DNA of 51,186 nucleotides from Candidatus Magasanikiibacteriota bacterium (GTDB lineage Bacteria > Patescibacteriota > Patescibacteriia > Magasanikbacterales > UBA922): contig JABIFP010000003.1 in NCBI GenBank assembly GCA_018650645.1, positions 1 through 51,186 of the forward strand, written 5' to 3'. The position numbers and the translations under genes were made by a program. Within the stretch, counting starts at the first letter, position 1, and every line of letters starts with the position of its first letter. Below the pieces are notes generated by a model. That model was not told the origin of the DNA. It was given only the letters and a program-made list of their open reading frames with translations, and made no database searches. This document shows, one piece after another, positions 1 through 51,186 of the stretch.

Positions 1-737
1 CCCGCCTCTGTTCCATCATAAACTAGGGTAATGAAATACCAAGTATCTGCAGCCAAAGCAGCTCCACTCGTCTCAACAAAATCTCCACTGTCAGAGCCGT
101 TACTCACAAAAAATATAAGCTCATCCTCATCAGTAGCATTTCCAGAACGTAATGCCCAGGAAAAATCACCACTGGTAAAAGTGTTTCCCTTAAACATAAT
201 GGTTTGCTTTTCCTCTATAGTCGTCTGATTTAACCAAAAGCTAACAGAAAGCGAAGCATCTCCGTCAAAGGCTGCTTGATCAGCAATAGTTACGTAGTCG
301 CCGGTGCCATCAAGTGTTCCTCCCCTATCCAATTTTCCAGCTGTTAATGTAGTGGCACCACCACTGGCAACCCCATGATACCCATTTCCAGACGCATCAA
401 CTACTTCATCAGCCGTTCCATCCCAAGATGCTTCATCCATATGCAGTAGCACCAAGTTATTTGTCATGTCTGTCCACCCACTTGCTTGGCTATCCGGTAA
501 CTCCCAAAAATTCGTTGTTCCTGAAATTTCTACCCAACTATTTCCTGCATCCCAGGCAGATCCTGTATGTGTAGCTCCACCAAACCCAGAGGCGGTATTA
601 TCACTATCAGAAAAACTCACCGGCGCTCCAGCCTTAGACTGAAAAATTTGTAAAAAAGTTAGCGCAACTAAAAAAAGGATTACAAAAATCCCAATTCCAA
701 AAAAGATATGTGCGTACGGTCGTCTGACTGCTTCCAT
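1..737 (-). CDS. LamG/concanavalin-like domain surface protein with N-terminal TM segment (partial, runs off left edge)
   Basis: Open minus frame from ATG at 737 to window edge: MEAVRRPYAHIFFGIGIFVILFLVALTFLQIFQSKAG...LLHMDEASWDGTADEVVDASGNGYHGVASGG...LDGTGDYVTIADQAAFDGDASLSVSFWL. LamG-like. Absent from the ORF track because no stop lies in the window. Confidence 0.8.
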   Translation of the reverse strand, partial: MEAVRRPYAHIFFGIGIFVILFLVALTFLQIFQSKAGAPVSFSDSDNTASGFGGATHTGSAWDAGNSWVEISGTTNFWELPDSQASGWTDMTNNLVLLHMDEASWDGTADEVVDASGNGYHGVASGGATTLTAGKLDRGGTLDGTGDYVTIADQAAFDGDASLSVSFWLNQTTIEEKQTIMFKGNTFTSGDFSWALRSGNATDEDELIFFVSNGSDSGDFVETSGAALAADTWYFITLVYDGTEA

Positions 738-788
738 AATATAGCGATTATTTTCATGTATTATAACATAAAAATATAACCCGCTACA

Positions 789-2129
789 CTATTTCTCCCC
801 AGCGAATGCCTTCACGCGCTGATCCATAATAATACTCCTCGGCCCAATCGGTTTTTTTAATACAATCCCTTCTAATGATGTACATCTGCTTAACGCTACA
901 TATGTCTGTCCATGCGCAAAGCTTCCCCTTCCCATATCAATAATAACATTATCAAATGTCTTCCCCTGACTTTTATGAATGGTGATTGCCCAGGCAAGCT
1001 TAAACGGAATCTGCCTAAAGCTTCCTATCATCTCGCGCTCAAATTGCCCTTTTTGAAATACGTATTTAGAAATCTCCCAAAGATGTAACCCTACATCTAC
1101 CACAAGTCCATCATCTTTTTTAATTTTCACGAGCGGTTCAAAAGCCTTCCGCTCTTCAGAATACGTTTCTTTAATTTCCAGAATAGTTCCAATGGTTCCA
1201 TTTACCCACCTACGCTCACCATCATTACATACAAACATGATTTGTGCCCCTTCCTTGAGTGTCACAACCTCATCGTTTGGATATAAATTTCTTGCAATAG
1301 ACCCCTTTTGTGTTGCCGTATATGACCGCTCATCTCCTGGCAGTTCTGCAAGACGCTTCATATTAATCCTATTTGCGTCTGCGTTTGTAGTCATCAAATA
1401 AATATATCGCCCATTTTTTGGTGGCTCAAACTGATAATCACATCGTTGGTTTAATAAATTGAATTCATTAGGGCCAGCAATCCCCTCACGGACAGCATTT
1501 AATACATCAATAAATTCCCTATCTGTCTGTCTATAAATTTTGTTCAATTCGATTTTTTGTACATTGAATCCTCCGCTAAATAAATCACTTTGCCCTTTAA
1601 ACACCTCTGCATGAAAAAAATATGGCGCCTCATATTCTGAGTAAAATTTGTCTTTATCTGCTGACGTAACTACTGGCGGTAACTGATACAGATCACCAAA
1701 GAACACCATCTGTACTCCACCAAATGGACGCTTGTCTTGCCGCGCTTTTCGTAAAAAAATATCAATAGCATCAAGCAGATCTGCTCGCACCATAGAAATC
1801 TCATCGATCATGATCGTTTTTAGGTGCCTATACTTTTTCGCTCGTTTTTCATCAATACGCTTTTTTGCTGCTTCATCTTTCTCAAACCCTGGTTTTAGAC
1901 CAAAAAAAGAATGAATTGTTTCTCCATTTACGTGAATGGCCGCTATTCCCGTTGGGGCAAGCACAACCGTTCGCTTCTTTGCCTGCAGCCGAATATGCGC
2001 AAGGAGGGTTGATTTTCCGGTTCCGGCCTTTCCTGTAATATAAAGATGCTCATCTGTTTCATTGATAAGCTTGAGGGCTTTTTTAGCCTCTTTACAAAAT
2101 TTCATCTTCATGGAGCAGCAGTATACCAT
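789..2129 (-). CDS. Pif1/RecD-like ATP-dependent DNA helicase
   Basis: Walker A GKAGTGKST, APTGIAAIHVNGETIHSFFGL, IDEISMV, C-terminal AWAITIHKSQGKTFDNVIIDMG...YVALSRC. True start may be an internal Met (MKMKFCKEAKK). Confidence 0.9.
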   Translation of the reverse strand: MVYCCSMKMKFCKEAKKALKLINETDEHLYITGKAGTGKSTLLAHIRLQAKKRTVVLAPTGIAAIHVNGETIHSFFGLKPGFEKDEAAKKRIDEKRAKKYRHLKTIMIDEISMVRADLLDAIDIFLRKARQDKRPFGGVQMVFFGDLYQLPPVVTSADKDKFYSEYEAPYFFHAEVFKGQSDLFSGGFNVQKIELNKIYRQTDREFIDVLNAVREGIAGPNEFNLLNQRCDYQFEPPKNGRYIYLMTTNADANRINMKRLAELPGDERSYTATQKGSIARNLYPNDEVVTLKEGAQIMFVCNDGERRWVNGTIGTILEIKETYSEERKAFEPLVKIKKDDGLVVDVGLHLWEISKYVFQKGQFEREMIGSFRQIPFKLAWAITIHKSQGKTFDNVIIDMGRGSFAHGQTYVALSRCTSLEGIVLKKPIGPRSIIMDQRVKAFAGEK

Positions 2130-2168
2130 GAATTACCATTCCTGACAGGAGAACAACACTCCACACGA

Positions 2169-2205
2169 ACAAAAAAGCCCCTAGCGATTAACTAGTGGCT
2201 TTCGT
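2169..2205 (-). terminator. Intrinsic terminator
   Basis: Minus RNA AAAGCCACTAG-TTAATCG-CTAGGGGCTTTTTT. Confidence 0.6.
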
Positions 2206-2382
2206 TGTTGGTTTATACATGCGGTTTCCAATACTTCTTAAGCGCGCGGCACCAGTAGTGCTGCTCCCTTTAGAATGGAATCCATGCTGCTTGCCGTGAG
2301 CTGGTGGCATATAGCCAGGCTTTGGTGTGCCGGTTTTTTTCTTTTCTTCGGCAGCAAGCTTGTTGAGTACCTTGAATAACAT
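2188..2382 (-). CDS. Small basic hypothetical protein (64 aa)
   Basis: MLFKVLNKLAAEEKKKTGTPKPGYMPPAHGKQ...; followed by a terminator overlapping the stop. Confidence 0.5.
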   Translation of the reverse strand: MLFKVLNKLAAEEKKKTGTPKPGYMPPAHGKQHGFHSKGSSTTGAARLRSIGNRMYKPTTKATS

Positions 2383-2451
2383 ATACTAAAATGATTGATT
2401 TCTGCCCTTATATTGGCATACTTTATAGTATTTGTCAATCGGTGCAAGCCC

Positions 2452-4809
2452 CTACATGCGCGCTAATGCCGCAACATCAGCACTGCTGAGTTCACGGTTG
2501 TAAACGCGCACATCGTCAATTCGTCCAGCAAAAAGATCAAGTGCCGTCCCAGATCTGTCCCCGCTCGCGAATTTTGTGTCATTATTCGTTGCTCCAATAC
2601 CAATGTTTCCACTATGCGCCCAAAGCTGAGAACCCGCCCCGCTTGCTATAAGCGCGCCATCAAGATACCCCTTAAACGCCCCTTCTTCAAGCGTAGCACC
2701 TCCATGTAGCGTGAATGCTACATGATGCCACTGCCCAGCTTGCACTGCACCTAAATCAAGGTATGTTCCTTGCCAGTTGCTTTCTCCCCCTGGCTCATTC
2801 CATCCAGCAGCAAATACATGGCCGTTTTCAATATAGATATTTAATCCGCGTACCGTTCCGCCTTCTTCAAAGAGTACCTGCCGCTCTGCAGTATTATCTG
2901 GATTGAACCATAGCCCAACAGATCGCTCACCATGAGTACCAAGGTTGATAAGAGATGAATCAGCAAAAGCCAAATAGTCATTTATTCCATCAAATCCAAC
3001 CGCCCATCCAAATTTCCCCATTTGTGAATACAGTGCTCCGTTTTTTAGCGTTGCATTATTTCCGTTTCCTGAAGCATCTGTGCTGTACTCATTAAACGTA
3101 AGTTGCATCACAAGCGAATCCCTAGAAATAGGATCCTCATCGATTTCTGTTTCCGTAGGAAGCACTTCATCAAAGGCCATTAACCCTCGGACCTCAAGAG
3201 CCGTAAGCGCGCGATTATACACACGGAATTCATCAATCATTCCCTGAAGTGAATGGTCGCCTGTACTGGCATTTTCCTTTGTATGAAAGAGCACTCCATC
3301 ATTTACCGCACCAATTCCAATGTTTCCGCTATGTGCCCAAAGCTGAGAACCTGCTCCACTGCCAAATTGTTCGCCATCTAAATACGCTACAAACGCATCG
3401 TCTTCAAGCGCGGCTCCAGCATCCAAAGTTAGCACAACATGATGCCATGTTCCTGCAACTACAGCGTCAGTAGAGAGATATGTTCCCTGCCAGTTACTTT
3501 CTTTTGCAGGCGTGTTCCATCCACCAACATATAGATTTCCGCTATCCAGATAGATCGCTAATCCACGCACATGTGCTCCTTCTTCAAACAGTACTTGTCT
3601 TGTTTGTGTATCATCCGCGCGGAACCATAAACTTACTGATCTTTCACCGTGTACACCCAAATTAATTTGCGCGCTATCATTCATTGCAATGTAATCTTTT
3701 GTTCCATCAAATTGAGCAGCACCATTTACCTGTCCTTGTGCCGTTACGCTCGCATTTCCTTTCAGTACTCCGCTATTTCCATTTTGAGAACTGTCAGCTC
3801 CATTTCTATCGAGTTTTAAATGACTCACTAGTCCTTCCGGAGAAACCGGTTCTGGTTCTGGCTCCGGTTCTGGTTCTGGTTCCGGCTCTGGTTCTGGTTC
3901 CGGCTCTGGCTCTGGCACCTCAATCACAACAGGATACCCAGAAAGTCTTCCAATCGATTTATCTGAATCAGAAGCAAGATAAATTGTTGCTGTCTGCTGC
4001 GGTGGATTCGTTACCACAACCACGCCTTCCTGATTATTTATTGGCACACCATTGTAGTCGTTCACAAGCGAGCCGTCTGGTCGTAATTCGAGTAATCGAT
4101 TTGGTCCATCATGTAGTACGTACAATAATCCCGTGTCGGTATTAAACGATAAATCAGAAATATCTCCTCCAGGAGAACCTGCCGGAAGTGGAATTCCCCA
4201 CCAATCGTTGATTACGCCTGATGCATTTAAATCTAAATCAAATGCGTAAAGTAAAAAATCATCTTTAACATCTCCACCAGCAACTGGTGCACGCTGGATT
4301 CCTGCAAAAAATACTCCTCCAGAAGTGCTGTGCTTTTCAACCGGTAAAAATTCATTCGGTACAAAAGCGATTCCTTCCATTCCAAGATTATTCGCTCCCG
4401 TTAGAACACTCGTTACATTCCATACCTTTTCTCCAAACACTTGCGTATTCCAATCATACGTCACAATAGCATCAGGATGCTCAATACCTATAAACACCTC
4501 CGCCTGCCCTGGTACAAGTGTTACCGCTTCAAAATCAGTTCCCACATCACTTTTACGCGGTGCACGCATTACTTGCCCGGTTCCATCCATATTCATGCGA
4601 GTAATCTTTCCGTCGTCACTGACCGTAAAGAGTGCATTATCCTCCCTATCCCAGGCTAATCCACTTGGTTCATAATTCCCTTCAGATACAATTGCGATAT
4701 CAACCAATCGAGTAGTTTGCGCAGGCCAAGCCACTGCAGCGCTTGCTGCAATAGGTATAAGCATTGCACCTAACATCAGTATCCCCCATTTTTTCATCAA
4801 TCTATGCAT
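2452..4809 (-). CDS. Secreted SdiA-regulated-like/beta-propeller protein with Pro-Glu linker and two LamG domains
   Basis: Signal peptide, N-terminal NYEPSGLAWDREDNALFTVSDDGKITRM, (PE)n linker, then two related LamG modules (SLWFRADDTQTRQVLFEEGAHVRGL / GLWFNPDNTAERQVLFEEGGTVRGL). Confidence 0.85.
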   Translation of the reverse strand: MHRLMKKWGILMLGAMLIPIAASAAVAWPAQTTRLVDIAIVSEGNYEPSGLAWDREDNALFTVSDDGKITRMNMDGTGQVMRAPRKSDVGTDFEAVTLVPGQAEVFIGIEHPDAIVTYDWNTQVFGEKVWNVTSVLTGANNLGMEGIAFVPNEFLPVEKHSTSGGVFFAGIQRAPVAGGDVKDDFLLYAFDLDLNASGVINDWWGIPLPAGSPGGDISDLSFNTDTGLLYVLHDGPNRLLELRPDGSLVNDYNGVPINNQEGVVVVTNPPQQTATIYLASDSDKSIGRLSGYPVVIEVPEPEPEPEPEPEPEPEPEPEPEPVSPEGLVSHLKLDRNGADSSQNGNSGVLKGNASVTAQGQVNGAAQFDGTKDYIAMNDSAQINLGVHGERSVSLWFRADDTQTRQVLFEEGAHVRGLAIYLDSGNLYVGGWNTPAKESNWQGTYLSTDAVVAGTWHHVVLTLDAGAALEDDAFVAYLDGEQFGSGAGSQLWAHSGNIGIGAVNDGVLFHTKENASTGDHSLQGMIDEFRVYNRALTALEVRGLMAFDEVLPTETEIDEDPISRDSLVMQLTFNEYSTDASGNGNNATLKNGALYSQMGKFGWAVGFDGINDYLAFADSSLINLGTHGERSVGLWFNPDNTAERQVLFEEGGTVRGLNIYIENGHVFAAGWNEPGGESNWQGTYLDLGAVQAGQWHHVAFTLHGGATLEEGAFKGYLDGALIASGAGSQLWAHSGNIGIGATNNDTKFASGDRSGTALDLFAGRIDDVRVYNRELSSADVAALARM

Positions 4810-4868
4810 ACAAAAAGGTTATATATTATTAGTATGTATAGTAGCGTACTTACAGATAATTGCAAATG

Positions 4869-4903
4869 AAAAGACCAGCGTTCATAGAGCGCCGGTCTTT
4901 TTT
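4869..4903 (-). terminator. Bidirectional intrinsic terminator downstream of tRNA-Asn
   Basis: AAAAGACCGGCG-ctctatgaa-CGCTGGTCTTTT. Confidence 0.7.
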
Positions 4904-4904
4904 G

Positions 4905-4976
4905 CTCCCCCGCCTGGATTTGAACCAGGAACCTTCCGGTTAACAGCCGGACGTTCTACCGTTGAACTACAAGGGA
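4905..4976 (-). tRNA. tRNA-Asn (GTT)
   Basis: TCCCTTGTAGTTCAACGGTAGAACGTCCGGCTGTTAACCGGAAGGTTCCTGGTTCAAATCCAGGCGGGGGAG; cloverleaf closes, anticodon GTT, CCA not encoded. Confidence 0.92.
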
Positions 4977-5201
4977 ATGAATTGCTTGCAGAAATAGCCC
5001 GCCAAAGCTCGGACGAAGTACTGAGCGTAGGAGGGCCGTTGAACTACAAGGGAATATAAACGAAAAAACCGCTTTCGCGGCTCTCTTTACTTTGTAGCAA
5101 AAAGCGCCGCTATTGCGGATTATTGCTATTATTTACTACAGAGTATTTCATACCTATATATCTAACCATACCCCATTTTTTTCGTCAAACACTTATCCAC
5201 A

Positions 5202-6221
5202 CTAGCGACGTATTCCTGCCAGAATAGGATCTATGTCATGAAGTGGTGCATCATTTATCATCTCGGTGTAATCTGGCACGCGAATAGCGTCAGTTAGCCC
5301 ATTCGCTATTGCCCATTTAGCCTCTTGCTCAAGTGTAAGTAATAGCCCAGAATCAAGTCTGACAGCAAAGTCCGATGCCCGTAAATTAGCTATTAATACA
5401 TTTTTATCTACGCCAACATTAGCAGAAACAATAGCCATAGCATCTGCAAAGTTTGTTTCTACAAATACTTGTGCACGCAAAAGCGCTTCTAAAAATCCTT
5501 TTGTTTGATCAGGATGAGTCAGAGCATATTCCTGTTGCACACCAATCAAGAAATATGGCGCATATACAACATCTCTAAACGTGATTGCTCGCTTCCCTAA
5601 ACGCTTTTCTGCCGCAGTATGGATTGGAAACCATGTAGCAAGCGCATCAACCTCTCCATTCTCTAAAGCACCTATTAAATCACCCGGTGCAAAGTGCATC
5701 ATAGTAATCGATTGAATTGGAATATTATGTGCAGCGAGTGAACGCCCCAAATAAAATTCTCCATTAGATCCTTTTGTTACCCCAATGTTCTTTCCTCTTA
5801 AATCCCTATATGTTTCAATATCTGCATTTCTATTTGCTACTATGGCCATGTGATTTCCAATACTCATGGTCTGAGCTAAGACAAAAATCTCTTCCTCCAT
5901 CAGCCCACTATGCATAAATGGCGTTTCAGACCCCGCGCTAAATTGTACATCTCCTACAAGAAGCCCTTCTATTCCAGCTCTTCCATGCGCGTATGATGTA
6001 TCAAATATCACCTCAAGTCCTGCATCCGTAAAATACCCTTTCTCTTCTGCAACATATACAAGCGAACCAACTAAAGACTTCGTATCAGCAAATACTACTT
6101 GCTCAATATCTTTTCCAGTCATCACATTGGCAGCAAATTCTGGTGTTTGTAATACCGAATAGATTCCACCTCCTAAAACACAAAGTAATATCGCAATAAT
6201 TCCCCATTCCTTTTTCCCCAT
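5202..6221 (-). CDS. NMT1/THI5-like (SsuA/TauA-type) substrate-binding protein
   Basis: Membrane-anchored N-terminus, VAEEKGYFTDAGLEVIFDTSY...GRAGIEGLLVGDVQFSAGSETPFMHSGL...LRGKNIGVTKGSNGEFYL. Confidence 0.85.
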   Translation of the reverse strand: MGKKEWGIIAILLCVLGGGIYSVLQTPEFAANVMTGKDIEQVVFADTKSLVGSLVYVAEEKGYFTDAGLEVIFDTSYAHGRAGIEGLLVGDVQFSAGSETPFMHSGLMEEEIFVLAQTMSIGNHMAIVANRNADIETYRDLRGKNIGVTKGSNGEFYLGRSLAAHNIPIQSITMMHFAPGDLIGALENGEVDALATWFPIHTAAEKRLGKRAITFRDVVYAPYFLIGVQQEYALTHPDQTKGFLEALLRAQVFVETNFADAMAIVSANVGVDKNVLIANLRASDFAVRLDSGLLLTLEQEAKWAIANGLTDAIRVPDYTEMINDAPLHDIDPILAGIRR

Positions 6222-6257
6222 AGAAGTTTATTAAGTATGCAAACAGTATAACAAATA

Positions 6258-6680
6258 TTACTCGTACGCAGAAATGCTTTTTAACGATCCTGAAATAATT
6301 TCGGACCAATGTGCGCGTAAAAAATCAGGTAATAGTTCTCCTTCTGCAATCGATTCTTTCCATACTATTTCTTCGAGTTCTACTTCTGTATGAGAACCAC
6401 CAAGTTCTGCCAAAAAATCATTTCCGTTACTCACCTCATAAAAAAATTCCAAACTATAGCTTCCTCCCTCGTAAAAAAATTCATTAATAAACCGCAACTC
6501 CCCAACTTTAGCTGTTACCCCTAACTCCTCTTCTAGTTCTCTTACCAGCGCTGCCTTCATTGATTCATTATCATCGAGCTTTCCACCAGGCAAAGCATAA
6601 TATGGTCGCCCTTTATGTTTTACAAGGAGCAATTTTCCGTCCGCAACAATCAGTCCTCTTACAGCAATTTTTGTTTCCAT
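6258..6680 (-). CDS. NUDIX hydrolase
   Basis: Nudix box GGKLDDNESMKAALVRELEEELGV; start METKIAVRG. Confidence 0.92.
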   Translation of the reverse strand: METKIAVRGLIVADGKLLLVKHKGRPYYALPGGKLDDNESMKAALVRELEEELGVTAKVGELRFINEFFYEGGSYSLEFFYEVSNGNDFLAELGGSHTEVELEEIVWKESIAEGELLPDFLRAHWSEIISGSLKSISAYE

Positions 6681-6791
6681 ATATTCGTTATTAGTGCAGT
6701 CATTGTAACAATAGAGAAGCAAACTCGCAATGACATATCACAAACAGGGCTTTTTTGCTATACTGATCACATCATTCTTTAGAAGCTATCT

Positions 6792-7307
6792 ATGCCAAGA
6801 GCAAAGACCAAGACCAAGGTCAAGGTCAATACAAAAACGAAAGCAATTGCAATTACGGGAATCGCTCTTGCTGCGGCTGGGGCTGCATATGCAGGATTTG
6901 CTATGCGAAATAATGGGTATTCAACATTTTCTGTTGAGTGTCATGATGGGTCATGGATGAACTGGAATGCACAAGTGCAAGAAATGGGATATAGAGGTGA
7001 AGACGCATACTCAGCTTTTCCAGGTATAGAATGTAGAACACCTAATGCTGTAAAAACAGGCGCACGCATTTTTTGTATGGATAAGCAAAATCCAGAAACA
7101 GGTAAAACTGGGATTAATTCGTGGAGCATGAGTGGAAAATGTCAGATGAACCAGAATAGATATAGAGATGGGTATAGAAATGGATATCGATTTGGTTATA
7201 ATGTTGGCTATCAAGGACAAGCCGTAGAAGAAGCACCTCAAGAGAAAAAATCCGTTTTTAAAAAACCTTCTTTCTTGAAAAAATCATACTACACTAAGAA
7301 GAAATAA
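6792..7307 (+). CDS. Hypothetical TM-anchored exported protein with YxxGY repeats
   Basis: Basic N-terminus, TM segment, Cys residues, YRDGYRNGYRFGYNVGYQG repeats, Lys-rich tail. Confidence 0.7.
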   Translation: MPRAKTKTKVKVNTKTKAIAITGIALAAAGAAYAGFAMRNNGYSTFSVECHDGSWMNWNAQVQEMGYRGEDAYSAFPGIECRTPNAVKTGARIFCMDKQNPETGKTGINSWSMSGKCQMNQNRYRDGYRNGYRFGYNVGYQGQAVEEAPQEKKSVFKKPSFLKKSYYTKKK

Positions 7308-8323
7308 TGTTCGCTAAGGCAAAACAACTTCTTTCGCAAAAAAGATCCTTCGTGATCTTTTTTGCGATATTGCTTTCTTTTGCTGCAGTCAGAATAGGCC
7401 TCATATTCTTCCTTGGGGATACGGCCTATGGATACGATGCAGGAATATATAGAAGAATTTTTTATGATTGCAGCTCTGGAGCACTAACTCCAGGTTCCCC
7501 GGGGTCACTCCTTTGCCCTATTACAAATGTGCTCCAGAGCATAGGTCTCTCGCTCGATAGCATTGTATTTGGCGTATACGTAGCTTTTGAACTACTCGCC
7601 ATAGTGCTCATATACGAGCTATTCGCATATAAGTTACGCACATCATGGGCACTCTTTGGCACAGCCTTATTTACAAGCGCCACATTTACTCACATTTTTT
7701 TCACAGAATATTTTTTCCGCAATAGTATTGCCCTCCTTCTACTCCTCATTGCGCTTCGCTTTTTCCACAAACCACTCATTGTAGGTATTACTTCCTTTTT
7801 CCTTATACTGATTCATCCCATATCAATTCTACCTTTGGCTTTGACTGCACTCATTCTCTTTTGCACAAAAAGGAAAACATACCAATGGCAATTTTTAACA
7901 GGAGCCATGGGAATTATTTTTGGCATGCTCATTGCGCAAGGTGAGCTGCAATGGTATGTCAGGGAATTCTTGCAGCAATACATATATCCTACGGTGCTTT
8001 CTTCCGCAAGAAGTGCAGAATTTTCCGGAACATTTTTTTCATTAGCAAAAAGCTTTTTTGTGTATGTTCCGCTACTCCTGCTTATTTTTTATGGAATCAA
8101 ATATTTCTATAAAACATATCCTGTTCTTTCTGCGTGGACAGTCAGTTGTCTTTTCCTCAGCATCCCCTTTATTCCGTTTGCAGAAAGACATACGTTGTAC
8201 CTTTCAATCTCTCTCATATTTTTTGCAGCGCTAGGAGCAAAACACCTCTATGATAAAAAAGAACTCTCTCCTGCTATTTTATCTATCATGTGCATCTCTT
8301 GGGTATTCATCTGTACCAATTAG
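7307..8323 (+). CDS. Polytopic membrane protein, N-terminal part of an apparently frameshifted gene
   Basis: Multiple TM helices; C-terminal soluble part continues in another frame at 8290-8676. Confidence 0.7.
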   Translation: MFAKAKQLLSQKRSFVIFFAILLSFAAVRIGLIFFLGDTAYGYDAGIYRRIFYDCSSGALTPGSPGSLLCPITNVLQSIGLSLDSIVFGVYVAFELLAIVLIYELFAYKLRTSWALFGTALFTSATFTHIFFTEYFFRNSIALLLLLIALRFFHKPLIVGITSFFLILIHPISILPLALTALILFCTKRKTYQWQFLTGAMGIIFGMLIAQGELQWYVREFLQQYIYPTVLSSARSAEFSGTFFSLAKSFFVYVPLLLLIFYGIKYFYKTYPVLSAWTVSCLFLSIPFIPFAERHTLYLSISLIFFAALGAKHLYDKKELSPAILSIMCISWVFICTN

Positions 8324-8676
8324 AACGGCTTACATCGCAAGAAGACGTCGTACGCATTATGCAGATGATTCATGTCATTCCACAAGAGGCCACCATTCTT
8401 ACATTCTCATCACTCGATGCGCCTTGGCTTGTTGGATATACAAAAAACCAGGTGATTGCACCTGGCGTTTTTGATACAGACCCATGGCCTGACTTTTTTT
8501 GGAGATCGGTTGTACAAGGAGATTCCCAAGAGCTACTACATACATTTTTTTCTGCAATCGAGTTGGATATATATGTATACTCTCACCCTGATGATGCGGG
8601 CTTTGTGTATAATTTGTTATCTACTCATAGCGGTACCACACAGCTAACACCCCGGCTTTGGAAAATTAATCGCTAA
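8290..8676 (+). CDS. C-terminal soluble part of the preceding membrane protein (different frame)
   Basis: LERLTSQEDVVRIMQMIHVIPQEATILTFSSLDAPWLVGYTKNQVIAPGVFD; overlaps the end of the 7307 ORF. Confidence 0.6.
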   Translation: MHLLGIHLYQLERLTSQEDVVRIMQMIHVIPQEATILTFSSLDAPWLVGYTKNQVIAPGVFDTDPWPDFFWRSVVQGDSQELLHTFFSAIELDIYVYSHPDDAGFVYNLLSTHSGTTQLTPRLWKINR

Positions 8677-8729
8677 TCACTCATACCAGTTCTTTTACAT
8701 AAAATACAGAAAGTATCAAAATGGGGGCA

Positions 8730-9236
8730 TTATTTTTTTACTTGCCGTATAATTTGTTCGACTATATCATCAAGAGATAATTTATGGGTATCAAAAACAG
8801 TATACCCTGTAAACGCTTTTGCCTGCAAAACATCATAGAGATATGTGAATCTCTTTTCATCAGTTTCCTTTCCATTCTGAATATCTCTCTGTTTTACACG
8901 TTCAAGTAACACCTCAAATGGAGCCACCAATGAATACTTATATAGTTTTGCACCAAGCGCTTTCACAACAACCTCTAAATCCTGCAGTTTCTGTTCTACC
9001 AAACCACAATCAATAATGATATTACTTCCTTCTTCATATTTTTTTGTTACTTCCTCAAGTAACATGCCAAACGCCTGCTGATTGAAATCCGCCGTGGCCT
9101 TAGCTTTCGGTATAGAACGGCGCAGTTCATCCAAACTCAAATACTGAATATTTGATAATTGTTTTTTGATTTCTGCAGAGATTGTTGTTTTCCCTGAACC
9201 CTTCGGGCCATCTAGGACGATTATGAATCGTTTCAT
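8730..9236 (-). CDS. P-loop nucleotide kinase-like protein
   Basis: MKRFIIVLDGPKGSGKTTISAEIKKQL Walker A. Confidence 0.75.
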   Translation of the reverse strand: MKRFIIVLDGPKGSGKTTISAEIKKQLSNIQYLSLDELRRSIPKAKATADFNQQAFGMLLEEVTKKYEEGSNIIIDCGLVEQKLQDLEVVVKALGAKLYKYSLVAPFEVLLERVKQRDIQNGKETDEKRFTYLYDVLQAKAFTGYTVFDTHKLSLDDIVEQIIRQVKK

Positions 9237-9375
9237 ACATTCCTGTGACATAGTTGCGTTCATTAGTCATCCCATACAGTATACCTAACGAGTAAACCTA
9301 TTAAAAGGTATAAGTAATACTATACATATAGGCACTTTTAGCGTATCCTGAAAAAATCAGACTAATGACTTTTTT

Positions 9376-9879
9376 ATGCAACTTCCCAAAAGAAAACCCG
9401 GCAAATATGCTAACCAACCTTTAGATCCTTTTTTGACGCAGCAAAAATTTGATGAACTTTCGGCAAAACTCAATACACTTATAAAGCATAGCCGGCCAAA
9501 GTGGGCAACAGAAGTTAGCAGACTTGCCGAACTAGGCGATTTTTCAGAAAATGTTGAGTACCAACTCGCCAAAGGAAAACTCCGTGGTATAAATAGTGCT
9601 ATTTTAAAAATTCAGTATCAAATTGACCACGCGCAAATCATTACCCCACCAAAAGGGACGCATGCAAAAATCCGGATTGGAAGTACGGTCACCATAAGCT
9701 CAGAAGGCAATGAAAAGATATATCAAATATTAGGAAGATCAGAAACGAACCCTGACAAAGGAATCATTTCCCACACGTCTCCTATTGGCGCGGCACTACT
9801 CAGTCACAAAGTTGGAGATAGCGTTGAATTAACGCTTCCAAATAAAACGATCTCTTGTACCATTATTCGTGTAGAATAA
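9376..9879 (+). CDS. GreA/GreB-family transcription elongation factor
   Basis: RLAELGDFSENVEYQLAKGKLRGINSAILKIQYQIDHAQII and C-terminal FKBP-like domain GIISHTSPIGAALLSHKVGDSVEL. Confidence 0.9.
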   Translation: MQLPKRKPGKYANQPLDPFLTQQKFDELSAKLNTLIKHSRPKWATEVSRLAELGDFSENVEYQLAKGKLRGINSAILKIQYQIDHAQIITPPKGTHAKIRIGSTVTISSEGNEKIYQILGRSETNPDKGIISHTSPIGAALLSHKVGDSVELTLPNKTISCTIIRVE

Positions 9880-9899
9880 TCTACAATTGCAAGAGAATA

Positions 9900-9931
9900 A
9901 AAAAACACTGCTAGTACTAGCAGTGTTTTTC
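9900..9931. terminator. Bidirectional intrinsic terminator
   Basis: AAAAACACTGCTA-gtac-TAGCAGTGTTTTT. Confidence 0.85.
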
Positions 9932-9935
9932 CGTG

Positions 9936-10006
9936 CAGGCGTGGAGGGAATCGAACCCCCGCAAGAGGTTTTGGAGACCCCTGTACTGCCACTATACGAC
10001 ACGCCC
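9936..10006 (-). tRNA. tRNA-Trp (CCA)
   Basis: GGGCGTGTCGTATAGTGGCAGTACAGGGGTCTCCAAAACCTCTTGCGGGGGTTCGATTCCCTCCACGCCTG; anticodon loop CTCCAAA. Confidence 0.92.
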
Positions 10007-10057
10007 ATTGTGTGCACCATTATATCGCACCATAAGGTCTTTGACAAGACCTAAAGC

Positions 10058-10080
10058 AAAAAGCGCCTAAGGCGCTTTTA
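10058..10080 (-). terminator. Intrinsic terminator of rpmG
   Basis: AAAAGCGCC-tta-GGCGCTTTTT on the minus strand. Confidence 0.7.
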
Positions 10081-10083
10081 TGC

Positions 10084-10260
10084 TTATTTTGTTTCTTTAT
10101 GCATGGTGTGAACACCCTTCTTTCCAGTTTCTTCTTTCACGCAGTGTTTGCAGTACTTATTCTTTTCCAAACGATCCTTCAAACGAGGATTCTTTTGGTC
10201 ATGATAGTTGATTTGCTTACACGCTGTGCATTGCATTTTGATGCGTCTATCTTGTGACAT
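10084..10260 (-). CDS. rpmG: 50S ribosomal protein L33
   Basis: MSQDRRIKMQCTACKQINYHDQKNPRLKDRLEKNKYCKHCVKEETGKKGVHTMHKETK; two CxxC motifs. 58 aa, below the ORF-track cutoff. Confidence 0.85.
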   Translation of the reverse strand: MSQDRRIKMQCTACKQINYHDQKNPRLKDRLEKNKYCKHCVKEETGKKGVHTMHKETK

Positions 10261-10349
10261 ACGGCCATTATTAGTGGAACTATTTTCGTAGCGAAATTAT
10301 ATCGAACTTTTGCCAATCCGTCAAGCCCTATGCTGTGAATATTTTTGGC

Positions 10350-10952
10350 TTATCTTAGCCAATTATTGATTTGTTTCCAGTCAAAAATCGCTTTTTCTGT
10401 GCATGCCTGTGCATGATTATGGAGATATGCATGCATTGCTTCCCTATCTTCTAGTGAAATATCGGTTCCGATTTGCCCTTGAGTATATATCGTGATCAAT
10501 GAATCGTCCTTAAGCGGATACCCCATATGTGCGAGTAAAAATACCATGAGTACATCAATCCACCAAATGCTCTCTTCTTCTAATACCGCTTCAATCCGTA
10601 TAATCCAGGCCACAACCGTTTTATATAGTACCGTATCATGAGTGTCATTCTCTAATAGAAGCGAATGTAGTAGCTTCATGCCCGTTTTAAGCATAAGCAG
10701 CTGTGCCTCTGTATACCCTGCAAAGGCCATTTCTGGCTGTACACTGGTTGCATACCCCTGCTGCTTGCCTGGCGCTATACCTAATGAAATAACGCTCCCA
10801 GGCTCTAAATGGGGCGCATTCTTGCTTGTACTCTTTTTACTTCCCTTTGCTATCACAATCTGCTTTCCCCGCTCCTCGGTAAGTAAAGAAATTCTTTCAT
10901 CAACCTCTCTATGGTTTGTCCGCGCAAGCACTACTGCTCGAGTAAACATCAT
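10350..10952 (-). CDS. recO: DNA repair protein RecO-like
   Basis: N-terminal OB-fold pattern TRAVVLARTNHREVDERISLLTEERGKQIVIAKGSKK. Confidence 0.75.
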   Translation of the reverse strand: MMFTRAVVLARTNHREVDERISLLTEERGKQIVIAKGSKKSTSKNAPHLEPGSVISLGIAPGKQQGYATSVQPEMAFAGYTEAQLLMLKTGMKLLHSLLLENDTHDTVLYKTVVAWIIRIEAVLEEESIWWIDVLMVFLLAHMGYPLKDDSLITIYTQGQIGTDISLEDREAMHAYLHNHAQACTEKAIFDWKQINNWLR

Positions 10953-11338
10953 AGGGCGCCATACATCTTGAAAGATTCCAAAATCACCATTGCGGCTTTC
11001 TCGTCTCTACTCACTTCCCCACCCATTTCATCTGCAGCTTGAGAACTGAGTCGCTCATCAGTAAAAACGATTGGTACATCTACTGTACTCTCTAGCTGTT
11101 TTACAAATTCACGGATTCTTTTTGTATGATGATTTTCTGATCCATCATCTAATGTCAGCGGTAATCCAAATACCACTTTATTTATGCCCTCTTCTTTTAT
11201 TAAAGAAGAAAGTTTATGTACCTGCTCTGCTTTTGTTTTTGCGCTGATAATGCCATATGGTAACACAACATCGAGGCCTTCCTGATACCAGGCCATACCA
11301 ATGGTTCGCTGTCCGTAATCAATCGCAAGTACATTCAT
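10949..11338 (-). CDS. ruvX: Holliday junction resolvase-like RuvX/YqgF
   Basis: MNVLAIDYGQRTIGMAW...VVFGLPLTLDDGSENHHTKRIREF...VFTDERLSSQAA. Confidence 0.92.
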   Translation of the reverse strand: MNVLAIDYGQRTIGMAWYQEGLDVVLPYGIISAKTKAEQVHKLSSLIKEEGINKVVFGLPLTLDDGSENHHTKRIREFVKQLESTVDVPIVFTDERLSSQAADEMGGEVSRDEKAAMVILESFKMYGAL

Positions 11339-11339
11339 A

Positions 11340-12155
11340 TTAGATTTTTTCTGACGGTCTTTTTGTTACCACTTCTGGTCCATCTACAGTCAAAATAATA
11401 GTGTGTTCAAAATGCGCGTTCAGACTTCCGTCTTCCGTAACAATAGTCCATCCGTCTTCTTTTACATCCACTTCGTCTCCACCTAACGTAATCATCGGTT
11501 CAAGTGCAAGAACCATTCCTTCTTCTAATTTGATTCTACCAAGTGCCGGTTCGTCAAAATTCGGTACTGAGGGTTCTTCGTGTACTGCATGCCCAACTCC
11601 ATGCCCAGTTAATGCTCTAATAATACCGTATCCTTGTGGCTTAATATATTTTTCAATCGATTTACCAATATCTCTGACAGAATTTCCAAGTGTGGCAGCT
11701 TCAATCCCCACAAACAATGATTTTCTTGTTGCAATAAGAAGCTGTTTTGTTTTTTCAGGAATGTTTCCTACAGGAACGGTAAGTGCAGTGTCTGTAAAAA
11801 ATCCATTTCCTTTATTTCCCTTGCCACACCCTACTGGCCATTGCATACCAATATCAATACTGAAAATATCTCCATCTTGCAAAATTTTATCGTGACTCGC
11901 AATACCATGAACATTTTCTTCATTTACCGATGCGCAAATAGTACATGGAAATTTTGGATCCTGTTTACTAGAACGATATCCTTTAAACGCAGGTCTTCCA
12001 CCAGCAGCAAGAATAAGCTCCTCTGCTTTTTTATCAATATCAAGTGTGCTCACTCCTGGAGCAGCCATATTCGCAATTGTTTCAAGAACCTCACCAAGAA
12101 TTTTCCCTCCCTTTCTAATGTAGTCGAGTTCTTCTGAACTTTTAATCATTCCCAT
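11340..12155 (-). CDS. map: Methionine aminopeptidase type I
   Basis: IKSSEELDYIRKGGKILGEVL...CASVNEENVHGIAS...GHGVGHAVHEEPSVPNF. Confidence 0.95.
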   Translation of the reverse strand: MGMIKSSEELDYIRKGGKILGEVLETIANMAAPGVSTLDIDKKAEELILAAGGRPAFKGYRSSKQDPKFPCTICASVNEENVHGIASHDKILQDGDIFSIDIGMQWPVGCGKGNKGNGFFTDTALTVPVGNIPEKTKQLLIATRKSLFVGIEAATLGNSVRDIGKSIEKYIKPQGYGIIRALTGHGVGHAVHEEPSVPNFDEPALGRIKLEEGMVLALEPMITLGGDEVDVKEDGWTIVTEDGSLNAHFEHTIILTVDGPEVVTKRPSEKI

Positions 12156-12156
12156 A

Positions 12157-12747
12157 TTATATCTCTAATACTTGATGAATCTGCGCTGTCACTTCTTCAA
12201 TTGGCGGCTGACCATCCACAATCACTAATTTTTCAATCGATTTGTAGTACGCACGAATTGGTGCGAGTGCGGCATTCCCTTGCTGCTCAATACGTTTTTC
12301 AATCACCGCTTCACTCGCATCATCAGCTCTTCCTTCACCTGAGTCAACTCTAGATTGCAGCCGTTCCCGAATAGTATCATCTGTAAGTGCAATTTCAATT
12401 GCTAGCGCTTCTTCTGCAATTCCTTTCTTCTCTGCATATGCGTGATATGCTTCTGCTTGATCTACTGTTCGAATCGCACCATCTAAAACAACTCCTTGTC
12501 CCGCATCAAGAAAGGTATCCATCTGCGCAAAGGCAAGTTTATAAATCAAATCATTAGACACGAGTGCCCCAGATTTCATTGCCTGCAATGTTTTCTTGTC
12601 TTCTGCATCTCCTTCTGGATCCGCATCAAGTGCACGCAATAAATCTCCTGTTGAGATATGTCCGTACGCAAGCTTTTCACACAGCTTTTTTGCCTGTGTA
12701 CCTTTTCCACTTCCAGGTACTCCGAGTAGAATAATCATTTTTTTCAT
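12157..12747 (-). CDS. adk: Adenylate kinase
   Basis: IILLGVPGSGKGTQAKKLCEKLAYGHISTGDLLRA; between secY and map. Confidence 0.94.
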   Translation of the reverse strand: MKKMIILLGVPGSGKGTQAKKLCEKLAYGHISTGDLLRALDADPEGDAEDKKTLQAMKSGALVSNDLIYKLAFAQMDTFLDAGQGVVLDGAIRTVDQAEAYHAYAEKKGIAEEALAIEIALTDDTIRERLQSRVDSGEGRADDASEAVIEKRIEQQGNAALAPIRAYYKSIEKLVIVDGQPPIEEVTAQIHQVLEI

Positions 12748-13058
12748 ACTTTTTTTCCGTATTTATTCGTAAAATATGTCCGCGTTGCACTAAGTACCGC
12801 TTCTTTATCGTTATCACTAATCAAGTGCTTTTTTTCAAGACCATACAGTGCTTCTCTCATGTGTTTCAATGAAATTTTTCCATCCCCCATTCTGGCACGC
12901 TTGATGGTATCAATCATGAGCTGTTTTTCTTTGAGTGTTACGCTTGTGAGTGTTTTAAGACGAATAATTTCATCCATTTCAGCTTCACAAAGTGGCCACT
13001 GCGTTGTTTCAATTGATTTAGGTTGATTGAACCCAAACACGTAAGAAAAGAATCCCAT
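12744..13058 (-). CDS. Hypothetical protein (104 aa)
   Basis: ORF overlapping adk start by 4 bp; no recognised motif. Confidence 0.6.
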   Translation of the reverse strand: MGFFSYVFGFNQPKSIETTQWPLCEAEMDEIIRLKTLTSVTLKEKQLMIDTIKRARMGDGKISLKHMREALYGLEKKHLISDNDKEAVLSATRTYFTNKYGKKV

Positions 13059-13111
13059 AGAATGCTATTAGTGTCCTCACTATAGCAAAGAAGAATAGCT
13101 TATTCAAGGAC

Positions 13112-13141
13112 TAAAAAAACATCTTTAGCAGATGTTTTTTT
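13112..13141 (-). terminator. Intrinsic terminator after secY
   Basis: AAAAAACATCT-gctaa-AGATGTTTTTTT. Confidence 0.8.
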
Positions 13142-13149
13142 ATGTGTGA

Positions 13150-14418
13150 TTATACTTTGTCGTATTCGTGAACGTGTAATTGTGATTCGATTTGCTTTGC
13201 GATATCAATTGCTACAGCTACCACAATAAGGAGTGACGTTCCACCAATTGCAAGTGTCTGTGTTCCTGTCGCAGCTTGCAAGATGAATGGAAGAACAGCA
13301 ATCAATCCAAGGAATGACGCTCCAGAGAACACTAATCGACTCATAACTTTTCCAAGATACAATTCAGTTTCTTTTCCTGGTCTAATTCCAGGAATAAATC
13401 CGCCCTGTCGTTGCAAGTTTTCTGCCATTTTTTGTGGTTGGAAAATTACCGCAGTATAGAAGTAAGTAAATCCAAATACCAAAATGAAGTATGACAGAGA
13501 ATAGAATACTTGGTTGTTAAAGAGTGTAATGGTATACGCAGAAATAGTCGCAAGCGTTCCCGTTCCGTTCACAAAGAGCTGCGCAAGCATCGGTGGAAAT
13601 AGAACCACAGAAATTGCGAAGATAATTGGGATTACACCAGCCGTGTTTACCCGAAGTGGTAATGAAGACTGCGTTCCACCAAAACTTCTTGAACCAATCA
13701 TGCGCTTTGCATAATTCACTGGAATATTTCGTTGTCCTTCATTAATGAAGACAACCGCTACCACAGTCACCAATGCTACTACTGCAAACATGATGTAAAG
13801 CATGAGATCTGCAGGGTTGTAGTTGAGGTATGCTTGTTGCAATGCCCGTGGCAAAGCTGCAATAATACCAGCAAAGATAAGAAGTGAAATACCGTTTCCA
13901 ATACGCTTTTCTGTAATAAGCTCACCAATCCACATAAGGAACACTGTTCCTGCAGTAGTCGTAAGCAGTACATTTACATAAAGCATGGTTGTCATGTTTG
14001 GCAAAATTTGTACCGATGACTGCCCAAGGAGTTGGATAAGTCCAAACGCTTGAAGCATCGCTAGTGGCACTGATACAAGCCGAGTATACATTTGAATTTT
14101 AGCCTGCCCAGATTCACCTTCATTTTTAAGCTCTTCAAGTTGTGGTACAACCATTTGCAAGAGCTGGAAGATAATTGAACTCGTAATGTATGGTGCTACA
14201 CCAAGCATTACTACCGAAAAGTTTTCTAATGTTCCACCAGAAAACACATTCAAAAGACCCAAGATTTGGTTACTTTCTAAAAATGCTCTCAAGTTGTTTA
14301 CATCAATACCCGGTACCGGAATATGAGCTGCAACACGAAACAAGACAAGCATTGAGAGAACAAAGAGAATACTTTTTCGCAAATCCTCTACTCTCCAAAT
14401 TCGACGAAGTAGTTCCAT
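13150..14418 (-). CDS. secY: Preprotein translocase SecY
   Basis: LFRVAAHIPVPGIDVNNLRAF...APYITSSIIFQLL...QRQGGFIPGIRPGKETELYL. Confidence 0.97.
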   Translation of the reverse strand: MELLRRIWRVEDLRKSILFVLSMLVLFRVAAHIPVPGIDVNNLRAFLESNQILGLLNVFSGGTLENFSVVMLGVAPYITSSIIFQLLQMVVPQLEELKNEGESGQAKIQMYTRLVSVPLAMLQAFGLIQLLGQSSVQILPNMTTMLYVNVLLTTTAGTVFLMWIGELITEKRIGNGISLLIFAGIIAALPRALQQAYLNYNPADLMLYIMFAVVALVTVVAVVFINEGQRNIPVNYAKRMIGSRSFGGTQSSLPLRVNTAGVIPIIFAISVVLFPPMLAQLFVNGTGTLATISAYTITLFNNQVFYSLSYFILVFGFTYFYTAVIFQPQKMAENLQRQGGFIPGIRPGKETELYLGKVMSRLVFSGASFLGLIAVLPFILQAATGTQTLAIGGTSLLIVVAVAIDIAKQIESQLHVHEYDKV

Positions 14419-14462
14419 ACGTAATAGGTAAAAACCGAATCATGGTGGATTCGGAGATTAAG

Positions 14463-14906
14463 TTAGAATTGTACGCTGCCGCCCGCTTTTTCAATCGCTG
14501 CAAGAGCACCTTTACTGATAAGACATCCTTTTACTGATACTTTCTTATCAAGTGTTCCTCGGTTAACAATTTTTACCCCTCGCTGTGGCTTTTCAATAAG
14601 CCCGATTCTTGTTAAGAGTGCTGGAGAGATAATATCTCCATTGTTGCACGCTCTTGAGATCATAGCAAGAGTTACTGTTTCTTTCTTTGGGTGGATACTA
14701 TTGAACCCACGCAATTTTGGAATTTTTTGAAGAGCAGCCTTAAACCCTCTTCGCTGTGCTCCACTTTTACCACCAGAACGAGCTTTTTGACCTTTTTGCC
14801 CACGTCCAGCCGTTGTTCCTTTTGTAGAACCATTTCCACGACCAACTCTGCGGCTCGTTTGTTTAGCAGTTCCAGTTGAAGTAATTGTATGTGCTGATAA
14901 TGCCAT
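14463..14906 (-). CDS. rplO: 50S ribosomal protein L15
   Basis: RRVGRGNGSTKGTTAGRGQKGQKARSGGKSG. Confidence 0.95.
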   Translation of the reverse strand: MALSAHTITSTGTAKQTSRRVGRGNGSTKGTTAGRGQKGQKARSGGKSGAQRRGFKAALQKIPKLRGFNSIHPKKETVTLAMISRACNNGDIISPALLTRIGLIEKPQRGVKIVNRGTLDKKVSVKGCLISKGALAAIEKAGGSVQF

Positions 14907-14916
14907 ATAATTGATA

Positions 14917-15561
14917 TTATGAAGCTACTTCTGTAACTGTTGATTCTTTTTTCTCAACTTTTTTAGGAGTTGTAACTGGTGCTTTCTTTACTGGCGCCTT
15001 TTTTACGGGTGCTTTCTTTACTGGCTTCTCTGTTACGGCAACTTCTTTTGCTGGTGCTACAGCTTGTTTTTTCTTTGCATATGCAAGTGCTCTTGGAAGA
15101 AACTTTTGCAATGCATCAAATGTTACTTTTGCATTTGTTACTTTATTGTTTGTCTTTCCAAGCATCTTTGCTGATGCGTTTAAAAGACCTGCAAGTTCTA
15201 AAATAGTACGAGTCGCTCCACCTGCAATGATACCAGATCCTTTTGGTGCTGGTTTAATCATTACTTTTGCAGCTTTGTACTTAGCCTCAACTCTGTGAGG
15301 AATTGTTTCATTTACAAATGGAATAGTAAGCATTGTTTTCTTAGCCTGCGCAACTGCTTTTCCTACTGCAATTTGCACATCTTTTCCTTTTGCAACACCA
15401 TATCCAACGCGACCCTTACGATCACCAATAATGATACAAACACGGAAACTCATTTGCTTACCACCTTTTGTCACACGAGTTACACGAGCAAGATCAATAA
15501 TCTGCTGATCAAATTCAGGTTTTTCTCGTTTTTGTTTTGGTCTTCTATTACCCTTTCTCAT
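14917..15561 (-). CDS. rpsE: 30S ribosomal protein S5 with Lys/Pro/Ala-rich C-terminal tail
   Basis: IDLARVTRVTKGGKQMSFRVCIIIGDRKGRVGYGVAKGKDV; tail KKAPVKKAPVKKAPV. Confidence 0.95.
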   Translation of the reverse strand: MRKGNRRPKQKREKPEFDQQIIDLARVTRVTKGGKQMSFRVCIIIGDRKGRVGYGVAKGKDVQIAVGKAVAQAKKTMLTIPFVNETIPHRVEAKYKAAKVMIKPAPKGSGIIAGGATRTILELAGLLNASAKMLGKTNNKVTNAKVTFDALQKFLPRALAYAKKKQAVAPAKEVAVTEKPVKKAPVKKAPVKKAPVTTPKKVEKKESTVTEVAS

Positions 15562-15576
15562 ATAGATAGTAGGCTA

Positions 15577-15948
15577 TTAAAATTGCAATCCGCCATCGCG
15601 TGCACCGTCAGCAGCTGCTTTTACGCGGCCGTGAAATGCAAGACCAGAGCGATCAAATACAACTGATGTGACGTTAACGTCTTTAGCTTTTTGTGCGAGT
15701 GCTTTTCCTAACTGATATGCTACCGCAATCTTTCCTTTTCTTTCTCCAGCATCTCCTGAGGCGTCCTTCTTGCTGTTTACACTTGTAAGTGTTTTTCCTG
15801 AGGCATCATCGATAAGTTGAATACTCATTCCGATTAGTGAACGAGAAACACAAATTCGAGGACGTTCTGCAGTTCCAGAAATCTTAGCACGGACGCGCGC
15901 GTGTCTGCGTCGTCTTTGTTGTTCTCTTGTGAGCTTTGATGTTTTCAT
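15577..15948 (-). CDS. rplR: 50S ribosomal protein L18
   Basis: ISGTAERPRICVSRSLIGMSIQLIDDASGKTL...FDRSGLAFHGRVKAAADGARDGGLQF. Confidence 0.95.
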   Translation of the reverse strand: MKTSKLTREQQRRRRHARVRAKISGTAERPRICVSRSLIGMSIQLIDDASGKTLTSVNSKKDASGDAGERKGKIAVAYQLGKALAQKAKDVNVTSVVFDRSGLAFHGRVKAAADGARDGGLQF

Positions 15949-15968
15949 ATAGACTTTCTATTGCGCGG

Positions 15969-16511
15969 TTATGCTGCTTTCGCAGATTTACCAGCTTTAC
16001 GTCTAATTACTTCTTCCATGTACTTAATACCTTTTCCTTTATATGGTTCAGGTTTTCGAATCGCTCTAATTTCTGACGCAATCTGACCAAGCTTTTCTTT
16101 ATTAGCACTGTTTAAAGTAATAACGTTTTTTTCAACTGAAGCTTTCACTTCTGCTGGCATCGTATAAATAACTGGATGAGAGAATCCAACCTCAATTTTG
16201 AGATCAGTTCCTTGCATTGCTACACGGTATCCTACTCCATTTACTTCAAGTTGTCTTGTAAACCCTTCAGAAACACCAAGCACCATGTTTTTTACATGAG
16301 CAGAGAATGTTCCCCAAAGAGATCGTTCAAATTTTTCTTCTTTGTTTTGTACATCTACGGTCGCAACGCCATCAGCAATATTGATAGTCACCAATTCATG
16401 AACAGGACGAGAGAGATCTCCCTTTGGTCCTTTCACAGCCAAAATGCTATCACTTACTGTCACAGTGACTCCCGTAGGGATTTCAATTGTCTGTTTTCCA
16501 ATACGTGACAT
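15969..16511 (-). CDS. rplF: 50S ribosomal protein L6
   Basis: MSRIGKQTIEIPTGVTV...RKPEPYKGKGIKYMEEVIRRKAGKS. Confidence 0.95.
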   Translation of the reverse strand: MSRIGKQTIEIPTGVTVTVSDSILAVKGPKGDLSRPVHELVTINIADGVATVDVQNKEEKFERSLWGTFSAHVKNMVLGVSEGFTRQLEVNGVGYRVAMQGTDLKIEVGFSHPVIYTMPAEVKASVEKNVITLNSANKEKLGQIASEIRAIRKPEPYKGKGIKYMEEVIRRKAGKSAKAA

Positions 16512-16583
16512 AAAATACGTGTTACCATAGTTCACTGCTAATTGCTCGACAAGACAAGCCCTTAGCAGTGAACTACGACAAAA

Positions 16584-16970
16584 TTAATACACTGAACAAA
16601 TAATTTCACCACCAATTCCCTTTTGACGTGCATCTTTATTCGTCATCAGGCCAGCTGATGTAGAAACTACAGCGATTCCGTAATCGTTCAAGATACGTGG
16701 CATCTCATCAGCCTTGCGGTACATTCTGTGCCCTGGCTTTGATTCGCGCTTGATCTCACGGATGGCTGGTTCTCCATCAGAGTATTTTAGTGATAAAACT
16801 AATGTCGGTGTTGGGTTGTTTTCGTCTTTTACAGCATCAATATAACCTTCTGCATGTAAAAGCTCAGCAATTGCTTTCTTCACTTTAGAAAGTGGCATTG
16901 AGACGCTTGACTTGCGAATCACTTGCGCATTTCTAATGCGAGTAAGCATGTCTGCAATTGGATCTGTCAT
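16584..16970 (-). CDS. rpsH: 30S ribosomal protein S8
   Basis: MTDPIADMLTRIRNAQVIRKSSVSMPLSK...GIAVVSTSAGLMTNKDARQKGIGGEIICSVY. Confidence 0.95.
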   Translation of the reverse strand: MTDPIADMLTRIRNAQVIRKSSVSMPLSKVKKAIAELLHAEGYIDAVKDENNPTPTLVLSLKYSDGEPAIREIKRESKPGHRMYRKADEMPRILNDYGIAVVSTSAGLMTNKDARQKGIGGEIICSVY

Positions 16971-17045
16971 CATACCTATATAACTAGTGTTCATGATTCA
17001 TATCTGCATACTGTATATGCACATACGAATCATGAACGAATAATA

Positions 17046-17264
17046 CTACCAACTTGATTTACGTACTCCTGGAAGTTTCGCATCATTTGCGAGTTCCCGG
17101 AAGCAAATACGACATAGTTGAAACCGTCTCATGAACCCTCTTTTACGACCACATTCGATAACGCGACCGTTTTTCTTTGTTACCATGCGTTTGCATCGAG
17201 CAACAGTTCGAGACATGAACTTTGGCTTCCTCTTTGATTTTGCGATTTGTGCAAGTGTTGCCAT
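17046..17264 (-). CDS. rpsN: 30S ribosomal protein S14 (zinc-type-like with an insertion in the first Cys pair)
   Basis: MATLAQIAKSKRKPKFMSRTVARCKRMVTKKNGRVIECGRKRGFMRRFQLCRICFRELANDAKLPGVRKSSW. Confidence 0.93.
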   Translation of the reverse strand: MATLAQIAKSKRKPKFMSRTVARCKRMVTKKNGRVIECGRKRGFMRRFQLCRICFRELANDAKLPGVRKSSW

Positions 17265-17265
17265 A

Positions 17266-17823
17266 TTACTTAATTTTATCCATATCCTTGAATGGGAATC
17301 CAAGTTTTTTAAGAAGTAGTGCTCCACCCTTCTGATCTTCAGCAGATGTAGTTACTATTACTTGTAAACTGTGGATCTTATCAGCACTATCAGCGCTAAT
17401 TTCAGGGAATGAAATGTTTTCTTTAATTCCTAGAGAATAGTTTCCTTTTCTATCAAAACTTTTCGCACTGATTCCGCGGAAATCTCTTACACGTGGAAGC
17501 GTCAAGTTTACTAATCGATTCAAGAATTCGTACATTGTTGCACCACGAAGTGTAACGCATGCACCAATTTCCATTCCTTCACGTAATTTGAAGTTAGAAA
17601 TTGAAAGTCTCGCTTTCGTTCTCACTGGCTTTTGCCCGGTGATTTGTCGAAGTGTGTTTTCAACATTCTCAATGAATGATTTATCCTTTGAGTGTCGTCC
17701 AAATCCAACGTTGAGGGTTACCTTTTCTACTGCAGGAACATCCATGATGTTTGCAATTCCAAGTTCTTCCTTCAAAGCAGGAGCCACTTCCTTTTTATAT
17801 TTTGTGTATAATACTGGTTCCAT
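17266..17823 (-). CDS. rplE: 50S ribosomal protein L5
   Basis: VEKVTLNVGFGRHSKDKSFIENVENTLRQITGQKPVRTKARLSISNFKLREGMEIGACVTLRG. Confidence 0.95.
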   Translation of the reverse strand: MEPVLYTKYKKEVAPALKEELGIANIMDVPAVEKVTLNVGFGRHSKDKSFIENVENTLRQITGQKPVRTKARLSISNFKLREGMEIGACVTLRGATMYEFLNRLVNLTLPRVRDFRGISAKSFDRKGNYSLGIKENISFPEISADSADKIHSLQVIVTTSAEDQKGGALLLKKLGFPFKDMDKIK

Positions 17824-17829
17824 ATAATA

Positions 17830-18156
17830 CTAATCAATTAGTTCACCAGTAGTCTTCGCAATCCGCACTTTTTTTGATCCCTCTTTCTTATACCCAACGC
17901 GAGTTGGTTTTTTACCCTTAGGATCAATAAGCATCACATTAGACATATGGATTGGAGCTGGAAGTTCAATAACTTGCCCCTGATATCCACGCTGACGTGA
18001 TTTCATGTGCTTTTTTCGAAGGTTCATTCCATCAACTACCACATAAGACTGGTTTGTCTTTTTGTTTGTGATAATTTGAAGAACTTTACCGGTCTTCCCT
18101 CTCATGTCTTCACGACCTGAAAGGATTTTTACATTGTCACCTGTTTTAATCTTCAT
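17830..18156 (-). CDS. rplX: 50S ribosomal protein L24
   Basis: KIKTGDNVKILSGREDMRGKTGKVLQI; KOW motif. Confidence 0.94.
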   Translation of the reverse strand: MKIKTGDNVKILSGREDMRGKTGKVLQIITNKKTNQSYVVVDGMNLRKKHMKSRQRGYQGQVIELPAPIHMSNVMLIDPKGKKPTRVGYKKEGSKKVRIAKTTGELID

Positions 18157-18160
18157 AGGA

Positions 18161-18532
18161 TTATAATACTTCAGGAGCTAATGATACAATTTTTTGGTAT
18201 CCTCTCCCGCGGAGTTCTCTTGCGATAGGTCCGAAAATACGAGTTCCCTTTGGTTCCTTTGTTTTCTTGTCGATTACTACCGCTGCATTTTCATCGAAAC
18301 GAATATATGTTCCATCTTTACGACGATATTCTTTTCGTTGTCGCACAATTACAGCATGAATCACCTCACCTTTTTTTACAAGGCCACGTGGAGCAGCTTC
18401 TTTAATAGTACAAGTAACGATGTCACCAAGTCGTGCATATCGTTTTTTGTATCCACCAAGAACACGGATCACCATGAGCTTCTTTGCGCCTGAATTGTCT
18501 GCTACCTTGAGCATTGATTGATGTTGGAGCAT
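18161..18532 (-). CDS. rplN: 50S ribosomal protein L14
   Basis: [39 protein letters not shown]. Confidence 0.96.
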
Positions 18533-18570
18533 ATTCGCTAGTAACGGTTGTTAAGCTTGGGTGCGGTCGT

Positions 18571-18837
18571 TTACACGAGTCGCCATCGTTTTGTTTTACT
18601 AAATGGTCGGCATTCTTGAAATGTGACAGTGTCACCAACAGCTGCCGAGTTCTTTTCATCATGGACAGCATATTTCTTGCTAGTCCAGTATTGTTTCTGA
18701 TATTTACTATGCATTTTTCTTGTTTTCACAAGTACATGAATAGTTTTTTGACCAGGAGCACTTACCACTTCACCGGTAAATTCTCGGTGAATCACCTTCT
18801 TTGGCTCTTGGTTGTTTTCTGTGTTTGTAGTTGCCAT
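18571..18837 (-). CDS. rpsQ: 30S ribosomal protein S17
   Basis: REFTGEVVSAPGQKTIHVLVKTRKMHSKYQKQYWTSKKYAVHDEKNSAAVGDTVTFQECRPFSKTKRWRLV. Confidence 0.94.
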   Translation of the reverse strand: MATTNTENNQEPKKVIHREFTGEVVSAPGQKTIHVLVKTRKMHSKYQKQYWTSKKYAVHDEKNSAAVGDTVTFQECRPFSKTKRWRLV

Positions 18838-18846
18838 AGATAGTGG

Positions 18847-19044
18847 TTAGGCTTGTGCCAATTCTGATTGACGTAAGATAGTCAGGATGCGAGCAATGGT
18901 TTTTCTTGCTACTGAAATCTTGTGAATTGTTTTGAGTTGGCCTTCACTTGCTTTGAAGCGAAGTTCTCTCAATTCTTGCCGAGTTTCAGCAAGCAATTCT
19001 CGCAAATCCTGCACTGATTTTTGTTGTAATTCCTGCAGCTCCAT
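18847..19044 (-). CDS. rpmC: 50S ribosomal protein L29
   Basis: LQQKSVQDLRELLAETRQELRELRFKASEGQLKTIHKISVARKTIARILTIL. Confidence 0.93.
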   Translation of the reverse strand: MELQELQQKSVQDLRELLAETRQELRELRFKASEGQLKTIHKISVARKTIARILTILRQSELAQA

Positions 19045-19049
19045 ATTCG

Positions 19050-19463
19050 CTAAACTTTCTTAATAAATTTGACTTGCACTGGAAGCTTGTGTCCTGAAAG
19101 GATCAATGCTTCGCGGGCTTTTTCTTCGGTAATCCCTTCAAGTTCGAAGAGGATTGTTCCTGGTTTTACAGTTGCCACATAATGGTCTGGCGCCCCTTTA
19201 CCCTTACCCATCGGCATTTCAGAACCTTTTCTGGTTACCGGACGGTCTGGGAAAATTCGGATCCACATTTTTCCACTTCGACGAATGTATCTTGTGATCA
19301 CACGACGAGCAGCTTCGATTTGTCTAGATGATACCCATGAGTGAGTTTGACTCACAATAGCGTAACTTCCAAAGGCAATCGTGTTAATCCGAGTCGCAAC
19401 TCCTTTATTCATGCGACGTGGCTTATGCCATCTTCTGTGTTTAACTTTTTTTGGTAAAAGCAT
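19050..19463 (-). CDS. rplP: 50S ribosomal protein L16
   Basis: MLLPKKVKHRRWHKPRRMNKGVATRINTIAFGSYAI...PMGKGKGAPDHYVATVKPG. Confidence 0.95.
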   Translation of the reverse strand: MLLPKKVKHRRWHKPRRMNKGVATRINTIAFGSYAIVSQTHSWVSSRQIEAARRVITRYIRRSGKMWIRIFPDRPVTRKGSEMPMGKGKGAPDHYVATVKPGTILFELEGITEEKAREALILSGHKLPVQVKFIKKV

Positions 19464-19472
19464 ATGCGTCGA

Positions 19473-20192
19473 CTATTTTCTTGGAGTTCTTGGTCGGCGT
19501 GATGGTCTTCTTCCTTGCGCCTTCTTTGAATCATCCTGTTTAAACTTGTCTTTTGGAGCAAATAGTTCACCTTTGTAAATCCACACTTTAACTCCGATCT
19601 TTCCGTAAATTGTGTGTGCCTCTACAAATCCGTAGTCCACATCACTTCTGATCGTAATCAATGGAACTTTTCCAGCTGAAAGTGTTTCTGTTCGAGCAAT
19701 TTCAGCACCATTCAATCGACCAGATACTTGGATTTTTACTCCTTGTCCCTGTGCGTTCATCACGCGTTCGATTGATTGCTTCATTGTTCGTCTAAATGGA
19801 ATACGTCTTTCAATGTCAGACGCGAGTACTTGTCCAACGATTGACGCAGAAAGTGCAGGTGATGCAACTTCTCTTACGTTAAGTCGTACTTTTTGTTCCA
19901 TTTTTGTGATCTTTCGCTCAATGTGTTTTCGAATCTCATCAAGCCCCTGTCCTTGTCTTCCAATGATGAACCCCGGCTTTCCAGCCAAAATTGTTACTGT
20001 AAGATTTTTTGGACCACGCTCAATACTCATTGAATCGATATGTGCATTTTTGCACTTATGACCAATGTAATTTCGGATAGCAAGATCTTGCAAAGATGCC
20101 TTTGCATAATCATTCTTTTTTGCAAACCACTTTGAATCCCATCCGTAAGTTACGGGTGTGCGGTGAATTTTTGGATGTACTTTGTGACCCAT
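19473..20192 (-). CDS. rpsC: 30S ribosomal protein S3
   Basis: MGHKVHPKIHRTPVTYGWDSKWFA...GKPGFIIGRQGQGLDEIRKHIERKI. Confidence 0.95.
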   Translation of the reverse strand: MGHKVHPKIHRTPVTYGWDSKWFAKKNDYAKASLQDLAIRNYIGHKCKNAHIDSMSIERGPKNLTVTILAGKPGFIIGRQGQGLDEIRKHIERKITKMEQKVRLNVREVASPALSASIVGQVLASDIERRIPFRRTMKQSIERVMNAQGQGVKIQVSGRLNGAEIARTETLSAGKVPLITIRSDVDYGFVEAHTIYGKIGVKVWIYKGELFAPKDKFKQDDSKKAQGRRPSRRPRTPRK

Positions 20193-20239
20193 AGGATTAT
20201 TCTTCTAGTACAAATGAATTCATGACTTAGATAAGAGCT

Positions 20240-20695
20240 TTATGCTTCTTCTTTCTTTGGTTCTTCTTTCTTCACATCTTTCTTAGATGCTTTTTCGGCC
20301 TTTTTTGCTGCCTTCTCTTTTTTGTCTGCAGCGTCTTCTTTTTTCTTTAGTATTCCTTTGTCAACCGCTCCTTCTAAGACAATCGTTACATGAGAACTTC
20401 TCTTTTTCAATCCCGATGCTCTACCGAACGCTCTTGGCATCCATCTTTTAAGCGTAACACCTTGATCTACGAACGCTTCACTAATCTTTAAATTCTCTAT
20501 GTCCATGCTGTGATTATGTACAGCGTTGGCCATTGCAGATTCAATAAGTTTCTTTACTGGCAATGCAGCGTGCTTTTTTGAAAACTGAAGCTGGAGTACA
20601 GCTTCTTGCACCTTCATACCACGAACAAGATCAACCAAAAGTCGAACCTTTCTAGGTGAGATGCGGAGATTTCTGAGTACAGCTTTTGTTTTCAT
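20240..20695 (-). CDS. rplV: 50S ribosomal protein L22 with charged C-terminal tail
   Basis: KAVLRNLRISPRKVRLLVDLVRGMKVQEAVLQLQFSKKHAALPVKKLIESAMANA; tail KKEKAAKKAEKASKKDVKKEEPKKEEA. Confidence 0.94.
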   Translation of the reverse strand: MKTKAVLRNLRISPRKVRLLVDLVRGMKVQEAVLQLQFSKKHAALPVKKLIESAMANAVHNHSMDIENLKISEAFVDQGVTLKRWMPRAFGRASGLKKRSSHVTIVLEGAVDKGILKKKEDAADKKEKAAKKAEKASKKDVKKEEPKKEEA

Positions 20696-20717
20696 ATATT
20701 CTAATCAGTGTTGCTAT

Positions 20718-20993
20718 TTATTTCCCTTTCGCGAGTCGACCTCCATGAGAGACAAACTTACGAGTAAGTGCAAATTCACCAAGCTTGTGTCCAACCATAT
20801 TCTCGTCAACCAAAAGCTCTGTAAATGTGCGTCCGTTATGAATCATAAATTTCATTCCCACCATCTCTGGTGTAATGGTTGAGCTTCGTGCCCAGGTTTT
20901 GATGGCCTTTTTGTCTCCGCTGTCCTTTGCTTTCTGAATCTTCTTCATAAGCGTTGGATCAACGAATGGCCCTTTTTTCAAACTTCGTGACAT
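20718..20993 (-). CDS. rpsS: 30S ribosomal protein S19
   Basis: [46 protein letters not shown]. Confidence 0.96.
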
Positions 20994-21018
20994 ACAATTA
21001 TGTATATTCTGGGTAATA

Positions 21019-21864
21019 TTATTTCTTTTTCTTCTTTCTTCTTTGAACGATGAACTTGTTGGTTCCCTTTTTCTTCTTTCTTGTCTTTACACCAAGTGCT
21101 TTCTTTCCCCAAGGTGTTTTTGGACCACCTTTGTGTCCTACAGGTGAATGTCCTTCACCACCACCATGCGGATGATCAACTGGGTTCATGTTCTTACCCT
21201 TCACTGTTGGTCTCCAACCCATGTGGCGTTTTCGTCCAGCTTTTCCGAGTCTTACGAGTCGGTAATCGGGATTTCCTACGCGTCCTACGGTTGCGTGGCA
21301 CCCTCTCATGACCAATCGCATTTCTCCTGATGGAAGTTTTACTTGCGCATACTTTCCTTCAATCGCTTGCAATTGTGCCGCGAGTCCAGCTCCACGTACC
21401 ATCTGTCCACCTTTTCCCGGTTCAAACTCGATGTTGTAGATAAACATTCCTTGTGGAATGTGTTCTACTGGCATACGAGCTCCAGGAACAGCTTCTACCT
21501 TTGCCTCTGAAGACACAATTTTGTCTCCAACCTGTGCGCCGGCATATCCGAGGATATACGCTTTTGATCCATCTTCGTATCGCACAAGAAGGATTCTTGG
21601 TCCACGATTCGGATCGTACTCAACAGCCATTACTTCACCAGTCACATCATAGTTTCGGCGTGAGAAGTCAACCATTCGGTATAGACGTTTCACCCCACCA
21701 CCTCTGTGACGAACGGTAATTCTACCAGTGTTGTTACGACCTGCATGAGATTTAAGTCTCTTTACAAGTGTACGTTCTGGTTTTTTCTTTGTAATATCTG
21801 AAAAATCTTGGACACTTGCCTTTCTTCTTCCGGGGGTAGTTGGTTTGTAGACTTTTACTGGCAT
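21019..21864 (-). CDS. rplB: 50S ribosomal protein L2
   Basis: [32 protein letters not shown]...[21 protein letters not shown]. Confidence 0.97.
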
Positions 21865-21875
21865 ATAATATCAGC

Positions 21876-22238
21876 TTAGACACCTTCATGGATACTGATC
21901 GTCTGGCCTTTTGGCATGATGACGATAGCTTTTTTAGTTGCACTTCTTCGTCCAGTTCTACGACCGAAACGGACAACTTTTCCATCAGTGTGGATGATGT
22001 TTACTTTTGCAGGCATTTTACCGTAGAGTGCATGTACTGCATTTTTCACATCGATTTTTGTAGCGTCTCTTGTTACCTTAAATGTGTATTGGCCCATTGC
22101 TTCTTGCTTTGACATTTTTTCGCTAAGCATTGGACGAATAAGTACTCTTTTTGCCATTGCAGCAGAAGATTGTACTGCTTTTTTTTCAGTTTTTGGCGCT
22201 TCCGCTTCAACTTTTTTGTCTTTTTTCAAAATTGCCAT
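21876..22238 (-). CDS. rplW: 50S ribosomal protein L23
   Basis: LIRPMLSEKMSKQEAMGQYTFKVTRDATKIDVKNAVHALYGKMPAKVNIIHTDGK. Confidence 0.94.
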   Translation of the reverse strand: MAILKKDKKVEAEAPKTEKKAVQSSAAMAKRVLIRPMLSEKMSKQEAMGQYTFKVTRDATKIDVKNAVHALYGKMPAKVNIIHTDGKVVRFGRRTGRRSATKKAIVIMPKGQTISIHEGV

Positions 22239-22243
22239 ACTGA

Positions 22244-22876
22244 TTATTTGTTAAATCTTGCCTCAAGAGCTTGTACTGCTTCTTTTGAAGCAATAACAAA
22301 CTGATGATGAAGTAAATCAACAACGTTTACATCTTCAGCTCGTTGCATGTCAACTCTTTGCATGTTTCGAGTTGCTAATGCAAGTTTTTCATCTTTACCA
22401 GCGACTAGTACTAATGTTGTCTTTCCAACTCCTGGCATAACTGATCGGAGTGTTGCGAACGTTTTAGTCTTTGCGTCTTCAGGCATTTGTTCTACCACCA
22501 TCAGGGTGTCAGAGCTTACCTTGTCTGAAAGACACATAGTAACCGCTTTCTTGTTCATCTTTCTGTTTACTTTTTGTACAAAATTTCTATCGTTTCTTGG
22601 ACCAAAAGTTACCCCACCACCTTTCCAGATTGGTGAACGTGTAGAACCGTGACGAGCACGACCTGTTCCTTTTTGCTTCCAAGGTTTTCTACCACCACCA
22701 CGAACTTCACCTTTTGTCTTTGTGTGAGCCCATGGCTGACGTGCATTTGCTTCAAGAGCAAGATACACTTGGTGAACCAATGTTTTGTTTGGAGCAACTG
22801 CAAATACTTCATCAGCAGCGTCAAGCTCACCTGACTTTGTTCCTTGATTGTTATATACAGGAAGTTTCATATGCAA
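22244..22876 (-). CDS. rplD: 50S ribosomal protein L4
   Basis: ANARQPWAHTKTKGEVRGGGRKPWKQKGTGRARHGSTRSPIWKGGGVTFGP. Confidence 0.96.
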   Translation of the reverse strand: MHMKLPVYNNQGTKSGELDAADEVFAVAPNKTLVHQVYLALEANARQPWAHTKTKGEVRGGGRKPWKQKGTGRARHGSTRSPIWKGGGVTFGPRNDRNFVQKVNRKMNKKAVTMCLSDKVSSDTLMVVEQMPEDAKTKTFATLRSVMPGVGKTTLVLVAGKDEKLALATRNMQRVDMQRAEDVNVVDLLHHQFVIASKEAVQALEARFNK

Positions 22877-23668
22877 CTATTTAGCTGATTCCTCAGTTGC
22901 TGCTACCGGAACTTCCGCTTCAGCTGGTGAATCTTCTTTTGGTGCTTCTTCAACTGTTTCAGGAGTTGCTGGAGCTTCTTCTGCTTCTGCTTTTGGAGCA
23001 GCTTTTTCTTTTGCAGGTTCAGCTTTTGCTTCTCTTACTGGTTCGATTTTCCCTTCACTTGTCTTGATGATGAGTAGTCCACCGCGAGCACCAGGAATGG
23101 CACCTTTGATAAGCAATTCACCGTTTTCAAGATCAATGTCAAGAATTTCGAGATTTTTTACTGTTACGCGATCAACACCCATGTGTCCACCCATCTTTGT
23201 ACCTTTAAATACACGAGCTGGACCTGTGGCTCCAATAGAACCTGGCATTCTGTGCTGATCTTTGTGTCCATGAGTTTTTGGTGATCCTTTAAAGTTCCAG
23301 CGTTTTACAACACCTTGAAACCCTTTACCTTTTGATGTTCCTACTACTTCTACTTTTTCACCTTTTTCAAAGATGTTTGCAGTGAATGTATCACCTCTTT
23401 CAAGACCATGGTCATCGCTTTTTGTTGCGATGTCACGCATAACCTTTACCGCTTTAAGACCTTGTAGATGTCCTTGTTGCGCTTTTCTTAGGCGAAACTG
23501 CTTTTGATCTCCAAATCCGATTTGAACTGCACTTACGTTATCACGTTCAGCAGTTTTAACTTGTGTTACTACACATGGGCCAGCCTTAACACGAGTAACG
23601 GGCACTACACTGCCGTCCTCACGAAATACTTGCGTCATGTTGAGTTTTGTTCCAAGAATGAACTTCAT
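22877..23668 (-). CDS. rplC: 50S ribosomal protein L3 with long Ala/Glu-rich C-terminal extension
   Basis: MKFILGTKLNMTQVFREDGSVVPVTRVKAGPCVVTQVK...GTSKGKGFQGVVKRWNFKGSPKTHGHKDQHRMPGSIG; ~55-aa acidic tail. Confidence 0.96.
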   Translation of the reverse strand: MKFILGTKLNMTQVFREDGSVVPVTRVKAGPCVVTQVKTAERDNVSAVQIGFGDQKQFRLRKAQQGHLQGLKAVKVMRDIATKSDDHGLERGDTFTANIFEKGEKVEVVGTSKGKGFQGVVKRWNFKGSPKTHGHKDQHRMPGSIGATGPARVFKGTKMGGHMGVDRVTVKNLEILDIDLENGELLIKGAIPGARGGLLIIKTSEGKIEPVREAKAEPAKEKAAPKAEAEEAPATPETVEEAPKEDSPAEAEVPVAATEESAK

Positions 23669-23709
23669 ACCTTTATCAATTAGGCCAGAGGACCTTCATC
23701 CATCTAAAA

Positions 23710-23765
23710 AACTAGAAGCAGTGCCCCCAAACAACTTGCTTAGGACATACTTCTAGCTTTCTACT
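23710..23765 (-). terminator. Candidate attenuator in rplC leader
   Basis: Minus RNA CTAGAAG...CTTCTAG followed by TTTTTT, upstream of the rplC start. Confidence 0.5.
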
Positions 23766-23900
23766 TAAGAAAACGTTGTGACAGGGTTATTTTAATCGAA
23801 CAGATCTCCATACCTACTTTTTGCGGGGTAGATGTTTTTCTCTTGCGAACAAGGAATCTTATCTACACTACGAGAGTAAGCGATTTTTTGATGTGGCCAT

Positions 23901-23929
23901 AGTGTACATCTTATGTGATGCACTGTCAA
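23901..23929 (-). promoter_or_regulatory. Promoter upstream of rplC operon
   Basis: TTGACA-N17-TACACT on minus strand between rpsJ and rplC. Confidence 0.65.
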
Positions 23930-24031
23930 GCCACTTATGTGGGTACTTTTGTAAGGGACTTCCGAATGAGCTATTCAGCGCTCGTCTCCCCTCTCCTTCA
24001 GCGGGGAGATGAGCGCTAAAACGCATCATCT

Positions 24032-24376
24032 TTACATCATTTTGATCTCTAGATCCACACCACTTGGTAAGTTCAAGTTCATGAGCGCATCTACAGCCTT
24101 TGGTGTTGGGCTGAGAATATCAATGAGTCTCTTGTGAGTTCTCATTTCGTACTGCTCTTGAGCTGTTTTATGAACAAATGTTGATCTGTTCACAGAAAAC
24201 TTATTGATTGTGGTAGGAAGTGGTACTGGACCAACAACCGTTGCACCATTGCGTTCAGCAGTTTCAACAATTGTTTTTACCGCAGCGTCGATGATTTTAT
24301 TGTCGTAAGCACGCACTTTGATACGTACTCGTGGACCTTCTTGTTTTTTTTCTTCTTGTTTTTCTTCTTTTGGCAT
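24032..24376 (-). CDS. rpsJ: 30S ribosomal protein S10
   Basis: [72 protein letters not shown]. Confidence 0.96.
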
Positions 24377-24445
24377 AAATGCGTCGATAAAAGAGCGAAT
24401 TGAATCACCAAGAGGGGCAACTATGTGCCCCTCTATGAGTGAATC

Positions 24446-25639
24446 TTACTTGACGATTTTTGTTACTACCCCAGCACCTACAGTTCGACCACCTTCACGG
24501 ATCGCGAATCGCATTTCATCTTCCAAAGCAACTGGAACGATGAGCTTGATAGTTAGGTTAATTGTGTCACCTGGCATTACCATTTCAGTTCCTTCAGGAA
24601 GTACACATTCACCAGTTACATCAGTTGTACGGATGTAAAATTGTGGTTTGTATCCCTTGAAGAACGGTTTGTGACGTCCACCTTCTTCTTTTGTCAAAGC
24701 GTATACTTTCGCTTCAAATTCAGTATGTGGAGTAATTGTTCCTGGTTTAGAAAGAACTTGTCCACGTTGAATGTCTTCTTTTTTCACACCACGAAGGAGG
24801 ATACCAGCATTATCACCAGCTTCACCTTGTTGGAGTGATTTGTTAAACATTTCAACACCTGTAACAGTTGTTTTTGAAACTTCCTCTCCCATTCCTACAA
24901 TTGCAATTTCTTCACCAACTTTTACAACACCACGGTCGATTCGACCAGTAACTACTGTTCCACGTCCTTCAATTGAAAATACATCTTCAATTGGCATCAA
25001 GAAGTCTTTATCAAGAGCTCTTTCTGGAGTTGGAATGTAATCATCCAAAACTTTAAGAAGATCCAAGATTGGCTTTGAAGCCGCTTCATCTGAAGGATTT
25101 TCAACAGCTTTAAGAGCACTACCACGAATAATTGGAGTAGTATCTCCTGGGAATTCGTATTTGTTCAAAAGATCTTTAATTTCTTCTTCTACAAGGTCAA
25201 TAAGTTCTGGATCAGTAACTTGATCGATCTTGTTCAAGAATACCACGATGTAAGGTACACCTACTTGACGAGCAAGCAAGATGTGTTCTCTTGTTTGTGG
25301 CATTGGACCGTCTGCAGCTGAAACGACGAGGATTGCTCCATCCATTTGTGCAGCACCGGTAATCATGTTCTTTACGTAATCAGCATGACCTGGACAGTCA
25401 ACGTGAGCGTAATGACGTGCTTCAGTTTCATATTCCACATGAGCAGTCGCGATGGTAATACCACGTGACTTTTCTTCTGGAGCAGAGTCGATTTCATCGA
25501 CATTCTTAGTTTGAGCAGTCAAACCATGTGCAGCAGCAACTTTTAAGATAGCTGCTGTAGTGGTTGTCTTACCATGGTCAACGTGACCGATAGTACCGAC
25601 ATTCACATGCGGTTTATTTCTTTGAAATTCCTCAGCCAT
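24446..25639 (-). CDS. tuf: Elongation factor Tu
   Basis: [31 protein letters not shown]...[60 protein letters not shown]. Confidence 0.97.
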
Positions 25640-25764
25640 ACGGCAAATTCGTTCCCCGCACTGCACTCGAGTGGTCGAAGCAGTTTTGTAATCCAGCGGT
25701 GTACATGGGTCTCCCCATGCATGTTTGTAAATAGATATAAAATATGCCTTTTTAGGGCGACGGG

Positions 25765-25793
25765 ATTATACCTAAATTTAAAAGCCTCGTCAA
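25765..25793 (-). promoter_or_regulatory. tuf promoter
   Basis: TTGACG-N17-TATAAT on minus strand; -35 overlaps the preceding terminator hairpin. Confidence 0.75.
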
Positions 25794-25806
25794 GTTCCGA
25801 GGCCCT
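25778..25806 (-). terminator. Intrinsic terminator downstream of the 25829-26431 gene
   Basis: GCCTCG-gaacttga-CGAGGCTTTT. Confidence 0.7.
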
Positions 25807-25828
25807 TATATGGGGATAGCATTGAGTA

Positions 25829-26431
25829 CTAAATAGGTTCATCAAGAAAAACATGTGGCTGAACGTCATCGAGCCGTCTCTCTGGAGCCGTAAATTCATA
25901 TGCTTTTCCCTCTTGTGTAGCCTTTTTTGGAACATTTCTATATGCTTTTTTTGTCATCTCCCATCTAAGCGGCATTGATGGAATTGGCGTTTCATACAGA
26001 TACTCTTCGTCAGAAGATTCCGCCTCAACCTCTACTGATTCATTCGGAACTACCTCAAGGCCCGGTTCTTGTTTTATAGCTGCATCGGCTGCAAGTCGTT
26101 CCTCTTCTTCATGTTCTTCCTGCATTTGTTCTGAAATTTCTTTATATTCAGCCCGAATCCTGTCTTCTCTCCAGCTACAAATATCTCTATTTGCATCTTC
26201 TACAAAGATTTCTGGCGTAAATGCCTGTGGCTCTTCCATAATAACAGCTGCCTCTTCCACTTCTTCATGCATGCAGCACATATCATCTCCTCCATAAGCC
26301 AGTTCTATCAGATATTCGTACTCATCAAGCGAGAGCATCACAACATCTCCCTCCCCTTCTTCAGAGAGAAGGACAAGTTTGTCGCCTGTCTGATTGACGA
26401 TTTTTTTGAGTTGTTTTAATCTATCACTCAT
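25829..26431 (-). CDS. Hypothetical acidic protein (200 aa)
   Basis: N-terminal MSDRLKQLKKIVNQTGDKLVLLSEEGEGDVVMLSLDEYEYLIELAY. Confidence 0.7.
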   Translation of the reverse strand: MSDRLKQLKKIVNQTGDKLVLLSEEGEGDVVMLSLDEYEYLIELAYGGDDMCCMHEEVEEAAVIMEEPQAFTPEIFVEDANRDICSWREDRIRAEYKEISEQMQEEHEEEERLAADAAIKQEPGLEVVPNESVEVEAESSDEEYLYETPIPSMPLRWEMTKKAYRNVPKKATQEGKAYEFTAPERRLDDVQPHVFLDEPI

Positions 26432-26512
26432 AAGAAAATAGGAATATATCGATTATATCGAGGGTTTCTCTACTCGTCAAGTCAAGTATCCCCTATACAT
26501 TTTTATAATAGA

Positions 26513-26536
26513 AAAGCCCGACCGAAGTCGAGCTCT
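26513..26536 (-). terminator. Intrinsic terminator with TTCG-type loop
   Basis: AGCTCGAC-TTCG-GTCGGGCTTTTC on minus strand. Confidence 0.75.
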
Positions 26537-26572
26537 ACCCCTTCTCCGCGCGATTGCGCGAAGCCCACACCA

Positions 26573-26956
26573 TCAGCGATGGCAGAACATGGCCCCCTGG
26601 TGGGTCTCATGCGTTGATCGTCGAATCGCGCTGGGCCCAGGATCAGGCCTGCTGAGATCCTTGCGGCAGATTATGCCTGGCTGCACGAGGAGAATGCAAA
26701 TCCCTTCTTCAGGACAGACAATCTCACCGAGCCCCTTAGGAGCCCCAGGCACTCCTTCAGCCCTCAGATGTCTGAAGGAAAAACGCCAGTTCGTAGCGTA
26801 GATGTGGCAACGAGTGCTCCACTTCTGATCCAGATTTTCATCCAGACAGACGGCACGAACCGCGAGCGGAGTACCCGGCTCCTTCAGCTTCTTAGTCATA
26901 GGCGTGGAGACTCCCCCACAGCCGATCACTAGCAGACACAGCATGAGGCAGCGCAT
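26573..26956 (-). CDS. Putative small lipoprotein in a GC-rich island
   Basis: AAAAGGAGGTACGCT-ATG start; MRCLMLCLLVIGCGGVST lipobox-like; upstream TTGACA-N17-TAAGTT; downstream terminator. Confidence 0.65.
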   Translation of the reverse strand: MRCLMLCLLVIGCGGVSTPMTKKLKEPGTPLAVRAVCLDENLDQKWSTRCHIYATNWRFSFRHLRAEGVPGAPKGLGEIVCPEEGICILLVQPGIICRKDLSRPDPGPSAIRRSTHETHQGAMFCHR

Positions 26957-26978
26957 AGCGTACCTCCTTTTGGTATGA

Positions 26979-26995
26979 CCCCACTCAAGGTGGGG
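26979..26995 (-). promoter_or_regulatory. 5'-UTR hairpin just upstream of the SD of the 26956 gene
   Basis: CCCCAC-CTTGA-GTGGGG on minus strand, about 9 nt before AAAAGGAGG. Confidence 0.5.
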
Positions 26996-27090
26996 AATAA
27001 ATGAACTTACCATACTTAGGCACGCTTGTCAAGAGACAAGGCTAGACCTAATGAAAAAATTGGAAAACTCAGTTTTTATTGATAAATAAC

Positions 27091-27120
27091 AAAAAACACC
27101 CACCTATGGTGAGTGTTTTT
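27091..27120 (-). terminator. Terminator downstream of 16S rRNA
   Basis: AAAAACACtCACC-ata-GGTGgGTGTTTTTT. Confidence 0.75.
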
Positions 27121-27260
27121 CGATTCGCTACCAATTAGCTTTGCAAAGTTGCAAGAAGTCCACATGTTACACGTGACAAAGATGAACGTCTAATCGATCC
27201 CTGCATATCGAGATATGCAAGTCGACAGAGTCACTTCCTGGTTTCCCAGGAGCATTCTCC

Positions 27261-28768
<1,508 letters not shown>

Positions 28769-28955
28769 CTGTCTCACGACAGTGTTGAAAGTTATAATCT
28801 TTTCTCTTGGAAAAGAGAAAAGGCTAAGTTCTTTGTTGGTTTGTTGTTTGTTTGTTTTGTTTGAATAGACGTTCGTTTCCTTGTCACATGTAATATGTGA
28901 ACAATGTTTTGAACTTCACCTTACAATTTTTGCAAAATTGTAATTGGTTGCGAAT

Positions 28956-28966
28956 TGTAATGAGCA
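28956..28966 (-). promoter_or_regulatory. boxA-like antitermination element in rRNA leader
   Basis: TGCTCATTACA, one mismatch from TGCTCTTTACA-type boxA, between promoter and 16S. Confidence 0.4.
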
Positions 28967-29010
28967 ATCTTTTTTCACCGAGCCGTGTTTCAATCCAGCT
29001 TGGAGTAAAG

Positions 29011-29076
29011 AAAAAAGAGAAACTGTTTCATGAGCTCGAATTGTTTCCAGCTCATGATGTCGTTACTCTTTTTTTC
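29011..29076 (-). terminator. Terminator-like stem-loop in the 16S rRNA leader
   Basis: AAAAAAGAGTAAC gaca TCATGAGCT...AGCTCATGA aaca GTTTCTCTTTTTT. Confidence 0.5.
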
Positions 29077-29142
29077 CCAGTCCCTTGATTCAAGGCTTAG
29101 GAAAATTATTTGTTGTCAATGTCGTCAATTGATTGCTCGCAT

Positions 29143-29171
29143 ATTATATAGAGGCTTCGGTAAAGTGTCAA
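29143..29171 (-). promoter_or_regulatory. rRNA promoter, perfect sigma70 consensus
   Basis: TTGACA-CTTTACCGAAGCCTCTA-TATAAT on minus strand. Confidence 0.85.
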
Positions 29172-29239
29172 GCATAGAGTCTGGGGATAATGGGGATAAG
29201 TTGATTATATATAGGCTTACATCTACTTACGCTTATTAT

Positions 29240-29794
29240 CTATATCTTGCCAGCACCTTCTAAATCCAAAATGTATGAGGAAATATATGGCCTATAGGCT
29301 TCCTTCAATGAAGGTAAAAGTGCCTGATAACTGCCTAATTTACCCTTACAAGATGAAGCGCCACAGGCACATCTCAAATCTTTTTCAGTTTGCAGCAACA
29401 GTGATGAGTCATACCTCACGATAATCATTGCATAATCAATGGTAAGGTGCTCTCCCTTTTGAATATCACGCATGGCGACAACAACGGTACGACCCTTGAT
29501 TCCAGTATTTGGTTCACATGAATGATTCATATTTGAAAAAGGTGGCAAAGGGTCCACAAACAACCAGACATCTTCTCCATCCCAATAGATTGGAATGGTA
29601 TAAATTGACGGAACCGATACAGTAGCACCAGCCAATACGTATATCGATTCTCCTTTTTTTATATTTCTTTTTGCAAAAATACCCTTTCCTATATTTGCAC
29701 TTACTTCCTTTGTCTCAATATTTTTTTCTATATCAAAAAATGAAAATGAGCACTCTTTACTCGATAAATCTATTTGATTATCAGATACAAACAT
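29240..29794 (-). CDS. SET-domain lysine-methyltransferase-like protein with post-SET Cys cluster
   Basis: GKGIFAKRNIKKGESIYVL...FSNMNHSCEPNTGIKGRTVVVAMRDIQKGEHLTIDYA...RCACGASSCKG. Confidence 0.88.
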   Translation of the reverse strand: MFVSDNQIDLSSKECSFSFFDIEKNIETKEVSANIGKGIFAKRNIKKGESIYVLAGATVSVPSIYTIPIYWDGEDVWLFVDPLPPFSNMNHSCEPNTGIKGRTVVVAMRDIQKGEHLTIDYAMIIVRYDSSLLLQTEKDLRCACGASSCKGKLGSYQALLPSLKEAYRPYISSYILDLEGAGKI

Positions 29795-29802
29795 ATGCTG
29801 TT

Positions 29803-30501
29803 TTAACGCAAATCAATTAAACGCTGCGTAGAAAGATTATATTGATGATGCTGATATTTATTCTTTGGGTTATCTAATCCAAGTAAATTATGAGCATAAA
29901 GATATCGTTCGCTTTCTAGTGGCTCCCCTGGATAGCAATTAAGTACCCACTGTTCATGATGATTGATATACGCATTAGGCAAAGACACTACTCCCTTTGC
30001 CAATAAATACAATACGGTGATTTCCTCCAAAAAGAAGTCAGCTTGCCCCTGTGTCAACCTTCTTTCCTGGGCATCTCTTTTTATAGCACGCCTAAATGAA
30101 TCATCTTTTTTGTATATTTCTTTTATCTTCTGCAAATATAACCCGAGATCTCGAAATTCTAATAGCAACTGCGCCCAAGTGAAAAAAGAAAATGATGGAA
30201 TAATCCATGCTGGATTTTTTTCAAGAAGCTTAAGCATACCGTTTTTATGAGAACTCATTTGGTTTACGTATGTATTTCTAAGTTTTCGTGCTGAAAGTGT
30301 TGCCGTATGCATATACAAATAATCTGCATACAAAAATGATAAACCAATACCTTCGGTTCTTTGAATCTTTTCACAAAGCTGCTCAATATGTTTCATGCAT
30401 GATGCTGCAGACTGAGCATTATCAATCCTCGCCATCGAAATGCCAAACAAAATCATGCCTTTTGACTTGGGCAATTGATTGATATCAAAGGAGTCATCCA
30501 T
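29803..30501 (-). CDS. Cyclodipeptide synthase-like protein (XYP-type motifs)
   Basis: ILFGIS (catalytic GxS), FFLEEITVLYLL (aligned to YxxxE motif, Y to F), NCYPGEP (Y-P signature); length 232 aa typical of CDPS. Confidence 0.7.
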   Translation of the reverse strand: MDDSFDINQLPKSKGMILFGISMARIDNAQSAASCMKHIEQLCEKIQRTEGIGLSFLYADYLYMHTATLSARKLRNTYVNQMSSHKNGMLKLLEKNPAWIIPSFSFFTWAQLLLEFRDLGLYLQKIKEIYKKDDSFRRAIKRDAQERRLTQGQADFFLEEITVLYLLAKGVVSLPNAYINHHEQWVLNCYPGEPLESERYLYAHNLLGLDNPKNKYQHHQYNLSTQRLIDLR

Positions 30502-30519
30502 ACATGAAAATTACTTACT

Positions 30520-31227
30520 TTATTTATTTTTTCGCCACCTCTCAATTTTTCCATGATCACCGCTAAGGAGCACATCTGGCACTTTCCAGCCCTTAAAATC
30601 CACTGGCCGTGTGTATTGTGGATACTCTACTTCTACTCCTGATTCATCTACTAAATGATTATGCGATTCGTCTTTTAATGACTCTGGGTTCCCAAGGACA
30701 CCCGGTACTAATCGACTCACAGCTTCCACAATAGTAAGCGCACCAAGTTCACCACCGGCAAGCACATACGGCCCAACAGAAATTTCTTCGTCAATCATGT
30801 GGTCAACCACGCGCTGATCAATGCCTTCGTACCTGCCGCAAATAAGAACCAGCTCATCGAGTTTACTCCACTGCTGCGCTATTTTTTGATCAAACTGTCT
30901 TCCTCTAGGAGAAAGAACTACTGTGCGTGTTTTCTTTTTCAGCGATCCGTTAAATATCTTTTTTACCTTTGTAAGCCCATCAACCTTCCCAAAAGGAATT
31001 GCATCGATTGATTTCAGTGCTTTATATATAGGCTCTGGTTTCATAACCATGCCTGCTCCCCCACCATAGGGCGTATCGTCTACTGTACCGCGGGTATCTG
31101 CAGAGAATTCACGAATATTAACAGCGCTAACAGTAATTACGTCCGCCGCTTGTCCGCGTTTCAAAATGCTCTGAGACGAATAGTCTGTAATCATTTCTGG
31201 GAAAATAGTGAGTACTGAAAATTTCAT
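30520..31227 (-). CDS. trmD: tRNA (guanine-N1)-methyltransferase TrmD
   Basis: MKFSVLTIFPEMITDYSSQSILKRGQ...YGGGAGMVMKPEPIYKAL...LICGRYEGIDQRVVDHMIDEEISVGPYVLAGGELGAL. Confidence 0.96.
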   Translation of the reverse strand: MKFSVLTIFPEMITDYSSQSILKRGQAADVITVSAVNIREFSADTRGTVDDTPYGGGAGMVMKPEPIYKALKSIDAIPFGKVDGLTKVKKIFNGSLKKKTRTVVLSPRGRQFDQKIAQQWSKLDELVLICGRYEGIDQRVVDHMIDEEISVGPYVLAGGELGALTIVEAVSRLVPGVLGNPESLKDESHNHLVDESGVEVEYPQYTRPVDFKGWKVPDVLLSGDHGKIERWRKNK

Positions 31228-31229
31228 AT

Positions 31230-31430
31230 TTAGGTGATAGGTTTGATATGAGACCAAAAACGTTCATGTAAATAATAGAACAACATTTTTGCAACGACCT
31301 CTATTGCCCCGACTTCTAGCATGGTGCTAATTTCCCCTGTAAAGAGGTATACAAGCGCCATAGTAGTAAGTGACGCAATAACTCGCCAACTGATTGTTTT
31401 GGCTAGAGAGCGCTTATGTGAGTCCGCCAT
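31230..31430 (-). CDS. DUF2061 small membrane protein
   Basis: KRSLAKTISWRVIASLTTMALVYLFTGEISTMLEVGAIEVVAKMLFYYLHERFWSHI. Confidence 0.85.
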   Translation of the reverse strand: MADSHKRSLAKTISWRVIASLTTMALVYLFTGEISTMLEVGAIEVVAKMLFYYLHERFWSHIKPIT

Positions 31431-31459
31431 ATACCGCTAGATAAACATAAAAAAGTGAA

Positions 31460-31488
31460 AAAGGCAAGAGGGGCAGCAGCCCCTCTTT
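31460..31488 (-). terminator. Intrinsic terminator
   Basis: AAGAGGGGC-tgct-GCCCCTCTT. Confidence 0.6.
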
Positions 31489-31492
31489 GTCT

Positions 31493-34400
31493 TTACATGA
31501 AGCAGAATCCGCAGGACCTAATGTCTAGTCCTTGCGCCTCAGCTTCTGTACGTAAGTAACTTTCATCGGAATTGAATTCTGCATTATGGGTACACACGTA
31601 TTCTGTGTCGCACTGTACACCGTTTGCTACAGGCTCAGGTTCAGGTTCTGGCTCAGGAGCACAAGATGGATCAGCACTACACTGGTTATCGTCACAATCC
31701 GTTTGGCCATTTCTATCATTATCTACCCTATCACTACAATCAAATTCCGTTTCACCACAGTCGTTTTGGAAATCATTTCTACATTCTCCACCACTACAGG
31801 AATCTTCTGTACACTGATCTTGATCTGCACAATCCGCGTCAACGCGACATTCTGGTTCTGGTTCTGGAGCACAAGATGGATCAGCGCTACACTGATTGTC
31901 ATCACAATCCGTCTGACCATTTCTATCATTATCTACCCTATCACTACAATCAAATTCCGTTTCACCACAATCGTTTTGGAAATCATTTCTACATGCTCCA
32001 TTGTGACAACTATCATTCGTACACAAGCTATTATCATTACAATCAGCATCTTGTCGACATTCTGGTTCTGGCTCCGGTTCTGGAGCAACTTCAGCCTCGC
32101 AAGCACCGCAACTATGGAACTCAGCCCATGCTGGAATGTCTTCTTGATTCATGGTGCGCTTATCGGCATCAATCCACACACACACCTGTCTTTCCTGACA
32201 CTGAGGGAATACAAATTCTGGAGCTTCTTCAATTTCTCTTTCTGGCTCAGGTTCAGGCTCTTCAACTTCATCTACAGGAATAATACATTGACCGCAAGAA
32301 ATGAATTCTGCACCTTCTGGAGCTTCACGTTTTCCATAGGATTCTTCGTTTCCTCGATGACGCACGCAGACTAATTCTTCTGCACATTGAGCAAACGCTT
32401 CCTCAGGTTCTTCTTCAATATCTAGTTCAAAAAATGCACGATTATTGTTTTCATCACTCTCTTCAACCGCTCCCAAATAATCGACTTCTACCTGAATTAC
32501 CCGCGCACTTCCATTCCTTACCGAATCAGCAATTGGTACATGTACTGTTTGCTCTGTTCCCGGCGCAATTGATGATTCAATGCGGAATCCAGGACCATCG
32601 TCTAACTCATCTGATCCTGAAGTAGCATGACTAAATACTGATACTTCCGCCGCATTTTCTCCGGTAAATTCATATATACTTCCTCTATTTTCAACGGTTA
32701 CTCGCAAAAAATCTCCAATGAGCTCAACGCGAACTGGAACTAAATCTGGAAGCTCATCATCATCTCTTGATTCACGTTGCAAGTCTGCTGTTTCTTCTTC
32801 TGACAAGAGTTCCACTTCAGCTACTTGCTCGTTAAACACATCTCTTGCTATATCATCATCTTCAAACGCTTCTAACATTAGATCAAGCGATTGATCTTCA
32901 AGCTTTACGCGCAGTTTTATTTCTCGCACAACTCGATTGGTAATGTGTTGTTGCACCACTTTTACCGCAATGCGAGTTTCATCTTTTTTCGCACGCTGTT
33001 TTACTTCTTCAAGTGCTTTAAAGTCAGCAACAGAAGCTGAACGCTCTTTCACTTTTAGTGTAAATTTGCTTCGCTCACCTTCTGACATGAAGTCAACGCG
33101 TGCAGCGACTCGTCTTGCTGCTTTTTCTTTTACTTTTTTCAATTGATTCTTCGTGGATTCTGGCGCTTGTTCTTCTAATATTTTTAACAGTGCTACTTGT
33201 CCAACAAGATCAGCATCGTCACCCGCATCTTTAGCCGTAGCGTCTTCAACAATAGCTGCAATATCATGCCGCTCTTGCACATCTGCAAGCACCTTTCCTA
33301 CTGTTTTTATAATATCCTTTTGCTCTTTTTCAAAGGCTACCTGATCTTCAACAGCGACATCCTTTGCCATAACACCAGCCACGCGAGCTGCGCGTGCCTG
33401 TGCTCGCAATCCGGCTCCAAGTATTTCTTTTTGCTCAGCCTCATCTTTTACTTTTACTGCAATTTCCATTGCGTCAGCGGCTTCTTCCATTGCAGACGCG
33501 GTATGTTTAAGCGCAACTTCACTCTTTCCTTTTTCTTTCAATTTTTTCACCTCAACCATCTTTTCTGAAGCAAATCGAAGTTTTAATTTCGTTTTCTTCA
33601 CTTTATTGAATGTAAGTGCTGATCGCACTTTTCGCATACCGGCCTTCACCACATATAATCCACTATCTGGAAGTATTCGCGGCTCATATGCATCGGCAGC
33701 ATCGTCTTCCTGGTCTTGCTGCGGCTCAAATTCAGCTTCCTGCTCAATAAATACTCTTGCGTCATCTACATCTCCCAAATCTCTCCCTTCGAAGTTGTTA
33801 CTATATGACGTTTCGGGAATATCATGATCCAAATTAATGAACATTTCTACATACGTTGCTCCTTCTGGTACGTTATTACGTACATACTCCCAATTTCCCT
33901 CTCTATCTTGGCGCAGTATTTGCTCCTCCGACTCCAAAATTCGCTCTGGGGCAGAATAACGAACATGTACGGTAACATTTCCCTGATACTCCGTGTCTAA
34001 CGTGTCATCAGCAATAATAAAGCGATGTCCTTCTTCTGTAAACGAATTATATGCAAGATAAAAGTCTGGAGCAAATCCATATGACTCACTATTATCTTCA
34101 TTTGTAAGCTCCTGAATTACGGCTTCGGGATTAACCTCTGCTTCAACGCGTGTAATATATCCAATGTTGTCTGGCGCTCTAAACTGCGCAAACCAATACC
34201 CTGACTGATGCCGCTCAGGCATATTATTTACTGCACGAGTCCATTCTCTAAGTTCCCCCACACCATACCAATTCACTCCAATTGCAGGAGCAGCTTCAGA
34301 ACGATTATATTCGTCATAGGCCCGAACCTCTATTGATCCATCATCGTTTGCGATAATTCTATCTGCATAAAAATTAGGGATTGGAAACCCTTCCCAAATA

Positions 34401-36133
34401 TTGTTTCCTTCATTGCTTTCTGCAATTTCACCATCGATATCTGCAGTGATACGCATAAGCTCTGCATCGGGATGATATCCCTGCCGCGGAAGTTCTACTC
34501 TCGCCTGCCATATTCCTGGCTCTTCCTGATCTACATAATGTCCGCTTACAAAACCAGGGTTATTCATATCGGGACCAAACCATTGTAATCCTACCAAGAA
34601 TGGTTCCGGATCAAAATCAATTGGCGCACCGTTATTTCGCATTACCACGTATGCATCGCCATCTCTAAAATCAACACTTGTAATAACAATGTCTGGTTGC
34701 GCAATTGCTCGAGCAATATTTGCTCCCATATCCTCTTGATTGATTTGTTGTCCTTCTATTTCATTTCCAAGCGCATTCACTCCTGCACCAGTTTGTAATG
34801 AGTAGTAACATTGCCACTCACTCCTGTCAGTTACACTTGCCTGGTTTTCTCCATAGAACTGTAATCGCGCTCTACGATTATTGTTTTTTGTAAGATAATC
34901 AAGCATGTCTCCATCACCAATTCCAGTAAGACAAGCTACATGATCTTCATCAGTCATCTCAAATAGCCCATAATATCGTGCAAATAAGTCACAAGTGTAG
35001 CTTTCAAATAATTCTGAGCCTGCAACATGATCTGAATCATACGTTTCCTGCAGTCGCTCTCCGCTAATAATTCTTTCTACACAGGCTATTTTCTCTTCAT
35101 AGGTCAATTGTTCTACACGACGTTGACGATATTCTTGCTCATATTCACGCGTAATGAACGCATTTTCATCAAAATACTCCTCTTGCATGTCTTCTGGTAA
35201 ATAATCATGTAATCCTCGAGCTATGAGCAAGTTTGAAGCATCTCTATCATAATAATAGTCTTCTTCAAACCACCCTTCCATCTTTGCAAATCGATCTACC
35301 GCTTGCTGACATGTTGGATTTGGATTTAGCCCATTCACAGATACATATGCCGTGCACACCTCTCTGTGATCTTGTGTTACATGAAATTGCTCAACTCCAC
35401 ATTGCAGTGCTACACAATCAGCCTTCTGAATCTCATTTAGTTCGAAATACCCGGATCTATATTCTGCTGATTCTGGAATATAGCCAGCGCGAATGCTACC
35501 ACATCTATTTTCACTTCTACCAACGGCAACATCCATTACTGCTGAACAGTATTGCTGCTGTTCCTCTAGATTATTTACATTTCTATAATCATCTGTACAA
35601 AGTACATGGGCACATCTTCTCAGTTCCTGCTGACAAGAAGCATATGCTTCTTCATCTTGCGCAGTTGAACAATTTTCAGCCACATCGTAAACATCTTCTT
35701 CAAGCTCATCAGGAAGTGCATCTGTCACCTCTCTTGCAATGCGATACTCAAGGTCAACACATACGTCATATGAACTCTCATATTGCTCACTAACAATTCC
35801 ATACCCTTCTCTAGCCCACTGCTCACAAGCCTGAGCCTGCTCCCCGCCTGGTGTTGGATCAAATGGACTACCATTAATATGATCCGCAAAGCCCCTCTCG
35901 CCATAACACATATAAAAGAGACAATCCTGCTCAGTTGGCTGATATACAGCATCAGCAAGACGTAAAATATTGGAAACTTCATCTTCTGAAAGCCCTGCAT
36001 TTTCTCCTACTTCTACTTCTGCAAAATCAAAAAAACCGGTCTGAATTTGATAAAAAGCTTGCGTTTGCGTTACCAAACCTAGTGGTAAACAAAAAGCTAT
36101 TGCAAAAAGCAATATACGAGGAATGCGCTTCAT
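31493..36133 (-). CDS. Giant secreted surface protein: CARDB-like segments, DUF5667-like coiled region, tandem Cys-rich modules
   Basis: Signal peptide MKRIPRILLFAIAFCLPLGLVTQTQA; CARDB-like NNGAPIDFD...ESNEGNN; KVRSALTFNKVKKTKLKLRFASEKMVEVKKLKEKGKSEVALKH; C-terminal DCNDNSLCTNDSCHNGACRN modules. Confidence 0.85.
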   Translation of the reverse strand: MKRIPRILLFAIAFCLPLGLVTQTQAFYQIQTGFFDFAEVEVGENAGLSEDEVSNILRLADAVYQPTEQDCLFYMCYGERGFADHINGSPFDPTPGGEQAQACEQWAREGYGIVSEQYESSYDVCVDLEYRIAREVTDALPDELEEDVYDVAENCSTAQDEEAYASCQQELRRCAHVLCTDDYRNVNNLEEQQQYCSAVMDVAVGRSENRCGSIRAGYIPESAEYRSGYFELNEIQKADCVALQCGVEQFHVTQDHREVCTAYVSVNGLNPNPTCQQAVDRFAKMEGWFEEDYYYDRDASNLLIARGLHDYLPEDMQEEYFDENAFITREYEQEYRQRRVEQLTYEEKIACVERIISGERLQETYDSDHVAGSELFESYTCDLFARYYGLFEMTDEDHVACLTGIGDGDMLDYLTKNNNRRARLQFYGENQASVTDRSEWQCYYSLQTGAGVNALGNEIEGQQINQEDMGANIARAIAQPDIVITSVDFRDGDAYVVMRNNGAPIDFDPEPFLVGLQWFGPDMNNPGFVSGHYVDQEEPGIWQARVELPRQGYHPDAELMRITADIDGEIAESNEGNNIWEGFPIPNFYADRIIANDDGSIEVRAYDEYNRSEAAPAIGVNWYGVGELREWTRAVNNMPERHQSGYWFAQFRAPDNIGYITRVEAEVNPEAVIQELTNEDNSESYGFAPDFYLAYNSFTEEGHRFIIADDTLDTEYQGNVTVHVRYSAPERILESEEQILRQDREGNWEYVRNNVPEGATYVEMFINLDHDIPETSYSNNFEGRDLGDVDDARVFIEQEAEFEPQQDQEDDAADAYEPRILPDSGLYVVKAGMRKVRSALTFNKVKKTKLKLRFASEKMVEVKKLKEKGKSEVALKHTASAMEEAADAMEIAVKVKDEAEQKEILGAGLRAQARAARVAGVMAKDVAVEDQVAFEKEQKDIIKTVGKVLADVQERHDIAAIVEDATAKDAGDDADLVGQVALLKILEEQAPESTKNQLKKVKEKAARRVAARVDFMSEGERSKFTLKVKERSASVADFKALEEVKQRAKKDETRIAVKVVQQHITNRVVREIKLRVKLEDQSLDLMLEAFEDDDIARDVFNEQVAEVELLSEEETADLQRESRDDDELPDLVPVRVELIGDFLRVTVENRGSIYEFTGENAAEVSVFSHATSGSDELDDGPGFRIESSIAPGTEQTVHVPIADSVRNGSARVIQVEVDYLGAVEESDENNNRAFFELDIEEEPEEAFAQCAEELVCVRHRGNEESYGKREAPEGAEFISCGQCIIPVDEVEEPEPEPEREIEEAPEFVFPQCQERQVCVWIDADKRTMNQEDIPAWAEFHSCGACEAEVAPEPEPEPECRQDADCNDNSLCTNDSCHNGACRNDFQNDCGETEFDCSDRVDNDRNGQTDCDDNQCSADPSCAPEPEPECRVDADCADQDQCTEDSCSGGECRNDFQNDCGETEFDCSDRVDNDRNGQTDCDDNQCSADPSCAPEPEPEPEPVANGVQCDTEYVCTHNAEFNSDESYLRTEAEAQGLDIRSCGFCFM
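31657..31998. repeat. Tandem ~132-bp near-identical direct repeats with 210-bp period, encoding Cys-rich modules
   Basis: 31657-31788 and 31867-31998 encode FQNDCGETEFDCSDRVDNDRNGQTDCDDNQCSADPSCAPEPEPE twice. Confidence 0.9.
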
Positions 36134-36193
36134 AATATGAAGATTAAAAGATGATGAATACAAAGTATGTTCATTATACGCTTTTTGCAAAAA

Positions 36194-36230
36194 CAAAAGC
36201 AAGCGAGTTGCCCCGCTTGCTTTTATTGTT
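36194..36230 (-). terminator. Intrinsic terminator of fusA
   Basis: AAAAGCAAGCG-gggcaact-CGCTTGCTTTTGTTTTTG. Confidence 0.75.
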
Positions 36231-36235
36231 TGCAA

Positions 36236-38320
36236 TTATTTTTGCTTTCCAGCAACAATTTCTGCTTCAACATTCTTTGGCACTTCTGCGTAATGGTCAA
36301 ATTCCATTGCGTAGTTAGCCCGTCCACTTGAAACTGATCGAAGATGTGATACATATCCAAACATGCATGCTAGCGGTACCATTGCTCGTACTACTTTTGC
36401 CTGACCACGATCGGTCATTTCTTGGATTTGTCCACGTTTTGAATTGAGGTCTCCGATAACGTCTCCCATGTATTCTTCAGGAGTTATTACTTCTACCTTC
36501 ATAATCGGTTCAAGAACAACTGGATCAGCTTTCTTTACCGCAGCGCTGAAGGCCATTGATCCTGCCATTTTAAACGCAACTTCAGAAGAATCTACATCAT
36601 GGTAGCTTCCGTCGTATACGGTTACTTGTACATTTTCTAATGGGTATCCAGCAACAATACCTTTATTCATGGTTTCAATAACACCTTTCTTAATCGCTGG
36701 GATGTATTCTTTTGGAATAACACCACCCTTTACTTGATCAATGAATTCCATGATGTTGTCGCCTTCGATTTGTTTTGGTTCAATTTTAATCCAGCAGTGA
36801 CCAAATTGACCACGCCCACCAGATTGTTTTACGTACTTTCCTTCTGCTTCTGCAGCTCTTCGGATAGATTCGCGGTATGCAACTTGTGGCGCACCAACGT
36901 TTGCTTCTACCTTGAACTCACGCTTCATTCTGTCAACGATAATATCGAGATGCAATTCTCCCATTCCTGAGATAATTGTTTGCAATGTTTCGTCATCAGT
37001 ATGAACGCGGAAAGTTGGGTCTTCTTCAGAAAGTTTCTGAAGCGCCATTCCCATTTTTTCTGAATCTTGTTTTGTAAGTGGTTCAATCGCAACAGAGATA
37101 ACTGGCTCTGGGAATGTCATGCTTTCAAGTACTACTGGTCGAGATTCTGCGCAAAGCGTGTCCCCTGTTCGAGTAGACTTTAATCCAATAGCCGCAGCAA
37201 TTTCTCCTGCAAACACTTCTGAAACTTCTTCACGAGTATTTGCATGCATTCGTACAATACGACCAATACGTTCTTTTTGTCCTGTTGTTGTATTGATTAC
37301 GTAACTTCCAGATTTTACAACACCAGAATACACGCGGAAGAAAATTAATTTTCCTACAAACGGATCAGTTGCAACCTTAAACGCAAGTGCTGCGAGTGGT
37401 TCCTCATCCGCCGGTTTGATTGAAATAATTTCTTCTTCGTTATCTGGATTCTTTCCTTTAATACTTGGTACATCTACTGGAGACGGAAGGAAATCTACTA
37501 CTCGGTCAAGCATCAGTTGTACACCAACGTTTGCAAGTGCAGATCCACCCATTACTGGGTACATTTCGTCAGTAAGAACTAATTTACGGATACCCGCAAC
37601 GATTTCTTCTTCTGAAAGTGCTTCTCCACCAAGGTATTTTTCCATGATTGTATCATCCGCTTCTGCTACCTTATCAAGCATAATACCGCGGTACTCAGCA
37701 ATTTTTTCTGCCATGTCTGCTGGTACATCGATTTCTTCTACTTTTTCTCCCATTTCGCCTGTAAACTTGTACGCTTTTTGTGAGATAAGATCAACAAGCC
37801 CTTTCAATTCTGATTCAGCTCCAATTGGAAGTTGAATTGCAATCGCTTTTTTTGAAAGACGAGATTGAATAGATTCAAGACTCATGAAAAAGTCAGCACC
37901 CATTTTATCCATTTTATTAATAAAACAGATACGTGGCACTTCATACTTATCAGCTTGACGCCATACTGTTTCAGATTGTGGCTCAACACCTTGAGAACCA
38001 TCAAAGATTGCACACGCACCATCGAGTACACGAAGTGAACGTTCAACTTCTACAGTAAAATCAACGTGTCCAGGAGTATCAATAATATTAATACGGTGAT
38101 CGTTCCAGAAACAAGTAGTTGCCGCAGAAGTAATAGTAATTCCACGTTCCTTTTCTTGTTCCATCCAGTCCATTTGTGATTCACCATCATGTGTTTCACC
38201 GATTTTATGTGTTGAACCTGTATAGAATAATACACGCTCTGTTGCAGTAGTTTTTCCTGCATCGATGTGGGCCATGATCCCAATGTTTCTAATTTTGTCT
38301 AAAGGATATTGACGGGACAT
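36236..38320 (-). CDS. fusA: Elongation factor G
   Basis: [25 protein letters not shown]...[10 protein letters not shown]...[24 protein letters not shown]. Confidence 0.97.
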
Positions 38321-38368
38321 AATAATTGGTAATGAAATAGCGCAATTACGCTACAATTGAGAATAATA

Positions 38369-38845
38369 TTATCGACGACGAGCAAAATGCGCGAACGCTT
38401 TATTTGCTTCAGCCATACGGTGAACATCTTCTTTCTTCTTCATTGTTCCACCTACTCCTTCAAGAATATCCAAGAATTCAGACGCAAGTTTTTGTTCCAT
38501 TCCTTTTCCGTTTCGTTTTCTTGCTGCTTCCAAAATCCATCTAAACGCAAGAACGTTTGCACGATGCCCAATTACTGGCATAGGTACTTGGTAGTTTGCA
38601 CCACCAACACGTTTTGAACGAACTTCAACTTGTGGTTTTGCTGTTTCAACAACTTTTTCAAACATTTCTAGTGGCTTTGAGTTTTGCTTTTCAGCTAAAA
38701 TATCAAGCGCACCGTATACAAATCGTTGTGTAATGGTCTTTTTTCCATCGAACATTGCATAGTTAATAAACTTTGCAAGAAGGATGCTGCCAAATTTTGG
38801 ATCCGCGAGGATCACTCGCTTTGGAGCTGCTTTTCCACGTGACAT
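38369..38845 (-). CDS. rpsG: 30S ribosomal protein S7
   Basis: MSRGKAAPKRVILADPKFGSILLAKFINYAMFDGKKTITQRFVYGAL. Confidence 0.95.
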   Translation of the reverse strand: MSRGKAAPKRVILADPKFGSILLAKFINYAMFDGKKTITQRFVYGALDILAEKQNSKPLEMFEKVVETAKPQVEVRSKRVGGANYQVPMPVIGHRANVLAFRWILEAARKRNGKGMEQKLASEFLDILEGVGGTMKKKEDVHRMAEANKAFAHFARRR

Positions 38846-38881
38846 AGTAATTTCTTATTTTCTAATACAAAGGTGCGTAAA

Positions 38882-39298
38882 TTATTTTGGACGTTTTGCA
38901 CCATACTTTGAACGGCTTTGCTTTCTGTCAGCAACACCTTGTGTGTCGTATACACCGCGAACGATGTGGTAACGACAACCTGGAAGATCTTTTACTCTTC
39001 CCCCTCTAATGAGAACAATACTATGTTCTTGCAAGTTATGTCCTTCACCTGGGATGTAGGCAATAACTTCTACTCCGTTTGAAAGACGAACCTTTGCTAC
39101 TTTACGAAGCGCCGAGTTCGGTTTCTTTGGTGTCATTGTGTACACTTTTGTACAAACACCACGTTTAAATGGAGCCCCTTTACGAAGCTCTGTCTTTTTA
39201 CGGTGCAGAGAATCGTATGTGAATTGCATAGCCGGAGACTTTGACTTCCGACTCTTGCTCTTTCGACCCTTTCTGAGGATCTGATTCATTGTTGGCAT
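38882..39298 (-). CDS. rpsL: 30S ribosomal protein S12
   Basis: [13 protein letters not shown]...[70 protein letters not shown]. Confidence 0.97.
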
Positions 39299-39456
39299 AA
39301 TGAAATGCTTATTGGCCGAGCTGGCCTCTATAAATAAAAAATTCGACTGAAACAGCCGATTTGAATTGCGATTATGTCGCAGTCCAGACGGGAGATCTCT
39401 TTTGAGATCGGTTTCACCCAGACAAGTCTGGATTACTCCGTTTCATGTGCAGGGGC

Positions 39457-39485
39457 ATTGTAGAGGGTTTTTACATTCCTGTCAA
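39457..39485 (-). promoter_or_regulatory. str operon promoter
   Basis: TTGACA-GGAATGTAAAAACCCTC-TACAAT on minus strand. Confidence 0.75.
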
Positions 39486-39569
39486 GTATAGAGAGTATGC
39501 ATTGTGTTCTTTACACTTGCCAACCCGCTAGCGCTGTGTTTTAGTGGTATATATGTCTCAGCTTGAGAA

Positions 39570-40004
39570 ATGCACCACCTATACTCTATGAATCGTTTAG
39601 TACTTAAAAAATCGCTTATTTCAGCCATTTTGTTCTTTTTTATAGGACTGATAGCTCTTTCTGTAAGCGTAGGGATAGTTGATGTTCTGCGCATACAAGC
39701 CAATGGAGAACAACAAGGATATGCCAGCTTTGACAATGAACTCTATAGCAAAAGAACCTCAGAGAGACCATTTGTCTGCTACAGCGGTGGATTAACCGAC
39801 CAAAAAAGCGCATCATTCTGCTCTCATTCAGAATTTTTAGACTTTGCTCTTCTTTACGGCAGCGCGCAATCACTCTTTTTTGCCTTTTCCTACCTCATGT
39901 ACAGCTGGGCGATATTTCCACTTCTTGTCTGTGCAACTTACGAATATCACTTTAGGAAGCATCGCGCTTTACCATCTCAACCCGCTGAATCCGACGTTTC
40001 TTAA
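39570..40004 (+). CDS. Hypothetical membrane protein
   Basis: Two TM regions: LISAILFFFIGLIALSVSVGIVDVL and LFFAFSYLMYSWAIFPLLV; SD not checked. Confidence 0.55.
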   Translation: MHHLYSMNRLVLKKSLISAILFFFIGLIALSVSVGIVDVLRIQANGEQQGYASFDNELYSKRTSERPFVCYSGGLTDQKSASFCSHSEFLDFALLYGSAQSLFFAFSYLMYSWAIFPLLVCATYEYHFRKHRALPSQPAESDVS

Positions 40005-41185
40005 CCTCACAAACAGTACACTGGACCTCTCCAAGTGTTACTTTTTGACCTTTTCTAGGTAATTTTTGTAATTCATCGAGTAGCACCTCAGCAATAGTAT
40101 CTAAGTCGTCTCCTGGAATTTCTGTATTGAAGAAATCATTAATATCCCTAAGTGACGTGTCGCCAGAAACCATAATCTTTTCTTTTGTCACACGCTGAAT
40201 CATGTTTTTACTGATATCATGTTCATCGGTAATCTCCCCTACTAATTCTTCAATCACATCTTCAAACGTCACAATTCCTTCTGTTCCACCAAATTCATCA
40301 ACCACAACACCCATATGTGTTTGTTTCTTTTGGAATTCTTTCATGACGTCATCAATAGGCATCTGCCCGGCAATCGATATAATTGGACGCATGATTCCCA
40401 AAATTGGATTGTCTTCAGTATCTGAGTAATGCGCAATAAGTGCATCGCGTGCGTGAATAAATCCTAATACGTTATCTTGTGTATCTTTAAATACTGGATA
40501 CCGCGTAAATGGATTGTCTTTAATTATTTCTGTTGCCTGATCGATTGTCATATTGTGGGCAACAAATACAGAATGTACACGCGGCGTCATAATGTCTTCT
40601 GCGGTAATATCATTAAACGCAAAGAGCCGTTCTACCATAAGCCCCTCTTCATGTTCAATGGCTCCCTGTTTTTTACTTACCTGCACTAATGCGCGAATCT
40701 CTTCTTCACTTACTCGCTGCTGTGTTTGTTTTCCTGTTGTAAGATCAGTAATCACCTCAAACATGCGGACAAATGGATATACGATTTTTTGAAACAGCCA
40801 AAGGAACTGTGCAGAAAAAATAGCAAATCGTTTTGGGTGAGACGATGCGTATGATTTTGGAATAATTTCCCCAACGAGCAAAATGACCAGTGTCATTACC
40901 CCAACCGTAATTCCAACGGCTCCTGATTCAAAATAATCCGAAGCGATAACTGTTGCTAGCGATGACGCACCAATATTTACAATATTATTCCCTATGAGAA
41001 TGGTGACGAGTAACCGCCTTGGGTGTTTTTTCAATGTTGCAACAAGTTTTGATTTGGGCAGTTTCTTTTTGAGCATCGATTGTACTTTGGCATCAGAGAG
41101 CGTCAAAAAAGCTACTTCCGCAGCAGAAAAGAAGGCTGATCCTATCAGAAAGACAATGAGCGTGATTATAGATGTATTCATATAT
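39952..41185 (-). CDS. CNNM/CorC-HlyC-type protein (DUF21 + CBS pair + CorC domain)
   Basis: LIVFLIGSAFFSAAEVAFLTLSDAKVQ...CBS...GVVVDEFGGTEGIVTFEDVIEELVGEITDEHD; start taken near MNTSIITLIVFLIG. Confidence 0.9.
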
Positions 41186-41243
41186 ATGTATATCGTATCA
41201 AGTGAGCTGTATTGAGGCAATAGTGTAGCGTAGAGTTGTACTA

Positions 41244-41272
41244 TTGACAATACCTCTTTCCCATGATATCTT
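41244..41272 (+). promoter_or_regulatory. Promoter of the 41316 lipoprotein gene
   Basis: TTGACA-N17-TATCTT. Confidence 0.65.
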
Positions 41273-41315
41273 CTTGTGTCGAGTAATTTTACTGCGATGA
41301 CAAGGGAGACAGGCC

Positions 41316-41825
41316 ATGAACCGGCTTACCCCGCTGCACATTGTCGGCGCGCTCGTTTTGAGCGTCGCCATGGGGGCCTGCAGCACCCCCGACCGCGTGG
41401 AGGCGGATTCCTCCATGAGCGCCGGCGAGGCGCAGTGGCTGGAGATCAGCCAGCGCCCGGAGCCGCACCAGAGCGAACTCATGCAGGATCCGTTCCACAT
41501 GATCAACGTCTGCAGCGTGGTCTTCGCGGCAACGCTCATGGAGAGCCGTGCGAATCTGAGCGCTCAGAATTGGTTGCCCACGCAACGCGAGCTGGACATG
41601 GACGAGATCCGGCACACCAAGCTCCTCGGTTACTCCGCATTGAGCAAGCCGATGGATCCCTGGGAGTGGGAAGAGGAGTGTCTGCGAACGGGCAACGTGC
41701 CCGTGACGATAGACGACATCCTGAACGAGCCCATCACCATGGAAGAGCTGCTGGCTGAACCCTCCGAGAAGCAGCTCCCCGGCGAACCCCACACACCAAG
41801 CCCTCGCACTGACGAGGCTCGCTGA
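41316..41825 (+). CDS. Putative lipoprotein in a GC-rich island
   Basis: AAGGGAGACAGGCC-ATG; MNRLTPLHIVGALVLSVAMGACSTPD lipobox; own promoter and terminator; antisense to both flanking genes. Confidence 0.7.
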   Translation: MNRLTPLHIVGALVLSVAMGACSTPDRVEADSSMSAGEAQWLEISQRPEPHQSELMQDPFHMINVCSVVFAATLMESRANLSAQNWLPTQRELDMDEIRHTKLLGYSALSKPMDPWEWEEECLRTGNVPVTIDDILNEPITMEELLAEPSEKQLPGEPHTPSPRTDEAR

Positions 41826-41846
41826 CCGACCGGCCAGCTGACAAGT

Positions 41847-41873
41847 CCCCGCCGCACGCGGGGCATTTTTTTT
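41847..41873 (+). terminator. Intrinsic terminator of the 41316 gene
   Basis: CCCCGC-cgcac-GCGGGG-ca-TTTTTTTT. Confidence 0.85.
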
Positions 41874-41918
41874 ATAAAAAAACAACTCGCTTATCACGAG
41901 TTGTTTCAATTACGGTGT

Positions 41919-42542
41919 TTAGAACATACGAAGCCCGCCGGTAAAAAAATCGACTAACCAATACAACAGCGGTGACACAAGCGGCCATCCATATAGCATG
42001 AATAAGATAACAAAGAAGAATCCAAATCGATTCAGCATGTGCTTGATATGATCCATTGATGGAGGCATAATAGCAAACAGCAATTTAGACCCATCAAGTG
42101 GAGGAATTGGAATGGCGTTGAATACTGCCAAAAGTACATTTGTGAATACGATAATGCCAAGGAATGGTGTTGCCGGACCATACGGCATAAACTGCACCAT
42201 AAGCCCAAACACCAAAGCCAAGAACAAATTTGAAAGCGGCCCAGCAAGAGCAACCATTACTGGCCCCCACTTTTGATTCCGTAAATTGTGTGGATTGAAG
42301 GGTACGGGCTTAGCATAGGCAAATACAAATCCACCAGCAGTAGCCAGATATAGGATTATTGGCATCAGGACAGTTCCAATCGGATCGATATGTACTTTAG
42401 GGTTCAAACTGAGCCTACCCGCATAACGAGCGGTAGGATCGCCTAGTCTATCTGCCATCCAGCCATGCATATATTCATGAATAATGGCTGATGGAATCAT
42501 GACGAGGAGGAAAAAAAGTTGTAACATAGAGATACTTGACAA
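41919..42542 (-). CDS. M50-family membrane metalloprotease (site-2 protease type)
   Basis: IPSAIIHEYMHGWMADRLGDPTARYAGRLSLNPKVHIDPIGTVLMPI; HExxH and downstream AIPIPPLDGSKLL. Confidence 0.92.
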   Translation of the reverse strand: MSSISMLQLFFLLVMIPSAIIHEYMHGWMADRLGDPTARYAGRLSLNPKVHIDPIGTVLMPIILYLATAGGFVFAYAKPVPFNPHNLRNQKWGPVMVALAGPLSNLFLALVFGLMVQFMPYGPATPFLGIIVFTNVLLAVFNAIPIPPLDGSKLLFAIMPPSMDHIKHMLNRFGFFFVILFMLYGWPLVSPLLYWLVDFFTGGLRMF

Positions 42543-42564
42543 ATAAGAGGCTGGCCGGTATAAT
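42536..42564 (+). promoter_or_regulatory. rpmB promoter
   Basis: TTGACA-N17-TATAAT, perfect consensus. Confidence 0.85.
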
Positions 42565-42633
42565 CAGCCGCACGTAAACACGAGTAGTATATAGGAATAT
42601 CCCTTACTACTCAACTTAGCTAAGTATACTCAT

Positions 42634-42816
42634 ATGGCACGAACTTGCGACATTTGCGCAAAGGGTCCAAAAAAGGCAGCTAACCGAAGTCACGCTTTAA
42701 ACAAGACACTTCGCGTACAAAAGCCTAACTTGCAAAAACTCGGTGGATACCGTGTTTGTACTGCATGTTTTAGAACCCTCAAGAAGAAAGCACTTGCTGG
42801 AAAACTTGCAGCGTAA
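42634..42816 (+). CDS. rpmB: 50S ribosomal protein L28
   Basis: MARTCDICAKGPKKAANRSHALNKTLRVQKPNLQKLGGYRVCTACFRTLKKKAL. Confidence 0.93.
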   Translation: MARTCDICAKGPKKAANRSHALNKTLRVQKPNLQKLGGYRVCTACFRTLKKKALAGKLAA

Positions 42817-42826
42817 CAATTTCAAT

Positions 42827-42863
42827 AAAAAACACACGGCTATGCATAGCCGTGTGTTTTTTT
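42827..42863. terminator. Bidirectional terminator between rpmB and histidine kinase
   Basis: AAAAAACACACGGCTA-tgca-TAGCCGTGTGTTTTTTT. Confidence 0.85.
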
Positions 42864-42864
42864 A

Positions 42865-44094
42865 TTAACTTGCCGCAGGAATCCAAAATGAAAATGTTGC
42901 TCCCATTCCTACCCCGGGGCTGGTTGCCCAGATGCGGCCAGCATGCGCCTCTACAAATTCTTTTGCAATATACAATCCAAGCCCAACACTTTTTTCTTCG
43001 CACACATTCATGGTGCGCGGTAGTCGTGAAAATCGTTTAAACAAAAGTGATGATTCTTCTTGAGAGAATCCTGCTCCTCTATCTTGCACATGCACTTCAA
43101 CACCTGTATCCGTTTGGACGGCACTTACATACACATCTTTTTCGAATGAATATTTCAGTGCATTTTCTATTAAATTTGAAATGATATGTTCTACTGCGCG
43201 CGCATCAGCATGAATAGATAATTCTGGCGCATCAATATGCACCTGCCCAAGATGATCTACATGAGCAAGTGCGCGGTTCAATACTTCTTCTAAAGAAACG
43301 GTTGTTTTTTCTATTGGTGCCCCCTGTTGTACTTTTGCAACATCTAAAAATCGACGTGTTAATCGAATTAATCGACTGGTTGATTGATCAATATTACCAA
43401 GTACTTCCTGAAGTGGCAGAGACGGTGTACCGTACGCTCCATCTTGAATAAGTTCTACGTAGCCAGACACAATAGTAAGCGGTGTTCTCAGCTGATGAGC
43501 CACAACAGAAACAAATTCAATTTGTTTGTCATAGAGTTGTCTGAGTAATCGATGTTCATCTGCGACTTTTTGATGGTCGTACAGCTGCCGCCTAAAAAGT
43601 GCAATGATAATATATGAAATTGCTACAGTAGCTGAAAATATTCCTGCGCGCAAAACAAAGTTGTTGCCCGAATAAGAAATAATTAATTGTGTAAATACAG
43701 TTAAACAGAGTAGAACAAAAAATGCTTCAAAGACGAGAAGTCTTCCAGGCAATGAGTGCATAAATGAAATGCACAATACAAAAAATAAAATAATTGAAGC
43801 AATATATACTTCTATGCTTTTTAAAAATCCCGGCAAAAAAGGTTCGCTGACCATCCAAATAACTAACAGCAAAGAAAAACAGGCACTTGCATACATCAAG
43901 CGTAGCAATGCTGTTTTGCCTTGATACGAGCCGGTGAACATAAAAAATACTCCTATAGCCCGCAGAGATAAAAACAGTGGCACGCACACTAATGTGTACT
44001 GCGCGAGTTTTAATATTGTTTGAGAATAAATACTTGCCCCCATACGGGAAGGTATAGTACTCCCAAAGTAAAAAACGACAAGCGTTGATGCCAT
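42865..44094 (-). CDS. Membrane sensor histidine kinase
   Basis: FVSVVAHQLRTPLTIVSGYVELI H-box, NLIENALKYS N-box, DRGAGF and GLGLYIAKEFVEAHAGRIWATS. Confidence 0.93.
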   Translation of the reverse strand: MASTLVVFYFGSTIPSRMGASIYSQTILKLAQYTLVCVPLFLSLRAIGVFFMFTGSYQGKTALLRLMYASACFSLLLVIWMVSEPFLPGFLKSIEVYIASIILFFVLCISFMHSLPGRLLVFEAFFVLLCLTVFTQLIISYSGNNFVLRAGIFSATVAISYIIIALFRRQLYDHQKVADEHRLLRQLYDKQIEFVSVVAHQLRTPLTIVSGYVELIQDGAYGTPSLPLQEVLGNIDQSTSRLIRLTRRFLDVAKVQQGAPIEKTTVSLEEVLNRALAHVDHLGQVHIDAPELSIHADARAVEHIISNLIENALKYSFEKDVYVSAVQTDTGVEVHVQDRGAGFSQEESSLLFKRFSRLPRTMNVCEEKSVGLGLYIAKEFVEAHAGRIWATSPGVGMGATFSFWIPAAS

Positions 44095-44143
44095 TTTTAC
44101 TCTTTTTTAAACAATGTGTTTAATTTGGCTATGTTCTTAATTC

Positions 44144-44174
44144 AAAAACAACCTCTTATGCAGAGATTGTTTTT
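44144..44174 (-). terminator. Terminator of the candidate ncRNA
   Basis: AACAATCTCT-GCATA-AGAGGTTGTTTTT, 10-bp stem. Confidence 0.8.
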
Positions 44175-44314
44175 GTTTGACCCCGAATTTGTCAGTCAAT
44201 CTATACCCCTATGTAACTAGGTGGGAGGTCGCAGAGCTGGCCCACGGGCCAGAGCAATATTGACTACCCTTGGTATAAAACTTAGCAGATATGATTGTAC
44301 TGCCAAGCGGGATC
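44144..44314 (-). ncRNA. Candidate structured ncRNA with pseudoknot
   Basis: P1 GATCCCG(44314-44308)/CGGGGTC(44185-44179); P2 44281-44307; crossing helices TATACC/GGTATA and AGTCAAT/ATTGACT; P4 CTGGCC/GGCCAG; own promoter and terminator; no convincing ORF. Confidence 0.6.
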
Positions 44315-44320
44315 TATTCT

Positions 44321-44349
44321 AGTATAGGATGCAACATGTTCAGTGTCAA
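44321..44349 (-). promoter_or_regulatory. Promoter of the candidate ncRNA
   Basis: TTGACA-CTGAACATGTTGCATCC-TATACT on minus strand; predicted +1 G at 44314. Confidence 0.75.
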
Positions 44350-44357
44350 TCCTCCTA

Positions 44358-44400
44358 TTCCCAGACAAAGTGGAGAAAAGTTCTCCATTTTGTCTGGGAG
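44358..44400 (-). terminator. Long hairpin downstream of the 44444-44743 gene
   Basis: CCCAGACAAAaTGGAGAA-ctt-TTCTCCAcTTTGTCTGGG; no strong U-tract, so terminator role uncertain. Confidence 0.45.
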
Positions 44401-44443
44401 GCAACATGGTCCTCCACAATTGGTTGAATGAATGGGATGCGCA

Positions 44444-44743
44444 CTAGCGCGACCCGTTCCGAGCGCCCTTAAGGCGAAGTCCACGAGCACGCCGTGAGCG
44501 TCCACTTGGTCGCCGAAGCGATCCCGAACGAGTCTTCACCCGAGCACTACGCTGACGATTCAGACGCTCGTGCGTACTGCACAACTTCCAGATCATACAC
44601 GGAAAATCAAATCCGTGTTCGCGCCCCAAGCGCAGTCCTTGATTGAGTGCATACGCCGCCTGTTCACCAGACGTAGTACACACGATATGTGCCAAGCGTG
44701 CTGCCTGACGCAGCGCGGCCTTCTCTACAGTCATTCGAGCCAA
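44444..44743 (-). CDS. Small basic hypothetical protein in a GC-rich island
   Basis: GGGGAGGGATTACAA-TTG (or ATG 9 nt later); MARMTVEKAALRQAARLAHIVCTTSGEQAAYALNQGLRLGREHGFDFPCMIWK...Arg-rich tail. Confidence 0.5.
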   Translation of the reverse strand: MARMTVEKAALRQAARLAHIVCTTSGEQAAYALNQGLRLGREHGFDFPCMIWKLCSTHERLNRQRSARVKTRSGSLRRPSGRSRRARGLRLKGARNGSR

Positions 44744-44759
44744 TTGTAATCCCTCCCCA

Positions 44760-44809
44760 GGTTAAGCCCATTCCACTCTCTTTTACAAAAGAATGAAAGG
44801 GGCCTAACC
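44760..44809 (-). promoter_or_regulatory. Stem-loop abutting the SD of the 44743 gene
   Basis: GGTTAGGCCC...GGGCTTAACC 10-bp stem (one G-U), ending 2 nt before GGGGAGGG. Confidence 0.5.
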
Positions 44810-44817
44810 ACGTTGCC

Positions 44818-44848
44818 TTGTCCGCCGTAGCTATAAAGCGTAGGCGGG
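44818..44848. repeat. Palindromic dispersed repeat, copy 1
   Basis: TTGTCCGCCGTAGCTATAAAGCGTAGGCGGG. Confidence 0.65.
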
Positions 44849-45112
44849 CCTGTGTCTCCTAATATTTCCCTCCAATGAATTCACCAGCATGTGATGAACT
44901 CATTGGAACGGGGCTTTTTGTGAATGAGTAGCCCCTACGATGTAACTCCGCGTAAATCGTGATGGCGTATGAAAGCGCCACCCCGTCTCGTATGTCCTTT
45001 ACTTGTGTCCTACCCGGTCAGGCGACTCTCCTCCGGAGTCATAGCCCTCCTCGACTCAAGTAAACGATTTACGAATAAATATTCCCAGATTTGGGATCAT
45101 GGTCTTCCTCCT

Positions 45113-45143
45113 TTGTCTGCCGTAGCTTTCGCGTAGGCATGGG
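45113..45143. repeat. Palindromic dispersed repeat, copy 2
   Basis: TTGTCTGCCGTAGCTTTCGCGTAGGCATGGG, similar to copy 1. Confidence 0.6.
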
Positions 45144-45159
45144 TTTCGGCTGTTAAATG

Positions 45160-45188
45160 CCGGAACAACCTCCTTTTTGCTGTTCCGG
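45160..45188 (-). promoter_or_regulatory. Hairpin presenting an SD-like AAGGAGG in its loop
   Basis: CCGGAACA-gcaaaaaGGAGGt-TGTTCCGG, perfect 8-bp stem. Confidence 0.45.
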
Positions 45189-45209
45189 GACTTTCAGCCC
45201 CATAAAATA

Positions 45210-45238
45210 AAATCACCCCGAGAGTTTCGGGGTGATCA
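45210..45238 (-). terminator. Intrinsic terminator downstream of Cys-rich small protein
   Basis: GATCACCCCGAAA-ctc-TCGGGGTGATTTTATTTTA. Confidence 0.75.
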
Positions 45239-45259
45239 GTGAAATGTATGTTGATGCTG

Positions 45260-45442
45260 TTAGCTGCAGCCGCCGTTGCCACATTGGCACCCGCTACAAC
45301 TCTCTTCTTCATCTTCATGCGTTTCATTGATCACCCCCAGCCAGATAATGGCCTTTACAAATGATACATAAGCAAAGACGACCACCTTAATAAGGAGGGC
45401 CTTCAGATCAATGAGTTGCATTGTGCGTGCTTCGTGGTTCAT
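45260..45442 (-). CDS. Small membrane protein with Cys-rich C-terminal tail
   Basis: MQLIDLKALLIKVVVFAYVSFVKAIIWLGVINETHEDEEESCSGCQCGNGGCS (start MNHEAR or MQLID); upstream TTGACC-N17-TAACGT; terminator directly downstream. Confidence 0.6.
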   Translation of the reverse strand: MNHEARTMQLIDLKALLIKVVVFAYVSFVKAIIWLGVINETHEDEEESCSGCQCGNGGCS

Positions 45443-45576
45443 AGATTTGTTTATATATTTACGTTACAGGGTATTGCAGCGTGGGTCAAGAGAGTTTTCC
45501 ACAGAATTGCTCTATACTTGACGAATCCCCCGTTTCCCCTTATAATCACCCCAAAATTATTCATAACTTTACCACT

Positions 45577-46056
45577 ATGCAATTTGATGGTGTACGAGAA
45601 AAAACAATCCTTATTGTAAAGCCAGATGGCGTACAACGAGGGCTTATTGGAGAGATCATTGCTCGACTTGAACGAAAAGGACTCAAGATTGCAGGACTGA
45701 AAATGAACTTCCTTAAAGAGGAACAGCTGCGTGAACATTACGCTCACCATGTTGAAAAACCTTTTTACCCAGGACTTGAAGCTTTCATGAAAAGTTCTCC
45801 TGTAACTATTATCTGCGCAGAAGGACGAAACGCTGTTTCAGCAGTTCGCCTTATTGCAGGAGTTACTGACGGAGCTGCAGCTGATGCTGGAACTATGCGT
45901 GGAGACTTTGCAATGGGATTTGCAAACGTCGTTCATTGCTCAGATTCACTCGAAACTGCGCAAGCTGAAGTAAAACGATTCTTCAGTGATGAAGAAATCT
46001 ACGAATACGATAAAACTGAGTTCTTACATGTATACATGGAAGACGAACGCGCGTAA
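45577..46056 (+). CDS. ndk: Nucleoside diphosphate kinase
   Basis: KTILIVKPDGVQRGLIGEIIARLERKGLKI...AGTMRGDFAMGFANVVHCSDSLETAQAEVKRFF; upstream TTGACG-N17-TATAAT. Confidence 0.95.
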   Translation: MQFDGVREKTILIVKPDGVQRGLIGEIIARLERKGLKIAGLKMNFLKEEQLREHYAHHVEKPFYPGLEAFMKSSPVTIICAEGRNAVSAVRLIAGVTDGAAADAGTMRGDFAMGFANVVHCSDSLETAQAEVKRFFSDEEIYEYDKTEFLHVYMEDERA

Positions 46057-46104
46057 AAAACGTGAAATAAAAAAGCATCGATTAATTTCGATGCTTTTTT
46101 ATTT

Positions 46105-48207
46105 CTATAACTCATCAATCCCCTTCAACAAACTCCCGCGCGGACGCGCTCGCCTTCCGCCAAACGATTGTTCATCTGCTTCATACGTTACATCATCGCA
46201 ATCATCGCTCGGATCGGTAAATACTGTTGGTGAACTCATGCCGCCGCGGCCACCGTGTGCGTAAGGATCAATGGTAAAATCGGTGAATGCTTCTTTATGA
46301 TGCACAAGCGATCGGTCCATATCTTCCAAAAACATACTCGGTCCGCCAAGCATGGTAGAACGCATTGTTGCCAGCGGATAACTCATGTACAAAAGCTTAC
46401 GCGCGCGTGTAATGGCCACATAAAATAGTCGACGCTCTTCTTCTACCCCGCGGCGTGTTTTCAGCGATCGGTCTGAAGGAAAATGCCCAGCAGAAAGATG
46501 TAAAATAAATACCACATCCCACTCGAGTCCCTTTGCTTGGTGAATAGTTGAAAGTACCATTTTCTTTACTCCATCTTTTCCGTCTTGCTGCGCCGCTCGG
46601 TGCTGTTCTTGCAATGTTACCTCTGCCAAAAATGTTGATACTTCTTCATGATTTGCAGCAAATAATGCGAGCTGCTCTATGTCTTCTTGCCGCTCTCTAA
46701 AATCAGGATATTCTGATTGCAAGTACGCCGCATATTTTGATCCAACCACGGCTTCTACAAGCTGTTCAGGTGAACCATTCGTCAATTCCATTTCAGAAAT
46801 AATCGAAATAAAATCATTCCAACCATTAATTGCTCTAGACCCCATCGATTCTGTAAGTACACTGAGTGCGTCCGTTGATAACGTATCTTCAATCTGCAGC
46901 GCTTGTACTTTTTCAAATATTTTCTGCAGTGTTACCGCACCAATTCCTATTTGCATGCCCAGCACTCGCGCCCACGCCACTCTATCTTTTGGATTAGTAT
47001 ACGCACGCACATAAGCAAGCACATCTTTAATGTGTGCGCGCTCAAAGAATCGTTTACCACCTCGGTACTCATACGCAATATTACGCTTCACAAGCTCCAT
47101 TTCTAACGCCTGTGAGTGATATGCAGCACGGAAGAGTACAGCAATCTCTTTTGGCGGTGTTCCTTCGGCTAACAGGTCTTCAATATGCTCTGCCATCCAT
47201 ACGGCCTCTTGTCGTTCTGTTGCAAAGGTATGCACTTCTGGCCGCGTACTTGGCTTTTGCACACTAGCGAGTTCTTTTTCAAACTGCGTGGTGTTTTGTG
47301 CAATCACATCATTGGCAACAGACAAAATTTCTGGTGTTGATCTATAATTTTGTGTTAATACAAATCTTTTTGCACCTGCAAAGGTTGCTTCAAAATGTAA
47401 AATGTTTTCAATGTCTGCTGCGCGGAAAGAATAAATACTTTGCGCATCATCCCCCACCACTAAAATGTTTCCATGATGCGATGCGAACTGCTGAATAATC
47501 TGCGCCTGAATTTTATTTGTATCTTGATACTCATCGACTAAAATATATTTGAACTGCTCTGAAAAAGCCTGACGCACATGCGGATGCTGCAGTAATAATA
47601 CGTACAGGTTCACTAATAAATCGTCAAAATCCATGACATTCCCTTCAAGTTTTCTTTGTGCATATTTATTTGCAATGCGACTAAACAAATCAGCAAATAC
47701 ATTCCAGTTTTCGTACCGCTCGTTTAAAATATCTGCAATAGGACGCTCTGCATTTCTTGAAAAAGAAATAATAGAATGCAGTACTTTTGCTGAAGGATAT
47801 CGTTTTGCGGTTCTGTCTACCCCTTCTTCCTTCATGCACATTTTTAACAGATCAACACTATCTGCAGCGTCAAGAATAGTAAAAGAATTACTATATCCTA
47901 AGAGTGGCGCATATTGTTTCAGCATTTTAAATGCCACGCCATGAAATGTTCCAGCCCAAGGAAGACGAATCTGTCCATTGGTAAGTGCCGTGACACGCTC
48001 TACCATTTCGTTTGCCGCTTTGTTGGTAAAGGTGAGCAGTAGTAGCTCATCTGGACGCACCCCTTCCGAGAGTAAATATGCTACTCGATATGTAATAGTA
48101 CGTGTTTTTCCACTTCCCGCTCCAGCCAATACTAACACTGGTCCGTCGCCATCTAAGACCACTTTTTGCTGGGAAGGATTTAATTCTGCAGTAATTATGT
48201 CTTTCAT
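46105..48207 (-). CDS. UvrD/PcrA-type superfamily 1 DNA helicase
   Basis: LNPSQQKVVLDGDGPVLVLAGAGSGKTRTITYRVAYLL...ILVDEYQDTNKIQ...LSTIHQAKGLEWDVVFIL...RRLFYVAITRARKLLYMSY. Confidence 0.95.
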   Translation of the reverse strand: MKDIITAELNPSQQKVVLDGDGPVLVLAGAGSGKTRTITYRVAYLLSEGVRPDELLLLTFTNKAANEMVERVTALTNGQIRLPWAGTFHGVAFKMLKQYAPLLGYSNSFTILDAADSVDLLKMCMKEEGVDRTAKRYPSAKVLHSIISFSRNAERPIADILNERYENWNVFADLFSRIANKYAQRKLEGNVMDFDDLLVNLYVLLLQHPHVRQAFSEQFKYILVDEYQDTNKIQAQIIQQFASHHGNILVVGDDAQSIYSFRAADIENILHFEATFAGAKRFVLTQNYRSTPEILSVANDVIAQNTTQFEKELASVQKPSTRPEVHTFATERQEAVWMAEHIEDLLAEGTPPKEIAVLFRAAYHSQALEMELVKRNIAYEYRGGKRFFERAHIKDVLAYVRAYTNPKDRVAWARVLGMQIGIGAVTLQKIFEKVQALQIEDTLSTDALSVLTESMGSRAINGWNDFISIISEMELTNGSPEQLVEAVVGSKYAAYLQSEYPDFRERQEDIEQLALFAANHEEVSTFLAEVTLQEQHRAAQQDGKDGVKKMVLSTIHQAKGLEWDVVFILHLSAGHFPSDRSLKTRRGVEEERRLFYVAITRARKLLYMSYPLATMRSTMLGGPSMFLEDMDRSLVHHKEAFTDFTIDPYAHGGRGGMSSPTVFTDPSDDCDDVTYEADEQSFGGRRARPRGSLLKGIDEL

Positions 48208-48603
48208 AGTGCATCCATTGTACCGTTTGAGGGTAAAAAAAACAACGCTTTGGTAAGCGAGAAAAAATGGAGGGGACCTCACAGCGCGGTACCGGTGGTG
48301 CGGTGCGTTGCTGTGAGGCCACCTATCGGCGGCAAGAAACAATTGCGAGCGATGCTCGCTTGATTGCCCTCAGGCCTTGTGTCCTGTCGCCAGTGTGTGA
48401 TGTCTCCCCTCCTTGCTTGAAAGCCATACGCTACCACTGACATCAGTGTGGTGTTGTATGTTTTGCCCGTGATGGGCGGTACGCCAACTTGGTATCCGCG
48501 GTGGTATTCCGTGGGCCCGTTGACACTACAGGCGCGTTCGCGTCGCGGCGTTCTTCCACCGCATATCTACTTGCTCCTCTTGGCTGGCTGCGCTTGCGTC
48601 GCG

Positions 48604-48780
48604 TCAGCCCTCGCCGATGATCTTGTCGAACTCGTTGGCGCTGCCGGTCAGGTGGTCGTGGCACGCGCTGCGGTCGCCGTCGTCGTGGTGCACCCGGGCG
48701 TCGCCGGGCGGCTTGTTCGCCGTCGCGATCGAGGTGTGGGTGGTGGTGGTGGGCGGGCCAGTGCTGCACTGGTTCATCAT
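48604..48780 (-). CDS. Small hypothetical protein (58 aa) in a very GC-rich island
   Basis: GGAGGGAGAGGATAA-ATG; MMNQCSTGPPTTTTHTSIATANKPPGDARVHHDDGDRSACHDHLTGSANEFDKIIGEG, strongly GC-rich third positions; upstream TTGACA-N17-TAGGAT at 48869-48897. Confidence 0.5.
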   Translation of the reverse strand: MMNQCSTGPPTTTTHTSIATANKPPGDARVHHDDGDRSACHDHLTGSANEFDKIIGEG

Positions 48781-48868
48781 TTATCCTCTCCCTCCTACGA
48801 GGGCCGTACTGGTCTCGGTCGGGAACAGGGTGAATTGTGTTGTCCCAACTTTCTGCCAGCTAAAATAT

Positions 48869-48897
48869 ATCCTATACCTAATATATTCCTGTGTCAA
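48869..48897 (-). promoter_or_regulatory. Candidate promoter of the 48780 small gene
   Basis: TTGACA-N17-TAGGAT on minus strand. Confidence 0.5.
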
Positions 48898-48937
48898 ATC
48901 CCCTGTATCAAAAAAGAGCGACCTGCGCTCTTTTATT

Positions 48938-49648
48938 TTATTCGTACACTATTGCAGCAAACGCATGCAAAAGCGAGGTGGCTTCCGGACTTTCTCGGAG
49001 CCCTCTCGATATGTGATCAAAGCTCTGCCCTTCCGCATATGCAGGATACATCCCCAATCTATCCATCATCCTCTGCGGATTAATTTCTGGATGCGCCAAT
49101 GTTCCCCAAACCCGCGTACCTTCTACTCTAAACGAATTCACCTCGACTTGATCTGTCCCTGCAAGTGCAATCAGATGATCCGGTAAATTGATAATTGTTT
49201 CTTTGTGGCCAAACTGTGCATCAAAAACGGCAGGCATGTGCGCAAATAACGGATCCTCTTTTGCCGCTTCCAATACTCTCATAATCCTAGTTCCAGATTC
49301 GCGCATTAATTCTGCATTGGTAATAGAAGCACCATAATGCAACGCAATAAATTGATATCCAAAACATACACCTAAGAGTGGAATGTCTTTCTCTATCAAT
49401 CTATCAATAAATGTAAGAGTTCTATCTTTCCACGTTCCCTCTCCATCACCATTTCCCAGCATGAATTCCCCGCTCCCTGCCAAGATAACTCCTCCTACAT
49501 TAAATAAATTATCCGGAAATATCTCTGTAATAGCATCTAAAAAAACAATTCTTTCTGCAATGTCTGCATACTCTTCTAAAAAACAGCGTTGCTCATGCTG
49601 TTTAGATATATCGGTTCTGTATTGGATAATATACAATTGTTTTTGCAT
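48938..49648 (-). CDS. Class I glutamine amidotransferase (GMP-synthase-like)
   Basis: DIPLLGVCFGYQFIALHYGA nucleophile elbow; TLAHPEINPQ His-x-Glu. Confidence 0.88.
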   Translation of the reverse strand: MQKQLYIIQYRTDISKQHEQRCFLEEYADIAERIVFLDAITEIFPDNLFNVGGVILAGSGEFMLGNGDGEGTWKDRTLTFIDRLIEKDIPLLGVCFGYQFIALHYGASITNAELMRESGTRIMRVLEAAKEDPLFAHMPAVFDAQFGHKETIINLPDHLIALAGTDQVEVNSFRVEGTRVWGTLAHPEINPQRMMDRLGMYPAYAEGQSFDHISRGLRESPEATSLLHAFAAIVYE

Positions 49649-49742
49649 AATTTTGTATCATTACGGCTCACTCATACAGTATATCAGAGAACAGTATGAT
49701 GCAAGTCAAAGGCCGCCAAAATAGGCGGCCTTGTGAACAGAG

Positions 49743-49925
49743 TCATGAAACCACGCTACCCCGCGGTAGAGTGCGAATGTTTTGGACCATGTGACCGCCA
49801 CCGCTTGCGCAAATGACGCGCACAGTGGTATCAGTCAGACCAATGACCTCTCCGCGGATGCATCTTCCCCCTGGGAGCCTGATAGTCACGTAATCCCTCA
49901 CTTTCAATTCACGAGTAATGCTCAC
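49743..49925 (-). CDS. Small KOW/SH3-like hypothetical protein (60 aa)
   Basis: AAAGGAGATGTT-GTG start; MSITRELKVRDYVTIRLPGGRCIRGEVIGLTDTTVRVICASGGGHMVQNIRTLPRGSVVS. Confidence 0.6.
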   Translation of the reverse strand: MSITRELKVRDYVTIRLPGGRCIRGEVIGLTDTTVRVICASGGGHMVQNIRTLPRGSVVS

Positions 49926-49934
49926 AACATCTCC

Positions 49935-49979
49935 TTTACCTGTCTTTGCGCGTCCGGACTGTGCGCATAAACAGGTAAA
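49935..49979 (-). promoter_or_regulatory. Long stem-loop abutting the SD of the 49925 gene
   Basis: TTTACCTGTTTATGCGC-acagtccggac-GCGCAAAGACAGGTAAA-GGAG; 17-bp stem with one mismatch. Confidence 0.6.
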
Positions 49980-49980
49980 G

Positions 49981-51096
49981 TTATGGAATCTGTAATACTT
50001 TGGGATAATTGGTTAGATTTTTACATCCATCTTTTGTGATAACAACAACATCCTCAATTCGCACACCACCAAGCTCAGAATAATAGAGTCCTGGTTCTAC
50101 CGTAACCACATTTCCAATTTCTGCAGTTGCTTTACTCCCAGCGCTTACATATGGTGCCTCATGAATTTCAACACCGAGTCCATGACCTGTTCCGTGAATA
50201 AATCCTTCATCTTTAGTTTTGTGACCAAGCTGAATGAATGTTTGTACACACGCCGCATGCACATCAGCAAATGGTACGCCTGGCGCAATCAGTTTTATTG
50301 CGCGCTCCTGCGCTAATTGCACGGCATCATACATTTCCTGCAATACGGTAGACACATCGCCCTTAATATATGTCCGCGTCATGTCTGCAAAGTATCCTGT
50401 TTGTGTATCTCTTGGAAAAATGTCACAAATAATTGTTTGATTTGGCCTCAATGCTCCACTTCCAGAGTGATGAGGAATTGCCGCGTGCTGTGCACAGGAA
50501 ATAATCATGCCTTCTTCATTTTTCATACCTTGCTCAAGTAGCACATGCTCAACTTCTTGACTGAGCAGTTCACTTGTCAGTACTTCTCCAGTATCTCCAA
50601 CAATAAAATCCCCTTTTATTTCTGCCTCTGCTAATCGATTTTCTATATACGTGAATGCGATTTGTGTTTTTTTCAGGGCCGACGTTATTGCCTGCACTTC
50701 CTGCATGCTTTTTGTTAATCGATTCGGGAAAAAGGGTTGTTGCACATTGATTATTATTCTTTGCCGTTCTAAAAACTTTGCCAAAAGTAATGGAAATGAG
50801 GGTGGCACAGCTATTGTATTCCCTTCCCCATATTCTTTTATAATAAGTAATGCTAACTGCTGCACTACGGTTGAATCTCCAGCCAACTCGCGTGCCCTAT
50901 CTAATAATGAATTCACCAGTATCAATTCTATATTAGGATTTGTATTTTTTTCTACAAACACCCCGTACTCACGATGATCTAAAAAAATGAATGTTTGACT
51001 ATCTGTTATAAGTGCAAAAAAAGGATCAGCAACCTGTACTTTTGTGAGGTAGTACATGTCAGCATCTTTTGTTGAACTGTATAGTAATGAAGTCAT
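49981..51096 (-). CDS. pepP: Xaa-Pro aminopeptidase (M24 family)
   Basis: GSGALRPNQTIICDIFPRDTQTGYFADMTRTYIKG...GFIHGTGHGLGVEIHEAPYV...EPGLYYSELGGVRIEDVVVI. Confidence 0.92.
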   Translation of the reverse strand: MTSLLYSSTKDADMYYLTKVQVADPFFALITDSQTFIFLDHREYGVFVEKNTNPNIELILVNSLLDRARELAGDSTVVQQLALLIIKEYGEGNTIAVPPSFPLLLAKFLERQRIIINVQQPFFPNRLTKSMQEVQAITSALKKTQIAFTYIENRLAEAEIKGDFIVGDTGEVLTSELLSQEVEHVLLEQGMKNEEGMIISCAQHAAIPHHSGSGALRPNQTIICDIFPRDTQTGYFADMTRTYIKGDVSTVLQEMYDAVQLAQERAIKLIAPGVPFADVHAACVQTFIQLGHKTKDEGFIHGTGHGLGVEIHEAPYVSAGSKATAEIGNVVTVEPGLYYSELGGVRIEDVVVITKDGCKNLTNYPKVLQIP

Positions 51097-51186
51097 AAAA
51101 ATTTGGTTACGTTGGTGCCCCACCCAAACCACAGAGTGGCCGGTAGGGCTAACCAGAACATGGGTAGATTACCACACCATGTGACC
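51093..51186 (-). CDS. C-terminus of a hydrophobic protein, partial at right edge
   Basis: VTWCGNLPMFWLALPATLWFGWGTNVTKFL*; stop overlaps the pepP start as ATGA. Confidence 0.35.
   Translation of the reverse strand, partial: VTWCGNLPMFWLALPATLWFGWGTNVTKFL

Follow-up and report, generated by a model that had tools for sequence, protein, structure and literature searches.

Two kinds of enzyme invite comparison with the locus described here: cyclodipeptide synthases (CDPSs), of which the RCDPSs are fungal and arginine-specific, and SET methyltransferases, a type that is best known from histones. ParcuCDPS from Parcubacteria bacterium RAAC4_OD1_1 belongs to the XYP CDPSs (CDPS 90) and makes cHis-Pro (cHP) and cHis-Glu (cHE) (PMC5816076, PMC7613923). 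A third subfamily, that of the RCDPSs, is described as sharing no sequence homology with either of the other CDPS subfamilies (PMC13062777). They provide a precedent for a CDPS lineage that is unrecognisable by sequence, as is the protein investigated here (Q). Q resembles the XYP CDPSs in its predicted Rossmann/HUP fold, its length, the order of the Ser, (Y/F)xxxE and YP elements, and its occurrence in Patescibacteria. However, it differs from them in the lack of HMMER-level similarity, the Phe in place of Tyr178, four further residues that are invariant in the Q family (Q30, K45, Y58, and H85), and its SET partner. BurB from Burkholderia thailandensis is a SET enzyme that methylates free Met (PMC12542666). 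Because BurB acts on free methionine, small-molecule chemistry is possible for a SET enzyme. The SET protein of our locus is like BurB a small stand-alone bacterial SET protein, and the two match by sequence (E 1.4e-3, PDB 9l4t), but the substrate of BurB is free Met and our protein is nearer to KMT2A by sequence (2e-8). We know of no CDPS partner of BurB. In an open-access library, judged by titles and abstracts, no paper describing a pairing of a CDPS with a SET protein was found.

The window, the whole analysed stretch of 51,186 nucleotides, contains Q, its partner, and two flanking genes as follows.

29803..30501, minus strand: Q, a 232-aa divergent CDPS-like protein (ORF, AF2 model, Foldseek, profile-profile comparison, family conservation)
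29240..29794, minus strand: 184-aa SET-domain methyltransferase, starting 8 nt after the stop of Q (PF00856, PDB sequence matches, clade tree)
30520..31257, minus strand: trmD, tRNA m1G37 methyltransferase, 18 nt upstream of the Q ATG (PF01746, 4e-54)
27263..28766, minus strand: 16S rRNA gene, downstream, beyond the SET gene (Rfam RF00177)

The initial annotation had the coordinates and strand of both ORFs right, and the 8-nt gap between the stop codon of Q and the ATG of the SET gene was verified. The CDPS landmarks that it had picked out, ILFGIS (S22), FFLEE (156-160), and NCYPGEP (Y190-P191), are all present in Q. The ORFs listed on both strands within the 16S rRNA gene are spurious.

Single-sequence and profile HMMER searches of Pfam, NCBIfam, PHROGs, and the PDB gave no significant match for Q. 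Neither the window's Q nor any other A1 member reached the cut-off of PF16715, and a search of the window's genome with this model returned zero matches. Homologues of Q were found in 14 genomes in total, including the window's own. They are present in 6 genomes beyond the window's own when 196 relatives were searched, and in 11 of the 389 genomes of the class, own counted; other searches added Adlerbacteria and one Pacearchaeota genome. Two weak profile matches are excluded from these counts as spurious: that in G118 has in-frame stops and lies within a DNA-polymerase-like ORF, and that in G157 (E 8e-5) is an alanyl-tRNA-synthetase-like ORF. No homologue was found in viral contigs or plasmids. 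The G346 genome has two Q paralogues 1.8 kb apart (L041:6270-7025 and 8798-9565). In the Q of Candidatus Pacearchaeota (L120:6098-6790), Tyr-Pro is replaced by Tyr-Cys and the Asp at position 60 by Ser.

The relationship of Q to CDPSs emerges from its predicted structure. An AlphaFold (AF2) model built from an alignment of 12 sequences had a pLDDT of 88.1 and a pTM of 0.85. The best 40 matches of this model in a Foldseek search of the PDB were all CDPSs, including AlbC (3oqv), 6ez3, 5ocd, 2x9q, 9gun, and ParcuCDPS (7qau), with E values from 9.9e-8 to 1.6e-3, a probability of 1.00, TM scores mostly of 0.5-0.6, and identities of 10-16%. The next matches were TyrRS and TrpRS, which are known fold relatives of CDPSs. 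In a profile-profile comparison (hhalign), the Q profile matched a set of 10 genuine CDPSs, nine from Patescibacteria contigs and ParcuCDPS, with an E value of 4.4e-5. Once mostly-gap columns were removed, Q scored 38.0; column-shuffled profiles scored 24.0 at most (0/150 reached the score of Q), and the reversed profile 13.8. All Q sequences lack the HIGH and KMSKS signatures of class I aminoacyl-tRNA synthetases; this absence, together with a structural match weaker than that to CDPSs, ruled out a class I synthetase fragment.

The catalytic positions of Q were taken from its alignment with CDPSs; the assignment of S22 relies on a low-stringency alignment and the GIS motif. The conservation counts below take in the Q homologues that cover each position.

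30436..30438, minus strand: codon of S22, predicted nucleophile (AlbC S37, ParcuCDPS S26), invariant in 15/15
30034..30036, minus strand: F156 codon, corresponding to the catalytic Tyr178, Phe in 13/13, aligned with the Tyr of YxLEEL
30022..30024, minus strand: E160 codon, which aligns with the catalytic Glu182, invariant in 13/13
29929..29934, minus strand: Y190-P191 codons, aligned with Y202-P203 of XYP CDPSs, Tyr in 14/14 and Pro in 13/14

The single exception at P191 is the Cys of the Pacearchaeota copy. The catalytic residues of Q are invariant across sequences with identities down to about 26%. The motif that had been read as YxxxE stands at the right position and keeps its Glu, but is FxxxE in all of these sequences. 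Among the active-site mutants of ParcuCDPS, only S26C and Y167F retained product, at a lower yield; activity also remained after the equivalent Tyr-to-Phe change in three other XYP CDPSs, and the authors concluded that the phenyl ring counts for more than the hydroxyl (PMC7613923). In AlbC, Y178F substantially impaired activity (PMC5935735). Phe at position 156 is therefore compatible with catalysis, yet it lies outside the family definition of CDPSs, and for this reason we class Q with neither the NYH nor the XYP enzymes. By its predicted fold, its profile-profile match, and three of the four catalytic residues, Q is a deep CDPS-like lineage, in agreement with the original call. The XYP reading holds for the Y190-P191 signature and fails for membership. 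Our claim is that Q would work like a CDPS, rather than that it belongs to one of these families.

The partner protein exceeds the curated cut-off of PF00856 (E 2e-12, 47.9 bits against 22.4), and its NHSCEPN, DYA, and post-SET CACG...CKG motifs are present as first described. HSC, DY, and three post-SET Cys residues are invariant across nine members of its clade. Its AF2 model, built from a nine-row alignment, was poor (pLDDT 52.6).

The initial annotation had proposed a survey of related genomes for adjacency of the two genes. Such adjacency is real and recurrent across several lineages. Neither of the two outcomes that the annotation had named as refuting, a predicted structure other than a CDPS fold or a lack of conserved adjacency, was obtained, and its interpretation is supported. 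A SET gene directly follows Q in the window, in a second Candidatus Magasanikbacteria genome (G002, L010, also L083), in Falkowbacteria (G276, L039/L077), in G403 (L043), and in Adlerbacteria (L084). In G009 (L011), the SET and Q halves are a single 412-aa ORF, the SET half of which is degenerate: its NHSC, DY, and post-SET Cys residues are gone. Q has no adjoining SET gene in G023, G192, G294, G301, and G346, and contig ends interrupt the Q loci of G050 and G094. Thus, where the flanks of Q are visible, roughly one Q gene in two is without SET, which makes it a frequent but non-obligatory partner. The half-genes of MFS proteins that adjoin SET in G009 and CSMAG_44 are generic MFS sequences with only 23% identity.

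When GTDB genomes were scanned for relatives of four SET proteins of the clade, 38 loci were obtained. The eight closest comprised Q-SET pairs in Falkowbacteria, Magasanikbacteria, and Adlerbacteria, a CDPS-SET pair in the Patescibacteria genome STA_35, a fusion remnant in Moranbacteria, and three SET genes without a CDPS or Q neighbour. In STA_35 (L031/L078), the SET gene follows a genuine CDPS gene (PF16715, E 1.7e-20). In Moranbacteria (L082), a genuine CDPS and a clade SET are joined in-frame in a truncated remnant. This ORF (L082:2007-2900) lacks the YP end of the CDPS as well as the start and the post-SET part of the SET protein, and is apparently an in-frame deletion that joined both genes, or an assembly error. 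Among the unpaired SET genes, that of the Pacearchaeota genome (L079) has Q on another contig; for the other two (L080 and L081), neither Q nor a PF16715 CDPS was detected in the genomes, which like those with G handles are drafts, where a missing gene can be a gap. Neither Q nor a CDPS lies beside the remaining 30 loci of the scan or beside 29 small SET loci sampled phylum-wide, within flanks of about 1.5-3.5 kb as the contigs permitted.

In a SET tree of 67 rows, the Q-paired, CDPS-paired, and three unpaired proteins form one clade (n = 11, support 100/100), and both CDPS-paired proteins group with the Q-paired protein of Falkowbacteria (100/94). Adjacency or fusion was found in six Q genomes and two genomes with a genuine CDPS, all within this clade of 11, while the 56 small SET genes elsewhere in the tree include none with a Q or CDPS neighbour. 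The proportion of 8/11 is no unbiased rate, because Q had led to several of these genes and the queries of the scan were four paired ones; what the scan newly contributed was two adjacent pairs (L082 and L084), one pair in trans, and two SET genes without a partner. Since one SET clade pairs with both Q and CDPSs, the same methyltransferase lineage appears to serve two synthase lineages that have almost no sequence similarity.

Other neighbours of Q point in the same direction as this exchange of partners. A GNAT protein beside Q in G294 (L040:5511-5993) is 36% identical to one whose gene overlaps a genuine CDPS gene in G094 (L035:2010-2492), and a protein near the Q pair of G346 shares 65% identity with a protein near the CDPS of STA_35. 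An HD_3/YfbR-like protein adjoins Q in G023 and G294 (L009:1533-2147 and L040:4874-5458; 54% identical), and is possibly an alternative partner. In G192, the partner position is taken by a class I (Methyltransf_11) SAM methyltransferase gene, 10 nt upstream of Q (L013:8241-8879).

The genomic site itself is variable. Of 30 trmD loci examined in the window's family, three (G000, G002, and G023) have Q after trmD, and the other 27 lack it. All 12 of the relatives without Q that were tested have the 16S gene downstream of trmD, and no Q-SET pair separates the two. The linkage to trmD was not seen at the other Q loci examined. Therefore, Q-SET looks like a cassette that was gained or lost at this site; it does not look like a part of tRNA m1G37 metabolism, and trmD appears to be a context gene. 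Between the EF-G gene and trmD, the window also encodes a predicted protein of 1580 aa (31493-36235, minus strand) that has an internal start resembling a signal peptide and, toward its C-terminus, repeats rich in Cys.

We moderately favour the reading that Q is a divergent aminoacyl-tRNA-dependent synthase of the CDPS type and that the SET protein is a tailoring enzyme acting on its product. With the CDPS mechanism as the template (PMC13062777, PMC5935735), the aminoacyl group of the first aminoacyl-tRNA would be transferred to S22, and a second aminoacyl-tRNA would give a dipeptidyl-enzyme. Y190 would then be the proton relay for cyclisation and release. E160 would take the role of Glu182, and F156 may give the aromatic contact that otherwise comes from Tyr178. 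Finally, the SET protein would use SAM to methylate a nucleophilic atom in the product.

The methyl acceptor could instead be a protein, such as Q itself, a component of translation, or a target for self-protection, with Q still working as a CDPS. Most characterised SET enzymes methylate protein lysines, and histone methyltransferases are the nearest solved structures by sequence. Nevertheless, we consider a protein target unlikely. The occurrence of one SET clade beside two dissimilar synthases points to a common trait, most simply the kind of product, and the rarity of clade SETs, which are missing from most relatives, makes a universal protein target less likely. Alternatively, Q may have a CDPS fold and another reaction, either as an aminoacyl-tRNA-dependent transferase whose acceptor is a peptide, a lipid, or a small molecule, or as a maker of a linear dipeptide. 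The Phe found in all members, the invariant residues specific to Q, and the variety of neighbours (GNAT, HD_3/YfbR-like protein, and class I methyltransferase) are in line with this. However, the cyclisation Tyr, the Ser, and the Glu are invariant, and the SET protein and, once, the GNAT protein are neighbours in common with genuine CDPS loci, so that a different reaction seems quite unlikely.

A non-enzymatic relative of CDPSs, for example a protein that binds tRNA ends and has a role in tRNA metabolism near trmD, would suit the location of the window's Q between trmD and the 16S gene, as well as the visible degradation of partner genes in G009 and Moranbacteria. We regard it as improbable because the trmD linkage is seen at only a few of the loci examined and the catalytic residues are conserved among very divergent members. 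Mere chance adjacency of unrelated genes is hardly credible: tight spacing is common in small dense genomes and several Q genes have no SET neighbour, but the eight paired or fused cases fall in one SET clade and none among the other small SET genes.

We return to the synthase with a tailoring SET enzyme. By analogy with CDPSs, we infer that Q is active, that its product would be a cyclodipeptide or a related aminoacyl-tRNA-derived peptide, and that this product, rather than a protein, would be the methyl acceptor. As the same SET clade stands beside ordinary CDPSs, Q and SET probably make a methylated small molecule jointly. The initial annotation had offered a cyclodipeptide with Lys or His as a possible SET substrate. 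Histidine is plausible in principle, since ParcuCDPS makes His cyclodipeptides. Its P1 residues that recognise His are Y55, E174, and Y189 (PMC7613923). In our reading of the alignment, these correspond to Leu, Met, and Leu in the SET-partnered CDPS of STA_35. Therefore, His in P1 is not predicted for this CDPS, and a His cyclodipeptide as the SET substrate by analogy with ParcuCDPS is unsupported.

More broadly, and tentatively, Q may represent a fourth CDPS lineage, which occurs in Patescibacteria and in one or more genomes of DPANN archaea. The SET clade may likewise be a new class of cyclodipeptide-tailoring enzymes common to two synthase lineages. PF16715-like models, on which genome mining for cyclodipeptides is based, would miss such a lineage. 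SET enzymes are usually regarded as methyltransferases of proteins, BurB being a rare small-molecule exception, and a clade that follows CDPSs would widen this view. Patescibacteria have small genomes and few known natural products; Q and SET are a compact two-gene candidate pathway in this group. Among the genuine CDPSs encountered, two from different Patescibacteria (L029:1492-2931, 479 aa, and L030:836-2323, 495 aa) are 61% identical; both have a YHKN motif as well as a long extension at the C-terminus.

Follow-up and report, generated by a model that had tools for sequence, protein, structure and literature searches.

In B. subtilis 6S-1 RNA and in the 6S RNA of A. aeolicus, the release mechanism involves a central bubble collapse helix, which for B. 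subtilis 6S-1 RNA is supported by probing and mutation (PMC8876501). In E. coli 6S RNA, a 9-bp extended hairpin forms in the 3′ strand of the bubble on release (PMC8876501). Ms1 RNA is about 300 nt long, carries extra 5′ and 3′ hairpins and binds the core enzyme (PMC9130861). For 6S RNA in CPR bacteria, our literature search, which was of limited coverage, found no paper.

Here we analyze an element on the minus strand of a 51,186-nucleotide stretch of DNA (the window) from a Candidatus Magasanikbacteria genome of 1.04 Mb. The RNA is a strongly diverged 6S RNA (SsrS), of a known kind rather than a new family. We hold it highly probable that the element is a single-copy SsrS gene, with a sigma70 promoter and a terminator of its own, whose product would sequester RNA polymerase and be released through pRNA synthesis. 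A global regulator of RNA polymerase would then have been retained in genome-reduced CPR bacteria.

An independent gene encoding a 6S rod

The features on which the argument draws are as follows.

44321–44349, minus strand: sigma70-type promoter TTGACA-N17-TATACT, 11 of 12 matches (–35 TTGACA at 44349–44344, 17-nt spacer, –10 TATACT at 44326–44321; read from the sequence)
44179–44314, minus strand: 6S RNA body of about 136 nt, with closing stem, central bubble and terminal stem
44308–44314, minus strand: outer closing stem P1, 5′ strand GATCCCG, pairing with 44185–44179 (read from the sequence)
44179–44185, minus strand: P1, 3′ strand CGGGGTC
44293–44302, minus strand: closing stem P2, 5′ strand CAGT-A-CAATC with A44298 bulged, pairing with GATTG (44201–44197) and ACTG (44196–44193); strong covariation, homologous helices
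44193–44201, minus strand: P2, 3′ strand GATTGACTG
44270–44292, minus strand: 5′ strand of the central bubble, from the register with E. coli ssrS
44288–44292, minus strand: inner P2, ATATC, pairing with GGTAT (44207–44203); this inner helix covaries
44272–44277, minus strand: putative collapse helix, 5′ strand TATACC, pairing with 44207–44202; swap tests in the family and in nearest relatives
44202–44207, minus strand: GGTATA, the 3′ strand common to inner P2 and the collapse helix
44208–44221, minus strand: small hairpin CCTA...TAGG in the 3′ strand of the central bubble
44223–44269, minus strand: terminal stem (GGG 44269–44267/CCC 44225–44223, GTC 44264–44262/GAC 44230–44228 and the CTGGCC/GGCCAG apical hairpin)
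44144–44174, minus strand: intrinsic terminator, a minimum-free-energy hairpin with a T tail

The element is an independent gene with a sigma70 promoter and a defined 3′ end. Transcription is predicted to start at about 44315/44314, and G44314 lies 6 nt past the TATACT. Comparable promoters, with at least 9 of 12 matches, stand at the same distance in all 31 near relatives with enough upstream sequence, compared with 17% of random stretches, and a terminator is found in 29 of these 31, compared with 11% of random stretches. The predicted fold (–61.9 kcal/mol) is far more stable than its shuffles (–41.3 ± 4.0 kcal/mol; z = –5.17), none of 200 being as good. These results bear out an earlier note on this DNA, which had proposed that a structured noncoding RNA is made here from a promoter, and up to a terminator, of its own. 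The promoter and start, the P1 helix (44314–44308/44185–44179), the CTGGCC (44252–44247)/GGCCAG (44242–44237) hairpin, the CCTA (44221–44218)/TAGG (44211–44208) hairpin and the terminator hairpin followed by T's (44174–44144) are all present as it described them.

Comparative data back the 6S rod: a closing stem, then a central bubble that carries a small 3′ hairpin, then a terminal stem. In A2, for which ten homologues were aligned by MAFFT without structure, 85.2% of cells are paired; shuffles reach 69.3% and slid registers no more than 48%. Of the 36 pairs, 27 change on both sides. In a larger alignment of 55 sequences, which was fitted to the model R1 (see below) and hence leans towards it, 91.8% of pair cells are standard, compared with 62.7% in shuffles, with both-side changes in 32 of 36 pairs. 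Within this larger set, the small bubble hairpin is paired in 93.9% of cells and the GGG/CCC helix of the terminal stem in 94.7%, the latter with changes on both sides in five of seven pairs. The homologues that were folded are also predicted to have a closing stem, and the pairs homologous to P2 include GGCAG..CATATC/GATATG..CTGCC in one genome (G029) and GGTAGTG/CACTACC in another (G020).

Two further features of the window were noted. Directly upstream of the promoter, at 44359–44399, lies an inverted repeat with arms of about 18–19 bp that is unique in the genome and is possibly the terminator of an upstream transcript. The window also holds a full-length 16S rRNA gene (27263–28766, minus strand); neither a 23S nor a 5S rRNA gene was found within the window beside it, so the rRNA genes seem to be unlinked here.

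Identity and distribution

The comparison with Rfam that the earlier note proposed returned no family at its cut-off for this region, and as top match, under relaxed thresholds, 6S RNA (RF00013), over the full model at 44176–44316 with a weak 22 bits (cut-off 46.4). A whole-genome scan with RF00013 did not pick up the element. All remaining Rfam hits, taken up to E 10 (among them miRNA and the rimP leader), were set aside as weak, short or lying on the neighbouring inverted repeat. Applied to 95 relatives, RF00013 matched five genomes of the family over its full length and below threshold, at 24–39 bits; all five loci are homologous to the window element. A sixth sub-threshold match, of 37.9 bits, lies at a contig end (L032, G002:C2:449-546). 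It is unlike the Magasanikbacteria type and looks like another type of 6S RNA, and genome G002 has its own copy elsewhere; contamination is possible.

The model R1, built from A2 and solely from the homologues in it, found the 55 loci of the larger alignment and scores the window element at 94.9 bits (44190–44305). RF00013 finds 30 sites across 379 Patescibacteria genomes, four of them above the cut-off. Twenty-four of the 30 fall on R1 sites and five more on sites of R1 or of a second model, R2, under other searches, which makes 29 of 30; the sole exception is in genome G101. Each of the four sites above the cut-off is also found by R1. Conversely, R1 run on the E. coli K-12 ssrS locus ranks ssrS itself first, correctly in register, at 12.6 bits; the runner-up scores 3.7. 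The family and its homology to Rfam 6S are shown by computation, and the proposal in the earlier note that the RNA is new is not supported, because the element is a divergent 6S RNA.

R1 matches occur in 35 of the 46 genomes of the family, as a single copy in 34 of these 35, and in 117 of the 379 genomes of the phylum. R2, the lineage model, matches 140 of the 379, nearly always once per genome, whereas the standard 6S model exceeds its cut-off in only four; about 0.4 chance matches are expected at E 0.001 over the 379 genomes, the model E-values being rough. Two genomes (G009 and G147) have two matches each, possibly two 6S paralogues. Eleven family genomes (G027 and ten others, a single-contig genome among them) have no R1 match, and a laxer R2 search of these 11 gave one insignificant match (E 0.66); we interpret this as loss of 6S RNA or extreme divergence. 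The homologous contigs are named Candidatus Magasanikbacteria, and the farther matches include Peregrinibacteria, confirmed with R1. A direct DNA similarity search of relatives returned mostly terminator matches, a few short ones leading to true homologues.

A tRNA-Pro(GGG) gene shares the same locus of about 3 kb in ten of the 33 near loci and nine of the 22 distant ones, or 19 of 55 Patescibacteria loci (L041, L044, L047, L050, L051, L057, L060, L061, L064, L066, L073, L074, L079, L081, L083, L085, L088, L089 and L090). This synteny, common to near and distant loci, supports orthology. In several distant members (e.g., L085 and L088), the tRNA begins 9–13 nt past the modelled RNA core, and no terminator of their own was found in them. 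The adjoining tRNA together with the missing terminator suggests co-transcription in these members, with the 3′ end of the 6S RNA made by tRNA processing.

Two helices that share one strand

In near relatives, a GGTAT-like segment in the 3′ strand is complementary both to ATATC, with which it forms the inner closing helix, and to TATACC in the distal part of the bubble. For both helices, own strands pair better than swapped strands (permutation p = 5e-5 each), and a control region gave no signal in these swap tests. Pairing each sequence with its nearest relative, so that shared ancestry counts for less, favours own strands in 11 of 11 informative pairs for the inner closing helix and in 13 of 15 for the collapse helix; lengthening the 3′ segment weakens the latter result to 10 of 16 in the sign test (Wilcoxon p = 0.012). 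Since R1 includes the inner closing helix and not the collapse helix, the model does not bias the test of the latter. These two mutually exclusive, covarying helices are shown by computation in the near relatives; in the rest of the phylum the collapse helix is not clearly supported (p = 0.03–0.10). TATACC/GGTATA corresponds to the central bubble collapse helix of B. subtilis 6S-1 and A. aeolicus, and is a covarying alternative to the inner closing helix.

The earlier note had read these segments as part of a pseudoknot, which is not supported. Its TATACC (44277–44272)/GGTATA (44207–44202) half is a real helix, but as a nested alternative rather than as half of a pseudoknot. Its crossing partner, AGTCAAT (44265–44259)/ATTGACT (44200–44194), exists as complementarity and finds no support in relatives: swap tests of the crossing helix give p = 0.97 and 0.61, its predicted probability is negligible, and the ATTGACT strand, which lies within the 3′ strand of P2, pairs instead with CAGT-A-CAATC (44302–44293). 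Similarly, the 8-bp complementarity proposed as a hairpin, CTTGGCAG/CTGCTAAG, is present but is not a conserved element; among the 33 near relatives, this alternative fold is peculiar to two, the window sequence and one other.

For the window sequence, the computed minimum-free-energy structure combines a 5′ hairpin with the collapse helix. It is favoured over the canonical rod by 0.9 kcal/mol, a difference within the error of folding energies. A broader reading, which we offer tentatively and regard as rather less probable than its opposite, is that these RNAs form a distinct Patescibacteria subfamily of 6S RNA largely missed by annotation, that the Magasanikbacteria group has been selected for the two mutually exclusive helices as a conserved bistable switch, and that the free RNA of the window species may rest in the collapsed state. 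If so, this RNA would hold polymerase only conditionally.

Predicted mechanism and comparison with known RNAs

By homology, sequestration of sigma70-polymerase and pRNA-induced release are likely, and we infer that the RNA is expressed, binds polymerase, templates pRNA and is released. The central bubble of the rod would mimic an open promoter, and sigma70-RNA polymerase would bind the RNA in place of promoters. A long sigma70 gene is present in the genome. When nucleotides are plentiful, polymerase would take the 5′ strand of the bubble as template for a short pRNA. Along this strand, ATATC is followed by the predicted template start, U44284, and then by the distal segment with TATACC. The start is placed by the register with E. 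coli ssrS, and the pRNA is predicted to begin 5′-AGCAGAUAUGAUUG... Its lengthening would displace ATATC/GGTAT, the inner closing helix; GGTATA, thereby set free, would pair with the distal TATACC, and this collapse helix would close the bubble and release polymerase. The complementarity between bubble strands that such refolding would use is present in near relatives.

An improbable alternative is that this 6S-like RNA binds polymerase in another form, either the core enzyme, as Ms1 does, or polymerase with an alternative sigma factor, without serving as a template for pRNA. Ms1 demonstrates that a 6S shape can serve core binding (PMC9130861), and the window genome encodes one long sigma70 and three further sigma70-type genes (G000:C2:4024, G000:C5:46808, G000:C30:8863 and G000:C22:35425). 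However, the register of the pRNA template is conserved, with C at the homologous start position in 27 of 33 near relatives. Also maintained is the collapse helix, which has been described as acting in pRNA-induced release. Ms1 itself, with its length and extra hairpins (PMC9130861), gave no match to the element in the Rfam scan up to E 10.

Less probable still is that the element is a leader regulating in cis the histidine kinase gene that lies downstream (42865–44094). The element does lie directly upstream of this gene on the same strand, but its terminator stops the transcript ahead of the kinase, a proline or other tRNA often follows the RNA in relatives in the kinase's stead, and the element is homologous to 6S RNA. 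We give almost no weight to a new family with a pseudoknot: the window holds complementary segments for one and no Rfam match to the element exceeds the cut-off, but Rfam 6S sites coincide with ours in 29 of 30 cases and the crossing helix lacks support.

As a likely pRNA-released 6S RNA, the element can be placed among the described types. It shares with Ms1 of Actinobacteria a central bubble and the likeness to a 6S-type polymerase-binding RNA, and differs in its size of about 136 nt plus terminator and in the hairpins. With E. coli ssrS it shares the R1 alignment register (CCGA..AU, ACCU...AGGG) and the promoter-mimic architecture; unlike in E. coli, its 3′ bubble hairpin has only about 4 bp, and a collapse helix stands in the place of the extended one. 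Compared with the B. subtilis 6S-1/A. aeolicus type (RF00013), with its length of about 180–190 nt (187 positions in the model), it is shorter, its sequence has diverged beyond the Rfam cut-off, and the terminal arm of its relatives has a conserved internal loop, AUAUU/UGC. In common with this type it has the closing stem, the central bubble and the terminal stem, a small hairpin already formed in the 3′ bubble strand, and its own sigma70 promoter. To the probing and mutation of the B. subtilis RNA, our analysis adds comparative (covariation) evidence for a central bubble collapse helix.
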